The notes under the pieces are model-generated. The model searched no databases, was not told where the DNA came from, and saw only the letters and a list, made by a program, of their open reading frames with translations. This document shows positions 1 through 64,000 of a stretch of 64,000 nt of DNA, piece by piece (position 1 is the stretch's first letter; each line of letters begins with the position of its first letter). The stretch is from assembly GCA_000171835.1 (NCBI GenBank), contig ABHC01000006.1, positions 1 to 64,000 on the forward strand, read 5' to 3'. The translations under genes and the position numbers were made by a program. The DNA comes from an alpha proteobacterium BAL199. Lineage in GTDB: Bacteria > Pseudomonadota > Alphaproteobacteria > Thalassobaculales > Thalassobaculaceae.

Positions 1-70
1 TGGCTAAGTGATTGAACTGACTCGGTTCGCGGCTCTCGCTGTATGGGCGGTATTGGTTTGCTGGTTAGAA

Positions 71-88
71 AATCACGATATCATGATT
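71..88. promoter_or_regulatory. Imperfect palindrome upstream of recombinase gene
   Basis: An 18-bp near-palindrome (aatcacgatatcatgatt) lies 24 bp before the recombinase start and just ahead of its GGAGG ribosome-binding site at 103-107. The duplicate at 3825-3842 is a perfect palindrome. Its position suggests an operator or a binding site for the recombinase itself; neither is shown by sequence alone. Confidence 0.4.
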
Positions 89-112
89 TATCTAATGATT
101 ACGGAGGCTTAG

Positions 113-685
113 ATGGCTCTCGGCAACCAAGCTAAGACACTGACGGACGTTCAGCAGCGGGCGGTTCTCGCGTATCTCGACACTACGATGGACGCGAAGC
201 GGAACAGGGTGATGTTTCTGCTCTCGGTCGACGCCGGATTGCGGGCGAAAGAGATCGCGCTTCTGGAGTGGTCGATGGTCACGGACTCAGCTGGCGATCT
301 GACTGATGAGATCCGGCTCGAGGATCGGTCATCGAAGGGGCGTTCCGGCGGCGTCGTGTTCATGAGCAAGCGGCTTCAGGCAGCTCTGGCGATCTATGCG
401 GCTGATCAGAGCTTGAATGGGACGGTGATCAAGTCTCAGCGACGGCGATGGATGTCGGCTCAGGTCGTCACGAATTGGTTCTTCAAACTTTACAGATCGC
501 TTGGTTACGAAGGATGCTCTTCCCATTCTGGTCGTCGAACAGCGATCACGCGCTGGGCGCGGTCGATCTCGACGGTTGGTGGGTCGTTGCGGGATGTGCA
601 GAGTCTCGCGAGGCATAGTTCGCTTCAGATGACACAGCGGTACATTGAGGTCAGCGAAGACGCGATGAAGCGGGTGGTGGGATGA
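113..685 (+). CDS. Tyrosine recombinase, catalytic domain only
   Basis: This 190-residue protein is almost entirely the catalytic domain of a tyrosine recombinase. The expected active-site set is visible: Arg44 (AGLRAKEI), a hairpin lysine near 75, His138-x-x-Arg141 (HSGR), His168 and the nucleophile Tyr177 (QRYIEV). The N-terminal core-binding domain found in integrases of about 300-400 residues is missing. The ATG start has a good ribosome-binding site (GGAGG, 5-bp spacing). The stop codon overlaps the start of the Sel1 gene as ATGA, so the two are probably translationally coupled. A near-identical copy is at 3867-4439. It could rearrange DNA or act as an accessory to the larger integrase; which is unknown. 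Confidence 0.88.
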   Translation: MALGNQAKTLTDVQQRAVLAYLDTTMDAKRNRVMFLLSVDAGLRAKEIALLEWSMVTDSAGDLTDEIRLEDRSSKGRSGGVVFMSKRLQAALAIYAADQSLNGTVIKSQRRRWMSAQVVTNWFFKLYRSLGYEGCSSHSGRRTAITRWARSISTVGGSLRDVQSLARHSSLQMTQRYIEVSEDAMKRVVG

Positions 686-1824
686 TGAAACGACTTCTTG
701 CAACGCTGGTGATTTTGACGGGCTTAATCGGCTCGGCTGGGGCTGTGTGGGCGCAGGATTTCAATAAAGGATTGAAGGCTGCTCAAAGCGGTGATTTTGC
801 GACTGCGTTGAAAGAATGGAAACCGCTCGCTGAGCAGGGACGTGCAGATGCGCAGTTTAATATTGGTCTGATGTACAAAAGGGGCGATGGCGTCACTCAG
901 GATTATGCTGAAGCGCTGAAGTGGTATCGCAAGGCTGCTGAGCAGGGACGTGCAGATGCGCAGTTTAATATTGGTCTGATGTACAAAAGGGGCGATGGCG
1001 TCACTCAGGATTATGCTGAAGCGCTGAAGTGGTATCGCAAGGCTGCTGAGCAGGGACGTGCAGATGCGCAGTTTAATATTGGTCTGATGTACAAAAGGGG
1101 CGATGGCGTCACTCAGGATTATGCTGAAGCGCTGAAGTGGTATCGCAAGGCTGCTGAGCAGGGACGTGCAGATGCGCAGTTTAATATTGGTCTGATGTAC
1201 AAAAGGGGCGATGGCGTCACTCAGGATTATGCTGAAGCGCTGAAGTGGTATCGCAAGGCTGCTGAGCAGGGACGTGCAGATGCGCAGTTTAATATTGGTC
1301 TGATGTACAAAAGGGGCGATGGCGTCACTCAGGATTATGCTGAAGCGCTGAAGTGGTATCGCAAGGCTGCTGAGCAAGGACATGCGAGCTCGCAATACAA
1401 TCTTGGTGAGATGTACGTCAACGGCGATGGCGTCACTCAGGATTATGCTGAGGCGGTGAAGTGGTATCGCAAGGCTGCTGAGCAGGGACATGCGGGTTCG
1501 CAGTTTAATATTGGTTATATGTACAAAAGGGGCGAAGGCGTCACTCAGGATTATGCTGAGGCGGTGAAGTGGTATCGCAAGGCTGCTGAGCAGGGACATG
1601 CGGGTGCGCAGAACAATCTTGGTCTGATGTACTACAACGGCAAAGGCGTCTTACAGGATACGATTGCAGCTCATATGTGGTTCAACATCGCTGTTGTAAA
1701 CGGGAGTAAGGCTGCTGTGAAAAATAGGGATATCGCAGCGGGCAAACTTTCGTCATCGGACATCGTAGAAGCACAGAATCGGGCAAAACGCTGTATGGCG
1801 TCTGGCTACAAAGACTGCGACTGA
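682..1824 (+). CDS. Secreted Sel1-repeat protein, 8 repeats
   Basis: The 380-residue product starts with a signal peptide (basic MMKR, hydrophobic core, AQ cleavage region near 24-25), so it is exported, probably to the periplasm. It is then built from eight 36-residue Sel1-like repeats with the usual spacing (A..LG.MY..G.GV..D...A..WY.KAA). The last repeat is degenerate and is followed by a short tail with two cysteines. The first five repeats are identical in protein sequence. Sel1 repeats form alpha-solenoids that bind other proteins; no enzymatic domain is present. It overlaps the upstream recombinase by four bases. A shorter paralogue with four diverged repeats is at 4436-5146. The target is unknown. 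Confidence 0.87.
   Translation: MMKRLLATLVILTGLIGSAGAVWAQDFNKGLKAAQSGDFATALKEWKPLAEQGRADAQFNIGLMYKRGDGVTQDYAEALKWYRKAAEQGRADAQFNIGLMYKRGDGVTQDYAEALKWYRKAAEQGRADAQFNIGLMYKRGDGVTQDYAEALKWYRKAAEQGRADAQFNIGLMYKRGDGVTQDYAEALKWYRKAAEQGRADAQFNIGLMYKRGDGVTQDYAEALKWYRKAAEQGHASSQYNLGEMYVNGDGVTQDYAEAVKWYRKAAEQGHAGSQFNIGYMYKRGEGVTQDYAEAVKWYRKAAEQGHAGAQNNLGLMYYNGKGVLQDTIAAHMWFNIAVVNGSKAAVKNRDIAAGKLSSSDIVEAQNRAKRCMASGYKDCD
841..1380 (+). repeat. Five tandem 108-bp repeats inside the Sel1 gene
   Basis: Units start at 841, 949, 1057, 1165 and 1273. They are identical at the DNA level, silent positions included, except for one substitution (a at 1377) in the last. Later Sel1 units in the same gene differ at many positions. 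This points to a recent slippage or unequal-crossover expansion. Confidence 0.95.
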
Positions 1825-1877
1825 CACAGAAATACATCGAAGTCAGCGAAGGCGCGATGAAACGGGTGGTTGGGTGA
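1821..1877 (+). pseudogene. 3' remnant of a recombinase gene
   Basis: Reading from 1821 in the frame offset from the Sel1 stop gives LTQKYIEVSEGAMKRVVG and then a stop. This is the C-terminus of the recombinase (TQRYIEVSEDAMKRVVG in the intact copies), including its catalytic tyrosine. The Sel1 stop codon lies at the junction. It is the trace of a third recombinase copy and shows that this module has recombined near the 3' end of the recombinase gene. Confidence 0.85.
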
Positions 1878-1918
1878 TATTAAGCGCATTCTCATAGCAA
1901 TGATGCTAACTAAGTGAG

Positions 1919-1938
1919 TTTACAAACTCCTTACAAGG
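1919..1938. other. Putative integrase arm-type sites, left of att copy 1
   Basis: TTTACAAACT at 1919-1928 is followed at 11-bp spacing by a related half (CTTACAAGGT). The same paired motif occurs at 2199-2219 and 8304-8324, always within about 120 bp of a tRNA-Val fragment. Spacing of about one helical turn and position near element ends suit arm-type binding sites of the integrase. Confidence 0.45.
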
Positions 1939-1994
1939 TCCATCAAAGGTCGTTGATTGCTATATCTAGTACGATAAGCTCGATAAAGCATACT

Positions 1995-2019
1995 AAATGA
2001 GCGATTTTTCTGCTCATTT
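1995..2019 (+). terminator. Hairpin just before att copy 1
   Basis: An 8-bp perfect stem (AAATGAGC / GCTCATTT) encloses a 9-nt loop ending 11 bp before the tRNA fragment. The 3' arm ends in only a few T residues, so it could be a weak terminator or an element-end structure. Confidence 0.3.
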
Positions 2020-2030
2020 CCCGGATAGCA

Positions 2031-2080
2031 TACGTTGACATCGTAGGGGTCACAGGTTCAATCCCTGTCGCGCCCGCCAT
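2031..2080 (+). other. Attachment site: 3' half of tRNA-Val(GAC), copy 1
   Basis: The sequence holds the anticodon arm (loop TTGACAT, anticodon GAC), the variable loop, the T arm (ACAGG-TTCAATC-CCTGT) and the 3' acceptor strand CGCGCCC followed by GCCA. No D arm or 5' acceptor strand precedes it, so it is not a functional tRNA gene. Copies at 8416-8465 and 12282-12331 differ only at the discriminator position (A instead of G). It is the crossover region left by integration into the tRNA 3' end. Confidence 0.9.
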
Positions 2081-2198
2081 CCCTAGATCGTTTTTCAGAA
2101 AACACACAACATCTAGAGACGGTGGTCTCGTTGATCGTCAGAAGTGGTAGTTTTCGGTGGTCCTAGAATCGCTGATTTAAGCGGATTTGGTTGACGGG

Positions 2199-2243
2199 TT
2201 TACAAAGTTTTTACAAACTCGATTGCATGAGTGAGTTTGTAAA
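2199..2243. other. Arm-type sites and inverted repeat at the integrase start
   Basis: TTTACAAAGT (2199-2208) and TTTACAAACT (2210-2219) are 11 bp apart. TTTACAAACTC (2210-2220) also pairs with GAGTTTGTAAA (2233-2243) as an 11-bp perfect inverted repeat across the likely ATG of the integrase gene. Binding here by the integrase or an excisionase could both shape the recombination complex and repress the gene. Confidence 0.45.
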
Positions 2244-3420
2244 CCGAGACTCTATCGAAATTCTGGACGGTGTGTATCTCACGCGCTCGACGGCATCTCC
2301 GGTCTGGCAGGCGTATTTTCGGGTCGACGGACGCACATACCGGAAGACGACGAAGAAGCGGGATTTCGACCAGGCGAAGATGGTCGCGCTGGAGCTGTTC
2401 TATAACGCGCGACGGACCGGCGATCTGGTTCAAGCGACGAAGGCGATCCCGTTCACGAAGCTGGCAGATGTATACGAAAGCTACGTCGCGAAGCGGATGC
2501 GGAGCCGCTATCACGTCGATACGATGAAGCGGCACCTGCTCCCGTATTTTTGCGACGTGAAGGATATCGCGAAGATCGATCAGGGCGCCGTCACTCGGTA
2601 CGTCGATTGGCGGACATCAAAATCGGAGAAGGTCCCGACCCCTCAGACGCTCAATCGCGAGAACACGGTTCTCCGGCAGATGCTGGAGCACGCGGTCGAG
2701 CAGGGCTGGATCGAGAAAGCTCCGAAGGTCCCACATTTGAGCGAGCGTCTGACGCGTCGGCGTCGGCGCCATTTCACGACAGATGAATATCGGACGTTGT
2801 TGCGAACGGCTCGCAGACGCATTGCTCGGGCGAAGACGGACCCGTTGCAGCGACATACGCTCTGGCAGCGTCAGCTTCTCTATGACGTGATTCTGTTTCT
2901 GTCGAATTCCGGTCTGCGGGTCGACGAGTTGCGGACATTGAAGTGGCGCAACGTCGATTTCGAATCAGAACAGGTGGTTCTGGAGCAGGCAGGTAAGACG
3001 CAGAGCAACAGGCGCTTGTTCGTCAGAGCGTCTGGGATGCTTGCTTTGAAACGAATTCGCGATCGGCGACAGGCGTGGCTGGACGAGCACGGCTCGGACG
3101 AGCGGATCGATGCGCATCACAACGTTACGACGCTTCAGAACGGCAACACGGTCAAGTCGTTCAGCACTGGATTTGACGGGCTGCTGGCTGAGTGCGGATT
3201 TCATTACGCAAAGATTGAAGAAAAGCATACACTTACATCTCTAAGGCACACATACGCGACGTTCTCGCTGACGAGACGGCGCGGCAAACGTGCTTCGATG
3301 CGAGCGCTCGCGAAGCAGATGGGCACAAGCGAGCGGATGATCCAGCAGCACTACGGTCACGACGAGATCGGTGACTATGAGGACGAGCTTCGGGGATTAG
3401 TTGGAATGAATGACACTTGA
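2227..3420 (+). CDS. int: Tyrosine integrase of the middle element
   Basis: This is a full-length phage-type integrase of 397 residues from the ATG at 2227; a TTG at 2191 would add 12 residues. The N-terminal third looks like an arm-binding plus SAM-like core-binding region (YRKTTKKRDFDQAKMVALE). The catalytic domain has Arg in NSGLRVDELRTLKW, the His-x-x-Arg box in TSLRHTYATF and the terminal box ERMIQQHYGHD, which supplies His/Tyr. It starts about 150 bp after att copy 1 and is transcribed away from it, the usual arrangement for an integrase beside its own attachment site. It most likely integrates and excises the 2081-8415 element at tRNA-Val. Confidence 0.92.
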   Translation: MSEFVNRDSIEILDGVYLTRSTASPVWQAYFRVDGRTYRKTTKKRDFDQAKMVALELFYNARRTGDLVQATKAIPFTKLADVYESYVAKRMRSRYHVDTMKRHLLPYFCDVKDIAKIDQGAVTRYVDWRTSKSEKVPTPQTLNRENTVLRQMLEHAVEQGWIEKAPKVPHLSERLTRRRRRHFTTDEYRTLLRTARRRIARAKTDPLQRHTLWQRQLLYDVILFLSNSGLRVDELRTLKWRNVDFESEQVVLEQAGKTQSNRRLFVRASGMLALKRIRDRRQAWLDEHGSDERIDAHHNVTTLQNGNTVKSFSTGFDGLLAECGFHYAKIEEKHTLTSLRHTYATFSLTRRRGKRASMRALAKQMGTSERMIQQHYGHDEIGDYEDELRGLVGMNDT

Positions 3421-3754
3421 TTGTGTCGTGCATATATAAGTTCGTTATTGATATTATTAATAAATTTAGCAGTCATATTTCAGTCCTTTTTTTGTAAAAT
3501 AAAACGAATCGATAAAAATAACGTCGTAAAGAGCGATCGTGTCGCGTCGTTGTTCTTTATCACTGTCTGTATACTACCGTATTTCTGACAGAATGTCAAG
3601 TAAAAAATGAAAGAATTTGAAATTTTCAAGGCGTTTATCAAAAAATCAGAATTGAGTTTAGTTATTATTAAAAGTTACTAGGAAAGCGTTTGTATGAAGC
3701 GAAGAATCTCGGCAATTTCGATAAGTTAGAAAAATTGTATTTTCTAACATCAAC
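3421..3754. other. AT-rich intergenic region with hairpin 3725-3748
   Basis: No convincing gene is visible in these 334 bases, which are much more AT-rich than the flanks. Near the right end GTTAGAAAA (3725-3733) pairs perfectly with TTTTCTAAC (3740-3748) around a 6-nt loop, just before the duplicated block begins at 3755. It may be a terminator for the integrase or a junction structure. Confidence 0.45.
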
Positions 3755-3824
3755 TGGCTAAGTGATTGAACTGATTGGGTTCGCGTCTCTCGCTGTATGG
3801 GCGGTATTGGTTTGCTGGTTAGAA

Positions 3825-3842
3825 AATCATGATATCATGATT
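3825..3842. promoter_or_regulatory. Perfect 18-bp palindrome upstream of recombinase gene
   Basis: aatcatgatatcatgatt reads the same on both strands and ends 24 bp before the recombinase start. The left-hand copy (71-88) has one mismatch. Location and symmetry suit a dimeric repressor or a recombinase-binding site. Confidence 0.45.
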
Positions 3843-3866
3843 TATCTAATGATTACGGAGGCTTAA

Positions 3867-4439
3867 GTGGCTCTCGGCAAACAAGCTAAGACACTGACGG
3901 ACGTTCAGCAGCGGGCGGTTCTCGCGTACCTCGACACGACGATGGACGCGAAGCGGAACAGGGTGATGTTTCTGCTCTCGGTCGACGCCGGATTGCGGGC
4001 GAAAGAGATCGCGCTTCTGGAGTGGTCGATGGTCACGGACTCAGCTGGCGATCTGACTGATGAGATCCGGCTTGAGGATCGGTCATCGAAGGGGCGTTCC
4101 GGCGGCGTCGTGTTCATGAGCAAGCGGCTTCGGGCAGCTCTGGCGGTCTATGCGGCTGATCAGAGCTTGAATGGGACGGTGATCAAGTCTCAGCGACGGC
4201 GAGGGATGTCGGCTCAGGTCGTGACGAATTGGTTTTTCCAGCTTTACAGATCGCTTGGTTACGAAGGATGCTCTTCCCATTCGGGTCGTCGAACAGCGAT
4301 CACGCGCTGGGCGCGGTCGATCTCGGCGGTTGGTGGGTCGCTGAGGGACGTACAGGCGCTGGCTCGTCATAGCTCGTTGCAGATGACGCAGCGCTATATC
4401 GAAGTCAGCGAGAATGCGATGAAGCGGGTGGTGGGATGA
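3867..4439 (+). CDS. Tyrosine recombinase, catalytic domain only (second copy)
   Basis: This 190-residue protein is nearly identical to the product of 113-685 and keeps every active-site residue: Arg44, the hairpin lysine, HSGR, the downstream His and Tyr177. The start codon is GTG instead of ATG, with the same upstream GGAGG. Differences include Gln/Arg at 89, Trp/Gly at 113 and several C-terminal substitutions, so the copies have begun to diverge but not to decay. The stop overlaps the start of the next gene as ATGA. It lacks the N-terminal binding domain of a complete integrase and coexists with one (2227-3420), so its own task is unclear. Confidence 0.87.
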   Translation: MALGKQAKTLTDVQQRAVLAYLDTTMDAKRNRVMFLLSVDAGLRAKEIALLEWSMVTDSAGDLTDEIRLEDRSSKGRSGGVVFMSKRLRAALAVYAADQSLNGTVIKSQRRRGMSAQVVTNWFFQLYRSLGYEGCSSHSGRRTAITRWARSISAVGGSLRDVQALARHSSLQMTQRYIEVSENAMKRVVG

Positions 4440-5146
4440 TGAAACGACTTCTTGCAACGCTGGTGATTTTGACGGGCTTAATCGGCTCAGGTGGGGATGT
4501 GTGGGCGCAGGATTTCAATAAAGGATTGAAGGCTGCTCAAAGCGGTGATTTTGCGACTGCGTTAAAAGAATGGAAACCGCTCGCTGAGCAGGGACGTGCA
4601 GATGCGCAGAACAATCTTGGTTGGATGTACGAAAGGGGCGATGGCGTCACTCAGGATTATGCTGAAGCGCTGAAGTGGTATCGCAAGGCGGCTGAGCAGG
4701 GCGATGCGGCTGCGCAGTTTAATATTGGTTTGATGTACAAAATGGGCAATGGCGTCACTCAAGATTATGCTGAGGCGGTGAAGTGGCATCGCAAGGCAGC
4801 GGAGCAGGGCGAAGCGGCTGCGCAGTACAATCTTGGTGGGATGTACAAAAGGGGCGATGGCGTCACTCAGGATGATGCTGAAGCGCTGAAGTGGTATCGC
4901 AAGGCTGCTGAGCAGGGCGATGCGGTTGCGCAGTACAATCTGGGAGTGAGTTACTACAACAGCGAAGGCGTCTTACAGGATACGATTGCAGCTCATATGT
5001 GGTTCAACATCGCTGCGGCGAATGGGATTAATGCTGCTGTGAAAAATAGGGATACGTTAGCTGAAAAACTTACTAAAGCAGACATTATTGAAGCACAAAA
5101 GCGGGCGAAACGCTGTGTGGCGTCTGGATACAAGGACTGCAACTGA
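4436..5146 (+). CDS. Secreted Sel1-repeat protein, 4 repeats
   Basis: The 236-residue product has the same signal peptide and opening as the 682-1824 protein but only four Sel1 repeats, none identical to another. The degenerate last repeat (beginning near GVLQDTIAAHMWF) and the tail with two cysteines are shared with the paralogue. It is coupled to the upstream recombinase by a four-base overlap. An exported alpha-solenoid that binds a protein partner is the natural reading; no catalytic motif is visible. The repeat-number difference between the two modules suggests that repeats are gained and lost quickly. Confidence 0.87.
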   Translation: MMKRLLATLVILTGLIGSGGDVWAQDFNKGLKAAQSGDFATALKEWKPLAEQGRADAQNNLGWMYERGDGVTQDYAEALKWYRKAAEQGDAAAQFNIGLMYKMGNGVTQDYAEAVKWHRKAAEQGEAAAQYNLGGMYKRGDGVTQDDAEALKWYRKAAEQGDAVAQYNLGVSYYNSEGVLQDTIAAHMWFNIAAANGINAAVKNRDTLAEKLTKADIIEAQKRAKRCVASGYKDCN

Positions 5147-5228
5147 CGAAATGGGCAATGGTTGGGCGGAGTAGAAATAAAGGTAGTGTTAATATTCTTG
5201 GAATCGAAACATAAATCAATATAGATTT

Positions 5229-5618
5229 GTGCGTGTCGTGTGTGCTTTATGTAATATAGGAAAAATTTCTATATCTGGAATAATATTAATTATTCTATTC
5301 ATTCCGCTAGCGTCTGCGTTTGTAAATTTTGGCGATACAGTTAAGAATATAGATCTAGATGGTTCTGGTCAAATTACTATTTCGGATATTTGGATATTGT
5401 TTTGGAAGACGTTAGATTTAATATTTTTTGGATATGGAAAGGTTGTAGTCGATTGGGCTTGTGGGTGGCTATCGATTAATGCGGGAACGGTTCTGGCATT
5501 CTTTGAAATTGATCAAATAAGACATGGGATTTTTTGGCACATTATTTATTTTGTTGTCGAAATAATGGCGTATGGGGTCAGCGGATGGGCGATGTTCATT
5601 GCTTGCCTATCCGGTTGA
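5229..5618 (+). pseudogene. Membrane protein with EF-hand loop, 3' end replaced by IS1595
   Basis: The reading frame begins at a GTG with no obvious ribosome-binding site. It encodes a hydrophobic segment (about 15-32), a canonical calcium-binding EF-hand loop at 42-53 (DLDGSGQITISD), then further hydrophobic stretches near 54-70 and 100-128. The insertion sequence starts at 5602, and the last residues plus the stop come from IS sequence. Removing the IS and one target duplication restores an open frame through 6691-6824 (stop at 6822-6824). Base composition is low in GC, like the rest of the element. No family is recognised beyond the EF-hand. Confidence 0.55.
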
Positions 5619-6681
5619 CTCCCATGCCCACTAGATCTAGCGTTTGGCATGGATGTCCTGGCCCGAGAAGATCTGCCGTTTCCGCAGTCGCTGCCGGAAT
5701 TTCAGTGCTTTTTTCCCGACGACGCGGCCTGTGCTGCATATCTCGAAAAGGCCCGCTGGAATGGTGGGTTCGTCTGCCCGAGATGCGGCGTTGTCGGCGA
5801 ACCGTTCCGTTTCGAGGCGCGTCCGGGCGTTCTGCGCTGCCGCGCCTGTCGCAAAGACGTAAGCCTGATGGCTGGGACTGTCATGGAGCGCAGTCACACG
5901 CCGTTGTCGACCTGGTTCTGGGCGGCTTACCTGATGGCCAGCCAGACGCCCGGAATGTCGGCCGTTCAATTTCAACGGCAACTCGGCCTGTCGCGCTATG
6001 AGACTGCATTCGGCATCCTTCACAAGCTCCGCGCCGCGATGGTGCGCCCAGAGCGCGACAAGATTGGCGGCAAGCCGCAAGAGCATGTCGAAGTGGATGA
6101 AACGTGGGTTGGAGGGCGCACCCGAGGCGAGGGCCGGGGAGTCCATCACAAGGTTCTCGTCTCCTGCGCCGTGGAGGTGCGTCGCCGCAAGCCGGGAACC
6201 AAACTCGACAATCGGAAAGACGGTCGCTACGCGGGACGCGTTCGTCTCGCCGTCGTCCCCGACCGCAGCGCCAATTCGCTCGGCAGTTTCGTCGAAAACG
6301 CCGTTGCTCCCGGATCGCTGATCGTCACCGACGACTGGAGCGGCTATGCCGGGCTTCGCAAGCGCGGATTCGACCACCACGCGATCGCCGAATGCGGAGA
6401 CCCGGAGATCGCAGAGGAATTCCTGCCGATCATCCACTTGGTCTTCGCCAATCTGAAGACCTGGATCAATGGCATCCATCACGGCGTCAGTGCCAAGCAT
6501 CTGCAAGCCTACCTCAACGAGTTCACGTTCCGCTTCAATCGGCGCTTCTATCCGTTCAACTCGTTCCGCTCACTGCTCGGAATCGCCGGCGGGGCCGCAG
6601 CGCCGACCTTCGACGGGCTCTACTCGGGAGAATGGACTCACCCTACATTTAGTGGGTGTGGGTAACAACCGGATAGGCAAG
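5602..6681 (+). mobile_element. IS1595-family insertion sequence, copy 1
   Basis: This 1080-bp element has inverted ends (CTTGCCTATCCGGTTG at the left; its complement at the right), followed by a less conserved inner part. It is flanked by the direct repeat GTTCATTG (5594-5601 and 6683-6690, with one extra G before the right copy). An 8-bp target duplication is typical of the family. It carries one transposase gene. A second copy, identical over all the bases I compared, is at 30579-31658. It interrupts the EF-hand membrane protein gene. Confidence 0.92.
5649..6665 (+). CDS. IS1595-family transposase
   Basis: The 338-residue protein has an N-terminal zinc ribbon at about 41-70 (CPRC near 41-44 and CRAC near 64-67). 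The ISXO2-like DDE-type transposase domain follows, with acidic residues visible in VEVDETWVGG and IVTDDWSGYAG and an Asn/His-rich C-terminal box (HHGVSAKHLQAYLNEF). This architecture is diagnostic for IS1595. It is probably active or recently active, since another identical-looking copy with a clean target duplication lies in the same window. Confidence 0.93.
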   Translation: MDVLAREDLPFPQSLPEFQCFFPDDAACAAYLEKARWNGGFVCPRCGVVGEPFRFEARPGVLRCRACRKDVSLMAGTVMERSHTPLSTWFWAAYLMASQTPGMSAVQFQRQLGLSRYETAFGILHKLRAAMVRPERDKIGGKPQEHVEVDETWVGGRTRGEGRGVHHKVLVSCAVEVRRRKPGTKLDNRKDGRYAGRVRLAVVPDRSANSLGSFVENAVAPGSLIVTDDWSGYAGLRKRGFDHHAIAECGDPEIAEEFLPIIHLVFANLKTWINGIHHGVSAKHLQAYLNEFTFRFNRRFYPFNSFRSLLGIAGGAAAPTFDGLYSGEWTHPTFSGCG

Positions 6682-6690
6682 GGTTCATTG

Positions 6691-6824
6691 GAGACAAGGC
6701 TAGTGGTGGGAATCAGACAGATGAAACCCGTGCATCAGCAAACGCATGGCGGAAATCTGCCGATCCAGACGGACTCACCCGTTTGATTTTCACCACTAGC
6801 AGGCATATCCGAGGCGATTGTTGA
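6691..6824 (+). pseudogene. 3' remnant of the EF-hand membrane protein gene; contains a 10-bp inverted repeat
   Basis: After the right target duplication the frame of the 5229 gene resumes (GDKASGGNQTDE) and runs to a TGA at 6822-6824, directly abutting the convergent gene that ends at 6825. The neat convergence supports this as the true 3' end. The segment also contains GCTAGTGGTG (6699-6708) and its exact complement CACCACTAGC (6791-6800), a possible hairpin or miniature-element ends. Confidence 0.5.
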
Positions 6825-7130
6825 TCATCGTCTTGGGATTTGTCGGATCAACGCTGGATCGTTCTGGTCGACTGCGATCTGGAGTGCTGAAAGGTAAGCG
6901 GTATCAGCGATCAGGTCCGCAAGCGCATCGATCTTGGTGTTGGGGTCCGACGTCTTCTTTACAGCAGTTCGGTGGGCGCTGATGCGAGCGAGAATAGCAA
7001 TCGCGAGAATGCGAGCTGTGCCAGGTCGGAGAGCAAGCTCATCGAGGGGCTCTCGTTGCTGGTCGGTAGACGGAGTAGCGGCAGCGTCTGACAGAAACGC
7101 TCGGAACGGCATCACTCGTGCTTGAGGCAT
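6825..7130 (-). CDS. Hypothetical 101-residue protein
   Basis: A small, Ala-rich, mostly alpha-helical protein (LADLIADTAYLSALQIAVDQ) with no recognised domain or membrane segment. It overlaps the end of the upstream gene 7112-7303 by 19 bp, so the two look like a small operon on the minus strand. An internal Met at residue 7 is an alternative start. It lies inside the middle integrative element between the insertion sequence and the Rep-like gene. Function is unknown; an accessory role in element maintenance is only a guess. Confidence 0.5.
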   Translation of the reverse strand: MPQARVMPFRAFLSDAAATPSTDQQREPLDELALRPGTARILAIAILARISAHRTAVKKTSDPNTKIDALADLIADTAYLSALQIAVDQNDPALIRQIPRR

Positions 7131-7303
7131 ATGATCGTCACTTTCGATAGGTCGTTGCCGACAAACTTCTCAAGCTCTCTGGGAACGGCTCGGATGTCAG
7201 CGGTTGTCTGAAGCTCAAGGGTCAAGGTTGATGCGTATGTGGAGCGATTAATCGCTGTTGCGATCTCAGATCTGGATGGCTTGTTGACGTGCTTGGTTTT
7301 CAT
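7112..7303 (-). CDS. Hypothetical 63-residue protein
   Basis: This short protein has a basic N-terminus (MKTKHVNKPSRSEIATAIN) and no known domain. The minus-strand start is preceded by GAGAAGGA four bases upstream, a good ribosome-binding site, which supports it as a real gene despite its size. The downstream 101-residue gene overlaps its end. The basic head could bind nucleic acid, but no helix-turn-helix can be assigned with confidence. Confidence 0.55.
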   Translation of the reverse strand: MKTKHVNKPSRSEIATAINRSTYASTLTLELQTTADIRAVPRELEKFVGNDLSKVTIICLKHE

Positions 7304-7574
7304 GGCGTCCTTCTCTCAATGGCTGTCAGTCTATCAGCTCAGTTAATGTAAATTAATCGAATTGTCGTCTGAGCAATAATCAATGCTCGTTAGTGTTCAA
7401 TGTGCGAATGAATGATTATTAGTGATTAGTTACAGTTATCTCTAAAGCGATGTTTTGGAAAAACATCACTTAAAAGGTAGATGCTGCATTCAAAAAATAA
7501 CAAGTCAGAGAATCAAATCTAGGCAGACGCTAATCTGCGATGCTCATTGGTCTGTCTAATTGAAGTGCATATAA

Positions 7575-8048
7575 CTATATTATAATATTAGAGTAACGGT
7601 GTTGAAGTTGCTTAAAGTTATAGGATATTGTGTTTTCAATATGTTCGTGTGTCATATCTGAGAATCTTCGTATATTTATCGAATATGGACCTTTTAAAAC
7701 ATAGGGATTGTTTGATGCTGTTTCGATGATGGCGTTCTCGAAAAAATCGTCGTCTAAGGTCTCCGGCTTTTGTAGCAGGACATGAAGGTGAAAGCGCCGG
7801 TCCGGACTTCTTTCAACAGAGGCAATTGCTGCAATCGTGGGCTTAAACCGGCGATAGTGCGTGGGTGACGTGCAGCGTTTACTAAGTGATATTCTGAATC
7901 GGTCAAAGGTCTTTTCGGCAATAATATCGTCTACGAGTTGAGCTCCGGTCATATGTCTTATTGCTTTGACAAGATTAATGACGACTGAATGCGTCGGCGA
8001 TAATCTAAAGTTCTTTTCGATATTATTAAAAATGCTATTTTGAATCAT
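7575..8048 (-). CDS. Putative HUH endonuclease / rolling-circle Rep-like protein
   Basis: The 157-residue protein contains RRFHLHVLLQKP, with His87-x-His89 in a hydrophobic strand as in motif 2 of HUH nucleases. At a suitable distance NTISYNFKQ offers Tyr143-x-x-Lys146, the pattern of the catalytic tyrosine motif of single-tyrosine HUH enzymes. HUH proteins nick one DNA strand to start rolling-circle replication, transfer or transposition. A GAAAGAAG sequence precedes the ATG on the minus strand. The gene reads away from an AT-rich, palindrome-containing region (8049-8303) near the element end. I recognise motifs only, not a named family, and the length is small for a plasmid Rep. Confidence 0.45.
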   Translation of the reverse strand: MIQNSIFNNIEKNFRLSPTHSVVINLVKAIRHMTGAQLVDDIIAEKTFDRFRISLSKRCTSPTHYRRFKPTIAAIASVERSPDRRFHLHVLLQKPETLDDDFFENAIIETASNNPYVLKGPYSINIRRFSDMTHEHIENTISYNFKQLQHRYSNIII

Positions 8049-8303
8049 TTCATATTTCTTCTTTCAAAAACTTTTCAATTATATTTATAATACACTGAGT
8101 GTTAGCTAGATGTTGTTGATTATAATATAAAATATATTCAACAGATAATATATTATAAATCATAACTGAGGATTTGTCAATAAATTTATCAGGTATGTCT
8201 TGTGAATACTTATTTAATCATTAAAAAACTGCATCGGTAGGCGAGCGCGGTTCGTCTCTATGCGCATGTATTATTCAGGGCTTCACGAGAAGTTTGAAAT
8301 ACG
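8049..8303. other. AT-rich region with palindromes, candidate origin of the element
   Basis: No gene is visible. The region includes a broad imperfect palindrome whose arms begin TGTTGA and end TCAACA (about 8113-8143) and the perfect palindrome ATAATATATTAT at 8145-8156. It lies directly upstream of the Rep-like gene and next to the integrase arm-type sites. An origin or nick site is possible, but no family consensus was matched. Confidence 0.3.
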
Positions 8304-8324
8304 TTTACAAACTATTTGCAAACT
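8304..8324. other. Putative integrase arm-type sites near att copy 2
   Basis: TTTACAAACT (8304-8313) and TTTGCAAACT (8315-8324) repeat at 11-bp spacing, like the pairs at 1919-1938 and 2199-2219. They mark the right end of the middle element, opposite the pair beside its integrase gene. Confidence 0.45.
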
Positions 8325-8415
8325 TTTCCGATGCTCCGATATCACTGGATATAGATAAACGTCGGGATCGAGATCGCTACATATTGTGATTTTGAGGGAT
8401 ACAAGGGATCTCTTG

Positions 8416-8465
8416 TACGTTGACATCGTAGGGGTCACAGGTTCAATCCCTGTCGCGCCCACCAT
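8416..8465 (+). other. Attachment site: 3' half of tRNA-Val(GAC), copy 2
   Basis: This 50-bp copy matches 2031-2080 except for A rather than G before the CCA, and it matches copy 3. The anticodon arm, T arm and 3' acceptor strand are present; the 5' half of the tRNA is absent. It is the junction between the middle and third elements. Confidence 0.9.
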
Positions 8466-8642
8466 CTTACTCTCTGAAATTGTTGATGCTTCCGAGACGG
8501 CGACCGGCCTCCTGGCCGGAAGCGGGCGCAATCGGAAGCGTACCGGAAGCACAGCGCAGGAAGTCGCAGTCAGACTGGACGTCCCTGCGCGATGTACCCC
8601 CTACTGTCAGAGTGTGGCGGGCTGCAACACCGGTAAGTGGCT

Positions 8643-9056
8643 TCAATTGGGAGCCGGGATCCGGTCAAGGATCCGTAGCAGGTGGTTTGCAATGAAGATG
8701 ACCTCGATCGCCTCCAAGGGATGCGGCAGCGGTCCCGACATGCGCTCGTCAATCCAGGCGTCGATCGCCTCTTCGGTGTAGAACACCGACTTACCAAATT
8801 TGTGGAAGGACGGCCCGCCGCCGATGCACCGCAGCTTGGCGAGGGTCTTCTCCGAGACCGTGATGCCATGCCGATTCTCCGCATGAGCAACGGCAGCGGA
8901 CGGGGTCAGGTAGGGTTTGTTGTAGGTCACGCTGGGCAGGCCCCATGTTGGGCGCCCGTTCAAAATGGGAGAACGGGCGCTGATTGCGCTCCGTCTCTCC
9001 CCCAAGGAGTTCGTGGCCTGCACCCGGTCGCCCCAAGCGATCCGCGCCGGTCCCAC
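8643..9056 (-). CDS. AlpA/excisionase-like helix-turn-helix protein
   Basis: Residues from about 48 on form a short DNA-binding domain of the AlpA/HTH_17 type (TPSAAVAHAENRHGITVSEK, then GPSFHKFGKSVFYTEEAIDAW), in which a winged helix reads DNA and the YTEEAIDAWI strand-helix is typical. Such proteins regulate integrase expression or act as excisionases of islands. The 42 residues before Val43 (GTG at 8930) are not obviously part of the fold, so the true start may be 8930. It lies in the third element with an integrase at the other end, which fits a role in excision. Confidence 0.65.
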   Translation of the reverse strand: MGPARIAWGDRVQATNSLGERRSAISARSPILNGRPTWGLPSVTYNKPYLTPSAAVAHAENRHGITVSEKTLAKLRCIGGGPSFHKFGKSVFYTEEAIDAWIDERMSGPLPHPLEAIEVIFIANHLLRILDRIPAPN

Positions 9057-9167
9057 TAGACATTACTATTCTACCCGCAGACCCCGCCATGGTCTACAAA
9101 TCTATCTTTTCCGTCGCGGCTGTTTGCTGTGTGCTGCTGTAATCTCAACGACTTCGCTGCCGCCGCG

Positions 9168-10877
9168 GTAACAGGGGCAAAACCCCGGGCGGATCGGTGC
9201 GTCAGATTGACTCGGCGTGCTCGGTCGGGATTCCCAAGTCGTGGGATATCGGATCCGATGGGGAATGCTGCCGCCCACCGCTCTCGATGGTCTGTCGCAC
9301 GCCGAGCTGAAGGCTCTGGTGGAGCGGCTTCTGGGCGAGGTGTCGAAGCTGAAGGAGACAGTCACCGAGCAGCGCGATGAGATCGCGCGACTGAAGGGGC
9401 TGACGGCACGTCCGAAGCTGAAGCCGAGCGGCATGGAGCAGGCGAGCGCAGCCAAGGCGCCGTCTGGTGGGCGCGGCAAGCGCCGTGGTCGCGGCGCCAA
9501 GAAGCTGTCGCGTGTCGTGGTCGAGGATCGGGTGGTGAAGGCTTCGGTTCCGCCGGGCTCGCGCTTCAAGGGCTACGAGACGTTCGTCGTTCAGGATCTG
9601 GTTGTCCGCGCGTCGGCGACCCGGTTCCGCCGCGAGCGCTGGGTGACGCCCGATGGCCTGACCGTGGTGGCACCGCTGCCGAGCGGGATCGACGGCCATT
9701 TCGGGCCGGAGCTGCGGCGCTTCGTGCTGGCGCAGTACCACCAGGGGCAGGTCACCGTGGCGCGGCTGGTAGAACTGCTCCAGGCCATCGGCATCGAGAT
9801 CTCCAAGCGGCAGGTGGTGCGGCTGCTGATCGAGGATCAGGATCGCTTCGTCGCGGAGGCCCGTGCGGTGCTGCGCGCGGGGCTGGAAACCGCGGCATGG
9901 GTGACGGTCGACGACACCGGCGCACGCCACAAGACGCAGAACGGCTACTGCACCCAGATCGGCAACGACCGCTTCGCCTGGTTCGCCACCACCGGTTCGA
10001 AGAGCCGGCTCAACTTCCTGGAGCTGCTGCGCGCCGGCCATGGCGACTACGTCGTCAATGCCGCCGCACTCGCCTATATGCGCAGCCGCTCGCTCGCCGG
10101 CCCGATCATCCGCCAGCTCGCCGAGCACGGCGACCAGCGCTTCGCGGATCGGGCCGCCTGGCAGGCCCATCTCGAACAGCTCGGCATCACGGCTCTCGAG
10201 GTTCTGCCCGATCCCGTGCAGATCGCCACGGAAGGCGCGCTGTGGGGCAGCATCAAGGCGCACGGCCTGCTGCCCGACACGGTGATCGTCAGCGACGACG
10301 CCGGCCAGTTCAATGTCGGCCGGCACGCGCTGTGCTGGGTCCATGCCGAGCGGCTGGTCCACAAGCTCGAGACCTTCACCGACGACAAACGCGCCGCCCA
10401 GCAGCGAATACGCAGCCTCATCTGGTGGTTCTACGACGACCTCAAGGCCTATCGACGCGATCCTACCCTGCAACGCAAGGCCGCCTTGCGAGCCCGCTTC
10501 GACCGCATCTTCCGACGCCGAACCGGCTTCGCGACCCTCGATCGCCTGCTCGCCCGGCTGCTCGCCAACAAGAACGAGCTGCTGATGGTCCTCGACCATC
10601 CGGAGATCCCGCTCCATACCAACGGCTCCGAGAACGACATCCGCTGCCAGGTCATCAAGCGAAAGATCAGCGGCGGCACACGCAGCGACAACGGACGCGA
10701 CGCCCGCGACACCTTCCTGTCGCTGCTCAAGACATGCGACAAGCTCGGCATCCGCTTCTGGGAGTATCTCGGTGACAGGCTCGCCATCACCGGCGCAAAA
10801 GCCGTCCCGCATCTCCCGCTAATTGTCGCTCAGCCAGCCAGGCCTGTCTAAAGCGCCCGGCCTTTTGCCCCTGTTAC
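9168..10877 (+). mobile_element. IS66-family (single-gene, ISBst12-like) insertion sequence
   Basis: The 1710-bp element has inverted terminal repeats starting GTAACAGGGGCAAAA (9168-9191 and the complement at 10854-10877) and an 8-bp target duplication CCGCCGCG (9160-9167 and 10878-10885). Only the large transposase gene is present, without tnpA/tnpB, as in the ISBst12 subgroup. It landed in the 3' end of the integrase gene to its right, supplying that gene's new stop codon. Confidence 0.93.
9265..10851 (+). CDS. IS66-family transposase (TnpC-like)
   Basis: The protein is 528 residues from the ATG at 9265, which is preceded by GGGGA; a start at 9217 would add 16. It begins with a leucine-zipper-like coiled coil ([20 protein letters not shown]), then a basic linker, then the IS66 DDE domain with [38 protein letters not shown] and the C-terminal acidic box [10 protein letters not shown]. 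These are the family's hallmark segments. The single-gene layout and intact ends suggest the element can still move. Confidence 0.92.
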
Positions 10878-12127
10878 CCGCCGCGCATGGTGGCGTCGAT
10901 CCGCCTGCTCACCCGGTCGGCAGCGGCGATCAACGCCGAATCGAGCCGCCTGACATAGTGGACTGCTGTCACGCCGCGTCGCGCATGCCCCAGCAACTCC
11001 CCGATGGTGCCATCCCCGAAGCCCTCATCTGCGGCGACCGAGGCGAACGTCCTTCTGCAGTCGTGTGACCTGGCATCAGCGAGTCCGGCGGCGTCGAAGA
11101 TCGCGGCCAGTTGTTTCTTCAGGTCAGCTGCCCGCGCCGACTGGCCGGTCCTCGGATCGCGTGATCGCGACGACGGGAACACGAACGCTGCGTCGAGCTG
11201 TGGCAGGTGGCGTAGCAGATCGACAGCCGGCGAGCCGAGCGGCCGCAGGGATCGCCCCGTCTTCGTGCTGGACAGCCTCAAGCTCGCGGCGTCGAGGTCG
11301 ACTTCGGCCCATCGGAGACCGCACGCCTCCTCGCGACGAAGGCCGGTGAGCGCGATCAGCCGCAGCGCCCCGGCTGCCATCGGCTGCTTCTCCTGTGCCG
11401 CTTCGATCGCCTTGCCGAGTGCCTGCATCTCGTCCACCGTTAGCACCCGGTCCTTCGTTCCCGCCTTGGCGGTGTCGACGCCATGAGCCGGGTTGACGGT
11501 GGGCACTAGGTCACGCTTGGCCGCCCAGGAGTAGATGCCGCCCAGGAGGTCGATCACCCGTGCCGCCGTGCCAGCGCCGCCGGTGACATGGGCCACCCCC
11601 CTGCTTTTCGTTTTCACCCGACCTGCGGTCTTGCCCGATGCGATGTCGTCGGCCAGACGCTGCACCGCGGCCCGTGTGAGTGCGTGCGCAGGCACGTTGC
11701 CGATGAGCGGGACGAGGTGCCGGTCGATCCGGCCGCGGTCAATGGCCAAGGTGCTGGCAGCTTTCGGGCGGCCGAAGCGTGTACGGACTTGCCCAGCCTC
11801 CGCCGTCTCCATGTAGACCGTGCAAAGCTCGGCGACGGTCAACGCTGCCCGCCGTTCTTGCCGCTCGAGCTGAGGATCGCGACCTTCGGAGGCCGCGTCG
11901 ATCGCCAACTTGGCACGCTCGCGTGCCTGGTCGAGCGTCAGGGTCTCGGCGAGCCCGATTTTGAGTCGCCGCTGTCGTCGACCGACGCGGACCTGACACA
12001 CGTAGACTTTGCGGCCGGAGGGATACACCCGCAGCCCGAAACCCGGCAACGCTGTGCACCACAGAAATATGTCCCCTTCGCCATCGGCATGGGCAGTCTC
12101 GACCATTCGCTTGGTAAGCCGTGCCAT
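10874..12127 (-). CDS. int: P4-type tyrosine integrase, C-terminus cut by IS66
   Basis: The protein starts at MARLTKRMVE (12127; a TTG at 12145 would add six residues). The N-terminal domain is of the DUF4102 type found in P4-like island integrases (GDIFLWCTALPGFGLRVYPS). The catalytic domain shows ALTGLRREEACGLRW, the SHDCRRTFASVA box and LGHARRGVTAVHYVRR with the catalytic Tyr. The stop codon lies in the IS66 inverted repeat. Without the IS the frame would continue about 20 residues (GSEVVEITAAHSKQ) to a stop near 9104. All catalytic residues precede the cut, so activity may survive. The gene starts about 150 bp from att copy 3. Confidence 0.88.
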   Translation of the reverse strand: MARLTKRMVETAHADGEGDIFLWCTALPGFGLRVYPSGRKVYVCQVRVGRRQRRLKIGLAETLTLDQARERAKLAIDAASEGRDPQLERQERRAALTVAELCTVYMETAEAGQVRTRFGRPKAASTLAIDRGRIDRHLVPLIGNVPAHALTRAAVQRLADDIASGKTAGRVKTKSRGVAHVTGGAGTAARVIDLLGGIYSWAAKRDLVPTVNPAHGVDTAKAGTKDRVLTVDEMQALGKAIEAAQEKQPMAAGALRLIALTGLRREEACGLRWAEVDLDAASLRLSSTKTGRSLRPLGSPAVDLLRHLPQLDAAFVFPSSRSRDPRTGQSARAADLKKQLAAIFDAAGLADARSHDCRRTFASVAADEGFGDGTIGELLGHARRGVTAVHYVRRLDSALIAAADRVSRRIDATMRGG

Positions 12128-12281
12128 CGAGGATTCCGGAAGCAAATCGGAAGCGGATTGGAGTAATCTTCAGGGTATCATCGGAAATGCTAATCACTCA
12201 AGATATCGTAATATATTCATTATATCAGAGTGATAAGGGATTTGCGGTAAACGATGGTAATCAACGGAAAGAAAGTTCTCC

Positions 12282-12331
12282 TACGTTGACATCGTAGGGG
12301 TCACAGGTTCAATCCCTGTCGCGCCCACCAT
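12282..12331 (+). other. Attachment site: 3' half of tRNA-Val(GAC), copy 3
   Basis: This copy is preceded by C, extending the anticodon stem by one base, and ends ...CGCGCCCACCA. There is no D arm upstream, so it is again a fragment, not a gene. It is the boundary between the element array and the chromosome. The intact tRNA-Val gene should lie to the left of the window. Confidence 0.9.
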
Positions 12332-12562
12332 TTAAATCAAGGGGTTAGAGGATTCGTGCCGGTCTCGGCGAATGCTCTCCTTCGATATCCGCACAAGCTC
12401 CGCAATTTGATCAGCGTCGACACCCTGATACCCTGATCCTTAGCGATCTCGCATCGGAGCGGCAGCGGAGATGACCCGGATCCACAGCCCCTGCAGTTGC
12501 AACGGTGCGATTCCGCTGGATCCGTGCCGCCCGGCGGGCGGCTTCCAGAGGCTGCGGTAGCC
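12332..12562. other. Element-chromosome junction, no intact gene
   Basis: No complete gene is visible. On the minus strand, about 12340-12430 can be read as a short helical peptide (ADQIAELVRISKESIRRDR) resembling a piece of a DNA-binding domain, possibly a gene remnant. The promoter of the following LysR gene should be at the right end. Confidence 0.35.
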
Positions 12563-13474
12563 ATGCAACTCCGGCACCTCCGTTATTTCGTCGCGCTCAG
12601 CCGGGAGAAGCATTTCGGCCGGGCTGCCGAGGTCTGCAACGTCACGCAGTCGACGCTGTCCGCTGCAGTCCGCCAGCTCGAGACCGAGATGGGGGCGCCG
12701 CTGATCGAGCGCGACAAGCGCTTCAAAGGCTTCACCGCCGAGGGCAAGGTGCTGCTTGACTGGGCGACCCGGGTGGTGGCCGAGCGGGAGGTGCTGGACC
12801 AGCAGATCGGGTTGCTGCGCGGCGAGCTCTCCGGCGAGCTGACGCTGGGCGTGGTGCCCTCGGCGCTGCCGACCATCGGGCTGCTGACCACGCCCTTTGC
12901 CCACCGCCACCCGAACGTCACCCTGCAGATCCTCTCCCGCACCTCCAACGACATCCAGCGGATGCTCGACGAGTTCGTCATTGATGTCGGCATCACGTAT
13001 CTCGACAGCGAGCCACTGCACGGCGTCACAACGGTTCCGCTGTACGCCGAGCACTACATCCTGCTCACGCCTGAGCGCGGGCCGTTCCGTGATCGCACGA
13101 CGGTCACCTGGCGCGAGGCGGCCGAGACCCCGCTCTGCCTGCTGACACCCGACATGCAGAACCGCCGCATCCTCAATGGCGTGTTCGCCTCGGTCGGCTG
13201 CGCACCACGGGTCCAAGCCGAGACCAACTCCGTGCTCACGCTGTGCTCGCACATCCGCACCGCCGGCTGGTCGAGCGTGCTGCCGTACAACCTGCTGTGG
13301 CTGTTCGGCACTCCGCTGGGCATGCTGGCGCTGCCGCTGACCGAGCCGGAGCCGCGCTTCACCATGGGTATGGCGGTACGTCGCCAGAATCCGATCCCAC
13401 CGCTGGTCGAGGCGTTCGCGAAATCCGTGAAAGCAATCGACCTGGAAGCTGAGATCAAGCCTCGCAACGGCTGA
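12563..13474 (+). CDS. LysR-family regulator next to formate dehydrogenase
   Basis: The protein has 303 residues from the ATG at 12563. The N-terminal winged helix (MQLRHLRYFVALSREKHFGR, then NVTQSTLSAAVRQLE) is standard LysR. The remainder is the two-lobed effector-binding domain (LTLGVVPSALPTIGLLTTPF). It stands 160 bp upstream of, and in the same direction as, the formate dehydrogenase genes, matching the position of regulators in fds clusters. By family rule it would be a tetrameric activator responding to a small ligand, perhaps formate; this is inference. Only one protein start fits the HTH alignment, so the start is secure. Confidence 0.9.
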   Translation: MQLRHLRYFVALSREKHFGRAAEVCNVTQSTLSAAVRQLETEMGAPLIERDKRFKGFTAEGKVLLDWATRVVAEREVLDQQIGLLRGELSGELTLGVVPSALPTIGLLTTPFAHRHPNVTLQILSRTSNDIQRMLDEFVIDVGITYLDSEPLHGVTTVPLYAEHYILLTPERGPFRDRTTVTWREAAETPLCLLTPDMQNRRILNGVFASVGCAPRVQAETNSVLTLCSHIRTAGWSSVLPYNLLWLFGTPLGMLALPLTEPEPRFTMGMAVRRQNPIPPLVEAFAKSVKAIDLEAEIKPRNG

Positions 13475-13579
13475 TCGGGTGATCGAGTTAATCGATTGCG
13501 AATACAGAAAAACTCGTTTGATTTCGATTTTAACGCTGCCCATCATCGCGCTGTGAAAGGGCGGTATTCATCCGTTCAA

Positions 13580-13594
13580 TAGATTTTCGATCTA
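13580..13594. promoter_or_regulatory. Inverted repeat upstream of the formate dehydrogenase operon
   Basis: TAGAT-TTTCG-ATCTA is a perfect inverted repeat 41 bp before the first formate dehydrogenase gene, and the symmetry extends one base outward. It is a plausible binding site for the preceding LysR regulator, though not a textbook T-N11-A box. Confidence 0.35.
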
Positions 13595-13634
13595 ATGGCG
13601 GCCCGCTTCAGGATGCCGCCTCTTGGAGGAAGCG

Positions 13635-15371
13635 ATGACGGGAACCGGAACCGTCGACCCGGGTGGCAAGGCCGACCCGGCGACGCCGCACGGCCGGATT
13701 GATCGGGGTTCCGGAGCCGGCCGCGGCAAGGGGCGTCCGTTCAACAAGGGCCGGCAGATCGACCCGGCGGCGCTGGACGAGGTGCGCTTTCTGCTGGGCG
13801 ATGCGCCGCGGCGGCGCGACCTGCTGATCGAGCATCTGCATGCGGTGCAGGACAAGTTCGGCCACCTGTCGGCCCGGCACTTGGCGGCCCTGGCCCATGA
13901 CATGCGGCTGGCGATGGCCGAGGTCTGGGAGGTGGCGACATTCTATGCGCATTTCGACGTGGTGAAGGAGGACGCGGCCGCGCCGCCGGCGGTGACGGTG
14001 CGGGTCTGCGACAGCCTGAGTTGCGCGCTGGCGGGCGCGGAGAAGGTGCTTGATACCCTGCAGTCCGGTAGCGGCTCCGATGTCCGGGTGATTCGCGCGC
14101 CGTGCATGGGAGCCTGCGACAAGGCGCCGGTGGCGGCGGTCGGCCACCATCTGGTCGAACACGCCGATGCGGCATCGGTCGCCCGGCACATTGCCGCTCC
14201 GGACCACGCGTCGGCGTTGAACCCGGTACGGCTGGCGGCCTACCGGGCCGATGGCGGTTACGCCCTTCTGCAGCGCTGCCTGGATGGTGCGGTAACGCCG
14301 GAGGCGGTGATCGATGCGCTGCAGACGGCCGGCCTGCGCGGCCTGGGAGGCGCCGGCTTCCCGACGGCTCGCAAATGGTCGCTGGTCCGGCAGGCGCCGG
14401 GTCCGAGGCTGATGGCGGTGAATGCCGACGAGGGCGAGCCGGGCACCTTCAAGGACCGCTGGTACCTGGAGCGCGACGTCCACCGGATGCTCGAGGGCAT
14501 GCTGATCGCCGCCTGGGTGGTCGGCGCCGACGCGGTCTACATCTACCTGCGCGACGAATACCCTGAGATCCACGCGATCCTGATCGAGGAGATCGAAGCG
14601 CTAACCGCCGCCGGTCTGGCGTCGCATACCGAAATTCACCTCCGACGCGGAGCCGGCGCCTACATCTGCGGCGAAGAGTCGGCGATGATCGAGAGCATTG
14701 AGGGCAAGCGCGGCCTGCCGCGCCACCGCCCGCCCTACGTGGCCCAGCGCGGGCTGTTCGACCGGCCGACCCTGGTCAACAACGTGGAGACCCTATGGTG
14801 GGTCCGCGACATCGTGGAGAAGGGTGGCGAGTGGTTCGCCAGCCTCGGCAAGCCGGGCCATCCCGGGCTGCGCAGCTACTCGGTGTCCGGGCGGGTCAGG
14901 AACCCCGGGGTGAAGGTGGTGGCAGCCGGGGTGACGGCGCGCGAACTGATCGAGGAGCACTGCGGCGGCATGCTCGACGGCCACGCCTTCAAGGGCTACC
15001 TGCCGGGCGGTGCGTCGGGCGGCATCCTGCCGGCGTCGATGGCCGACATCCCGCTCGACTTCGGGCAATTGGAGAAGCACGGCTGCTTCGTCGGCAGCCA
15101 CGCGGTTGTGATCCTGTCGGACCGCGACGACATGAAGGATGTGGCGCTGAACCTGATGCGGTTCTTCGAGGATGAGAGCTGCGGGCAGTGCACGCCGTGC
15201 AGGGCCGGCACCGAGAAGGCGGCGACTCTGATGGCGAGCGGACACTGGGACCAACCGCTGCTGGAGGAGTTGACGGGCGTGATGCGCGACGCCTCGATCT
15301 GCGGCCTGGGACAGGCGGCGGGCAACCCGATACTCAGCGTTATGAAGTTCTTCCCGGAGGATCTGCGATGA
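13635..15371 (+). CDS. NAD-dependent formate dehydrogenase, fused gamma-beta subunit
   Basis: The start is ATG 13635, with GGAGGAAGCG just before it. The 578-residue protein joins two diaphorase modules. An N-terminal NuoE/FdsG-like thioredoxin domain (about 45-190) carries [2Fe-2S] cysteines in VCDSLSCALAG and APCMGACDKAP. A NuoF/FdsB-like domain has the NADH/FMN site (GLRGLGGAGFPTARKW, NADEGEPGTFKDR) and a [4Fe-4S] motif (ESCGQCTPCRAGTEKA plus a later Cys). It passes electrons from the catalytic subunit to NAD+ in the cytoplasm. The fusion matches Fdh1B of Methylobacterium FDH1. It overlaps the next gene by four bases, so the subunits are co-translated. The first 35 residues are low-complexity. 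Confidence 0.93.
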   Translation: MTGTGTVDPGGKADPATPHGRIDRGSGAGRGKGRPFNKGRQIDPAALDEVRFLLGDAPRRRDLLIEHLHAVQDKFGHLSARHLAALAHDMRLAMAEVWEVATFYAHFDVVKEDAAAPPAVTVRVCDSLSCALAGAEKVLDTLQSGSGSDVRVIRAPCMGACDKAPVAAVGHHLVEHADAASVARHIAAPDHASALNPVRLAAYRADGGYALLQRCLDGAVTPEAVIDALQTAGLRGLGGAGFPTARKWSLVRQAPGPRLMAVNADEGEPGTFKDRWYLERDVHRMLEGMLIAAWVVGADAVYIYLRDEYPEIHAILIEEIEALTAAGLASHTEIHLRRGAGAYICGEESAMIESIEGKRGLPRHRPPYVAQRGLFDRPTLVNNVETLWWVRDIVEKGGEWFASLGKPGHPGLRSYSVSGRVRNPGVKVVAAGVTARELIEEHCGGMLDGHAFKGYLPGGASGGILPASMADIPLDFGQLEKHGCFVGSHAVVILSDRDDMKDVALNLMRFFEDESCGQCTPCRAGTEKAATLMASGHWDQPLLEELTGVMRDASICGLGQAAGNPILSVMKFFPEDLR

Positions 15372-18157
15372 CCGACGCCAGCCCGCAGCAGAATGTTCGC
15401 TTCGAACTGGACGGCCAGTCGGTCGAAGCCCTTCCGGGCGAGACCATCTGGCAGGTGGCCGACCGGCTCGGCACCGAGATCCCGCATCTGTGCTGGAAGC
15501 CGGCCCCCGGCTACCGCGGCGATGGCAACTGCCGGGCCTGCATGGTCGAGATCGAGGGCGAGCGCGTGCTGGCGGCATCCTGCATCCGCACGCCCAGCGA
15601 GGGCATGAAGGTCCAGTCGGCGTCGGAGCGGGCGAAGTCGTCGCGCAAGCTGGTGATGGAACTGCTGGTGGCCGACCAGCCGGCGCGCGCGCAGGCGCAT
15701 CAGCCGGACTCCACCCTGTGGAAGTTCGCCAACAGCCAGGGTGTGGAGGCCAGCCGGTTCCCGGCGCACCAAGCTCCGTGCGACGACAACTCGCACCCAG
15801 GCATCGCGGTCAACCTGGACGCCTGCATCCAGTGCAATCTGTGCGTCCGGGCCTGCCGCGAGGTCCAGGTCAACGACGTCATCGGCCTGGCCTACCGCGG
15901 CCACCAGGCCAAGATCGTGTTCGACTTCGACGACGCCATGGGCGCCAGCACCTGCGTGGGCTGCGGCGAGTGCGTGCAGGCCTGCCCGACCGGGGCGCTG
16001 ATGCCGAAGACCGCGCTGGACGAGTTCGGGCTGTTCAAGGGCAAGGCCGACCGTCAGGTCGAGAGCGTGTGCCCGTATTGCGGAGTCGGCTGCCAGCTGA
16101 CCTTCAACATCAAGGACGAGGCCCTGGCCTGGGTCGACGGCAAGGAAGGCCCGGCCAACGCCAGCCGATTGTGCGTCAAGGGCCGCTACGGCTTCGACTA
16201 CATCGCCAACCCGCAGCGCCTGACCAAGCCGTTGATCCGGCGCGACGACGTGCCCAAGTCGGCGTCGCTGCCGATCGACCCGTCGAACCCGTACACGCAT
16301 TTCCGGGACGCCACCTGGGAAGAGGCGCTGGATCGGGCTGCCTCAGGCCTGCTGTCGATCAAGGCCGAGCACGGCGGCAAGGGCCTGGCCGGCTTCGGGT
16401 CGGCCAAGGGGTCGAACGAGGAGGCCTACCTGGTCCAGAAGCTGGTGCGCACCGGGTTCGGGACCAACAACGTCGACCACTGCACCCGGCTGTGCCACGC
16501 CAGTTCGGTCGCCGCCCTGATGGAGACCATCGGCTCCGGCGCGGTCACCGCCGGGTTCCGCGAGGCGGTGAACGCCGACGTGATCGTGGTGATCGGCGCC
16601 AACCCGACGGTCAACCACCCGGTGGCTGCCACCTTCATCAAGAACGCCGCCAAGGGTGGTGCCAAGCTGGTGGTGCTGGACCCGCGCGGTCAGGCGCTGA
16701 CCCGGCACGCCACCCACATGCTGCAGTTCAAGCCGGGCACCGACGTTGCCCTGCTGAACGCCATGATGAACGTGATCGTGACCGAGGAGCGGTTCGACCG
16801 CCAGTACATCGACGGCTATACCGAGGGCTTCGAGGCGCTGAAGGCCAGCGTGTCGCCGTTCACCCCGGAAGCCATGAGCCCGATCTGCGGGATCGAGCCG
16901 GAGCGCATCCGCGAGGTGGCCCGGCTGTACGCCGGCGCCGAGCGGGCGATCATCTTCTGGGGCATGGGAGTGTCGCAGCACACCCACGGCACCGACAACG
17001 CGCGCTGCCTGATATCGCTGGCGCTGATGTGCGGCCAGGTCGGCCGCCCAGGTACTGGGCTGCACCCGCTACGCGGCCAGAACAACGTCCAGGGCGCGTC
17101 GGACGCCGGCCTGATCCCGATGATGTTCCCGGACTACAAGCTGGTCGAGAACACCGACATCCACGCCCGGTTCGAGGAGTTCTGGGGCACCACGCTGGAC
17201 CCGAAGAAGGGGCTGACGGTGGTCGAGATCACCGACGCCATCCACGCCGGCACGATCCGCGGCGTCTACATCATGGGCGAGAACCCGGCGATGTCGGACC
17301 CGGACCAGCACCACACCCGGGGCGCCCTGGAGATGCTGGAGCATCTGGTGGTCCAGGACATCTTCCTGACCGAGACCGCGGCGTTCGCCGACGTGGTGCT
17401 GCCGGCGTCGGCGTTCCCGGAGAAGACCGGCACGGTGACCAACACCAACCGGCAGGTCCAGATGGGCCGCCAGGCGCTGCCGCCGCCGGGCGAGGCCCGC
17501 CAGGACTGGTGGATCGTCCAGGAGATCGCAAAGCGGATGGGGCTCGGCTGGAACTACGCCGGTCCCAGCGAGGTGTTCGCGGAGATGGCCCAGGTCATGC
17601 CGTCGCTCGCCAACATCACCTGGGAGCGGCTGGAGCGCGAGGATGCCGTCACCTACCCGTGCGCCGGACCGGACGAACCGGGCAAGGGTGTGATCTTCGG
17701 CGACGGCTTCCCGACCGCCAGCGGCCGCGGCAAGTTCGTGCCGACGCAGATCCTGCCACCCGACGAGTTGCCGGACGCCACCTTCCCGCTAGTGCTGACC
17801 ACCGGGCGGCTGTTGGAGCACTGGCACACCGGGTCGATGACCCGGCGGGCCAGCGTGCTCGACGCGCTGGAGCCGGACGCGTATGTCCACGTCAACCCGG
17901 ACGACCTGGGCCGCTGGAACATCGTGCCCGGCCAGATGGTACGGGTCGCCACCCGGCGCGGCGCCATCGAACTGGCGGCGCGCAGCGACCCGTATGTGCC
18001 GGCCGGCGTGGTGTTCATTCCGTTCTGCTACAGCGAGGCGGCCGTCAACTTCCTGACCAACCCGGCGCTCGACCCGTTCGGCAAGATCCCCGAACTCAAG
18101 TTCGCAGCCGCACGCCTCGAACCCGCAAACGCCGTAACAGCCACCGCCGCCCAGTAA
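15368..18157 (+). CDS. NAD-dependent formate dehydrogenase, catalytic alpha subunit
   Basis: The 929-residue protein oxidises formate to CO2. It begins with a NuoG-like [2Fe-2S] domain (HLCWKPAPGYRGDGNCRAC), then 2x[4Fe-4S] ferredoxin motifs (CIQCNLCVRACRE and CVGCGECVQACPTGAL), then the Mo/W-bis-MGD domain that starts with a further cluster (SVCPYCGVGCQLTF). The likely metal ligand is a Cys in NVDHCTRLCHASSV. Length and layout match Fdh1A/FdsA. In Methylobacterium the two-subunit form uses tungsten, but the metal here cannot be read from sequence. It overlaps the beta gene (ATGA). No fdhD/fdsC-type sulfur-insertion factor is in the window, so it must be supplied elsewhere. Confidence 0.94.
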   Translation: MTDASPQQNVRFELDGQSVEALPGETIWQVADRLGTEIPHLCWKPAPGYRGDGNCRACMVEIEGERVLAASCIRTPSEGMKVQSASERAKSSRKLVMELLVADQPARAQAHQPDSTLWKFANSQGVEASRFPAHQAPCDDNSHPGIAVNLDACIQCNLCVRACREVQVNDVIGLAYRGHQAKIVFDFDDAMGASTCVGCGECVQACPTGALMPKTALDEFGLFKGKADRQVESVCPYCGVGCQLTFNIKDEALAWVDGKEGPANASRLCVKGRYGFDYIANPQRLTKPLIRRDDVPKSASLPIDPSNPYTHFRDATWEEALDRAASGLLSIKAEHGGKGLAGFGSAKGSNEEAYLVQKLVRTGFGTNNVDHCTRLCHASSVAALMETIGSGAVTAGFREAVNADVIVVIGANPTVNHPVAATFIKNAAKGGAKLVVLDPRGQALTRHATHMLQFKPGTDVALLNAMMNVIVTEERFDRQYIDGYTEGFEALKASVSPFTPEAMSPICGIEPERIREVARLYAGAERAIIFWGMGVSQHTHGTDNARCLISLALMCGQVGRPGTGLHPLRGQNNVQGASDAGLIPMMFPDYKLVENTDIHARFEEFWGTTLDPKKGLTVVEITDAIHAGTIRGVYIMGENPAMSDPDQHHTRGALEMLEHLVVQDIFLTETAAFADVVLPASAFPEKTGTVTNTNRQVQMGRQALPPPGEARQDWWIVQEIAKRMGLGWNYAGPSEVFAEMAQVMPSLANITWERLEREDAVTYPCAGPDEPGKGVIFGDGFPTASGRGKFVPTQILPPDELPDATFPLVLTTGRLLEHWHTGSMTRRASVLDALEPDAYVHVNPDDLGRWNIVPGQMVRVATRRGAIELAARSDPYVPAGVVFIPFCYSEAAVNFLTNPALDPFGKIPELKFAAARLEPANAVTATAAQ

Positions 18158-18245
18158 CCGGAGAACCGCCACGGAACCGCTGAGTCCCAGGGTTTTGACA
18201 TAGGTTCTGTCTGCGTCGGGAAACTGGTATGGAAAACTTGATGTG

Positions 18246-18255
18246 TGGTATACCA
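18246..18255. promoter_or_regulatory. Putative GntR operator
   Basis: TGGTATACCA is a perfect 10-bp palindrome 63 bp upstream of the GntR gene and just downstream of the formate dehydrogenase operon. It resembles the T.GTATAC.A half-sites of FCD-type GntR regulators, so autoregulation is likely. Confidence 0.5.
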
Positions 18256-18318
18256 TATACAAATGGCACTGCGGACGCGGCAATCGCAGGCACGGTTGGT
18301 ATCGGGAGGACGCTGTAG

Positions 18319-19035
18319 GTGTCGATCAGCGACAAGCTCAGCCCCATCGCTGAAAACTTCAGCTTGAAGTCTCACACCTTCGAGCTGTTGCGTGCCGCGA
18401 TTCTCGACATGGACATCTACCGGCCCGACGTGGACCTGCGTCTGGACGAGCGGAAACTGGCCGAGAAGCTCGGGGTGTCCAGAACACCCATCCGCGAGGC
18501 GCTGGCGCAGCTGGCCCAGGAAGGGCTCGTCCACATCGTTGCACGCAAGGGCGTCTTCGTGTGCCGTAAGACGCGCGAAGAGATCCTGGAGATGGTTGTC
18601 ACCTGGGCCGCGCTGGAAAGCATGGCGGCCCGGCTGGCGACGCAGAACGCCAGCGACGCCGAACTGCAGGCCTTGCGGGACTTCGCGATCGAACACAGCA
18701 GCGACGTCGAACGGGCGGATTTAGAAGAGTATTCCGACGCCAATATTGTCTTCCATCAGACCATATTGGAGCTTTCGGGGTGCCAACTGCTCAAGAAGAT
18801 GGCCGATACCCTTTTCACCCACATGCAGGCGGTGCGGCGGCGGGCCATGGGCGAGAGCGATCGCGCCCGCCGGTCGGTCGCGGATCATATGGGGATCATT
18901 GATGCGCTGATCACCCGGGATGCGGATCTCGCCTCGCGCCGGGTGCGCGAACATACGATGCGGTTGCACGATCACATCGCCAAGACCTGGTCCAGGATAG
19001 AGGCCCTCGGCTCGTGGCGAGATTTGGCCAGTTGA
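18319..19035 (+). CDS. GntR-family (FCD domain) regulator of the oxalate genes
   Basis: The 238-residue protein has an N-terminal winged helix (LDERKLAEKLGVSRTPIREA, about 40-62) and an all-helical FCD ligand domain, with acidic and histidine positions suited to a metal-bound carboxylate (SDANIVFHQTILELSG and DHMGIIDALI). The GTG start has GGGAGGA upstream. It precedes oxc by 27 bp in the same direction, so it is probably the local regulator of oxalate catabolism, sensing oxalate or a downstream metabolite; the ligand is inferred. A palindromic operator candidate lies in its own upstream region. Confidence 0.9.
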   Translation: MSISDKLSPIAENFSLKSHTFELLRAAILDMDIYRPDVDLRLDERKLAEKLGVSRTPIREALAQLAQEGLVHIVARKGVFVCRKTREEILEMVVTWAALESMAARLATQNASDAELQALRDFAIEHSSDVERADLEEYSDANIVFHQTILELSGCQLLKKMADTLFTHMQAVRRRAMGESDRARRSVADHMGIIDALITRDADLASRRVREHTMRLHDHIAKTWSRIEALGSWRDLAS

Positions 19036-19062
19036 TCTCCAAGGAATAGGAAGAGGACCCAC

Positions 19063-20823
19063 ATGACCCTCGCTGGTACAGCGCCTGCCGCCAAATCGGA
19101 GAACGCGGACAGCGCCGGGACGTCGGCACCCCAGGATTTGACCGACGGCTTCCATCTGATCATCGACGCCCTCAAGCTGAACGGCTTGAACACGATCTAT
19201 GGGGTGCCCGGCATTCCGATCACCGATTTCGGCCGCATGGCACAGGCCGAGGGTATCCGGGTGATCTCGTTCCGCCACGAGCAGAACGCCGGCAACGCCG
19301 CGGCGATCGCCGGATATCTGACGCAGAAGCCGGGACTCTGCCTCACCGTTTCGGCACCGGGCTTTCTGAATGGCCTGACGGCGCTGGCGCATGCGACCAC
19401 CAACTGCTGGCCGATGATCCTCATGTCGGGGTCATCCGAGCGGGAGATCGTCGACCTCCAGCAGGGCGACTATGAAGAGATGGACCAGTTGGCGATCGCC
19501 AAGCCGCTCTGCAAGGCCGCCTACCGCATCCTTCACGCCGCAGACATCGGCATCGGCATCGCCCGCGCGATCCGCGCCGCGGTGTCCGGGCGCCCCGGCG
19601 GCGTCTACCTTGACTTGCCGGCAAAGCTGTTCGGTCAGGTCATGGATGCCGCAGCCGGCGCCAAGTCCCTGGTCAAGGTGATCGACCCCGCACCGAAGCA
19701 ACTGCCCGCGCCGGATTCGATCGAGCGTGCCCTGGGGGTTCTGAAAGGTGCCAAGCGGCCGCTGATCATTCTCGGCAAAGGCGCTGCCTATGCCCAGGCT
19801 GACGACCTGATCCGCCAGTTTGTTGAGAAAAGCGGTGTCCCCTATCTGCCCATGAGCATGGCGAAAGGCATCTTGCCCGACGATCACCCGCTCTCGGCCG
19901 GTGCGGCGCGTTCGCTGGTTCTCCAGGAGTGCGACGTCGTCATGATGATCGGCGCGCGCCTGAACTGGCTCCTGTCCCACGGCAAGGGAAAGCAGTGGGG
20001 TACGGAGCCGAAGAGGATCATCCAGATCGACATCGAGCCGAAGGAGATGGACAGCAATGTCCAGATCGTCGCGCCGATCGTCGGGGACATCGAATCCTGC
20101 GTCTCCGCCCTGCTCAACGCCATGGGGTCGAAATGGCAGGCGAGCTACCCGGAATGGACCAATACCGTTCGGGAAAAGGTAGAGACGAACGTCGCCAGGA
20201 TGGCGCCGAGGCTGAAGAACAACAATGTGCCGATGGACTATCACGGGGCACTCGGTGCGCTGAAGCCGATCATCCAGACGCATCCGGACACGATCTTTGT
20301 GAACGAAGGCGCCAACACGCTCGATTTCGCGCGCTCCATCATCGACATGTACAAGCCGCGCAAGCGCCTCGACGTTGGCACCTGGGGCGTCATGGGCATA
20401 GGGATGGGCACGGCCATTGCCGCGGCGATCGAGACTGGGCAGAAGGTTCTGGCGGTCGAAGGCGACAGCGCCTTCGGCTTCTCCGGCATGGAGGTAGAAA
20501 CGATCTGCCGCTACAACCTGCCGGTCTGCGTCATCGTCTTTAACAACAACGGCATCTACCGAGGCACGGACGTCAATCCAGCCGGCGGCTCGGACGTTGC
20601 GCCAACCGTTTTTGTGAAGGATGCGCGGTACGACATCATGATGCAGGCCTTTGGCGGCGTCGGCATCAACGCCACGACGCCGGACGAGCTTTCGCGTGCC
20701 GTGAACCAGTTCATGGACGACGGCAAACCAACTCTGATCAACGCCGTCATCGACCCTCAGTCCGGCACTGAAAGCGGTCGCATCGGCAATCTCAACCCAC
20801 AGAGTGTGGTGTCCAAGAAGTAG
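19063..20823 (+). CDS. oxc: Oxalyl-CoA decarboxylase
   Basis: This 586-residue thiamine-diphosphate enzyme converts oxalyl-CoA to formyl-CoA and CO2. The N-terminal PYR domain includes [20 protein letters not shown] and the conserved Glu in [18 protein letters not shown]. The C-terminal PP domain holds the ThDP/Mg2+ motif [18 protein letters not shown] ending in NNNG. Overall sequence and length match Oxc of Oxalobacter and Methylobacterium, apart from a polar 26-residue N-terminal extension. It is followed by frc at 43 bp, and together they form the CoA-recycling oxalate pathway. Confidence 0.96.
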
Positions 20824-20866
20824 TCGAACCTCGGCCAATCAAAGGTTTTCTTGAAGGTTACATGCG

Positions 20867-22141
20867 ATGAAAGCTCTGGAAGGCGTCAAAGTTCTCGATT
20901 TCACCCACGTCCAGTCAGGTCCGACCTGCACGCAGCTCCTGGCGTGGTTGGGCGCGGATGTGATCAAGGTGGAGCGGCCCGGTGTCGGCGATGCAACGCG
21001 CAAGCAGCTTGTCGATAAGCCGGGCGCGGACAGCCTCTATTTCACCATGCTCAATCACAACAAGCGCTCGATCGAGATCAACTCGAAGAACGAGGCGGGC
21101 AAGGAAGTCCTGACCAAGCTCATCGAGACATGCGATGTCCTGGTCGAGAACTTCGCGCCCGGTGCGCTGGATCGGATGGGCTTCTCCTGGGAGAACATCC
21201 AGAAGATCAACCCCAAGATCATTGTGGCCTCAGTCAAGGGTTTCGGTCCGGGTCAGTACGAAGACTGCAAGGTCTACGAGAATATCGCGCAGTGCGCCGG
21301 TGGAGCGGCTTCGACGACAGGGTTTCTCGATGGCCCCCCGCTTGTGACCGGAGCCCAGATCGGTGACTCGGGAACCGGTCTGCACCTGGCGCTGGGTATC
21401 GTCGCTGCGCTGTTCCAGCGCCAGACGTCCGGCCGCGGACAGAAGGTTCTGGCACCGATGCAGGACGGGGTGATCAACCTCTGCCGTGTCAAGCTGCGCG
21501 ACCAGCAGCGCCTGGAAGCCGGTCCGCTGAGCGAATACTCGCAGTTTGGCGAAGGCATTCCGTTCGGCGAGGCAACGCCGCGGGCCGGAAACGATTCCGG
21601 CGGCGGCCAACCGGGTCGCATCCTGAAGTGCAAGGGCTGGGAAACCGATCCCAATGCCTACACGTATTTCATTACCCAGGCGGCAGCATGGGAAAAGGTC
21701 TGCGATGTGATCGGTAAGCCGGAATGGAAGACCGACCCTGATTTCGCGACACCCAAGGCACGGTTGCCGCGCCTCAACGTGATGTTCGAGGCGATCGAGG
21801 CGTGGACCATGACCAAGACCAAGTTCGAGGTGATGGAAATCTGCAACCCGCACGACATTCCCGTCGGGCCGATCCTGAGCATGAAGGAAATTGCCGAGGA
21901 TCAAGGGCTGCGGGCGACCGGAACGATCGTTGAGGTCGATCACCCCGAGCGCGGCAAGTACCTCAGCGTCGGATGCCCGATCAAGTTGTCGGACAGCCCT
22001 GTGGAGGTAACACGGTCTCCGCTGCTCGGAGAGCACACGACCGAGATCCTCAAGGACCTGCTGGGCTACTCCGGCGAGGACCTTGAGCGCATCGTCGGAT
22101 CGGGAGCCGTCGGCGACGTCAAGCGAGTGGCTGCAGAGTAA
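20867..22141 (+). CDS. frc: Formyl-CoA:oxalate CoA-transferase
   Basis: This 424-residue class III CoA-transferase moves CoA from formyl-CoA to oxalate, giving oxalyl-CoA and formate. The catalytic aspartate is Asp167 in [14 protein letters not shown], close to Asp169 of the Oxalobacter enzyme. The glycine-rich loop covering the active site is visible as SGGGQPGR. The N-terminal CoA-binding segment ([20 protein letters not shown]) is typical. It sits between oxc and a formyltransferase-like gene in a tight operon, so it regenerates the oxc substrate while releasing formate for the downstream THF ligase. Confidence 0.96.
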
Positions 22142-22195
22142 GTGGACAGGGAAAGGTCGGCGCTAGATCGATCGGACCGGAGCAGGAGGAATTCG

Positions 22196-23083
22196 ATGCG
22201 AATTGTCGTTCACGGACAGCAGGCGTTCGGAAAGGCTGTGCTGGAGCGGCTGCTGGAGCGCGGCGAGAACGTCGTGGCGGTTTGCTGCGCACCGACGAAG
22301 GAAGGCCGGCCGGAGGATCCGCTTGCGGAATACGCCTCCGAAAAAGGTCTTCCCGTGCACCGGCCTGCCTCATGGAAGACACCTGAAGCGCTTGAACTGA
22401 TGAAGAGCTTCAAGGCGGACGTCTGCATGATGGCTTATGTTCTGCTGTTCGTGCCGCAGGAGGTGAGGGATGCGCCGACTTACGGCACGTTCCAGTACCA
22501 TCCGTCTCTGTGCCCCTGGCACCGCGGGCCGTCTTCGATCAACTGGCCGATCGCGATGGGCAAGACGCAAACCGGCCTGACGATCTTCTGGCCCGACGAC
22601 GGCTTGGACGAAGGCCCGATCATGCTCCAGAAGACCTGCGAGATCGGACCCGACGAAACCCTCGGCGATGTCTATTTCAAGAAGCTCTTCCCGATGGGCG
22701 TCGATGCGATGATCGAAGGTCTCGAACTCGTGAAGGCCGGGGTGATCCTGAAGCACAACCAGCGGCTGGAGGATGGCTCGTACGAGAGTTGGTTCAAGGC
22801 CGAGAATGCCCGGATCGATTGGTCGAAGTCGGCGCGTGACGTTTACAATCTGATCCGGGCCGCGAACCCCGCCCCGGGCGCCCAGACGACAATCCACGGA
22901 ACGGAACTCCAGGTCTTCGACTGCAAGCTTCTGGACGGAGACGGTACGCCGGGCGACCTCGTCGAAACCAACGACGCCGGTATCGTGATGCAGGCGAATG
23001 GGGGCCGGATCCAGATCGAACGCGTTCGCCCTGCTGGCGGACAAAAGCAGCCGGCGACCGCCTGGATCGCCGAGCACGGTTGA
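22196..23083 (+). CDS. Formyltransferase-family protein in the oxalate operon
   Basis: From the ATG at 22196 (AGGAGGA upstream) the product is 295 residues. It has the two-part layout of methionyl-tRNA formyltransferase and the hydrolase part of 10-formyl-THF dehydrogenase: a Rossmann-like formyl-THF domain (about 1-200) and a C-terminal OB-like domain (about 205-290). The catalytic region keeps the fold's Asn/His/Asp logic loosely: YHPSLCPWHRGPSSINWPI supplies the His and DDGLDEGPIMLQK the Asp. Its place between frc and formate-THF ligase argues against a housekeeping fmt. It could hydrolyse 10-formyl-THF or shuttle formyl groups between CoA and THF. The specific reaction is inferred. Confidence 0.8.
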   Translation: MRIVVHGQQAFGKAVLERLLERGENVVAVCCAPTKEGRPEDPLAEYASEKGLPVHRPASWKTPEALELMKSFKADVCMMAYVLLFVPQEVRDAPTYGTFQYHPSLCPWHRGPSSINWPIAMGKTQTGLTIFWPDDGLDEGPIMLQKTCEIGPDETLGDVYFKKLFPMGVDAMIEGLELVKAGVILKHNQRLEDGSYESWFKAENARIDWSKSARDVYNLIRAANPAPGAQTTIHGTELQVFDCKLLDGDGTPGDLVETNDAGIVMQANGGRIQIERVRPAGGQKQPATAWIAEHG

Positions 23084-23123
23084 CGTCAAGGAACACACAC
23101 AATCGCGGAAAGAGTGACCGGCC

Positions 23124-24791
23124 ATGTCAGACATCGAAATCGCCCGCGCCGCCAAGAAGAAACCGATCCAGGAGATCGGTGCTGGCCTTGGAATTCCTAC
23201 CGAACATCTTGTGCCTTATGGACATGACAAGGCGAAGGTCTCAGCAGAATTCATCAAATCCTGTTCGACGCGGAAAAATGGTCATCTGATACTGGTCACG
23301 GCGATCAACCCGACACCGGCCGGAGAAGGCAAGACGACGACAACCGTCGGTCTGGGTGACGGGCTGAACGCCATCGGCAAAAAGGCGATGATCTGCATCC
23401 GCGAGGCTTCGCTCGGGCCGAATTTCGGGATGAAGGGTGGCGCGGCTGGCGGTGGGTATTCCCAGGTCGTGCCGATGGACGACATGAACCTCCACTTCAC
23501 CGGCGACTTTCACGCGATCACGTCGGCCCACAATCTTCTCGCAGCGATGCTCGACAACCATGTCTACTGGGGCAATGCGCTGGACATTGATGTCCGCCGT
23601 GTCGCGCTGCGCCGGGTGATGGACATGAACGACCGGGCGCTCAGGCAGGTCGTCTGTAACCTCGGCGGTGTCGCCAACGGATTCCCGCGCGAGTCGGGTT
23701 TCGACATCACCGTTGCCTCGGAAGTCATGGCAATTCTGTGTCTGGCATCCGATCTGGCCGATCTGGAGCGGCGGCTCGGGGATATCATTGTCGCCTATCG
23801 CCGGGACAGGAGCCCCGTCTACGCCCGGGACATAAAGGCGGATGGTGCCATGGCGGTCCTGCTCAAGGATGCCATGCAGCCGAACCTGGTCCAGACGCTG
23901 GAGAACAACCCGGCTTTCGTCCATGGCGGCCCCTTTGCCAATATCGCCCATGGCTGCAACTCGGTCGTGGCGACGACAACGGCACTCAAGCTTGTTGACT
24001 ATGTCGTGACCGAAGCCGGCTTTGGCGCGGATCTCGGTGCCGAGAAGTTCTTCGACATCAAATGCCGCAAGGCGTCCCTGCGGCCGTCGGCGGTGGTGCT
24101 GGTCGCGACCGTGCGGGCGATGAAGATGAACGGTGGCATCAAGAAGGACGATTTGGGCAAAGAGAACGTCGAGGCGGTGAAGAAAGGCTGCGCGAACCTC
24201 GGGCGGCATATCGAGAACCTCACGAAGTTCGGCGTGCCGATGGTCGTCGGCATCAACCACTTCGTCACCGATACCGACGCTGAGGTCCAGGCGATCAAGG
24301 ACTACTGTGCCGAGCGCGGTGTCGACGCAATCCTGAACACGCACTGGGCGAACGGTGGCAAGGGGATCGAGGAAACGGCCCGGAAGGTCGTCGCACTGTG
24401 CGAAGGCGGCACCGCCGACTACCGCCCGCTCTATCCCGACGACATGCCGCTGTTCCAGAAGATCGAAACGATCGCGAAGGAAATCTACCGCGCCGACGAG
24501 GTCGTTGCCGACGCCAAGATACACAGTCAGCTGAAGGAGTGGGAGGAGCAAGGCTACGGCAACCTGCCGGTGTGCATGGCCAAGACCCAGTACTCTTTCA
24601 CCACCGACCCGAACTGGCGCGGTGCGCCGACCGGCCACAATCTGCCGGTGCGCGAGGTGCGGCTTTCGGCAGGGGCCGGATTTGTCGTGGTTGTCTGCGG
24701 CGAGATCATGACCATGCCGGGACTGCCAAGAACTCCGGCGGCGGAAACGATTCGCATTAACAAGGAAGGTCTTATCGACGGCCTGTTCTGA
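23124..24791 (+). CDS. fhs: Formate-tetrahydrofolate ligase
   Basis: This 555-residue enzyme joins formate to THF using ATP, giving 10-formyl-THF. The nucleotide loop [18 protein letters not shown] is visible near 63-80, and the family segments [20 protein letters not shown] and [20 protein letters not shown] follow. Length matches the usual 555-560. It lies 40 bp after the formyltransferase-like gene. In this operon it captures formate released by Frc for serine or purine synthesis, while the formate dehydrogenase upstream oxidises the remainder. The name ftfL is used for the same enzyme in methylotrophs. Confidence 0.96.
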
Positions 24792-24803
24792 GGGGAAGTT
24801 GGC

Positions 24804-25661
24804 GTGATACGCAAGATTCTCGTTCCGGTGAGAGGAGACGGCAAGGGCGACAACGTGCTCGCCCATGCTGCCGCGATTGCGCATCGCCATACGTCCCACG
24901 TCGTCGTCGTGCATTGCCGACCGCGTCCCCAGGATCTGATGCCCTATGGCATCTACATCCCGGATTTCCTGCGCAAACAGCTTGTTGAACAGTCCTACAA
25001 GCTGGCTGATCAGGAGGAGGCTGGACTCCGAGACGAACTCAGAACGCTCGCGCTCAAGTTGAATCTTGATGATTCAGGCAACAAGATTGGTAAGGTTGCG
25101 AGCGTCGAGTTTGTCGAGGAGGCTGGTCGGCAGGTCGACGTCATCAAACGGCGAGGGCGCTTGGCTGACGTGATAGCGGTGGCCAAACCTGACCGGGACA
25201 GGAACCTGGGTGCAAATACGCTCAAGGCTGCCTTGTTTCATTCCGGACGTCCGGTCCTCATGTGTCCGCCTCGGGCGACGCCGCCGGAATCATTGAGTGC
25301 GAAGGTCACGATCGCCTGGAACGGCAGTGCGGAGGCCGCTCAAGCCCTGTCGAGATGCAAATCCATATTGCGTGGCGCCGATACGATCTGGGCGCTGTCG
25401 AACGGTACCGACGCCGGGCCCGGCACATCAGTTGATGATCTGATTTCGTACCTCAAGTTGCACGACATCAAGGCCACGGTGGAGAAATTCTCCGCGAGCG
25501 AAAAGGCCGGTCGGGAATTGTTGCGGGTCAGCGCCGGTCTCGGGGCTGACATGATGATCATGGGCGCCTATGGCGACAGCCACGAACGTGAAACCATTTT
25601 CGGCGGTAATTCCCAGGCGGTTGTTGATACGGCAACCATGCCGGTTCTTCTCAATCACTGA
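24804..25661 (+). CDS. Universal stress protein, tandem UspA domains
   Basis: The 285-residue protein has two Usp folds. The first (about 1-140) starts IRKILVPVRGDGKGDNVLAHA. The second (about 150-285) starts KVTIAWNGSAEAAQALSRC and ends in an ATP-binding glycine pattern (MGAYGDSHERETIFGGNSQ). It is 12 bp after the THF ligase gene, so it belongs to the same transcript. GTG is the start. Such proteins bind ATP and modulate stress survival or enzyme activity; a link to oxalate or acid stress is plausible but unproven. Confidence 0.9.
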   Translation: MIRKILVPVRGDGKGDNVLAHAAAIAHRHTSHVVVVHCRPRPQDLMPYGIYIPDFLRKQLVEQSYKLADQEEAGLRDELRTLALKLNLDDSGNKIGKVASVEFVEEAGRQVDVIKRRGRLADVIAVAKPDRDRNLGANTLKAALFHSGRPVLMCPPRATPPESLSAKVTIAWNGSAEAAQALSRCKSILRGADTIWALSNGTDAGPGTSVDDLISYLKLHDIKATVEKFSASEKAGRELLRVSAGLGADMMIMGAYGDSHERETIFGGNSQAVVDTATMPVLLNH

Positions 25662-25777
25662 CTGGAGGTGCCGAGGACAAGGATCCACAAGTCAATCTTA
25701 TCAACGCCGCGTCAAGAACGGCAGCAAGCTGTGAACTAATCTCAATAAAAAAGTTCATACCTTTAGGGAGGAATGAC

Positions 25778-26746
25778 ATGGCAACTACCTCAAAAATTCT
25801 GTCCGGTTTAGCCGGCATCGCGGCGCTGGGCATGATGAGCTTGGCGGCTCCGGCGCAGGCATGGGAGCCAAACAAACCCATCGACTTCGTGATTATGGCT
25901 GGCGCCGGCGGCGGGGCCGATCAGATCGCCCGCTTCCTGCAGTCGGTGGCCGAGAAGAAGAACCTGACGACCCGTCCTCTCGTGCCGAACAACAAGGGCG
26001 GTGGATCGGGCGCCGAGGCGCTCATTGCCCTCAAAGAAGCTTCCGATCCGGATCACACGATCCTTGTCACGCTGAATTCATTCTTCACGACGCCACTGCG
26101 CCAGCCGAAGCTGGGTATCGACATCGCCACCTTCACACCGATCGCGATGATGGGGGTCGATCCTTTCGTTCTCTGGGTTCACAAGGACAGTGGCATCACG
26201 ACATTCGAGGATTGGCTCAAGGCCGTGAAGGCCGAGTCCAATTACGTCATGGGCGGCACGGGTAAGGGCCAGGAAGACTCGATCGTGATCGCCTTCATGG
26301 AGAAGGCCTTCGACATCAAGGTCAAGTACATCCCGTACAAGGGTGGCGGCGCTGTTGCAAAGGATCTTGCCGGCAAGCAGATCATGGCCACGGTTAACAA
26401 TCCTTCGGAAGCCAAGGGCTTTTATGCATCCGGTGACGTTGTTCCGCTGCTGGCCTTCTCGGACGAACGCATGCCAGCGTTCCCGAACGTCCCGACCGTC
26501 AAGGAGAAGGGGCAGAACTTCAGCTACTACAACCAGCGTGCGGTTGTGGGTGCCCCGGGCATGTCGGCTGACGCGGCAGCGTACTATCAGAACCTCTTCA
26601 AGACGATCTACGACGCCGATGAGTGGCAGGGTTACATGAAGTCGGAAAGCCTCTCGCCGCTCTGGATGTCGCCGGACAAGCAGAAGGCCTACTGGACCAC
26701 TCAGGTCGAGAACCACAAAGCACTGCTCGCCGACTCAGACAAGTGA
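25778..26746 (+). CDS. tctC: Tripartite tricarboxylate transporter, periplasmic binding protein
   Basis: This 322-residue exported protein (signal peptide 1-28, ending PAQAWEP) has the Bug/TctC fold: FVIMAGAGGGADQIARFLQ near the N-terminus and the carboxylate-binding loop region KYIPYKGGGAVAKDLAGKQI. AGGGAGGAATG-like spacing (GGGAGGAATGAC) precedes the ATG. It begins the transporter genes that continue with tctB and tctA. Within an oxalate operon the ligand is likely a short dicarboxylate, possibly oxalate itself; this is inference from position. Confidence 0.92.
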   Translation: MATTSKILSGLAGIAALGMMSLAAPAQAWEPNKPIDFVIMAGAGGGADQIARFLQSVAEKKNLTTRPLVPNNKGGGSGAEALIALKEASDPDHTILVTLNSFFTTPLRQPKLGIDIATFTPIAMMGVDPFVLWVHKDSGITTFEDWLKAVKAESNYVMGGTGKGQEDSIVIAFMEKAFDIKVKYIPYKGGGAVAKDLAGKQIMATVNNPSEAKGFYASGDVVPLLAFSDERMPAFPNVPTVKEKGQNFSYYNQRAVVGAPGMSADAAAYYQNLFKTIYDADEWQGYMKSESLSPLWMSPDKQKAYWTTQVENHKALLADSDK

Positions 26747-26785
26747 CTTCGGCGACCCGGTTTTCGGCTATTGAGGGAGGCCGAA

Positions 26786-27289
26786 TTGCGCCTCGGTGAA
26801 TTTGTTACGGCAGCTGTTCTGGCCGCTTTCTCCATGTACCTGATGTGGAAAAGTACCGAACTGGAAATCGGCTACATCCGGGGCGAAGGACCGGGAGGCG
26901 GGGCTTGGCCGTTCTGGCTCTCGGCGATCATGCTGATCTGCACAGCCCTGATCGCATTCAATGCGGGAAGGCGGACATCTCCGCCTTCCCGTTCTACCGA
27001 GCCGGTTCTCGATGCCGAGGGCCGGAAGATGTTGGTGCAGGTCTTCGGTGGGATCGTCGTATTCGTCGCGCTCGTGAGCGTTATCTCGATGTACGGCGCA
27101 ATGATGGTCTTCCTGTTCTACTATCTTTGGTTTCTTGGGCGGCACGGGTTTTACTTGTCACTCTCGATTTCGATCCTCACGCCTGTCGTGTTCTTTTTCT
27201 TCTTCGAAGCACTGATGCGCGTAACGTTGCCCAAAGGCATGCGGTTCACCGAGCCGTTTTTCAAAATGCTTAACACCATCATCTACTGA
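26786..27289 (+). CDS. tctB: Tripartite tricarboxylate transporter, small membrane subunit
   Basis: The best start is TTG 26786 (MRLGEFVTAAVLAAF), five bases after GAGGGAGG. The 167-residue product has four hydrophobic segments, near 5-22, 40-58, 85-115 and 115-140, as in the TctB family. A cytoplasmic loop rich in Pro/Ser separates the second and third. It pairs with the large TctA subunit 45 bp downstream in a sodium- or proton-coupled carboxylate importer. Sequence conservation is weak in this family, so the call rests on topology and context. Confidence 0.85.
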   Translation: MRLGEFVTAAVLAAFSMYLMWKSTELEIGYIRGEGPGGGAWPFWLSAIMLICTALIAFNAGRRTSPPSRSTEPVLDAEGRKMLVQVFGGIVVFVALVSVISMYGAMMVFLFYYLWFLGRHGFYLSLSISILTPVVFFFFFEALMRVTLPKGMRFTEPFFKMLNTIIY

Positions 27290-27334
27290 TCTGACAGGCA
27301 GGCACGTACGGCTGAACGTGGCGGAGGAGATCGC

Positions 27335-28837
27335 GTGGAAATTCTGGGACATCTTCTGGACGGCCTTGCACAGGCTTCACAGCCGATCAACCTGCTGCTG
27401 ATCGTCGTCGGCGTTACACTCGGCTTGTTCATCGGCATGATGCCGGGGTTGGGCTCGGTGAATGGTGTAGCAATCCTGCTGCCCATTACCTTCCTGGTGC
27501 CACCCGCGTCGGCGATCATCTTTCTTGCCGCGATCTACTACGGAGCGATGTACGGGGGGGCCATCAGTTCGATCACCCTCGGCATACCCGGCGCCTCAAC
27601 GGCGGTAGCGACGACGTTCGACGGGCGACCACTGGCGCTCAAAGGGCGAGCCAGCCTTGCGCTCGTGACGGCCGCCATCGCGTCCTTCGCCGGCGGCACC
27701 GTATCGATCGTCTTGTTCACGATGTTCGCCCCGCCGCTGGCGTCGGTTGCCCTGAGCTTCGGGCCGCCGGAAATCTTCGCCCTCATGTTGCTGGCTTTCG
27801 CCACTTTCGTCGGGCTGGGTGGGGACGACATTCCGAAAACCGTCCTGTCGATTTGCTTGGGGTTGGTTCTCGCTGCCGTTGGGTTTGACGAGATCTCCGG
27901 CGAGCCGCGCCTCGTGTTCTTTGATATTTCGGGATTCCTGCACGGCATCAACTTCCTGGTGCTGGCGATCGGCATCTACGGCATCGGCGAGATGCTGTGG
28001 ACGATCGATACGACGCGCGGGAAAGTCACCACCACTGAAGCCAAAATGACGATCAAGGGAGTGCTTGCGGATACCAGGGAATGCCTGACCAACGGCTGGA
28101 AGGGCATGACCATCGGTTCGTTGCTCGGCTTCTTTGTGGGCATTCTGCCTGCTGCAGGTGCGACGCCGGGGTCGCTGATGGCCTACGGTGTCGCCAAGTT
28201 GACCTCCCGCGACCCCAATTCTTTCGGGAAGGGCAATGTCGACGGTGTTTCCGCGCCTGAGTCTGCCAACAATTCGGCGTCGACCGGATCGATGCTGCCG
28301 ATGCTCACCCTAGGCATTCCGGGTTCACCGACCACCGCCATCCTGCTCGGTGGCATGGTGATCTGGGGCCTCACGCCCGGGCCGCGGCTTTTTGGAGATG
28401 AGCCCGAGTTCGTCTGGGGATTGATTGGATCGTTCTATCTGTCCAACTTCTTCGCCCTGATAATCAACCTGTCGTTTATTCCGTTGTTCATATGGATGCT
28501 GCGGATGCCGTTCGCCATCCTGGCGGCCATGATCTTCGTGTTGTCGATCGTGGGTGGCTATGCGGCGACGACGGACATGCACGATGTCTGGCTGATGTTG
28601 CTGTTCGGCCTGGGCGGGTTCTTCCTGCGCAAGTTCGAATATCCGGTCGCACCTGCCGTTCTTGCCATCGTACTTGGGCCGATTGCAGAGCCAACGTTGC
28701 GGCAATCGTTGCTTCTGTCGTCAGGCGATCTGAGCATCTTTGTCACCCGGCCGATCGCAGGGCCGATCACGATCATCGCGATTGTCCTCATCCTTCTGCC
28801 GCTGTTCAAACTGATCCGAAGCCGATACCGCGGTTAA
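27335..28837 (+). CDS. tctA: Tripartite tricarboxylate transporter, large membrane subunit
   Basis: The 500-residue protein starts at GTG after GGAGGAGA. It has about a dozen transmembrane helices and the two TctA signature segments: LFIGMMPGLGSVNGVAILLP near the start, and GFFVGILPAAGATPGSLMAY with GVSAPESANNSASTGSMLP in the middle. These glycine/serine/asparagine stretches form the substrate path. It is the permease of the system with TctC and TctB and the last transporter gene of the operon. Confidence 0.95.
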   Translation: MEILGHLLDGLAQASQPINLLLIVVGVTLGLFIGMMPGLGSVNGVAILLPITFLVPPASAIIFLAAIYYGAMYGGAISSITLGIPGASTAVATTFDGRPLALKGRASLALVTAAIASFAGGTVSIVLFTMFAPPLASVALSFGPPEIFALMLLAFATFVGLGGDDIPKTVLSICLGLVLAAVGFDEISGEPRLVFFDISGFLHGINFLVLAIGIYGIGEMLWTIDTTRGKVTTTEAKMTIKGVLADTRECLTNGWKGMTIGSLLGFFVGILPAAGATPGSLMAYGVAKLTSRDPNSFGKGNVDGVSAPESANNSASTGSMLPMLTLGIPGSPTTAILLGGMVIWGLTPGPRLFGDEPEFVWGLIGSFYLSNFFALIINLSFIPLFIWMLRMPFAILAAMIFVLSIVGGYAATTDMHDVWLMLLFGLGGFFLRKFEYPVAPAVLAIVLGPIAEPTLRQSLLLSSGDLSIFVTRPIAGPITIIAIVLILLPLFKLIRSRYRG

Positions 28838-28988
28838 AGGCATCGGAGGCGCGTGAGATGCCCGAAAGGGTGACTGGGACGCCGGTGGTACCGGGTCTCG
28901 GGGTGGCTCGGGACAATCGATGCTCGTCCCTGTACCATCGATGCAATGCCGAACCACCGGTGTTCGCGGCTATCGAGACTCAGCGGGA

Positions 28989-30611
28989 ATGACCGGACCC
29001 GACGCTCAGTTTGACGCTTGGAATCCGGGTATCGCCTCGGCGATTCCGGCGCGTCTTTTGCCGTTGGTGACGCTTTACAGGCCGGAGAACTCGAGCGTTG
29101 GCTACCGGGAGGCCAGGGAACTGGCTGAGATCTGCGGGCTGAACCCGTACGAAATGACCGCGTTCGGCGTTCGCCGATTGGTCGTGCATGAACTGCTGAT
29201 CCGTGTGACTGCCGATCTTCATGTGCCGGATGGGCCGAACTATGCCGATCTTGGCCTGCGTCTGCGCGGCATGACCGCCCGCATACTCGAAGCCCATGTT
29301 GAGCCAAAGATCGGCGATCTCGAACGGGCCTTTGACGAGTTGCGCGATGATATCGACAACCGGCTCCGCGCGCTGCTCGATCGGGATATCTTCGCCCGCC
29401 CTGCTCCGGTGCGCGTGGCCAAGCAAAGCATTCTCGCGCGGATCTTCGGCAAAAAGGAGCAAGCCAGCGCCGAAGAAACGCTGCCGGAGCTCATCGCAAT
29501 AACACGGTGGGAGAATGCGATTCCGCAGGCCGACTCCCAACTCGAAAAGGTGTGCCTGCAAGGACTGCGCAAGATCGTCTCGGGAATTGTGGGACAGCGC
29601 GGCCGCCTCATGGCCGACAGGGATACTGTGGTCCGGTTGGCGTCGAACTGGATATGCAACTCCTACGGAAGCGACAGGATCGGAGACATGCTGGATCCGA
29701 TCATCCGAGACGCCGCTGCCGCAGAAAACTACAAGTATCTGCCATTCCAGAACTCGCCGGTGATCCTGAACGTCAAGGGGGCGTCTGCCGCCGGGAAAAG
29801 CACTATTCGTCCACTGCAAAGAAAACTTGCGCAACGTTTGGGGGTGCCCTGGGAGTATTTCGCTTTGATCAGTCCGGATTATTGGCGAAAATTTCTTCTT
29901 GATTATAAAAGTCTTGGGGATGATCAAAAGTACGCGGCGATGCTGACCGGGCAGGAACTCGAAATAATCGATAAGAAGCTCGACGGATACATTGAGCGTA
30001 AGGCGACGCGCTCGGAGCTTCCGCATCTCCTGATCGACAGGTTCCGGTTCGACAGCTTTCAATCAGGGACAAGCCAGCCGGCCGACAGCCGATTGCTGAG
30101 CAGATTCGGTGACACGGTGTTCATGTTCTTCGTCATCACGCCGCCCGCCGAAACGGTGGAACGTGCGTGGACGCGCGGGATTGAGACGGGGAGATACAAG
30201 GCCGTTGACGACCTTCTCTATCACAATATCGAAGCCTACACGGGAATGCCTCAACTGTTCTTTACCTGGGTGAAGAAAGACCGGCAGAAAGTACATTTTG
30301 AATTTCTGGATAACAGTATTCCATATGGCGAAACGCCTCGATCGGTCGCTTTCGGGTGGAACGACAAGATTGCGATTCTCGATCTGGAATGCTTAAGGAA
30401 AATGGTGGTCTATCAAAGAATCAACGTTGATGCCCGAAAGCCGGAAGATGTCCTTCTCCGGACGGAATCTCCGTCAAATGACATTGTACTGGAATGCATT
30501 AGGAGAATTTCGGATGTCACATTTGTTGACCCTGGGACGCTGGAAGTTGTGGGTCACACAAAAAATGGAAAATGCGACCTTGCCTATCCGGTTGACTCCC
30601 ATGCCCACTAG
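28989..30611 (+). CDS. P-loop kinase-like protein, interrupted by IS1595
   Basis: The start is ATG 28989. About 240 helical residues of no recognised family precede a P-loop nucleotide-binding domain: GASAAGKST at about 264-272, then ALISPDYWRKFLLDY and HLLIDRFRFDSF, which resemble zeta-toxin/phosphotransferase-type kinases. The gene is 151 bp downstream of tctA in the same direction. IS1595 copy 2 starts after codon 530 (30578). The last ten residues and the stop are IS-encoded. Joining across the IS gives 585 residues, ending at 31834. All visible kinase motifs lie before the break, so activity may survive. The substrate is unknown. Confidence 0.6.
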   Translation: MTGPDAQFDAWNPGIASAIPARLLPLVTLYRPENSSVGYREARELAEICGLNPYEMTAFGVRRLVVHELLIRVTADLHVPDGPNYADLGLRLRGMTARILEAHVEPKIGDLERAFDELRDDIDNRLRALLDRDIFARPAPVRVAKQSILARIFGKKEQASAEETLPELIAITRWENAIPQADSQLEKVCLQGLRKIVSGIVGQRGRLMADRDTVVRLASNWICNSYGSDRIGDMLDPIIRDAAAAENYKYLPFQNSPVILNVKGASAAGKSTIRPLQRKLAQRLGVPWEYFALISPDYWRKFLLDYKSLGDDQKYAAMLTGQELEIIDKKLDGYIERKATRSELPHLLIDRFRFDSFQSGTSQPADSRLLSRFGDTVFMFFVITPPAETVERAWTRGIETGRYKAVDDLLYHNIEAYTGMPQLFFTWVKKDRQKVHFEFLDNSIPYGETPRSVAFGWNDKIAILDLECLRKMVVYQRINVDARKPEDVLLRTESPSNDIVLECIRRISDVTFVDPGTLEVVGHTKNGKCDLAYPVDSHAH

Positions 30612-31658
30612 ATCTAGCGTTTGGCATGGATGTCCTGGCCCGAGAAGATCTGCCGTTTCCGCAGTCGCTGCCGGAATTTCAGTGCTTTTTTCCCGACGAC
30701 GCGGCCTGTGCTGCATATCTCGAAAAGGCCCGCTGGAATGGTGGGTTCGTCTGCCCGAGATGCGGCGTTGTCGGCGAACCGTTCCGTTTCGAGGCGCGTC
30801 CGGGCGTTCTGCGCTGCCGCGCCTGTCGCAAAGACGTAAGCCTGATGGCTGGGACTGTCATGGAGCGCAGTCACACGCCGTTGTCGACCTGGTTCTGGGC
30901 GGCTTACCTGATGGCCAGCCAGACGCCCGGAATGTCGGCCGTTCAATTTCAACGGCAACTCGGCCTGTCGCGCTATGAGACTGCATTCGGCATCCTTCAC
31001 AAGCTCCGCGCCGCGATGGTGCGCCCAGAGCGCGACAAGATTGGCGGCAAGCCGCAAGAGCATGTCGAAGTGGATGAAACGTGGGTTGGAGGGCGCACCC
31101 GAGGCGAGGGCCGGGGAGTCCATCACAAGGTTCTCGTCTCCTGCGCCGTGGAGGTGCGTCGCCGCAAGCCGGGAACCAAACTCGACAATCGGAAAGACGG
31201 TCGCTACGCGGGACGCGTTCGTCTCGCCGTCGTCCCCGACCGCAGCGCCAATTCGCTCGGCAGTTTCGTCGAAAACGCCGTTGCTCCCGGATCGCTGATC
31301 GTCACCGACGACTGGAGCGGCTATGCCGGGCTTCGCAAGCGCGGATTCGACCACCACGCGATCGCCGAATGCGGAGACCCGGAGATCGCAGAGGAATTCC
31401 TGCCGATCATCCACTTGGTCTTCGCCAATCTGAAGACCTGGATCAATGGCATCCATCACGGCGTCAGTGCCAAGCATCTGCAAGCCTACCTCAACGAGTT
31501 CACGTTCCGCTTCAATCGGCGCTTCTATCCGTTCAACTCGTTCCGCTCACTGCTCGGAATCGCCGGCGGGGCCGCAGCGCCGACCTTCGACGGGCTCTAC
31601 TCGGGAGAATGGACTCACCCTACATTTAGTGGGTGTGGGTAACAACCGGATAGGCAAG
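30579..31658 (+). mobile_element. IS1595-family insertion sequence, copy 2
   Basis: This 1080-bp element matches copy 1 (5602-6681) at a constant offset of 24977 and in the same orientation. It has the same inverted ends and a perfect 8-bp target duplication AATGCGAC (30571-30578 and 31659-31666). The clean duplication and lack of divergence indicate recent transposition. Confidence 0.95.
30626..31642 (+). CDS. IS1595-family transposase (second copy)
   Basis: The 338-residue product is identical to that of 5649-6665: N-terminal zinc ribbon, then the ISXO2-like DDE domain with VEVDETWVGG and IVTDDWSGYAG. Both genes are intact, so either could supply transposase to both elements. The host gene it interrupts encodes a P-loop protein. 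Confidence 0.95.
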   Translation: MDVLAREDLPFPQSLPEFQCFFPDDAACAAYLEKARWNGGFVCPRCGVVGEPFRFEARPGVLRCRACRKDVSLMAGTVMERSHTPLSTWFWAAYLMASQTPGMSAVQFQRQLGLSRYETAFGILHKLRAAMVRPERDKIGGKPQEHVEVDETWVGGRTRGEGRGVHHKVLVSCAVEVRRRKPGTKLDNRKDGRYAGRVRLAVVPDRSANSLGSFVENAVAPGSLIVTDDWSGYAGLRKRGFDHHAIAECGDPEIAEEFLPIIHLVFANLKTWINGIHHGVSAKHLQAYLNEFTFRFNRRFYPFNSFRSLLGIAGGAAAPTFDGLYSGEWTHPTFSGCG

Positions 31659-31666
31659 AATGCGAC

Positions 31667-31834
31667 TATGAGGTTTTTGATTTTTTCAGAAAATTATCAA
31701 TCGTCGTTGAATACACGTCTGAATATAGCGAAATTTTATGTTTAGCGGAGTCGGAGAATAGGTCTGCTTTTGCGTCAGCTCTAAATTTTGACTATGAGAA
31801 AACATTCACTGTCGGCAGTTGGAAGCGTGGATAG
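31667..31834 (+). pseudogene. 3' remnant of the P-loop protein gene
   Basis: Directly after the right target duplication the frame of the P-loop gene resumes (YEVFDFFRKLSIVVEYTSEY) and runs 55 codons to a TAG at 31832-31834. The exact frame continuity across the IS shows this is the original 3' end. Confidence 0.8.
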
Positions 31835-31902
31835 CTTTGACGATGGTACCGTCGGCGCGTCGCATTGAGCTTGATGTGTCCACGATCTTGAATGGTTCGC
31901 CT

Positions 31903-32496
31903 TCAGCGCCTCGATTTCGGTCGCATCGGCAATGCGATGCGACCCATCACCCCGTCGCGCAGGACGAGCCAGTGCATCAAGCCTGCACCGACATGCATGA
32001 CGATCAGCAGCGCGATCGCCCACCCGACGTATCGGTGCCAATCGTAGAGTAGGGTCCCGACGGTCTCGCTCTTGGGCACGACCTGCGGGAAGTCCCAGGC
32101 GAAGAACTCCACGGGATAGTCAGACATGTCGGTGGCCAGCCAGCCCAGCACCGGCATCGCGATCAGCAACACGTAAAACAGATAGTGGACGGTCAGGCTG
32201 ATGCCTTGTTGCCACGGCTTGAGCGGCGGATCGTAAGCCGGACGGCCTCGATCGATCCGTACGAACAGGCGTATCAGCATCAGCCCCAGTACGATCAGGC
32301 CGAAGGTCTTGTGATACTCGTAGAGAACGTCGCGCCCCGGCCCGCCAAGCACTGCGGTGACCCGGTCGAATCCAAGCCGACCGATCGTCAGTCCGCCGGC
32401 CAGCGTTGCGAGCACCAGCGCCGCGACCACCCAATGCAGGATGCGCTGGAGCGGGGTGAATCCGGTGTTCGGTCCAGGGGGATTCGATTCAGGCAT
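31903..32496 (-). CDS. Cytochrome b561
   Basis: The 197-residue membrane protein has four transmembrane helices. The histidines that would bind two hemes are visible in RILHWVVAAL, YEYHKTFGLI, LTVHYLFYVL and LIVMHVGAGLMHW. It would carry electrons across or within the inner membrane, often in superoxide or quinol chemistry. It is transcribed divergently from the LysR gene at 32658, so the two may share a control region, though that regulator may equally serve the TRAP genes on its other side. Confidence 0.92.
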   Translation of the reverse strand: MPESNPPGPNTGFTPLQRILHWVVAALVLATLAGGLTIGRLGFDRVTAVLGGPGRDVLYEYHKTFGLIVLGLMLIRLFVRIDRGRPAYDPPLKPWQQGISLTVHYLFYVLLIAMPVLGWLATDMSDYPVEFFAWDFPQVVPKSETVGTLLYDWHRYVGWAIALLIVMHVGAGLMHWLVLRDGVMGRIALPMRPKSRR

Positions 32497-32657
32497 GACA
32501 TTCTTCTCCCGTCCGCTTGGCTGGGCCGGTCCAGATTGCGCTCGCAGACCTGTCTACCGCAACGTCCGGTTGGCCTGTGTGCGAACCGGTCGGTCAGGTC
32601 CGGAAGGTTTCATGCGTAAGATCCCGGACACCTGATAGTGCCTGGAGGGCGGGATCC

Positions 32658-33572
32658 ATGCAGTTCACCATCGATCAACTCAACGCGTTCATAGCGGTGG
32701 CGCGCGAGCAAGGCGCGCGTCGGGCCGCTGAAACGATGCGGTTGTCGCAGCCCGCCGTGACCGCGCGCATTCAAGCGTTGGAGAGCGCACTGGCGACCCG
32801 GTTGTTCGAACGGCGGGGCGGCGGGATGTCCCTCACGCGTCGCGGCGCGATTTTGCTTCGATACGCCGAGGAGCAGATGCGTCTGCTCGACCGAATTCGC
32901 CGCGACGTATCGGAGCCGTCGGAGGTCGAAGTCAGTCTTCGCCTCGGGGTCGCGGAAACGATCGCGCTGACCTGGCTCCCGATATTCGTCACCCGGATGC
33001 GGCACCAGTTCCCGAAGATCGACATCGAGATCAGCGTCGATATGTCCGTCAACTTGAGCCGGTCGTTGATCGCGCAGAGCCTGGACCTGGCCATTCTCGT
33101 GGGCCTGGTGTCCGAGCCGGCGGTTGCCAACCTACCGCTCCCGAATGTCGAACTGGGATGGTACGCCGGTCCGGGGATTCCGATCTCAGGCGATCCGAAG
33201 GACATGTTCCTGTCCAGGCCGATCATCACCTTCGCGCGCAGCACCAATTCATTCCACGAGCTCAAGTCGAACCTCTTCGACCGCTACGGCACCGGGGTGG
33301 CGTTCTTCTCATCGACCTCGCTGTCTGCTTGTCTGGGCATGGTCGCGTCGGGGCTCGGGATCGCCGCCTTGCCCAGGGCACTGGCCAGGCGCGATGTCGA
33401 GGACGGCCGCGTGGTATCGTTTGATCCTGGATGGACACCAAGCGACTGGCAATTCTCGGCCGCGCTGTTTCGGGATCCGCCGAATTTCGTAGCGGAACGA
33501 GCTGTCGAGGTCGCGCAATGGGCCGCAGCTGACTTTGATCGGGATTTTCGATCGATTTCGATCAGAAATTAA
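32658..33572 (+). CDS. LysR-family regulator
   Basis: This 304-residue protein starts at ATG 32658 (MQFTIDQLNAFIAVAREQGA), with the helix-turn-helix in RRAAETMRLSQPAVTARIQA and the effector domain from about 90 (VSLRLGVAETIALTWLPIFV). It lies between the divergent cytochrome b561 gene and the TRAP genes downstream in its own direction. Regulation of the TRAP transporter is the more common arrangement. The TRAP genes are damaged, so its target may no longer function. Confidence 0.9.
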   Translation: MQFTIDQLNAFIAVAREQGARRAAETMRLSQPAVTARIQALESALATRLFERRGGGMSLTRRGAILLRYAEEQMRLLDRIRRDVSEPSEVEVSLRLGVAETIALTWLPIFVTRMRHQFPKIDIEISVDMSVNLSRSLIAQSLDLAILVGLVSEPAVANLPLPNVELGWYAGPGIPISGDPKDMFLSRPIITFARSTNSFHELKSNLFDRYGTGVAFFSSTSLSACLGMVASGLGIAALPRALARRDVEDGRVVSFDPGWTPSDWQFSAALFRDPPNFVAERAVEVAQWAAADFDRDFRSISIRN

Positions 33573-33716
33573 GATTTGTCTTGATCGTGCCGGGCTTCAA
33601 CAATCATCCACGGGGGACACAGGCGATGCGGTATCAGGACTTGTTGATCTCGGGATCGAGAACCGCCGACGCGATTACGGCTGCTCGCCGTGCAATCCCG
33701 TTTTGGATGTCGTGAG

Positions 33717-34283
33717 ATGGACCACGGCGAATCTGATTTTGGGCTTGAGGGACTGACGCGGCGGATCTCAAGGGGTCTGGCCTGGATTGCCGGCGGCGCG
33801 ATCCTGTTCGGCTGTGCCGTTCCGATCACCATCGACGTGGTGTCCCGATTCTTCCTGAATCGCACGCTTCTGGAAAGCTTCGAGATTTCCGGCTACGCGC
33901 TGGCGGCCTGTATCGGCCTCGGCATGGGCTACACAGTATCCACCAAAGCCAATGTCCGAGTGGATTTCCTGACCATGCGCCTGCCGCCCAGGATCAGGGT
34001 CGTCTTCGACCTGGCGGCGGCAGTTGCTCTTGCAGTGGTCGCGGCGGCGTTTGCCTACTTCGCCTGGGGAGTGCTGCAGCAGTCCGGATCCATGGACGCG
34101 CGATCCATGTCGATCCTTCGGGTTCCTCTGGTCATCCCACAGGGTGTCTGGTGGATCGGTCTGTTCTGGTTTGCCTGCGTTGCGATCCTGACGCCGGTCC
34201 TCGCAATTCTGAAAGTGCTGAGGCTGTTGCAGAATCACCGGTTCCACCGACGATCTCCGCTTGACCCACTGACGGGGTCCTGA
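33717..34283 (+). CDS. dctQ: TRAP transporter small subunit, C-terminus replaced by IS sequence
   Basis: From ATG 33717 the protein has 188 residues with four transmembrane helices of the DctQ family (GLAWIAGGAILFGCAVPITI, a second near ESFEISGYALAACIGLGMGY, and two more). The IS1182-like element enters at 34242 after residue 175, so the last 13 residues come from the IS. Removing the IS restores a C-terminus ending ADGRPENPR at 35903, overlapping the dctM start as ATGA. The four helices are intact, so partial function is possible, but dctM is now about 1.6 kb away behind a transposase gene. Confidence 0.8.
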   Translation: MDHGESDFGLEGLTRRISRGLAWIAGGAILFGCAVPITIDVVSRFFLNRTLLESFEISGYALAACIGLGMGYTVSTKANVRVDFLTMRLPPRIRVVFDLAAAVALAVVAAAFAYFAWGVLQQSGSMDARSMSILRVPLVIPQGVWWIGLFWFACVAILTPVLAILKVLRLLQNHRFHRRSPLDPLTGS

Positions 34284-35741
34284 TTCCGTTGGGAGAGGCA
34301 ATTTGAAGGGGGGGGAGATGGCAAATTTTTACCGAGAACCAGATCGTAGGCAGCGGTTTCTTCTGCCGGTGGACATGGCGGATTGGGTTCCGGACACAGA
34401 CCTCGTGCACCTTCTTCTGGATGCCGTGGGTTTGATGGATCTATCGGCATTCGAGACGCACTACCGGAAGCGTGGGTCGGGAGCGCCACCGTTCGCGCCG
34501 AGGATGATGGTTAGTCTCCTTGTTTATGCGTATGCGAACGGGCAACGCTCAAGCCGCAAGATCGAGCGCCTGTGCGTGCGGGATGCTGGGTTTCGGACGA
34601 TCGTGTGCGCCGAGGTTCCCGACCACAGCGTGATAGCGCGGTTCCGCAAGCGGCACCGGGGCGACCTGGAGACCCTGTTCGTGGAGGTCCTGAAGCTGTG
34701 TCATGCGGCGGGGCTGGTGCGGTTGGGCGTGGTGGCGCTGGATGGGACCAAGGTGAAGGCAAATGCGTCGCTTGCGGCGAACCAGACCTCGAAGTCCCTG
34801 GAGGCGGAGGTTGCCGCCATGCTGTCGGAGGCCGAGGCGATCGATGCCGCCGAGGACGGGATGTTCGGGGAGGGCCGAGGTGACGATGTTCCCGTCGGGC
34901 TGAGGAAGCCGTCAGATCGGCTGTCCCGTCTTCGCTCCTGTCATGAACGTCTCTTGCGCGAAGCCGACCATCAACGGGTCGAGCAGCAGGAGAAGATCAA
35001 CGCCCGGATTGCCGAGGAAAAGGCGAACGGAAAAGCCAAACGCGGGCGGAAGCCGAAGACAGCCGAGGCGGTTGTCAAGGAAGAGGCCAAGGCCAACGTG
35101 AGCGACCCGGACAGCCGGATCATGAAGAGCCGCAAGGGATATCTCCAGGGGTACAATGCCCAGGCGGTGGTGACGGCGGACCAGATCATCCTCGCCACCG
35201 ATGTGACGAACCAGGCCAACGACGTTCGCCAACTGGCCCCGATGATTGCCCGGACCCTGACGATGATGGAGGCGGTGACCGGCGACGAGGCGGTGCTGGG
35301 GGTTGGCCTGTTTGACGCGGGCTATTGGTCTGACGAGAACGCGGCCACGGAAACAGCGGAATGCGAATACCTGATCGCCACCACTAAGGATTGGAAGCAG
35401 CGCAAGGCGATGCGTGATGCTCCACCACCCCGGGGCCGTATACCCAGGGACATGAGTGCCCGTGACCAGATGGAGCGTAAGCTCCTGACCCAACGGGGCC
35501 GAAAACTTTACCGGCTGCGCGGCCAGACCGTGGAACCGGTGTTCGGGCAAATGAAGGAGACCCAGGGCGCAGACGGATTCATGATGCGCGGGGAGCAGGA
35601 GACCCAGGGTGAATGGAACCTGCACTGCGCCGCCCACAACATCAAAAAACTACACTCGGAGTCCGTCCGCAGAGGAAGAAAGGGTGGAAAATGGCTCTTG
35701 AACTGAAGCAATTGGACAAGAAAAATGCCGTCTGAGGGCAA
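34242..35741 (+). mobile_element. IS1182-like insertion sequence in dctQ
   Basis: The element is 1500 bp if the 9-bp direct repeat AATCACCGG (34233-34241 and 35742-35750) is the target duplication. Excising it restores the dctQ frame exactly. I could not see strong terminal inverted repeats, so the precise ends could differ by a few bases, and part of the 9-bp repeat may belong to the element. Confidence 0.75.
34318..35706 (+). CDS. IS1182-like transposase
   Basis: The 462-residue transposase begins at ATG 34318 after a run of G residues (GGGGGGAG). The N-terminal DUF772-type domain (FYREPDRRQRFLLPVDMADW, then PRMMVSLLVYAYANGQRSSR) precedes the DDE domain with VVALDGTKVKANASLAANQT, a long charged coiled insertion (about 200-260), GLFDAGYWSDENA, and the C-terminal VEPVFGQMKE box. 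This organisation is that of IS1182/IS5-group enzymes. It is full-length and apparently intact. Confidence 0.88.
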   Translation: MANFYREPDRRQRFLLPVDMADWVPDTDLVHLLLDAVGLMDLSAFETHYRKRGSGAPPFAPRMMVSLLVYAYANGQRSSRKIERLCVRDAGFRTIVCAEVPDHSVIARFRKRHRGDLETLFVEVLKLCHAAGLVRLGVVALDGTKVKANASLAANQTSKSLEAEVAAMLSEAEAIDAAEDGMFGEGRGDDVPVGLRKPSDRLSRLRSCHERLLREADHQRVEQQEKINARIAEEKANGKAKRGRKPKTAEAVVKEEAKANVSDPDSRIMKSRKGYLQGYNAQAVVTADQIILATDVTNQANDVRQLAPMIARTLTMMEAVTGDEAVLGVGLFDAGYWSDENAATETAECEYLIATTKDWKQRKAMRDAPPPRGRIPRDMSARDQMERKLLTQRGRKLYRLRGQTVEPVFGQMKETQGADGFMMRGEQETQGEWNLHCAAHNIKKLHSESVRRGRKGGKWLLN

Positions 35742-35750
35742 AATCACCGG

Positions 35751-35903
35751 ATAGCTGCTTCATGCCGTCAAGCCAGACTCATTCAGCAACAGGCTCTGCT
35801 GCGCCGGGATCAGGCCGGGGTTGACCCGTTGATCGGTTCGAGCGACCTCGCCGAGGAGCTTGAGCTGATCGGCGCCGACGGGCGGCCGGAGAATCCCCGA
35901 TGA
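35751..35903 (+). pseudogene. dctQ: 3' remnant of dctQ
   Basis: Immediately after the right 9-bp repeat the dctQ frame resumes (IAASCRQARLIQQQALLRRD) and ends in TGA at 35901-35903, overlapping the ATG of dctM at 35900. This four-base overlap is typical of dctQM pairs and confirms that the segment is the displaced end of the gene. Confidence 0.8.
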
Positions 35904-37207
35904 TCCAGGTCACGCTCCTGATGCTGCTGACGTCCCTGGCGGTCGGACTGCCGGTCGCCGCGGTTCTGGCGCTCACCGGCTACGTCTTGTCCGAGAACTA
36001 TGCCTTCATCCCGATGACCGCGGCCTCGGGCGAACTCGCCTGGAGCCATTCCAACGATTTCGTGCTGATCGCCGCCCCGATGTTCATCATGATGGGGGAG
36101 TTGATGCACCGCTCCGGCGTCAGCGAGCGGTTGTTCTCAGCGCTCACGCCTTGGTTCACGCGGGTGCCGGGGCAGTTGATCCACACCAACATCGCGGCAA
36201 GTGCGGTCTTCGCTGCGACCTCCGGTTCGTCCCTGGCGACCGCTGCCACCATCGGGACGGTGGCCATTCCGAACATGGACAAGGGCGGTTACAGCAGGCC
36301 GCTGTTCCTGGGGTCGATCGCTGCCGGCGGAACCCTGGGCATCCTGATCCCGCCGTCGGTCAACATGATCATCTATGCGGTCCTGTCGGAGACCTCGGTC
36401 GCCGATCTCTACGCCGCCGGGTTTCTGCCAGGCATTCTGCTGGCGGTGCTGTTCTCCGCCGTGGTCGTCGTGGCCGTGCTGTGGAACCCGAAGCTGGCAC
36501 CCGCCACCGATTTCCAGGGCTCGCTTTGGCCGGCACGGATCGCCGGGCTGAAACATCTGGTTCCGCCCCTGTGCCTGTTCTTTCTGGTGGTCGGGTCGAT
36601 CTACCTCGGCATCGCGACCCCGACAGAAGCGGCGGCTCTCGGGCTGGTGGCGACTGTCGGACTGGTCGGATTGAACGGGGCGTTGACGGTCCCGGTGCTG
36701 CTGTCGGCCTTCGAGGGCACCGTGCGCACGACCTGCATGATCATGCTGATCGTGATCGCGGCGTTCTTCCTGAACTTCGTCATGGTGTCGATCGGGCTGG
36801 TCGAAGCGATTACCGGTGCTTTGCTGTCGCTTGGCTGGCCGCCGCTCGCGATGCTGGCGGCCATCGTGGTTTTCTATCTGGTCCTGGGATGCTTCATGGA
36901 GACGATCTCCATGATGATCGCCACCACCCCGATCATCGTTCCGGTGATTGTCAAACTCGGCTACTCGCCGGTTTGGTGGGGGATCGTGTTCGTGATCCTG
37001 ATCGAGGCGGCACTGATCACCCCGCCCGTGGGACTGAACCTGTACGTTGTTCAAGCGGTACGCAAAACCGGGTCGATTGCGGATCTGTTCAAGGGATCAG
37101 CTCCGTTTCTGGTGGCCATGCTGCTGACCATCATTCTTCTCGTCAGTTTTCCGCAGCTGGCGCTTTGGCTGCCAACCATCCTCAACCCGAAGTCCGGCCC
37201 CGTCTAA
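35900..37207 (+). CDS. dctM: TRAP transporter large membrane subunit
   Basis: This 435-residue protein has about 12 hydrophobic helices and the DctM signature segments: MFIMMGELMHRSGVSERLFS, then ASAVFAATSGSSLATAATIG, and GGTLGILIPPSVNMIIYAV. It would import a carboxylic acid with a sodium gradient together with DctQ and DctP. The gene itself is intact. The upstream dctQ is split by an IS and the downstream dctP has lost its 5' half, so the transporter is probably not functional. Confidence 0.95.
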   Translation: MIQVTLLMLLTSLAVGLPVAAVLALTGYVLSENYAFIPMTAASGELAWSHSNDFVLIAAPMFIMMGELMHRSGVSERLFSALTPWFTRVPGQLIHTNIAASAVFAATSGSSLATAATIGTVAIPNMDKGGYSRPLFLGSIAAGGTLGILIPPSVNMIIYAVLSETSVADLYAAGFLPGILLAVLFSAVVVVAVLWNPKLAPATDFQGSLWPARIAGLKHLVPPLCLFFLVVGSIYLGIATPTEAAALGLVATVGLVGLNGALTVPVLLSAFEGTVRTTCMIMLIVIAAFFLNFVMVSIGLVEAITGALLSLGWPPLAMLAAIVVFYLVLGCFMETISMMIATTPIIVPVIVKLGYSPVWWGIVFVILIEAALITPPVGLNLYVVQAVRKTGSIADLFKGSAPFLVAMLLTIILLVSFPQLALWLPTILNPKSGPV

Positions 37208-37246
37208 GCCGCCGGAGCTCCGACGACCAAACAGGAGGCATTCGAC

Positions 37247-37854
37247 ATGACGAATACCAGGCGCAGGTGATCTATTGCCGTGACCAGTTCACCTCCATCG
37301 CCGACCTGAAGGGCCGCAAGGTTCGCGCTTCCGGCGCTTCCCAGCAGGTGTTCATCAGTCATCTGGGCGGGTCGCCGATCGGGCTGGCGTTCGGTGAGGT
37401 CCAGACCGCGCTGGCCAGCGGTGTCGTCGACTGCGCCATTACCGGCGCGCTGTCCGGCTACCTTGCCAAGTGGCACGAGTCGGCAAAGTTCATCTCGCCG
37501 ATGCCGATCAACCACGGCCTGATCGCGCATATCGCCAATCTCGATTGGTGGAACAGCCTCGATCCGAAGGTCCAGGCGCTGCTCGAAACCCAACTGATGG
37601 GGCTTGAGGCCAAGATGTTCGCTTTGGCTTCGACCGAGACCAAAGACGGTCTGTCCTGCAATACCGGAGGCGCATGCGCATACGGACAGCCGGCTGCCAT
37701 GACGTTGGTGCCGGTCGCTCCGAGTGATGCCGCAATCCGCGACGAGGCCGTCACGGCCGCTGTCCTGCCGGCCTACAAGGATCGGTGCGGCGAGGTTTGT
37801 GCAGCCAAGTGGAACGAGACCATCGGTGCCGCGCAGGGGGTGGTGATCCGCTAG
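37247..37854 (+). pseudogene. dctP: TRAP periplasmic binding protein gene with a 5' deletion
   Basis: An AGGAGG site and ATG at 37247 remain, but the frame from that ATG stops after seven codons. The DctP frame is open only from about 37261 (AQVIYCRDQFTSIADLKGRK) to the TAG at 37852-37854, about 197 residues. These correspond to the C-terminal half of a DctP protein, including the SIADLKGRKVRASGA loop and the LAFGEVQTALASGVVDCAIT strand. The signal peptide and N-terminal lobe, about 130 codons, are missing. A deletion joining codon 4 or 5 to the middle of the gene explains the structure. Confidence 0.8.
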
Positions 37855-37963
37855 TCATCCAGGACGAGGGGCGGGATACCGGACCAAATTTGCGGAATCC
37901 TGCCCCAATACCTGCTCACATCACAGCGACCGATGTGCCGATCCGGTACCAGGAGGCAAGGAC

Positions 37964-38290
37964 ATGATGACCGCAGACGAGGTGCAGTCATTCATTCGAG
38001 GAGCAACCGTTCGGGCGATCGATCCCGAAACTGAACAGATGGTAGCCACGGTTAGCTACTTGCCGGACGGCACCTGCCAGATGGCGCGCAGGGGCGCGAC
38101 CGCCGTCGAGCCAGGGTTGTACGGGTTCTCCGACGGGCTCTATTGGACCCGGTATGCCGAGTTCCGGGACGGCACCACCAACAGCTTCTATCTGGTCGAA
38201 GTCGGTCCTGGACTCGCGCAGGCCTACTACGCCGACGGGCGTCGCGCGTTCCTTCTTGAGCGTCAGAACGGCGCAGACCGGCCTGCGTAG
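37964..38290 (+). CDS. Hypothetical 108-residue protein
   Basis: A small soluble protein with beta-rich sequence (QMVATVSYLPDGTCQMARRG and DGLYWTRYAEFRDG), no signal peptide and no recognised domain. CAGGAGG lies shortly before the double ATG (37964/37967). The pattern of Trp/Tyr/Gly strands recalls small lipocalin-like or DUF995-like proteins, but I cannot assign a family. It stands alone between the dctP remnant and the convergent selO gene. Confidence 0.6.
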   Translation: MMTADEVQSFIRGATVRAIDPETEQMVATVSYLPDGTCQMARRGATAVEPGLYGFSDGLYWTRYAEFRDGTTNSFYLVEVGPGLAQAYYADGRRAFLLERQNGADRPA

Positions 38291-38312
38291 GGCAGACAGC
38301 GGTTATCCGCGA

Positions 38313-39824
38313 TCAGGTTCCACAGAAGGTCTGCCGAACGACTTGGTCGGGGCGGGGCGGTTGCCGGTACCGCGTATGCTCCGGAGCTTCCTCGTACGGA
38401 TTGGCGAGCGCTGAAAGCAGCGCCTCAAACGGAGCGAGGTCGCCATTGTCTTCGGCAGCTCGGATCGCCTCCTCGACCAGATGATTGCGCGGGATCACCG
38501 ACGGGTTGGCGGCTCGCAAGGCGACAGCCCGTTCCTTGGCCGGCCTCGGTTCGTCGGCGAGCCGGACCTGCCAGGTCTCGGCCCAGGCGTCGAACGCGGT
38601 GGGGTCCTGGAACTGGACACGCGGTCCAAGGGCGTCGCTCTGCGGGGGCTCAGCCGGCGGTTCGAGCAGATCGGCCAGGCCGCGGAACGTCAGGGTGAAA
38701 TCGGCGCCGTTCTCGGCCATTCGGCTCATCAGATCCTGTGCCAGGGCAAGATCGCCGTCCCGTGCTTCGGTGAGGCCAAGCTTGGCCGCCAACACAACGG
38801 TCAATGCGGTCTCGAACACTTCCGGGAACCCGTCGATGGCGTGCTGCGCGGCGGCCAGTGCCTGGTCCTCATCTTCCTCGATGATCGGCAGCAGGCACTG
38901 CGCGAGTTGCGCCAGGTTCCATTGCACGATCGCCGGCTGGTTGGCGAAGGCGTAGCGGCCGGCGTGGTCGATCGAACTGAACACTGTCTGCGGATGGTAG
39001 CGATCCATGAACGCGCAGGGACCGTAGTCGATGGTCTCGCCAGCGATCGAGGTGTTGTCTGTGTTCATCACGCCGTGGATGAATCCGACCCCCAGCCACC
39101 GGGCGACCAAGCGGGCCTGGGCGCCAATCACGGCGTCCAGCAGGGCGAGGTATGGCCGTTCGGCATCGGCGACCTCAGGGTAGTGGCGGGCGATCACGTG
39201 ATCGGCGAGGCTGCGGGTTCCGTCGCTGTCGCGCCGTGCGGCGAAGTATTGGAACGTGCCGACGCGGATGTGGCTGCGCGCCACCCGGGTCAGCACCGCA
39301 CCCGGCAGGGTCGTTTCACGGTACACCGGCTGGCCGGTGGTGACCGCCGCCAACGCCCGGGTCGTCGGGATATCCAGGCGGTGCATGGCCTCGCTGACGA
39401 TGTACTCGCGCAGCACCGGACCGAGAGCGGCACGGCCGTCGCCGCCGCGGGAGAATGGGGTGCGGCCGGCGCCTTTCAACTGGACGTCGCGGCGGACACC
39501 GTCTCGGTCGATCACTTCGCCGAGCAGGATCGCCCGCCCGTCGCCAAGCTGCGGCACCCATCCGCCGAACTGGTGCCCGGCGTACGCCATCGCCAGCGGG
39601 TCGGCGCCTTCGGGAACGCTGTTGCCGGCGAGGATCTCGAGCCCGGTCGGCGAGGCCAAGGCATCGGCGTCGAGACCAAGCGTTTCGGCAAGGTCACGAT
39701 TGACTCGGATCAGGCCCGGTGCGGTGACCGGGGTCGGCGGAAGCCGGGCGAAGAAGCGCTCCGGCAGTCGCGCGTAGCTATTGTCGAACGGGATGGTGGC
39801 GAGGCCGGCGGGTAAGGTTGTCAT
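38313..39824 (-). CDS. selO: SelO family protein AMPylase (UPF0061/YdiU)
   Basis: From ATG 39824 the product is 503 residues. SelO proteins have a kinase-like fold but transfer AMP to proteins, with ATP bound in a flipped position. Family segments are clear: [36 protein letters not shown], the [20 protein letters not shown] helix, [19 protein letters not shown] (metal-binding Asn/Asp) and [15 protein letters not shown]. The C-terminus is FCGT, keeping one Cys where mitochondrial SelO has a Cys-x-x-Sec motif. It is monocistronic and convergent with the 37964 gene. Confidence 0.95.
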
Positions 39825-40099
39825 GGCAAGGATCCGTAGCACGGGTGGGCACCGGTCGTCTTCCGGTCGGACATGCAAAATTTGAGTGCGAAAGCGCCAT
39901 ATCCAAGATGTTTCTTGCCGGACGATGCCAAGCCCCTGCAGCCCGACCTCGTCCTTTCAGGCATCTCGTTGATTGGGTTAGTCTGGTGGCGGTACTGGGA
40001 GGTGCCACGGTCTGTTCGCACAAGAGCGGACCGGACGGCGATTGTGCGCCGGCGACAGGCATCGCCAGAGCGTGCGGGGGCGGGAGGCTAGACGGTCCT

Positions 40100-41758
<1,659 letters not shown>

Positions 41759-41759
<1 letters not shown>

Positions 41760-41783
41760 CGGCCGACGTTGCCGCGTTATTTT
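41759..41783. terminator. Weak hairpin between convergent glnK and DUF2786 genes
   Basis: GCGGC (41759-41763) pairs with GCCGC (41771-41775), followed by GTTATTTT. The stem is only 5 bp. It overlaps the end of the convergent gene and could act as a weak terminator for glnK. Confidence 0.3.
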
Positions 41784-42481
41784 GTCGGCAGGTCTATCGA
41801 GAGTGCCGCGCCGACTGTTCCACCGGAATCGTAGGCTGCTGGCGACACCATTCGGCCCCGACCTTCGACACTCCGCAGGCTCAGGCCGAGTTTCTCGAGT
41901 TCCGTGTCGACCACCGCGGTCTTGAGAAGCACGAGGTCGCGTCCGGTCCCGTGGCTCACAACTTCGCGCTCCGCCTTCATCACGGTCAGTTGGTCGGCGA
42001 TGGACGCGATCATTCCGAGCGCAAATGACGCGTTCGCCAAGTGTCGATCCCGGTGCCGGAACTGCCGATAATCGGCCGAGTTCTTGTAGCGCCCGAGTTC
42101 GAACCGGACCGTGGCGTCGATCAACTCGGCTATATAGTGCGCGACCTCCACGTCGGCTCCGAGACCGAAAAACACGAAGCGCGCTGTGCCGTCCCGGTTC
42201 TTCTCGCGCCAGACCCGGCAGTCGCAGAAGGCTGCGATGGCACCGACACAGTGATCGAGCGGAATGCGCTTCTTGCGGTGGGTCTCGAACGCGCGTTGCT
42301 CACACGGCGCGTAGCGTAACTCGATGTCGCTGAGCGACAGGTCATGGCGGTCGAGCAGTTCGGCCACCTTGGCGGCCGCCAGCAGGGCCTCGGCCTCCGT
42401 ACAGCCGTTGTCGGTGGTCTTGGCCCGCAGCCCCTGGATGCGTGCTCTCAGCCTATCGCCAGGATCGCCCGATGTGTTCAC
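41777..42481 (-). CDS. DUF2786 domain protein
   Basis: The 234-residue protein starts at GTG 42481. The N-terminal 40-50 residues match DUF2786 (LRARIQGLRAKTTDNGCTEAEALLAAAKVAELLDRHDLS in two parts), a helical segment common in phage-like and chromosomal hypothetical proteins. The rest (AHYIAELIDATVRFELGRYK and ASFALGMIASIADQL) fits the associated DUF7168-type C-terminal region. No catalytic motif is visible. It is convergent with glnK and divergent from the aldo/keto reductase gene. Function unknown. Confidence 0.8.
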   Translation of the reverse strand: MNTSGDPGDRLRARIQGLRAKTTDNGCTEAEALLAAAKVAELLDRHDLSLSDIELRYAPCEQRAFETHRKKRIPLDHCVGAIAAFCDCRVWREKNRDGTARFVFFGLGADVEVAHYIAELIDATVRFELGRYKNSADYRQFRHRDRHLANASFALGMIASIADQLTVMKAEREVVSHGTGRDLVLLKTAVVDTELEKLGLSLRSVEGRGRMVSPAAYDSGGTVGAALSIDLPTK

Positions 42482-42630
42482 AACAAGGATTCCGTAGGGG
42501 AAGTTGAGACACCGAAGCCGGTAATCCGCTGCGGCGTCAAGCGTCGCAAGATTGGTGTCGTTCGCGAGTGGGCGTGGATGATCGCTGCAAATGGTGCGAC
42601 GTTCGCGGGCAGTTGAGCAGGGGACAGACT

Positions 42631-43632
42631 ATGGATTATCGCCGTCTTGCCGGAACGGACTTGGATGTCTCGGTTCTGTGCTTCGGTCCGATGCGATCGG
42701 CCGCGCGCACGCCGAGTGCAGACGACCGCTCGCAGGCCGGCGAGCGCGCGTTGCGGACGGCGCTGGATTCCGGAGTGAACTTTGTGCACTCGAGCTACGA
42801 GTACGGGGTGCGCTGGATGATGAACGGCGTGTTGCGCGACCACCCCAAGCGCCACGACATCCATCACGTGATCAAGCTGCCGGGTCCGGACTGGAAGGAC
42901 GGCAATCGCTTCGATGCGGCGAAGTTCCGCATGCGTGTCGAGGAAGCGCTGACCGATCTGGCCGCCGAACGCATCGCCGTGCTGCAGTGGATGTGGCGCA
43001 CCGATCCGAACGATGACGACAACCGGGTCAAGGTGCTGCCGATGATTGTCGACGATGTCACCGCTGCGTTCGAGACTCTGCGCGATGAGGGCAAGGTCGG
43101 TTTTCTGTCGACGTTTCCATATACATCAGCAGCAGCCAAGGCGGCGATCGACACCGATGCGTTCTCGGGGCTGATCGGCTTCTACAATCCCATCGAGATG
43201 GAAATGCAGCCGCTGTTCGCCGAACTGGCTGAAAAGAATATGGGGTTCCTGTGCATTCGTCCGCTGTATCAGGGCATCCTGACGGACGGGCGCGACAGCC
43301 TCGACGCACTGCCGGACGGCCACCACCTGAAGAAACCTGAGAACGCGCCAGAGTTCGCCAAACGCCGCGCGGTCGTGAGCGCGTTCGCCGAGGAGATAGG
43401 CGACTCCACGACCCGCTTCGCGCTTCGGTTTCCGCTGCTCTCGGAGAGTGTCGCCAGTGTGATCACCGGGCTGAACACCGAGGCCCAGGTGCGCCATGCG
43501 ATCGACTGCCTCAGCGGCGTGACGCCGAGGCCGGACCTGACAGCCAGGGCGTTGCGGCTGTGGCAACAGGATTTGGTGCGGCTTGACGGGCGCATGGTTT
43601 GTTCACCGGTCGCGGCTGGTGTAGCAGCTTGA
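42631..43632 (+). CDS. Aldo/keto reductase family protein
   Basis: From ATG 42631 the protein is 333 residues with an aldo/keto reductase TIM barrel. The start (RRLAGTDLDVSVLCFGPMRS) and the Tyr-bearing segment FVHSSYEYGV match the fold, a Lys in HVIKLPGP fits the catalytic lysine, and LCIRPLYQGILTDG matches the strand-7 region. The catalytic His normally found in the strand-4 segment seems absent, that segment reading AVLQWMWRTDP. It may therefore reduce an unusual substrate, or be a non-catalytic paralogue of the MSMEG/AKR5-like kind. It is monocistronic. Confidence 0.82.
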   Translation: MDYRRLAGTDLDVSVLCFGPMRSAARTPSADDRSQAGERALRTALDSGVNFVHSSYEYGVRWMMNGVLRDHPKRHDIHHVIKLPGPDWKDGNRFDAAKFRMRVEEALTDLAAERIAVLQWMWRTDPNDDDNRVKVLPMIVDDVTAAFETLRDEGKVGFLSTFPYTSAAAKAAIDTDAFSGLIGFYNPIEMEMQPLFAELAEKNMGFLCIRPLYQGILTDGRDSLDALPDGHHLKKPENAPEFAKRRAVVSAFAEEIGDSTTRFALRFPLLSESVASVITGLNTEAQVRHAIDCLSGVTPRPDLTARALRLWQQDLVRLDGRMVCSPVAAGVAA

Positions 43633-43747
43633 CTAAACTTCGATTCGGCCCGCCGGGCGATTGCGGACGCCGCCGAGCGCACTTAACCGAATCTTAGGGC
43701 GACCAAGGCAGATTGACGGCCTGTGTCACTGTCGTGCGAGCGTATCA

Positions 43748-44152
43748 ATGCCCCATTTCCGCGTAGTGCTTGTCTGCCTCGCTCTCCTGGCCGGATGGAG
43801 TATGCCGGCGATCGGCTCCGAGGCTTCCCTCTCCTTGGCTGATAAAGCCACGCTTCAGGCTGCGATGCAGCGCCACGTGGACAGCCAGTCGGTCGACGGG
43901 GCGCTGCTTTATCTCGATCCCGCGGGCGACGTCCAGGCGCTCCACCCGGTCACCGCCCATCCGATGATCCTGTCGATGGGCCCGCACTTCGTCCTGTGCT
44001 TCGATTTTCGCGATGCAAAGGGCAAGGACGTTCCGGTCGACTTCTACATGGCCAAGAAATCCATGGGCTATGTGGTGTTTCATACCGCCGTCGCCGATCG
44101 CAAGCTGCTGCGCCAGTTGATGGACAGCGGCCGGGTTCGGCGCGTCCCGTGA
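43748..44152 (+). CDS. Hypothetical exported protein
   Basis: The 134-residue protein starts at ATG 43748. It has a signal peptide (LVCLALLAGWSMPAIGSEAS, cleavage near 24) and a periplasmic domain of about 110 residues with alternating helices and strands (LADKATLQAAMQRHVDSQSV, then LCFDFRDAKGKDVPVDFYMA). I recognise no family with certainty. It lies 21 bp before the histidine kinase gene, and a role as its periplasmic partner is possible on position alone. Confidence 0.7.
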   Translation: MPHFRVVLVCLALLAGWSMPAIGSEASLSLADKATLQAAMQRHVDSQSVDGALLYLDPAGDVQALHPVTAHPMILSMGPHFVLCFDFRDAKGKDVPVDFYMAKKSMGYVVFHTAVADRKLLRQLMDSGRVRRVP

Positions 44153-44173
44153 TCGGAGCCGGTCATCAACGCC

Positions 44174-45742
44174 TTGCCTACCAATGTTATGCGCAGCCCG
44201 TCGTGGTCACGGCGGCTGCTGGTCAAGTTTCTGCTGCTGGTCGGCGCGACCTTCCTTGCCTTGATCGTACCGGGTGTCTGGCTGCTTCTGGGGTTCACGC
44301 TTCAGGTTGACGAGGCAAGCCTGACGGCGCGCATCGGTAACCTCGCAGGGCGAACCGCCGACGCGCTCAATCGGCATCAAGCCTATGAGGTGCCTACTCT
44401 GGCCCGCGATCTGATGTCGCCACTGGCGGCCGATCGCTCGTTTCTGTGCGCGGAGATTCGCACCGCGGATGCCGTGGTGGCGGCGCTTCCGCAGGCCCAG
44501 GGGTGCCCGGATTCACTGGCGGGGAGCGAGATCCGTTTGCCGGTGGACGCAACAGGCGGGTGGGTATTGCGGGTTGTCTTCTCGGACGCCGAGTTGAAGA
44601 ACGCCCGCGAGTTGGAGTTCACGCTCGCCATCTCGGCCATAGTCCTCGCGTTCATGGCGGCCATGCTCGCGGGCGCGGTCGGATTCCGGTTCCTCGTCGG
44701 TCGGCCATTGAACCTGCTGCTGGCCGCGATCCGGGAATCGGCCGAGACTGGTGTGCGCCGGGTGGTGGTTTGGAATTCCCGCGACGAACTCGGGCTCGTC
44801 ACGGCGGCGTACAATGTCCTGGTCGATCACGAGGTTAAGCGCGAGCGAGACCTGACCGCGGCCAATGAACGGCTGACACGTTCGGAAGCCGACCTGAGTG
44901 CGCTGAACCGCGACTTGGAGGCGCGTGTCCTGGACCGCACCAGGGACCTGGAACGCGCGAAACTGCGTGCGGAACTGGCGAATACATCGAAGACTCAGTT
45001 TCTGCGATCTATGAGCCACGAGTTGCGCACCCCGCTCAACGCGATCATCGGATTCGCCGACCTGATGCGTACCGGCATCCTTGGACCGATGGAGCATCCC
45101 CGATACCTGGAGTTCACTCACGATATTCACGACAGCGGGCGCCATCTCCTCAAGATCATTGACGATCTGCTGGACATCGCCCGGATCGAAGTCGGACAGG
45201 AAACCCTGCGTGAAGAGGCCGTCGACCTTGACGCTCTGGTATCGGACTGCCATCGCACGGTTGGGCCGATGGCGATCGAGAGGGGGTTGTCGCTCCACAT
45301 CGATGCGACGGCACCTGGACTGGTCTTGCGGATCGACCGCACCAAGATCAAGCAGGTGCTGCTCAACCTGCTGAGCAATGCCATCAAGAACACACCCCGT
45401 GGTGGACGAGTCAGCTCGGCCGTCGAGCGTAGCCCGACTGACGGGGCCGGGTCGACCGGCGATGTGGAACTTCGGGTGACCGACACGGGCCGAGGCATGA
45501 CCGCCGAGCAGATTCCGATGGCTCTGACGGCATTTACCCGGCTCGATGACGATCCGATGCTGCCGCAGAAGGGAACCGGCCTCGGTCTGCCGCTGTCCCG
45601 CATGATGGTGGAGTTGCACGGCGGAGCGCTTACGCTCGAAAGCGAGATCGGTCGCGGCACGCAGGTCACTGTACGGCTTCCGCAGGCGCGGGTCGTAGAA
45701 CTCGCGTTGTCCGGGCCGAAGGTCGTGGTCAGCGCCTTGTGA
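44174..45742 (+). CDS. Membrane sensor histidine kinase
   Basis: The start is TTG 44174 (an ATG at 44189 would remove five residues). The 522-residue protein has a helix at about 15-36, a periplasmic domain of about 110 residues with two cysteines, a second helix near 150-175, a HAMP-like linker and a coiled coil (about 215-265), HisKA with the phospho-acceptor His282 in SMSHELRTPLNAIIGFADL, and an ATPase domain with N box NLLSNAIKNTP, G1 DTGRGM and G2 GTGLGLPLS. It resembles PleC/DivJ-type alphaproteobacterial kinases. No response regulator is adjacent, so it is an orphan here. Confidence 0.9.
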   Translation: MPTNVMRSPSWSRRLLVKFLLLVGATFLALIVPGVWLLLGFTLQVDEASLTARIGNLAGRTADALNRHQAYEVPTLARDLMSPLAADRSFLCAEIRTADAVVAALPQAQGCPDSLAGSEIRLPVDATGGWVLRVVFSDAELKNARELEFTLAISAIVLAFMAAMLAGAVGFRFLVGRPLNLLLAAIRESAETGVRRVVVWNSRDELGLVTAAYNVLVDHEVKRERDLTAANERLTRSEADLSALNRDLEARVLDRTRDLERAKLRAELANTSKTQFLRSMSHELRTPLNAIIGFADLMRTGILGPMEHPRYLEFTHDIHDSGRHLLKIIDDLLDIARIEVGQETLREEAVDLDALVSDCHRTVGPMAIERGLSLHIDATAPGLVLRIDRTKIKQVLLNLLSNAIKNTPRGGRVSSAVERSPTDGAGSTGDVELRVTDTGRGMTAEQIPMALTAFTRLDDDPMLPQKGTGLGLPLSRMMVELHGGALTLESEIGRGTQVTVRLPQARVVELALSGPKVVVSAL

Positions 45743-45861
45743 ACTCGTTCGGCGGGTGATCGCCCGCGTGATGCGATCCTGTTTGCACCGTTCGCACAGC
45801 ACCCCCTAAGATGCTTGGAGATCCTACCTCCCATCAGCCTTGCCGACAGACGGAGACACCC

Positions 45862-47193
45862 ATGGCGACCGCGGCGAACGACCAGACCAAGCCGAACGAT
45901 CTAGAGCCGTTCTGGATGCCGTTCACCGCCAACCGGCAGTTCAAGAAGCAGCCCCGGATGTTCGTGGAAGCCGAGGGCATGCACTACACCACGACTGAAG
46001 GCCGCAAGGTGCTCGACGGCACGGCTGGGTTATGGTGCTGCAACGCAGGACATCGTCGCCGACCGATCATTGAAGCTGTGCAGCGCCAGGTCGAGAAGCT
46101 CGACTTTGCGCCGACGTTCCAGATGGGCCATCCGCTGTCGTTCGAGTTCGCCTCGCGCCTCACCCAGATGATCGAGGGTTTCGGGCAGGTATTCTTCACC
46201 AACTCGGGCTCGGAGTCGGTCGATACCGCGTTGAAGATCGCGCTCGCCTATCAGCGTGCCATTGGCCAGGGCACGCGCACCCGTCTGATCGGTCGCGAGC
46301 GCGGCTATCACGGGGTTGGATTCGGCGGAATCTCGGTTGGCGGCATCGTTTCGAACCGCAAGACGTTCGGCACCATGTTGGCGGGGGTCGACCATTTACC
46401 GCACACCCACAACCTGTCGAAGAACGCCTATTCCCGCGGCGAACCGGAGTCGGGCGTTGAACTGGCTGATGAACTCGAGCGCATCGTCGCCCTGCACGAC
46501 GCATCGACCATCGCGGCGGTGATCGTGGAGCCGGTGGCGGGCTCGACTGGCGTTCTGATCCCACCGAAGGGCTATCTGAAGCGCCTGCGCGAGATCTGCG
46601 ACAAGCACGGCATCCTGTTGATCTTCGACGAAGTCATTACCGGCTTCGGTCGCCTCGGCGCCCCGTTCGCCAGCGACTATTTCGGGGTCAAGCCGGACCT
46701 GTTCACCACCGCCAAGGGCATCACCAACGCGGTGGTCCCGATGGGGGCGGTGTTCTGCCGCGACGGAATCTACGACGCCTTCATGAACGCGCCGGACAAC
46801 TCGATCGAACTGTTCCACGGCTACACCTATTCGGGCCATCCGCTGGCCTGTGCCGCCGGGCTGGCCACCATCGACCTGTATCGGGACGAGGGCTTGTTCG
46901 AGCGCGCGAATGATCTGGCGCCTTACTGGGCCGACGGCCTTCACTCGCTGAAGGGCGGCAACCATGTCATCGACATCCGAAACATCGGCATGGTTGGAGC
47001 GATCGAACTGGAGCCCCAGCCCGGCAAACCGACGGCACGGGCCTTCGACGCGTTCCTGAAGGCTTATGACAAGGGGCTGTTGATCCGCACCACCGGCGAC
47101 ATCATCGCCCTGTCGCCGCCGCTGATCGTGGAGAAGTCGCAGATCGACTTCATCGTCGATACCGTGGCGGACGTGCTGAAGACGGTTCACTGA
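45862..47193 (+). CDS. Class III aminotransferase (omega-amino acid:pyruvate type)
   Basis: The 443-residue PLP enzyme starts at ATG 45862. LEPFWMPFTANRQFK and GMHYTTTEGRKVLDGTAGLW match beta-alanine/omega-amino acid:pyruvate transaminases. Catalytic Lys285 lies in TTAKGITNAVVPMGAV, the phosphate and ring contacts in TNSGSESVDTALK and LIFDEVITGFGR, and the substrate-binding Trp/Tyr in the N-terminal segment. It would move an amino group from beta-alanine, taurine-like or polyamine-derived substrates to pyruvate. It is monocistronic, and the substrate cannot be fixed from sequence. Confidence 0.93.
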   Translation: MATAANDQTKPNDLEPFWMPFTANRQFKKQPRMFVEAEGMHYTTTEGRKVLDGTAGLWCCNAGHRRRPIIEAVQRQVEKLDFAPTFQMGHPLSFEFASRLTQMIEGFGQVFFTNSGSESVDTALKIALAYQRAIGQGTRTRLIGRERGYHGVGFGGISVGGIVSNRKTFGTMLAGVDHLPHTHNLSKNAYSRGEPESGVELADELERIVALHDASTIAAVIVEPVAGSTGVLIPPKGYLKRLREICDKHGILLIFDEVITGFGRLGAPFASDYFGVKPDLFTTAKGITNAVVPMGAVFCRDGIYDAFMNAPDNSIELFHGYTYSGHPLACAAGLATIDLYRDEGLFERANDLAPYWADGLHSLKGGNHVIDIRNIGMVGAIELEPQPGKPTARAFDAFLKAYDKGLLIRTTGDIIALSPPLIVEKSQIDFIVDTVADVLKTVH

Positions 47194-47307
47194 CGACCTC
47201 GCTGGGACAGGGTTTGATTCGGCCCGCTTGGGATTTGTTCGGGGTTCGGCTAGACTCCCGGACGAATCCTGCGGGTCGGGGCGTGGGTAAGACGGGGTCT
47301 TGATGGA

Positions 47308-47619
47308 ATGACGACGCGGAGCGCCAAGCGCACCGAAGCGTGGAGAAATGTCGGTTCGGCCGGACTGTTGATCGGATTGTTGTCCGGTTGCGCCGAAGTC
47401 GGTCAGTCGGTCCAGAACGCCGTGAACGATGTGTCAGCGGCGTTCCAGCCGAAGGAGCAAGCGCCGGCCGCTCCGCCGCCAACGTCGTAGTGTTACCGCA
47501 CCCTGGGCAAGGTCAACTGCTATGCCCAACCGCTGCCCGGCAGCGAAGCCAATCGATTGATCGGCTATCAGGGTCCGGCTCCCCGGTCGAGCAGTGGTAC
47601 AGGCCCGCTGAGTCCGTGA
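47308..47619 (+). pseudogene. Small lipoprotein gene with an in-frame TAG
   Basis: From ATG 47308 a lipoprotein signal is visible (SAGLLIGLLSGC, with the lipid-bearing Cys at 28). After 60 codons and a Pro/Ala-rich linker comes TAG (47488-47490). The same frame stays open for 42 more codons in a compact Cys/Tyr segment (CYRTLGKVNCYAQPLPGSEA) that looks like a real domain, ending at TGA 47617-47619, 40 bp before the next gene. A single Tyr-to-TAG change would explain it. The truncated form would be only a lipid-anchored linker. Confidence 0.65.
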
Positions 47620-47659
47620 AGCGATCGACGTCCCCTTCCGTTCACCGTCGAGTGCGCCG

Positions 47660-48346
47660 GTGAGACGCCACACGATCGCTGTTCTGAGGGCAGGGATGCT
47701 GGCGCTGCTCATGCTCGATGGAGCATCGGCGGTGGCGGACGTGCCGGTCCCGAAGACCTACACCGACGCCATGCGCTGGTATCGCGACTCCGCGCGAGCC
47801 GGGGATCCAAAGGCGATGTTCTACCTCGGCCTGACCTTGGAACAGGGGTTGCAGGACCGACCGAGGCCGCAGGAAGCGGTCAATTGGTACCGTCGATCGG
47901 CGGAAGCCGGTTTTGCACTCGCGCAGTTCAAGCTGGGCGTGCTGTACCAGACTGGGCAAGCCGTCGAGCGGGATCTGGCCAAGGCCCGTGCCTGGTATGA
48001 GCGGGCCGCCGGCCAAGGCATGCCGTCGGCACAGTACAATCTCGCGGTGCTTCTGGAGACCGATGATGGGGGGCCGGCCGATCCGGCTCGCGCCCTGGAT
48101 CTGTACCGGAAGGCAGCCGAGTTCGGCGTGTCAGAGGCGTTCTTGAATCTCGGCAATCTCTACGCGCGTGGCGAGGGGGTCGAGGCCGACGCCGTTGAAG
48201 CACTGAAGTGGCTCAATCTGGCGGTTGATGCCGGTGTCGAGGCGGCGGAGACGCTTCGACAATCAGTGCTGGTGGTGCTGGACGAGACCGACCGCGCCCG
48301 TGCCCGGGAGGAGGCGGACCGCTGGAAGTCCGCTCATCCGCGCTAA
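47660..48346 (+). CDS. Exported Sel1-repeat protein (chromosomal)
   Basis: From GTG 47660 the protein is 228 residues: signal peptide (about 1-27) and four to five Sel1 repeats of 36-40 residues (AMRWYRDSARAGDPKAMFYL, AVNWYRRSAEAGFALAQFKL, ARAWYERAAGQGMPSAQYNL and others). It has the high-GC codon use of its neighbours, unlike the two AT-richer Sel1 genes at the left end, so it is a native paralogue family member, not part of the integrated elements. It probably scaffolds proteins in the periplasm. Confidence 0.88.
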   Translation: MRRHTIAVLRAGMLALLMLDGASAVADVPVPKTYTDAMRWYRDSARAGDPKAMFYLGLTLEQGLQDRPRPQEAVNWYRRSAEAGFALAQFKLGVLYQTGQAVERDLAKARAWYERAAGQGMPSAQYNLAVLLETDDGGPADPARALDLYRKAAEFGVSEAFLNLGNLYARGEGVEADAVEALKWLNLAVDAGVEAAETLRQSVLVVLDETDRARAREEADRWKSAHPR

Positions 48347-48430
48347 AGGCCCGCTTGCCGGAGTACCGACGACGCCTTAGGAAGGGTACGTTCTCAGGAT
48401 GACGACCGGCACCCGGGTTTGGAGAAATGG

Positions 48431-49852
48431 ATGCGGCCGCCGCTTTGTGTCGATCTCGACGGTACGCTGATCAAAACCGATCTGCTGTACGAGACGTTGC
48501 TGGCGGCACTGAGCCGGCGCCCGTGGATTGTCTTTCTGCTACCGGTCTGGTTGGTCTCAGGCAGGGCGCATCTGAAGGCCCGGCTGCTCGAGGCAGCGGG
48601 TGAAGGTGTCGACGTTGATCTGTTGCCGCTGACCGATGATCTGGTGGCCTATCTGCAGGCGGAACGCGCGTCGGGACGACGGATTGAGCTGGTTTCAGCC
48701 TCCGATCAGCGAATTGTCGACCGAGTGGCAGCCAGGGTCGGCGTGTTCGATGCTGCCTTGGGCAGCGACGGCAGGACGAACCTCAAAGGGCTGGCCAAGG
48801 CGAGGCTCCTGATCGACCGGCACCCCGACGGGTTCGTGTATGCCGGCGATGCCCGTGCCGATTTGGCAGTTTGGGATCGGGCGGTCGGCGCCATTCCGGT
48901 GAATGACGGCCGCAAGCTGCACGAAGCGGCGTTGGCGAGAGCCCCGATAGAGGCGGCCTTCGGCACGCCATCCTCGGTGCCCAGAGCGTTGTTTCGGGCG
49001 CTGCGGCCGCATCAGTGGGCGAAAAACACGTTGATCCTGCTGCCATTGCTGCTGACCCGCGGCTACGAGGACCCGGCAGTTCTGCTGACGGCGGTAATGA
49101 CGATCCTGTTGTTCTCGGTAGCGGCGAGCGGGACCTACCTGCTGAACGACCTGCTGGACTTGTCGGCGGACCGCTCGCACCCGAGCAAGCGTAGTCGTCC
49201 GCTCGCCTCGGGCGCCTTGCCGATCCCGGTCGCCCTCGTCCTGGCACCGGCATTCGTCGTGGTTGGCCTCGTCGGGACGCTGCTGGTCGGCGCGGACGTG
49301 TTCCTGTGCCTGCTGACCTACCTTGCCTTGACCGCCCTTTATTCGTTTGGGTTGAAGGCCCAGCCGGTGATCGACGTGCTGACACTCGGAGCGTTGTTCA
49401 CCCTACGCCTGCTCGCCGGGCATCTGCTGGTCGAGGGCGGGGTGCCGGCCTGGCTCCTGGTGTTCTCGATGGCGTTCTTCACCAGCTTGGCATTGGTCAA
49501 GCGGTTGACCGAGGTGCGCGGGCTCGAGGAGCGCGGACTGGTCTCGATCCCGGGTCGCGGGTATCGGGCCGGTGATGGCCCATTCGTCCTGGTGGTCGGC
49601 CTGGCGACCGGTGTCGCATCGGTCTTGATCTTCATGATCTATCTTGTGGCGGATCCATTGCACGAGGTCAGGCTTGCCAGTCCCGAGTGGCTGTGGGTCG
49701 TGCCGGCAGTGCTGGGCTGGTGGCTGCCGCGGGTCTGGCTTCTGGCGTCGCGTGGGGACATGCACGACGACCCGGTGGTATTCGCGCTGAAGGACAGGGC
49801 GAGCCTGTGTCTCGGGCTGATCGCGCTTGCCGCGGTCCTGCTGGCGGGATGA
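48431..49852 (+). CDS. HAD-UbiA fusion, probable polyprenyl-phosphate phosphoribosyltransferase
   Basis: ATG 48431 follows GGAGAA. The first 190 residues form a HAD phosphatase domain (CVDLDGTLIKTDLLYE, then SASDQRIVDRVA and VYAGDARADLAVW). The remaining 280 form a UbiA-type membrane transferase with about eight helices and the metal site NDLLDLSADRSHPSKRSRP. The UbiA part resembles Rv3806c-type enzymes that make decaprenylphosphoryl-5-phosphoribose. The HAD part could supply the following 5'-phosphatase step. The DprE1-like gene overlaps it by four bases, matching the pathway order. The exact polyprenol is unknown. Confidence 0.8.
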   Translation: MRPPLCVDLDGTLIKTDLLYETLLAALSRRPWIVFLLPVWLVSGRAHLKARLLEAAGEGVDVDLLPLTDDLVAYLQAERASGRRIELVSASDQRIVDRVAARVGVFDAALGSDGRTNLKGLAKARLLIDRHPDGFVYAGDARADLAVWDRAVGAIPVNDGRKLHEAALARAPIEAAFGTPSSVPRALFRALRPHQWAKNTLILLPLLLTRGYEDPAVLLTAVMTILLFSVAASGTYLLNDLLDLSADRSHPSKRSRPLASGALPIPVALVLAPAFVVVGLVGTLLVGADVFLCLLTYLALTALYSFGLKAQPVIDVLTLGALFTLRLLAGHLLVEGGVPAWLLVFSMAFFTSLALVKRLTEVRGLEERGLVSIPGRGYRAGDGPFVLVVGLATGVASVLIFMIYLVADPLHEVRLASPEWLWVVPAVLGWWLPRVWLLASRGDMHDDPVVFALKDRASLCLGLIALAAVLLAG

Positions 49853-51177
49853 CTGCCCGCGACGATGACCGGCTGCTGAGTTGGGGCAGGGTGCACCGCG
49901 GTCGGCATCGGGTTGCGGGGCCGGCCTGGCCACAGGACGTAGCGTTTGCAGCGGCCGCTTCGTCCGAAGGTGCCGGAACGACCCTGGCCCGAGGCCTCGG
50001 GCGATCCTACGGCGACACCTGTTTGAATATCGGCGGCGGCCTCGTCGCGATGACCGGGCTGGACCGTGCCATCGCGTTCGATCGGACATCCGGGATCTTG
50101 CGAGCCGATGCTGGCATGTCGTTGGACGCGGTCCTTCGGCTTGCTGTGCCGGCCGGCTGGTTCCTCCCGGTCACGCCCGGCACCAAGTTCGTTACCCTCG
50201 GCGGTGCCGTGGCCAACGACGTCCATGGCAAGAACCATCATGCGGTCGGGTGCATTGGCAGGCACGTCCGCCGGTTCGCGATCTGGCGTTCGGATCGCGG
50301 TGTGGTCGAGTGTGGGCCGGACACCGAAACTGAGCTGTTTAAGGCGACCATCGGCGGGCTCGGCCTCACCGGCATCCTGTTGTGGGTCGAGATTTCGCTA
50401 ATCCGGATCGCGTCGTCGTCGATGACGGTCGAGAATGAGCGGTTCGATACTCTCGACGGCTTCTTTCGGTTGGCCGAAGCCAGCGCTGATTGGCCGTACA
50501 CGGTGGCGTGGGTCGACACGCTCTCGACCGGCGATCGGCTCGGACGCGGGGTGTTCTCGCGGGGCCGGCACGCCGACGCTGGCTCGCTGGAGGCGCACGG
50601 CTCGGGGGGACCCGCGGTTCCGGTCGATGCACCAGGAGTTCTGCTGAACCGCTGGACGGTCGGCGCGTTCAACCGGCTCTACTATGCCAAGCCGGGGTCG
50701 GCGTATCGCGGTGCACAGCACTATGATGGGTTCTTCTACCCGCTGGATCGCCTTGGGAACTGGAATCGACTGTATGGGCGGCGCGGCTTCTACCAGTGGC
50801 AGGGTCTGGTGCCACCGAGTGCCGCGAAACCGGCGGTGCACGCACTGCTCGACCGGATCGCGCGCAGCGGTGAGGCGTCGTTCCTGGCTGTGCTGAAGAA
50901 TTTCGGGGACATGGCTTCGCCGGGGCCGATGTCGTTCCCGATGGCCGGTACGACCCTGGCCCTCGACTTTCCGAATCGCGGCGATCGCACCCTGGCGCTG
51001 TTGGGCGACCTTGACCAGATCGTTGCGGAGACTGGTGGTCGTCTGTATCCAGCCAAGGATGGGCGACTGCCAGTGGCGATGTTCCGCAGCGGTTATCCGG
51101 CCTGGACGGATTTGGAGCGCCTGCGCGACCCGATGCTGATGTCCAGTTTCTGGCGCCGGATGACACAGAGCGAGTGA
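49849..51177 (+). CDS. DprE1-like FAD-dependent polyprenylphosphoryl-ribose oxidase
   Basis: The 442-residue protein starts at ATG 49849, overlapping the UbiA stop. The FAD-binding PCMH domain shows GLGRSYGDTCLN and the strongly conserved NDVHGKNHHAVG region. The C-terminal domain matches DprE1 with LKNFGDMASPGPMSFPMAG and RLYPAKDGRLP, the latter containing the catalytic Lys. It would oxidise the 2'-hydroxyl of polyprenyl-phospho-ribose. The position of Mycobacterium Cys387 (in WNICVDF) aligns with Ala371 (TTLALDF). Its neighbours UbiA and the SDR gene are the other two steps of the same conversion. Confidence 0.85.
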   Translation: MTARDDDRLLSWGRVHRGRHRVAGPAWPQDVAFAAAASSEGAGTTLARGLGRSYGDTCLNIGGGLVAMTGLDRAIAFDRTSGILRADAGMSLDAVLRLAVPAGWFLPVTPGTKFVTLGGAVANDVHGKNHHAVGCIGRHVRRFAIWRSDRGVVECGPDTETELFKATIGGLGLTGILLWVEISLIRIASSSMTVENERFDTLDGFFRLAEASADWPYTVAWVDTLSTGDRLGRGVFSRGRHADAGSLEAHGSGGPAVPVDAPGVLLNRWTVGAFNRLYYAKPGSAYRGAQHYDGFFYPLDRLGNWNRLYGRRGFYQWQGLVPPSAAKPAVHALLDRIARSGEASFLAVLKNFGDMASPGPMSFPMAGTTLALDFPNRGDRTLALLGDLDQIVAETGGRLYPAKDGRLPVAMFRSGYPAWTDLERLRDPMLMSSFWRRMTQSE

Positions 51178-51186
51178 TGGGTGGCA

Positions 51187-51936
51187 ATGCCGGAACCTAA
51201 GAAGATCCTCATCCTCGGTGCAACTTCGGCCATCGCTGAGCGTTGGGCGCGGCTGCGTGCGACCCGAGGCGACCGCCTGCTGCTGGTCGGCCGGGATCCG
51301 GGCAAGCTGTCCATCGTTGCCGACGACCTGCGCGCCCGTGGTGCGACCGAGGTATTGGTCGCGGAGAGCGACCTCGCCGATACTGATGGAGCGCCTCAGC
51401 GTTTCGCTTCTTTCCTGGAGCGGCTGGGCGGAGTGGATGTGGCGCTCGTCGCCTACGGCGTTCTCGGCAATCAGGCTGACGCGCAGGCGGACACGGATCG
51501 GCTGGAGCAGGGCCTGCGGACCAACTTCCTCAGCGCTGCAATCTGGTGCGAACTAGTTGCCGGTGCGCTTGAGACTGCGGGTGCGGGAACGCTGGTGGCA
51601 ATCTCGTCGGTGGCGGGTGACCGCGGTCGACGCTCCAATTATGCCTATGGTGCTGCCAAGGCCGGGCTATCGGTGTATCTCGACGGCCTGGCGCATCGCT
51701 TCGCCGGAACCCCGGTGACGGTTGTGGCCGTTAAGCCGGGTTTCGTCGACACTCCGATGACTGCACACGTCCAGAAGGGCGGCCCGTTGTGGGCGACGCC
51801 GGAACGCGTGGCCGAAGACATCGAGCGGGCCATCGCCAAGCGCCGCCCGGTGGTCTACACGCCGTGGTTCTGGTGGGGCGTCATGCTGATCATCCGCAAC
51901 CTGCCACGGATGATCTTCAACCGAATGAACATCTAG
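51187..51936 (+). CDS. DprE2-like short-chain reductase
   Basis: The start is ATG 51187 (a GTG six bases earlier is possible). The 249-residue SDR has the nucleotide loop ILGATSAIAERWARL in the variant form seen in DprE2, the active-site Ser in VAISSVAGDRG and Tyr-x-x-x-Lys in YAYGAAKAGL, and a hydrophobic C-terminus (FWWGVMLIIRNLPRMIF) that may anchor it to the membrane. It would reduce the 2-keto intermediate made by the DprE1-like enzyme, giving the arabinose epimer. It follows that gene by nine bases. Confidence 0.85.
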   Translation: MPEPKKILILGATSAIAERWARLRATRGDRLLLVGRDPGKLSIVADDLRARGATEVLVAESDLADTDGAPQRFASFLERLGGVDVALVAYGVLGNQADAQADTDRLEQGLRTNFLSAAIWCELVAGALETAGAGTLVAISSVAGDRGRRSNYAYGAAKAGLSVYLDGLAHRFAGTPVTVVAVKPGFVDTPMTAHVQKGGPLWATPERVAEDIERAIAKRRPVVYTPWFWWGVMLIIRNLPRMIFNRMNI

Positions 51937-51946
51937 GGGCGGCCGA

Positions 51947-52876
51947 GTGACCAGGATTGTTGTTACCGGGGCGGCCGGCCTGGTCGGGCAAAACCTGATC
52001 GCTCGGCTGAAGTCGGATTCCGGTCTGCGCATCGTCGGGATCGACAAGCATCACGCCAACACCCGCGCGTTGCGTCGACTGCATCCGGAGATCGAGGTGA
52101 TCGAGGCCGACCTGTCGGTGGCGGGGCCTTGGGTGACGGCGTTCCAGGAGGCGGACGCCGTGATCCAGTTGCACGCCCAGATCGGCGGGCTCGACTGGCG
52201 GGAGTTCGAAGCCAACAACATCCTGGCGACCGAAAAGGTGCTGGCGGCCATGGCGGCGGCGCAGGTGCCGTATCTGGTGCATGTCAGTTCGTCGGTGGTG
52301 AACTCGATGGCGGTGGACTTCTACACCGAGTCGAAAAAGGCCCAGGAAAAGCTGGTCGTCGAGTCGGGCATTCCGCACGCGATTCTGCGCCCGACGCTGA
52401 TGTTCGGCTGGTTCGACCGCAAACATCTCGGATGGCTAGCGCGCTTCATGAAGCGGATGCCGGTGTTTCCGATCCCAGGCTCCGGCCGCTACATGCGCCA
52501 GCCGCTGTTCGTCCTCGACTTCTGCGACGTCATCGCCGCGTGCCTGCGAGCCGGCAAGCAGGGGGCCTGGAACATCTCGGGCCAGGAGAAGATCGACTAC
52601 ATCGATCTGATGCGGGCGGTGAAACGGGCAACCGGTGCGCGTGCGCCGATTATCAACATTCCCTACGGGCTGTTTCGCTTGCTGCTGCAGGCCTATGCGT
52701 TGCTCGACCGCAACCCGCCGTTCACCACGACCCAACTCGAGGCGCTCGTGACACCGGACAGTTTCGAGATCATCGATTGGCCCGCTATCTTCGGTGTGCA
52801 ATCGACGCCGTTGGACGAAGCGCTGCGGACGACATTCAACGACCCGACCTACGCGCCCATCGCGCTGGAATTCTGA
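51947..52876 (+). CDS. NAD-dependent epimerase/dehydratase
   Basis: This 309-residue extended SDR starts at GTG 51947, 10 bp after the previous gene. It has the Rossmann motif VTGAAGLVGQNLIARL, the active-site region VHVSSSVVNSMAV and the catalytic pair in YTESKKAQEK. It resembles GalE-like sugar-nucleotide enzymes but also membrane-lipid-linked sugar modifiers. In this cluster it probably adjusts the sugar being built; the substrate is not evident. Confidence 0.82.
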   Translation: MTRIVVTGAAGLVGQNLIARLKSDSGLRIVGIDKHHANTRALRRLHPEIEVIEADLSVAGPWVTAFQEADAVIQLHAQIGGLDWREFEANNILATEKVLAAMAAAQVPYLVHVSSSVVNSMAVDFYTESKKAQEKLVVESGIPHAILRPTLMFGWFDRKHLGWLARFMKRMPVFPIPGSGRYMRQPLFVLDFCDVIAACLRAGKQGAWNISGQEKIDYIDLMRAVKRATGARAPIINIPYGLFRLLLQAYALLDRNPPFTTTQLEALVTPDSFEIIDWPAIFGVQSTPLDEALRTTFNDPTYAPIALEF

Positions 52877-52887
52877 AGGAGAAGACG

Positions 52888-54171
52888 TTGGCAACCGTCG
52901 GGATCGTCGGTGCCGGGGCCATGGGCCTCGCCGCTGCCTACCACGCGCTGAAGGCCGGGCATCGGGTCACGGTCTATGAGGCTGGTTCCGTGCCGGGTGG
53001 CATGGCGGCGCACGCCGATCTCGATGGGTTGTCGATCGAGCGGTTCTACCATTTCGTCTGCAAGGCCGACGCCTCGACCTTCGAACTGATGCAGGAACTT
53101 GGCATCGGCGACCGGATGCGCTGGCGTGATACCTCCATGGGCTACTTCGTGGATGGCCGGCTGTACCGCTGGGGCGATCCGTTGGCGCTGCTGAGTTTCC
53201 CGAAGCTGTCGTGGGCCGCGAAGTTCCGATACGGCTGGCAGATGTTTCGCGCCACGAAACGGTCGGACTGGTCCGACCTGGAGAATGTCACCGCCAAGGA
53301 TTGGATAGAGCGCGAAGCCGGGTCGGAAGCCTACGAGGTGCTGTGGCGCCGGCTGTTCGATCTGAAGTTCTTCGAGTTCGCCGATCATGTTTCGGCCGCC
53401 TGGATCTGGACCCGCATCAAGCGGATCGGCACCTCACGCCGGTCGTTGATGCAGGAACAGTTGGGCTACATCGACGGCGGCTCGCAGACGCTGGTCGAAG
53501 CGCTGGTCACGGCGATCGAGAGCCGGGGCGGAACCATCCGGTTGGGAACGCGGGTCGAGGAGGTCGTCACGTCCGACGGCCGGGTGACGGGCGTGCGCAC
53601 CGATGCGAGCACCGACCCGGTCGACGCCGTGATCTCGACCATGCCCACTCCCTATGTCGCGCGGTTGATCCCAAGTCTGCCGGACGACTGGAAGGCGGCG
53701 TACGACCGCATCGACAACATCGGCGTCGTTTGCGTGCTGCTGAAGCTCGCCCGATCGGTGTCGCCGCATTTCTGGATCAACATCAACGATCCGGCAATCG
53801 ACATTCCCGGTATCATCGAGTTCTCCAACCTGCGCCCGGTCGATGAGACGGTGGTCTACGTCCCGTTCTACATGCCTCAGACTCACATAAAATTCGGCGG
53901 CAGCGATTCGAGCTTTGTCGCTGAGTCGATGGCGGCGATCCGCCGGCTCAATCCGACGATCGGTGACGGAGACCTCAAGGCGAGCCTGGTCGGCCGCCTG
54001 CGGCACGCCCAGCCGGTCTGCCAGGCCGGATTCGCCGGACGGATTCCGCCGATCCAGACACCGATCCAGGGCCTGCAGGTCGCCGATACGGCGTTCTACT
54101 ACCCCGAAGACCGGGGCATCTCAGAGAGCGTTCGGTACGGCGCCCTGATGGCCGCCAATCTCGCGGCCTGA
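52888..54171 (+). CDS. FAD-dependent oxidoreductase (UGM/protoporphyrinogen-oxidase fold)
   Basis: Start TTG 52888 follows AAGGAGAAG. The 427-residue protein has an N-terminal FAD-binding loop (VGIVGAGAMGLAAAYHAL), the family segment YEAGSVPGGMAAH, and a C-terminal FAD region (ADTAFYYPEDRGISESVRYG). Fold-mates include UDP-galactopyranose mutase and amine oxidases, and several glycan clusters carry such a gene beside GtrA. It could isomerise a sugar ring (pyranose to furanose) or oxidise a lipid-linked sugar. It overlaps the gtrA start by one base. Confidence 0.78.
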   Translation: MATVGIVGAGAMGLAAAYHALKAGHRVTVYEAGSVPGGMAAHADLDGLSIERFYHFVCKADASTFELMQELGIGDRMRWRDTSMGYFVDGRLYRWGDPLALLSFPKLSWAAKFRYGWQMFRATKRSDWSDLENVTAKDWIEREAGSEAYEVLWRRLFDLKFFEFADHVSAAWIWTRIKRIGTSRRSLMQEQLGYIDGGSQTLVEALVTAIESRGGTIRLGTRVEEVVTSDGRVTGVRTDASTDPVDAVISTMPTPYVARLIPSLPDDWKAAYDRIDNIGVVCVLLKLARSVSPHFWININDPAIDIPGIIEFSNLRPVDETVVYVPFYMPQTHIKFGGSDSSFVAESMAAIRRLNPTIGDGDLKASLVGRLRHAQPVCQAGFAGRIPPIQTPIQGLQVADTAFYYPEDRGISESVRYGALMAANLAA

Positions 54172-54596
54172 TGGTGGGCAAGGCCTTCGTCAGCGGCGAG
54201 TTCGGCCGGTTCCTGCTGACCGGTGGTGTGGCGGCTGGCGTCAACGTGATGGCGCGTTGGCTGCTCAGCCATGCGGTGGTCTATGAACTGGCTGTGGCTC
54301 TGGCTTATCTGGTTGGAATGGCTACGGCCTACTGCCTGTCGCGCGCCTTCGTCTTTGAACGCTCCGGTCGCAGCGTCGCCGACGAGGCAGCGCGGTTTGC
54401 CTTGGTCAATGTGGTGGCTCTGGCCCAGGTCTGGGTGGTGAGCGTTGGTCTGGCCCGGCTGGTCTTTCCGGCAGTTGGCTTCGTCTGGCACGCCGAGGAC
54501 GTGGCCCACCTGATCGGTGTCGCGATCCCGGCGGTGACCAGCTATTTCGGCCACCGCCACTTCTCGTTCGCAGTCCGGCGCGGGGGTGGCCGGTGA
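54171..54596 (+). CDS. GtrA-family membrane protein
   Basis: The 141-residue protein has four transmembrane helices and GtrA family features: FGRFLLTGGVAAGVNVMARW at the start and the final FGHRHFSF motif. GtrA proteins are thought to flip undecaprenyl-phosphate-linked sugars across the inner membrane. It sits between the oxidoreductase and the large membrane protein with one- and four-base overlaps. In this context it could translocate the lipid-linked pentose made by the upstream enzymes. Confidence 0.9.
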   Translation: MVGKAFVSGEFGRFLLTGGVAAGVNVMARWLLSHAVVYELAVALAYLVGMATAYCLSRAFVFERSGRSVADEAARFALVNVVALAQVWVVSVGLARLVFPAVGFVWHAEDVAHLIGVAIPAVTSYFGHRHFSFAVRRGGGR

Positions 54597-56725
54597 GAGC
54601 CGCGGTCATCCTCGCCGTTGCCGTTGGGCTGATCTCGGCCCTAGCCGGAATTGCGGTCGCCGTGGTGGCGTTTGAACCAATTCCGTTCGCCGATTTCATC
54701 GACTTCTACCGCCGGTTCTTCGAGGTCGGCGGCTGGAGCGGGTATGGCTTTGCGGAGCTATACGAGCGCCACAACGAGCACCGGTTGCTGGTGCCCAGGC
54801 TTTGGTTTCTGGCCGACCTTTGGCTGTTTGCGGGTACCCAGTGGTTCTTGATCGTCGTCATCGTTCTGTCGTCGGTCGCCCATGCCGGGGTGCTGTCCTG
54901 GCTGTTCAGCAGTCTGGGGCATCGTAGTGCGCTGGGGTGGGTTTTTGCCGCGCTGGCGCTGGGCGCAGTGCTGTCGCCGGCACAGTGGGAGAATCTGGTC
55001 TGGGGCTTTCAGGTCCAGTTCATTCAGGTCTGGCTGTTTGCGACTCTGGCCTTCGTTGCAATAGCGGCCAACAACTCCATGCGGCCCTGGGGCCGAGTGG
55101 TTGTTGCGGCTCTGTTCGGTCTGGCTTCAACCTACTCAATGGCGAACGGCTTGCTGGTCTGGCCGCTGCTTGTTGGATTGGCGTTTTGGTGCGGCCTGCG
55201 CGGTTGGCCGCTCCGGGTGCTGATCGCGGTCGCGCTGGGTGTGATTGCCATCGAGGTCGCAGGGTACCGCTCGCATCCCGGTCACGGCGACCCGCTGCAG
55301 ACCCTGCGGCAACCGCTGGCGTTGGCCCAGTATGCGCTGCGCTACCTGACGACCGGGATCGGGCAGATCGGCACACTCGGCCAGGAGATCCTTGGGGCCG
55401 TGTTCGTCGTGACGATTGGCGCGATCACTGTCGATGCGATCAGGCACCGTGACCGCTATCGTCCCGCCCATGCCGTGCTGCTGGCGGTCGCGGGGTTCGT
55501 GATCGGGGCCGCGCTGCTGACGGCGCTCGGCAGGGTTACCTTCGGTGTCGGGCAGGCCAATTCGGTGCGCTACGCGACGCCCTCGTTCCTGTTCCTTCTG
55601 GCGACGCTGGCGTTGCTGCTGGACCGGCTGGCAAGCGCTGACCGTCGCCGGATGCGGACAGCGGGGATTACCGTTGCGGCCGTCCTGCTCCTGGTGCCTG
55701 GCCTGGTTGACGGCGTGCGTCACCTGCCGACAATTATTGGCGCACGTGATGCCAGGACCACTGCGGTGACCGCGTATCTGGCCGGCGGCTTCCGGCCGGA
55801 GACACTGACGGCGCTGTATCCGTTCTGGCCGATCATTCCGATGACCGTTCTGCAGCAACTCGACCAGGCCGGGCTCGGCCCATTCGCCGATCGTGCGCGC
55901 TTCATGCCACCGCGGAGCCTGCTTCAGGATCCGGGGCCGGAGCCGAGCGAAATATGCCGTGGCAACGTCGAAAGCGTCGTATCGAATCCGGTTGACGGAG
56001 TAGCGGTCACCGGTTGGGCGGCGGCGCTCAGTTCATCGGAACAACCGATGTGGCTCCTGGTGACGGACTCGTCGGGCAAAGTTGTCGGCTGGGGCGGCCA
56101 TCAGATTGAACGCATCGATGTTGGTAAAGGGCTTGGAATCGGCCGGCTGGGGCGCGGGTTTATCGCAGTCGGCCCGCAACCTGTTGCTGGGCCGGTCGAC
56201 GTTGTGGGGGTGTTCAGCGATGGCAGTCTGTGCCGGGTTGCATCCGCGCTGCCGGCCGAGCCGCCACGATTCCTGACCGAACTGCCCGGTGCCGCCGTGC
56301 CGGCCAGTGAAGAGACGTGGAGCATCGTCGAGGGAGAGCGCCCGGATCGTGTCGGACCAGTGCAACCACCGGAACGTGCGCACCCGGTGATCGGAACCCT
56401 GGGGGTGGGGTCGCACCTCCTCGCCCGGTTGGATGTTTCGGGTCGGAGCGGGACCATGGCGTTGGCTGTGCCGGTGCGAACCGGGCCGTATCCGCTGAAT
56501 GTTTCCGTTCTGGTTCGAGATCTGCAAACCGGGAACGAGATCGAACGTTACGCATTCGGTCGCCCAAGTGGCCCGCGGTGGGTCTGGTTGGTATTCCGTC
56601 AGCTTGCCGATGAACGGTTTGCGGGACATCGTTTGCAGGTCGAAATCGCGGCAGCGGGTCCCTACCCATGGCAGGGCGTTGCAGTTGGGCGACCGCATTG
56701 GATTTCGGCGATCGACCGCCGTTAG
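54593..56725 (+). CDS. Large membrane protein, candidate GT-C glycosyltransferase
   Basis: This 710-residue protein starts at GTG 54593, overlapping gtrA. About ten hydrophobic helices fill residues 1-390, followed by a soluble domain of about 270 residues rich in strands. The first extracytoplasmic loop contains acidic residues (FADFIDFYRRFFEVGG) and a conserved-looking HNEHRLLVPRL, comparable to the catalytic acidic loop of GT-C enzymes that use polyprenyl-phospho-sugars. The C-terminal domain could bind carbohydrate, as in arabinosyltransferases. I do not recognise the exact family. The role as the transferase of this cluster is inferred. Confidence 0.65.
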   Translation: MRAAVILAVAVGLISALAGIAVAVVAFEPIPFADFIDFYRRFFEVGGWSGYGFAELYERHNEHRLLVPRLWFLADLWLFAGTQWFLIVVIVLSSVAHAGVLSWLFSSLGHRSALGWVFAALALGAVLSPAQWENLVWGFQVQFIQVWLFATLAFVAIAANNSMRPWGRVVVAALFGLASTYSMANGLLVWPLLVGLAFWCGLRGWPLRVLIAVALGVIAIEVAGYRSHPGHGDPLQTLRQPLALAQYALRYLTTGIGQIGTLGQEILGAVFVVTIGAITVDAIRHRDRYRPAHAVLLAVAGFVIGAALLTALGRVTFGVGQANSVRYATPSFLFLLATLALLLDRLASADRRRMRTAGITVAAVLLLVPGLVDGVRHLPTIIGARDARTTAVTAYLAGGFRPETLTALYPFWPIIPMTVLQQLDQAGLGPFADRARFMPPRSLLQDPGPEPSEICRGNVESVVSNPVDGVAVTGWAAALSSSEQPMWLLVTDSSGKVVGWGGHQIERIDVGKGLGIGRLGRGFIAVGPQPVAGPVDVVGVFSDGSLCRVASALPAEPPRFLTELPGAAVPASEETWSIVEGERPDRVGPVQPPERAHPVIGTLGVGSHLLARLDVSGRSGTMALAVPVRTGPYPLNVSVLVRDLQTGNEIERYAFGRPSGPRWVWLVFRQLADERFAGHRLQVEIAAAGPYPWQGVAVGRPHWISAIDRR

Positions 56726-56734
56726 AGTAGTCCC

Positions 56735-57643
56735 ATGTCATCAGACACGCCTCGCTATACCCCCTACGACAAAGGCCGGTTCCAGTTCACCTTGGGGATC
56801 CGTGCCATCGACCCGGCCGAGTGGATCGAGGTTGATGGGCACTATGCGGCGCATCTGGCGGAGAAGCGACGGCTGTTCGCCGAATGTCCGGCGGAGGTGT
56901 TCGACGCCATCGACGGGAGTCTGTCGGCGCAGACGGAGTGTCTCGAGCTGTTGTTGGACAATCTGGCGCGCAATCTGCCCGGCACGGTCGAACAGGACGA
57001 TCGCACGGTGCGTGTCGATCAGACCGGCGACCACTACGACCGCGAGGCGTTTGCTGCCCGACCGCTCGATCTGGCCGGTCGGTTGGTGCAGGAGGATCTG
57101 TGCCTGATGGCGCCGCACGGCGGCACCTACCGGTTGATTGCTGCGTCGTTGTGCTTTCCATCTCGCTGGCGACTGTCCGATAAGCTGGGGCAGCCGATGA
57201 CGGCGATCCACCAGCCGGTGCCGGGGTTCAACGACAAGCTGGCGCGTCCGGTGGATCGGTTCTTCGACCGGATCGGAGCTGAGCAGGTCTACATGCGGCT
57301 GAACTGGTCGGTGATGGACGATCCGACCTTGTTCCAGCCAACCGGCCACGGTCAGTCGGGGATCAACGATGCGATCACGGCGGCCAATGCCGGCGACCTG
57401 CTCTGGCTGAGAGTCGAGCGCCAGACCTTTCGGCGACTGCCGAAGTCCAACGCGCTGGTGTTCGGCATCAAGACGATCGTCGATCCGTTGTCGTCGCTGG
57501 CAGACCGGCCGGATGTGGCAAGGGGGTTGCACGGTGCGATTGCCGACATGCCGGTGGATACACAGCGCTATAAGAGCATGGCACCGTTCGCCGATGCTCT
57601 GGCGGGTTGGCTCGATCGCGCGGCGACATCAACGTCTGGCTAA
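56735..57643 (+). CDS. DUF3445 family protein (heme-dependent oxidative N-demethylase-like)
   Basis: The 302-residue protein shows the DUF3445 signatures: LCFPSRWRLSDKLGQPMTAI with the VPGFND segment following, the LNWSVMDD strand, and WLRVERQTFRRLP with NALVFGIKT. Characterised relatives are the catalytic subunit of heme-dependent oxidative N-demethylases, which use a heme-PAS-like domain to demethylate amines. It is not accompanied by the other subunits, so it probably acts alone. It lies 9 bp after the membrane protein gene but looks unrelated to it. Confidence 0.88.
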   Translation: MSSDTPRYTPYDKGRFQFTLGIRAIDPAEWIEVDGHYAAHLAEKRRLFAECPAEVFDAIDGSLSAQTECLELLLDNLARNLPGTVEQDDRTVRVDQTGDHYDREAFAARPLDLAGRLVQEDLCLMAPHGGTYRLIAASLCFPSRWRLSDKLGQPMTAIHQPVPGFNDKLARPVDRFFDRIGAEQVYMRLNWSVMDDPTLFQPTGHGQSGINDAITAANAGDLLWLRVERQTFRRLPKSNALVFGIKTIVDPLSSLADRPDVARGLHGAIADMPVDTQRYKSMAPFADALAGWLDRAATSTSG

Positions 57644-57657
57644 CGGTTGAGGCCGAA

Positions 57658-58701
57658 TCAGGAGTTAAGGCGGGTCTGCATGGTGGTTATCCGGCCACGC
57701 GACTTGACGAGCAACCCGCTGGTCTCCGCGAGATCGAGATTGACACGATCCAGCGTCGCTCCAATGAGATTGGCTCCCCGCAGGTCCGCACCGGTGACGT
57801 TGGCGCCCGTCAGGTCGGCCCCCTGCAGGTCGGCTCCGGCCAGATAGGCTCCGGTGAGGTCGGCGCCACGCAGGTTGGCGGCCGAGAGATCGGCGCAGGT
57901 CAACTCGGCGTAGGACAGGTTGCACTCCGACAGCATTGCTTCTTTTAGGACGGCGCGCTGGCCTTCTCGTCCTTCGCTCATCACCCAGTCGATGTGGCTC
58001 ATCAGCTTCTGCTGCATGGATTTGGCAAGGCTGGACAGCCCGAAGAACACCTGTGCGCCGTCCAGCTTGGCGTCGGTCAGGTCGCAGCCGATCAGCTTGG
58101 CGTTTCGCAACTGGGTATTGGTCAGGTCGGCGCCGCGCAGATTAGCGCCCGAAAGGTTGGCTCCAGCCAGATTGGCTTCACCCAGGCGGGCGCCGGTCAG
58201 GGTTGCTCCCGAAAGGTCGCATTCGAACAAGTTGGAATGGCGCAGATCGGCGCCGTCGAGGTTGGCGTCGACGAGCTTGGCGCGTTCCAGGTCGACGGCA
58301 GATAGATCGGAGGCCTGGGTGTCACCCGCCAGCGTTACCGTCGCGGGGCTGAGGTCAGCGTCGGTCAGATCCACGCCTTTCATGTTGGCACTGCGCAATC
58401 GGACTCCTCGCAAGCGTGCTTTGCGCAGGTTGGAGCCCTCGAAACTCGAGTTCTTGACCGTCGAAAGCTCGAAGTCCGAATCCTCCAAGGTAGTGCGCCA
58501 GAATGAGCACTCATCGAATGTGACGTTGATGAAGCAAGCGCCACGCAGATCGATGGCGGTGGTCTGGATTTGTTGAATGGTGGAGTTGGCAATGAACAGA
58601 CGGCTTCCTGCCGTCGAGTTTGCAAGAAACTGCTCATGCCGTTTGTACAGGTCGTTGAACGCTGACCGTGTGACGAAATTCGATTTAGATTTATTGCTCA
58701 T
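57658..58701 (-). CDS. Pentapeptide-repeat protein
   Basis: The 347-residue protein contains long runs of A(D/N)LXX repeats (for example ANLRGADLTGAYLAGADLQG), forming a right-handed quadrilateral beta-helix. A break around 200-240 (LSSLAKSMQQKLMSHIDWVM) separates two repeat blocks. The N-terminal 50 residues are different. Such proteins can mimic DNA or act as scaffolds; nothing indicates which here. It is convergent with the DUF3445 gene. Confidence 0.93.
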   Translation of the reverse strand: MSNKSKSNFVTRSAFNDLYKRHEQFLANSTAGSRLFIANSTIQQIQTTAIDLRGACFINVTFDECSFWRTTLEDSDFELSTVKNSSFEGSNLRKARLRGVRLRSANMKGVDLTDADLSPATVTLAGDTQASDLSAVDLERAKLVDANLDGADLRHSNLFECDLSGATLTGARLGEANLAGANLSGANLRGADLTNTQLRNAKLIGCDLTDAKLDGAQVFFGLSSLAKSMQQKLMSHIDWVMSEGREGQRAVLKEAMLSECNLSYAELTCADLSAANLRGADLTGAYLAGADLQGADLTGANVTGADLRGANLIGATLDRVNLDLAETSGLLVKSRGRITTMQTRLNS

Positions 58702-58939
58702 TTTTCTTCAGGTCGGCTGACTGGTTCAGCTTTTGACCCGTCCTCAACCATCAAACGTACGACAATCTGACAATACGTGAGCCTGATGGCCCGCCGCCCC
58801 GTTGCCACTATGGCATCGAAATTGTGTACAACGAGTAAACGAAAATCGGATTTGTGATCGAGCAAAGAGCCGAGCGCCGGATATCGATGGCGTCGTGCGC
58901 GGACACCGGCCGCGGTTCCGACACAACGGAACCATCGCG

Positions 58940-60466
58940 TCATTCGGCGCTCAGCATTCGTCGCAGTTCGGTTTTCAGGATCTTGCCATAGTTGTTCTTC
59001 GGAAGGTCCGCGAGCATGCGGTATTCCTTGGGGCGCTTAAAACGGGCGATGTTGTCCAGGCACAATTGGTCGAGTTCGTCGATCGGAACGATTGCGCCGG
59101 GCCGGGCACGAACGAATGCCACGATCTCTTCGCCCCAGTCCTTGTGCGGTCGGCCGATCACCGCGCACTCCAGCACTCCCGGATGCCGCAGCAGCACCTC
59201 CTCGACCTCGCGCGGGTAGATGTTGGTGCCGCCCGAGATGATGACGTCCTTGGAGCGGTCCTTGAGCGACAGGAAACCGTCCTCGTCGAACGCTCCGATG
59301 TCACCGGTCCACAGCCAGCCATCGCGTATCGAACTCGCCGTCGCCTCGGGATTGTTCCAATAGCCGGCCATGACGATGTCGCCACGGCAAATCACTTCAC
59401 CGGGTTCGCCAACCGGTACGTCCGCGCCGTTCTCGTCGACGACCTTGACCTCCACGTCAGTACGCGGAAAGCCGGTCGAGCCGATTCGGTCTTCCCATTT
59501 CGGGTGATCGCGGTCCGTGTAAATATGCTTCGGTAGGCCGGTTATGGTCATCGGGGCCTCGCCCTGGCCATAGATCTGCACCAGCTTGGGACCCAGGATA
59601 TCGAGCGCGCGCTTGACGTCCGCCAGATACATCGGTGCGCCGCCATACACGATGGTCTTCAGGTTCGACAGGTCGGCCTGCTCGATGTTCGGCGCGTTGA
59701 TCAGGCGGGTCACCATGGTCGGGGCGAAGAAGAACGAGCAGCCGGGCCAACGCTCAATCAGCCGCAGGGTTTCGGCGACATCGAACCCGCCGGACTCCGG
59801 GATCACGGTGTTCGCGGCCTTCGCCACATGCGGCAAACCGTACAGGCCGGAACCGTGGCTCATCGGCGCCGAGTGGATCATGCAGTCGGTGGGAAGTACC
59901 GTGTCGACATCACCGTAGTAGTTCATGACCGCCACCATCAGGTTGCGGTGCGTCAGCATCGCGCCTTTCGGTCGGCCGGTGGTGCCGGAGGTGTAGAACA
60001 ACCAGGCAAGCTCGCCGGCGTCGGTCGCGGCAACCGGCATCGGGTCGTGGGCCATCAGCGCGTCATAGTCATCGGTGCCGGTGAGAATGGTCCGACCCAG
60101 GCTCGGCATGTCGCCTTGAACCGACTCCAGGGCGTCACCCAACTCGGGACTGGCGACGCACACCCGGGCCCCTGAGTGGTCGATGATGTAGGCATGTTCC
60201 TTGGGGTGCAGTTTCGCGTTGATCGGAACCGCGGCGAGGCCGGCGTGCCAGGCGCCGTACATGACCTCGAAGTATTCCGGGCCATTCTTCATCACCAGGG
60301 CCACCCGATCACCATGGGCGAGCCCAAGGGCATGGAACCCGGATGCAATTCGGGCCACCCGTTCCGCAAACCCGCGATAGTCGTGCAACACCCGCTCGCC
60401 GACCGAGATGGCTGGGCGGTGACTGAAGCTCCGTGCCACCTGGGCGAGCACCAACGCCTGGTTCAT
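58940..60466 (-). CDS. AMP-dependent acyl-CoA synthetase
   Basis: The 508-residue ligase activates a carboxylic acid to its acyl-CoA through an acyl-AMP. The P-loop-like motif YTSGTTGRPKGAMLTHRN, the QIYGQGEAPMT substrate-binding segment, DGWLWTGDIGAFDEDGF and the C-terminal lysine segment NYGKILKTELR are all visible. Sequence is like medium-chain or aromatic acyl-CoA ligases, and the acid cannot be specified. It stands alone on the minus strand. Confidence 0.94.
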   Translation of the reverse strand: MNQALVLAQVARSFSHRPAISVGERVLHDYRGFAERVARIASGFHALGLAHGDRVALVMKNGPEYFEVMYGAWHAGLAAVPINAKLHPKEHAYIIDHSGARVCVASPELGDALESVQGDMPSLGRTILTGTDDYDALMAHDPMPVAATDAGELAWLFYTSGTTGRPKGAMLTHRNLMVAVMNYYGDVDTVLPTDCMIHSAPMSHGSGLYGLPHVAKAANTVIPESGGFDVAETLRLIERWPGCSFFFAPTMVTRLINAPNIEQADLSNLKTIVYGGAPMYLADVKRALDILGPKLVQIYGQGEAPMTITGLPKHIYTDRDHPKWEDRIGSTGFPRTDVEVKVVDENGADVPVGEPGEVICRGDIVMAGYWNNPEATASSIRDGWLWTGDIGAFDEDGFLSLKDRSKDVIISGGTNIYPREVEEVLLRHPGVLECAVIGRPHKDWGEEIVAFVRARPGAIVPIDELDQLCLDNIARFKRPKEYRMLADLPKNNYGKILKTELRRMLSAE

Positions 60467-60645
60467 GCATTCTCCATCATCTTCAATTGCCGTTGGCTAA
60501 GCGACGTTCTCGCTGTTGACGGTAGCAACCAACCTGCGGCGATGGTAGGCAGCAGCGTGCAATGGGCTTTCGCGGCACCAGCGTCCGGACTATCGTTCGA
60601 CCATCAAGGCCGGCCTTGATCCGGCTGTCCGCTCGGAGGGAACGC

Positions 60646-60846
60646 ATGAACAATATTATGGAACTCGTGGAGGGCGGCGGCCTGCTGGTCGTGTCCATCG
60701 TGCTCTTGGTTTTTGCCGTGTCCCGCAGTCGGGCGTCGTCCGAGTCCTGGCCGTCCGGCATTCTCTCGACGAATGTCCTCGTGCTGGTCATCATTGGCAC
60801 GGGCTTCTTTGGGATCGCGGCGTTCATCGATTCATTCCTGACCTAA
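60646..60846 (+). CDS. Small two-helix membrane protein
   Basis: ATG 60646 follows GGAGGGAACGC, a good ribosome-binding site. The 66-residue product has a helix at about 10-25 and another at about 45-64, with a short charged loop between. No family is recognised. It precedes the enolase-superfamily gene by 14 bp, so the two may be co-transcribed. Confidence 0.75.
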   Translation: MNNIMELVEGGGLLVVSIVLLVFAVSRSRASSESWPSGILSTNVLVLVIIGTGFFGIAAFIDSFLT

Positions 60847-60860
60847 GCGGGTCCCCGCCG

Positions 60861-61970
60861 ATGTCCGACGTTGCCCCCGCAGCTCGGCGCATCGCGGATG
60901 TCCGTGTGCGATGTCTGGTGGCGCCGTGGGTCGATCCGCCGCGATGGTCGCCGACCTATGACCGCTCCAGGGAACTGGTGATTGTCGAGGTCGAGACTGT
61001 CGGCGGACATGTCGGTATGGGCTATCTGCAACTGCTGTCCGGTGGATCCGCGACCGTTGCGGCTTGCCTGGATGAATTGGTCCGTCCGCACCTGATCGGC
61101 CGCGACGCGACCGAGGTCGAGGCGATCTGGGGTGATCTCTGGCGTGCCAACTACTGGGTCGGCCGCATGGGAATCACCGTGCTGGCGCAGTCGGCGATCG
61201 ACGTTGCGCTGTGGGACGTGACTGGAAAGCTGGCCGGGTTGCCGCTGTTCCGGCTGTGGGGCGGGTCCAGCCGGTCGCTGCCGGCCTATGGAAGCGGCTG
61301 CTGGCGCGGCTTGGGCGGCGACGGCATGGTGGCGAAAGCCAAGGCATACGCCGCGCAGGGCTTCCCCGCGATCAAGATGCAGGCAGGTCACCTCTACGAT
61401 GACCGAACCGACGTCGACCATGTGCGGCAGATGCGCGCCGCCCTCGGCGAGGATGTCGAGATCCTGGTCGACGTCAACATGGGCTGGACAGCCGATCAGG
61501 CGATTGCCGTCGGACGGCGCTTCCAGGATCACGGGGTGTACTGGATCGAGGAGCCGGTGCCGTGCGAGGACTTTGCCGGTTACTTCCGAGTGGCCGACGC
61601 GCTGGATCTGAGGGTGGTCGGCGGTGAGACGCATTTCACCCGGTACGATCTTCGACCGTTCTTCGAGCATCCCAAGATCCCGATTCTGCAACCGGACGTG
61701 ATGCGAGGCGGATTGACTGAGCTTCGCCGCATCGCCCTGCTGGCCGATACGTGGGGCATGCGACTCGCGCCGCATTTGTTCCCGGAACTGATGGTTCAAC
61801 TGATGGCGGCCATCCCCAATCCGCATTGGATCGAGTATGTCGATTGGATGGATGACGCGTGGGTTGAACCCGTGCTGCCGGTCGGTGGGGCATATGTGCC
61901 GCCAGAGAGGCCGGGGCACGGCCTGACATTCAAGCCTGAGTTCCTGTCCGAGTACGAAGTCTCTGGCTGA
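60861..61970 (+). CDS. Enolase-superfamily (mandelate racemase/muconate lactonising) enzyme
   Basis: The 369-residue protein has the capping domain (about 1-130) and the barrel with metal ligands in DVNMGW, WIEEPV and GGETH. The acid/base residues are a Lys in the FPAIKMQAGH strand and a His in LAPHLFPEL, preceded by the Asp in LQPDVMRGGL. The usual second Lys of a KxK motif is Gln here, so it may act with one-base chemistry on an acid sugar or related carboxylate. The specific reaction is not predictable. Confidence 0.85.
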   Translation: MSDVAPAARRIADVRVRCLVAPWVDPPRWSPTYDRSRELVIVEVETVGGHVGMGYLQLLSGGSATVAACLDELVRPHLIGRDATEVEAIWGDLWRANYWVGRMGITVLAQSAIDVALWDVTGKLAGLPLFRLWGGSSRSLPAYGSGCWRGLGGDGMVAKAKAYAAQGFPAIKMQAGHLYDDRTDVDHVRQMRAALGEDVEILVDVNMGWTADQAIAVGRRFQDHGVYWIEEPVPCEDFAGYFRVADALDLRVVGGETHFTRYDLRPFFEHPKIPILQPDVMRGGLTELRRIALLADTWGMRLAPHLFPELMVQLMAAIPNPHWIEYVDWMDDAWVEPVLPVGGAYVPPERPGHGLTFKPEFLSEYEVSG

Positions 61971-62031
61971 GCGGTTGCTTTGCCGGTAGCGGGCTGAATG
62001 GTACGGTTCCCCCAACTTCGGGGGTGGCCGA

Positions 62032-63726
62032 GTGAAATCGGAACAATTGATCGCAGAGCAGCCGGCTACCGTGCCAAACGCCGTTTCGAGCGCGCGACTG
62101 CTTGCGCCGGTGCTGGCCTTGATGCTGGCTGCCGTGACGTTGGTTGGGATCACGATTTCGCTGGCGGTTGTCGAACTCGACCGCGCCGCGATCGCAGGTT
62201 CGCAACGCCTTGCCGAGTCCGCACTCCGGATCGTGCGACGGGAGATCGCGTTGTGGGTCAAGGACTACGCGTTCTGGGACGCCACCGTGCAGAACATAGT
62301 GGTCGCACCTGATCCTAACTGGGCGCCTCGGAACGTCGGTCGCTACATTATCGAGACGTTCAACATGACCGCCACAATAGCGGTCGATTCCCGCGATCGA
62401 GTGATCCATTTCGCACTGAATGAGAGGCACTCGACGCCAAATCCCGGTTTTGCAGAGGCTCTGGTCGGTGCCTTGGCGCCACTGATCATCGAGGCCAGGG
62501 CGGCACCGCTCCGAGAACCGGTCGGGATCTCGGGTTTTGTCGAGTTGGACGGCGCGTTGTTCCTGGCCGGCACCGCGGCGATCACGTCCGAAGCGCCGAC
62601 TGGCGACCAACTGAAGCCTCACGCTCGGCCGGTGCTGATTTTCGTCCGAGAGATCGACGATGCCGTCTTTGCCGAGTTGCAGGACCGCTTCAATCTTCCG
62701 GATCTCCGTCTCGTACGTGACTTGGCGTTGGCGTCCGATCATGCCTGCCCGATCTTCGGGCCGAACGGCGAACCGATCGGTTGGGTCGATTGGATGCCCG
62801 AGACGCCCGGTGGAACCTTGATCGACCGGACGCTCTGGCCGCTGTTGGGAATCGGCTTGGCTCTGTTCGGCCTTGGCTGGCTGGTGCTGCGCCGGATCGG
62901 CAAGGTCAATCAGGAATTGCGCGAACAGGCAACGGCGCTGCACCGAGCGAACGAGCAACTTTCCGAGAATGCCGCGCAGGTCCGCTCGGCACTGCAGAGC
63001 GCCGAGCACGCGACCCGCGCCAAGAGCAGCTTCCTCGCCGGCATCAGCCACGAGTTGCGGACCCCGCTCACGGCGATCATCGGCTTCTCGCAGATCCTGA
63101 AAATTCAGCACCGCCCCGGCAAGACCAAGAGCCGCGAACAGGAGTACGCGGAGATCATCCACGACAGCAGCCAGCACTTGCTCAACCTTGTGAACGACAT
63201 CCTGGATCTGTCGAAGATCGAGAGCGGCAGCTACGAGCTGGACGAGACATGGATCGATCTGGTGCGAGAGGCCAACGCCGTCCGGGCTTTGTTGGCCCAC
63301 GAGGCGTCGCGTCGTGGCATTGCCGTCAGTCTGGACCTTCAGGACCAACTGCCGGCGCTGTACGGCGATATCAAGGGAATACGCCAGATCGTCATCAACC
63401 TGGTATCGAACGCCCTCAAGTTCACCGACCGTGGTGGCTGGGTTCGATTGTCGATGCGCGTGGAAAGCGACGGCGGCCTGTTGCTGGAGATCAGCGACAA
63501 CGGCGCAGGCATCCCGACCGATGAACAGAGCAGCATCTGGGAAGCGTTCAAACGCGCGCGCAACCCGGGGCTGTCGACGGCGGAAGGCGCCGGCCTGGGC
63601 CTGCATCTGGTCAAAATCCTGGCAAATCTGCATGACGCCGAAGTCGGGCTGGAAAGCACCCTTGGCCAGGGTACGCGGGTGTGGGTCGCGTTCGGCCCGG
63701 AGCGGGTGCGGTCGCTCGTCGCATAG
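62032..63726 (+). CDS. Sensor histidine kinase with CHASE4-like domain
   Basis: GTG start at 62032. The 564-residue protein has a helix at about 22-45, a periplasmic CHASE4-type domain with KDYAFWDATVQN (about 75-265), a second helix near 265-285, a short coiled coil, HisKA with His340 in ISHELRTPLTAIIGF, and the ATPase domain with NLVSNALKFTD, DNGAGI and the G2 box GAGLGLHLV. It has no receiver domain and no adjacent response regulator. It senses an extracytoplasmic signal that cannot be identified. Confidence 0.92.
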   Translation: MKSEQLIAEQPATVPNAVSSARLLAPVLALMLAAVTLVGITISLAVVELDRAAIAGSQRLAESALRIVRREIALWVKDYAFWDATVQNIVVAPDPNWAPRNVGRYIIETFNMTATIAVDSRDRVIHFALNERHSTPNPGFAEALVGALAPLIIEARAAPLREPVGISGFVELDGALFLAGTAAITSEAPTGDQLKPHARPVLIFVREIDDAVFAELQDRFNLPDLRLVRDLALASDHACPIFGPNGEPIGWVDWMPETPGGTLIDRTLWPLLGIGLALFGLGWLVLRRIGKVNQELREQATALHRANEQLSENAAQVRSALQSAEHATRAKSSFLAGISHELRTPLTAIIGFSQILKIQHRPGKTKSREQEYAEIIHDSSQHLLNLVNDILDLSKIESGSYELDETWIDLVREANAVRALLAHEASRRGIAVSLDLQDQLPALYGDIKGIRQIVINLVSNALKFTDRGGWVRLSMRVESDGGLLLEISDNGAGIPTDEQSSIWEAFKRARNPGLSTAEGAGLGLHLVKILANLHDAEVGLESTLGQGTRVWVAFGPERVRSLVA

Positions 63727-63809
63727 GTGCCCGTCAAGACCCATAGAATCCCGTGATACGATGGTCCAGGGCCCTGGTGCGCGGGGCCGCGGTCAGGAGT
63801 TCCCGGCTG

Positions 63810-64000
63810 ATGAGACCGTTCCGGAAATCCTTGCTCATCCTGATGCTGGCTGCAGCGGTTGTCGGCGGCGGGCAAAGTCGGGCAACAGCCGGCGAGACCT
63901 ATGTCCTGGCGGTGAGTTGGCAGCCGGCGTTCTGCGAGACCCGGCCGGAGAAGCCTGAGTGCGCAAGCCAGACCGACGAACGGTTCGACGCGTCAAACTT
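63810..64000 (+). CDS. Ribonuclease T2 family protein, 5' part only
   Basis: The gene starts at ATG 63810 and runs off the window after 63 codons. It has a signal peptide (LLILMLAAAVVGGGQSRATA) and then the first RNase T2 strand, YVLAVSWQPAFCETRP, with the conserved Trp and first Cys as in RNase I, followed by PECASQTDERFDASNF. The histidines of the active site lie beyond the edge. The enzyme would be periplasmic. Confidence 0.8.
   Translation, partial: MRPFRKSLLILMLAAAVVGGGQSRATAGETYVLAVSWQPAFCETRPEKPECASQTDERFDASN

Follow-up and report, generated by a model that had tools for sequence, protein, structure and literature searches.

A small gene near one end of an integrated element in the alphaproteobacterium BAL199 raises the question whether such an island is a passive passenger or replicates on its own. 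A sequence-only reading of the window, by which we mean the whole 64,000-nt stretch analysed here (the start of contig C64 in a 6.1-Mb genome of 69 contigs), had noticed a protein with His-x-His and Tyr-x-x-Lys motifs next to AT-rich palindromic DNA, and had proposed that the element can replicate by rolling circle after excision, as a plasmid-like or satellite element. Our analysis suggests that this HUH protein is probably the rolling-circle Rep of a small integrative, plasmid-like element; Reps of this type are small DNA-nicking proteins that initiate the replication of plasmids and small viruses. Since an HUH Rep would here be encoded within a mobile element inserted at a tRNA gene, the island probably copies itself as a circle and is not a passive passenger.

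A tandem array of elements at tRNA-Val ends

A 50-bp 3′ end of tRNA-Val(GAC) recurs in the window at 2031, 8416 and 12282 and on contig C27 at 721, 5909 and 17449, and an intact tRNA-Val gene containing this repeat is found on contig C56. The repeats therefore split the region into tandem elements. The one that carries the HUH gene, hereafter the HUH element, measures 6.4 kb in the window (2031 to 8416), where an IS1595 and a 101-bp repeat have inserted, and 5.2 kb on C27 (721 to 5909). It encodes int1, int2, a Sel1-type repeat protein, the product of a small ORF, o101, o63 and HUH. In the window its features are the following.

2031–2081, plus strand: left att, 3′ end of tRNA-Val(GAC) with one mismatch (repeat comparison; intact tRNA on C56)
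2191–3420, plus strand: int1, tyrosine integrase, 409 aa (Pfam Phage_integrase, E 4.3e-8)
3867–4439, plus strand: int2, 190-aa catalytic-domain-only tyrosine recombinase (a 96% identical copy at 113–685 matches Pfam)
4436–5146, plus strand: protein that we take, from its sequence, to be of the Sel1 repeat type (ORF list)
5229–5618, plus strand: small ORF that the IS1595 insertion interrupts (nothing in Pfam)
5602–6681, plus strand: IS1595-family insertion, absent from the C27 copy (Pfam DDE_Tnp_IS1595, E 1.3e-38)
6698–6799, strand not applicable: 101-bp repeat with inverted ends, also found several times on C27 (repeat comparison)
6825–7130, minus strand: o101 (homologue in the C56 element, 42.6%, E 4.9e-25)
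7112–7303, minus strand: o63 (homologue in the C56 element, 48%, E 1.6e-17)
7424–7471, minus strand: candidate replication origin, hairpin 7445–7471 plus weak motif 7424–7448 (combined score)
7575–8048, minus strand: HUH endonuclease, probable rolling-circle Rep, 157 aa, with H87, H89, Y143 and K146
8092–8139, strand not applicable: hypervariable leader upstream of HUH, overlapping the palindrome at 8120–8165 (two-copy comparison)
8416–8466, plus strand: right att of the HUH element, common to the next element (tRNA-end repeat)

The proposal that the gene belongs to an integrated element was borne out by the tRNA-end direct repeats and by the element's own integrase beside one of them, and its placement near an element end by the tRNA 3′-end repeat at 8416–8465. 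Of the two labels offered, plasmid-like fits the element; satellite finds no direct support, as no packaging gene was recognised in it, and a relative was found on one IMG/VR contig. The GC content in 400-bp windows is 30–43% over 7401–8400 versus 49–70% over 8201–12200.

The neighbouring element (8416–12331) encodes another integrase, and a search for HUH found none there. The element on C56 (8428–9330 of locus L021, beside the intact tRNA-Val) has the same integrase (99%) and homologues of o63 and o101, and a search of it likewise revealed no HUH gene. Membership of the array therefore does not depend on HUH. Both copies of the HUH element are damaged, int2 being broken on C27 and an IS being inserted in the window copy, which counts against a working Rep. 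These lesions, the cut int2 on C27 and the gene cut by IS1595 in the window, would agree with a decayed element in which the HUH gene is the leftover of a former replicon and non-functional here. We consider this quite unlikely, as the reading frame is open and all catalytic residues are kept.

The IS1595 insertion is flanked on both sides by GTTCATTG, with one extra G at the right, and its 1080-bp sequence occurs in two identical copies in the window (5602–6681 and 30579–31658). The 101-bp repeat is present at 100% identity in several places and in both orientations in the window and on C27 (locus L003). A Sel1-type repeat protein lies next to int2 in each element and differs in repeat number (window 682–1824 and 4436–5146; L003 3222–3824; L021 11735–13180).

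The HUH protein, its predicted fold and its relatives

The 157-residue protein with both motifs corresponds to one ORF with an ATG start (7575–8048, minus strand), as previously described; the motifs read H87-L-H89 and Y143-N-F-K146. Of the 368 window ORFs of at least 60 aa, no other combines HUH with a later YxxK. When its own residues were shuffled, this order arose in 1617 of 100000 trials, and at similar spacing in 450 of 100000. Because a shuffled protein so often shows the pattern, the motifs alone are just suggestive, and the HUH assignment rests on homology and fold. A second gene copy on C27 encodes a 100% identical protein, and these two copies in the genome both lie within the same element type.

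Relatives emerged through profiles. As sole query, the protein had no match among plasmid records (nor had the HUH protein of L077) and no relative in IMG/VR or in GTDB contigs, and against the 98 nearest genomes it recovered the window's own genome only. Comparison with PHROGs and NCBIfam gave nothing useful, and Pfam PF23343 (REP_ORF2-G2P) was matched below its curated cut-off (E 0.027, 15.2 of 27.8 bits). A Microcystis phage match was rejected as chance, since it covers 42 residues at E 0.3, in two records of a single phage. In 385 genomes of the same class, the sole-protein query yielded two distant candidates with the motifs, a motif-bearing ORF being present in two of the 29 loci L023–L051, and a profile built from these two matched 12 of the 385 genomes at E 0.01. 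Seven of the 12, the window's own included, hold an HUH...YxxK ORF on inspection, from which L057 and L059 were left out for internal stops; L060–L062 are without such an ORF. Among 398 genomes of the phylum there were two matches, one of which is the window's own genome. Later searching revealed a relative on one IMG/VR contig (with query A4) and, in GTDB species, 13 loci, of which two are on contigs found before, while IMG/VR scans with int2 and with queries A2, A8 and A9 found no relative. The alphaproteobacterial relatives belong to Rhodobacteraceae, Paracoccaceae and others, and further ones were found in Pseudidiomarina, a SUP05 bacterium, a mussel symbiont, Opitutae and a Nitrospiraceae bacterium. 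A search of the literature outside preprints and most subscription papers found no description of this HUH element family.

Across 13 aligned sequences, F51, R67, E79, R85, H87, H89, P95, F103, Y143, K146 and N154 are invariant. Conservation of the two motifs had been named as a check on the HUH assignment, and H87, H89, Y143 and K146 are retained in 13 of 13. A profile of the other 12 sequences finds the window protein at E 5.9e-13, with the next of 1081 ORFs at 0.069. Moreover, PF23343 matches nine of ten scanned relatives at E ≤3.4e-4, three of them above the cut-off, and the Pfam and PHROG matches of the relatives are replication proteins. The window protein is the outlier of the family (17–26% identity), and the first upstream motif (T-L-T-x-K-Q), present in most relatives, is eroded in it; both points count against the Rep reading. 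The eroded motif and several changed family residues would also fit a decayed gene.

AlphaFold2 with the family alignment gave a model with pLDDT 78.6 and pTM 0.75 (structure alignment A6 omits L084, whose ORF is split, and L085, whose ORF runs off the locus); a single-sequence model with pLDDT 46.3 was kept out of the fold search. The predicted order is β1-α-α-β2-β3(HUH)-α-β4-α(Tyr), and the model places E79 in strand 74–80, H87 and H89 in strand 86–93 and Y143 in helix 134–149. In a Foldseek search of the PDB, the sole match below 0.001 was SIRV1 ORF119 (E 9.1e-4), which we take to be a viral Rep; the ISDra2 transposase ranked second (E 2.0e-3), and unrelated proteins with a similar sandwich had similar E-values. 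VIA-align also placed SIRV1 ORF119 first (PDB 2x3g; Z 9.9, rmsd 3.0, 110 residues), followed by AAV Rep (Z 7.3–8.0), a REP-associated transposase (6.9) and unrelated folds (6–7). Matches among viral models were replication proteins of a rod-shaped virus and of microviruses. The structural comparison with HUH nucleases that had been suggested thus points to a predicted HUH fold of the Rep type. Taken together, homology and modelled fold place the window protein in the HUH endonuclease superfamily, Rep type; its nicking activity is predicted.

The ISDra2 and REP-associated matches are also what a Y1-type transposase would give, that is, a single-gene IS200/REP-associated unit that landed in the element, and such enzymes share the size class and the HUH...Tyr order. 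Furthermore, in six loci (L074, L076, L078, L079, L084 and L085) glmS (NCBIfam), which marks a site also used by Tn7, is next to the HUH gene or to the element that holds it, and no int1 relative was found in these six. We regard this explanation as highly improbable: neither Pfam nor PHROGs returned a transposase match, both genome copies are in the same element, and the relatives keep their neighbours and sit in larger bounded elements. These neighbours, a ribbon-helix-helix gene and ORFs of 60–66 aa, often follow HUH; homology of o63 to the small ORFs was considered and is unestablished (E 1.3). Relatives of int1 occur in six related loci (26–30% identity), and relatives of int2 in five loci besides the C56 element (41–52%). 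In L075 and L081, tRNA repeats of 47 and 46 bp enclose int1, HUH and int2 within 7.05 and 4.64 kb, respectively; for five further tRNA genes, located in L081 and four additional loci, this search found no repeat. DNA methylases (L069, L075), a type I restriction system (L076), BrxL (L077) and a TET-associated glycosyltransferase (L067) are encoded near HUH in relatives, where membership of the element is not always established.

Candidate origin and variable leader

The palindrome upstream of HUH, to which attention had first been drawn, is present at 8120–8165 and proved weak. Hairpins at least as good as its best one arose in 6 of 300 dinucleotide shuffles of 8049–8303, and folding is not clearly above chance for this whole upstream region (z −1.47; 18/200 shuffles) or for 8100–8180 (z −0.91; 34/200). 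Strong hairpins upstream of HUH are not general among the relatives. The palindrome is therefore probably not the origin and was rejected in favour of a stronger candidate, a hairpin on the downstream side of HUH.

Most relatives have a hairpin roughly 30–110 nt 3′ of the HUH stop codon. CTT directly adjoins the 3′ arm of this hairpin, and a TATTACCnAAA-like motif comes after it at a fixed distance. The origin alignment comprises 13 of 17 viewed loci (all but the window, L076, L064 and L066; L065, L071 and L085 were outside the set viewed), and its 13 sites align without gaps. In leave-one-out scans of both strands, 11 of the 13 sites were top of their whole locus, L075 and L083 being the exceptions. 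The stems abutting CTT sum to 104, compared with a mean of 55.4 and a maximum of 71 in 200 shuffles. RNAalifold found no common structure in the origin alignment because the 5′ arms are out of register, and the stems were tested singly instead. TATTAC alone is weakly enriched (8/16 loci, reached by 9/200 shuffle sets). The downstream hairpin and motif are thus likely to form the origin in the family, as judged from these sequence patterns.

In the window, the site at 7424–7471 lies 103 nt beyond the HUH stop codon, on the strand of the gene. It is the best hairpin-plus-motif site in the 64 kb on both strands (score 14.0, runner-up 13.0), under a combined score whose weight was set once by hand, the hairpins, including that of the window, having been viewed beforehand. 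The hairpin was reached in 3 of 300 shuffles. The motif is poor and, taken alone, insignificant, which counts against the Rep reading and would fit decay. When the motif alone was scored, the top site of the window was 3446–3470, which has a poor stem and was reached in 2 of 100 shuffles; it was discarded. It is plausible that 7424–7471 acts as the origin in the window. Among six loci left out of the alignment and scored afterwards (L076, L064, L065, L066, L071 and L085), L076 has its best site directly after HUH, whereas the others do not clearly have theirs there. The best site of the C56 element is 9082–9106 of L021, just upstream of its o63 homologue, where a nearby hairpin is followed by ATTACCTA at the corresponding place.

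Comparison of the window and C27 copies revealed that seven of nine differences over 1670 bp fall within 48 bp upstream of HUH (8092–8139), a clustering reached in 0 of 200000 random placements, and that the 474-bp HUH gene has none. An identical gene beside seven differing sites argues against a decayed HUH gene. In the predicted pairing, one double change preserves the stem pair 8118:8139, whereas pairs are lost through two others. The leader could be explained either by a patch acquired from a third element or by a copy-control signal that has diverged; more speculatively, it may act as an incompatibility determinant and so allow near-identical copies to coexist. In four related loci (L064, L073, L076 and L079), TATAAATAC lies 18–41 nt before the HUH start; this 9-mer occurs in flanking sequence at 5 of 16 loci, which 0 of 200 shuffle sets reach, and is a candidate promoter or operator.

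Replication, mobilisation and related systems

The main rival to replication is mobilisation, since int2 has the make-up of a MobK-like relaxase. The HUH protein, alone or with int2, would nick a transfer origin and a helper conjugation system would move the circle, replication being secondary; the island would then be an integrative mobilizable element. HUH proteins include relaxases, and ribbon-helix-helix genes, one of which often follows HUH in the relatives, also serve relaxases. The relaxases MobK, TcpM and MpsA are described as a catalytic domain without DNA-binding domains (PMC8152469), and int2, which consists of the catalytic domain only, fits the make-up of such recombinase-type relaxases. 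At E 1e-5, 367 plasmid records carry a relative of int2, among them 156 from Piscirickettsia, 156 from Acinetobacter and 11 from Legionella, and 206 of the 367 are typed non-mobilizable; int2, which may be a recombinase or a recombinase-type relaxase, could be an overlooked mobilisation gene. Mobilisation as the main role of the HUH protein is nevertheless unlikely in our view: HUH is followed by a C-terminal YxxK, the closest structure is a viral Rep, and the Pfam and PHROG matches of the relatives are replication proteins. HUH is also not a strict partner of int2, which is present in 18 of 385 genomes, just two of which have HUH.

Rolling-circle replication after excision is most likely, and all that goes beyond the encoding of an HUH Rep is what we infer. 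Recombination of the two tRNA-end repeats by int1 would release an excised circle. The HUH protein would then nick one strand, probably near the hairpin at 7424–7471 just after its own gene, and stay attached through Tyr143, while the free 3′ end would prime copying of one strand. Copies could re-enter the tRNA-end repeats, which would build up the tandem array.

Integrated elements that replicate as circles include the rolling-circle ICEs of actinobacteria (pSAM2) and mobilizable islands (SGI1). These are larger and have transfer or helper functions, whereas none was recognised in the HUH element, apart from the uncertain int2. PF23343 resembles the window protein in the HUH and Tyr regions, aligned over 46–146; the difference is that the latter, encoded in an integrative element, falls below the cut-off, which the relatives L025, L081, L082 and L083 pass. 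SIRV1 ORF119 is the closest solved fold, yet it has 16% identity and comes from a linear archaeal virus. SNJ2-type replicons are likewise integrated elements with an excised circle, which is inferred for the HUH element, and provide a tested precedent for a downstream origin, a Rep gene followed by an essential hairpin origin; they differ in that Rep-Arvir is not an HUH protein and in being archaeal and having virion genes (PMC13107129). The strand-biased circularizing integrative elements are also small and have two tyrosine recombinases, but they are reported to encode no HUH endonuclease, and their second recombinase is long whereas int2 is short (PMC9345347).

Many integrase-bearing islands with genes of unknown function are called passive. 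In a 5-kb island, a Rep together with a conserved origin would account for copy gain, tandem arrays and persistence, and an HUH gene with a downstream hairpin and motif would be a marker for finding other such islands. The bounded cases measure 4.6–7 kb, and the relatives span Alphaproteobacteria, Gammaproteobacteria, Opitutae and Nitrospiraceae. Only tentatively do we suggest a broader picture, a widespread undescribed family of small integrative replicons in which an HUH Rep acts on a conserved hairpin plus TATTACCnAAA origin and the array has a parasitic layer. The C56 element, which is without HUH and has the shared integrase, o63 and o101 homologues and hairpin sites, may be copied in trans, and the array offers a way to test whether elements lacking a Rep depend on the one encoded by an adjacent element. 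Partial or interrupted int2 copies on two further contigs (C38 42574–42993 and C46 24180–24446) are possible remnants of more elements.
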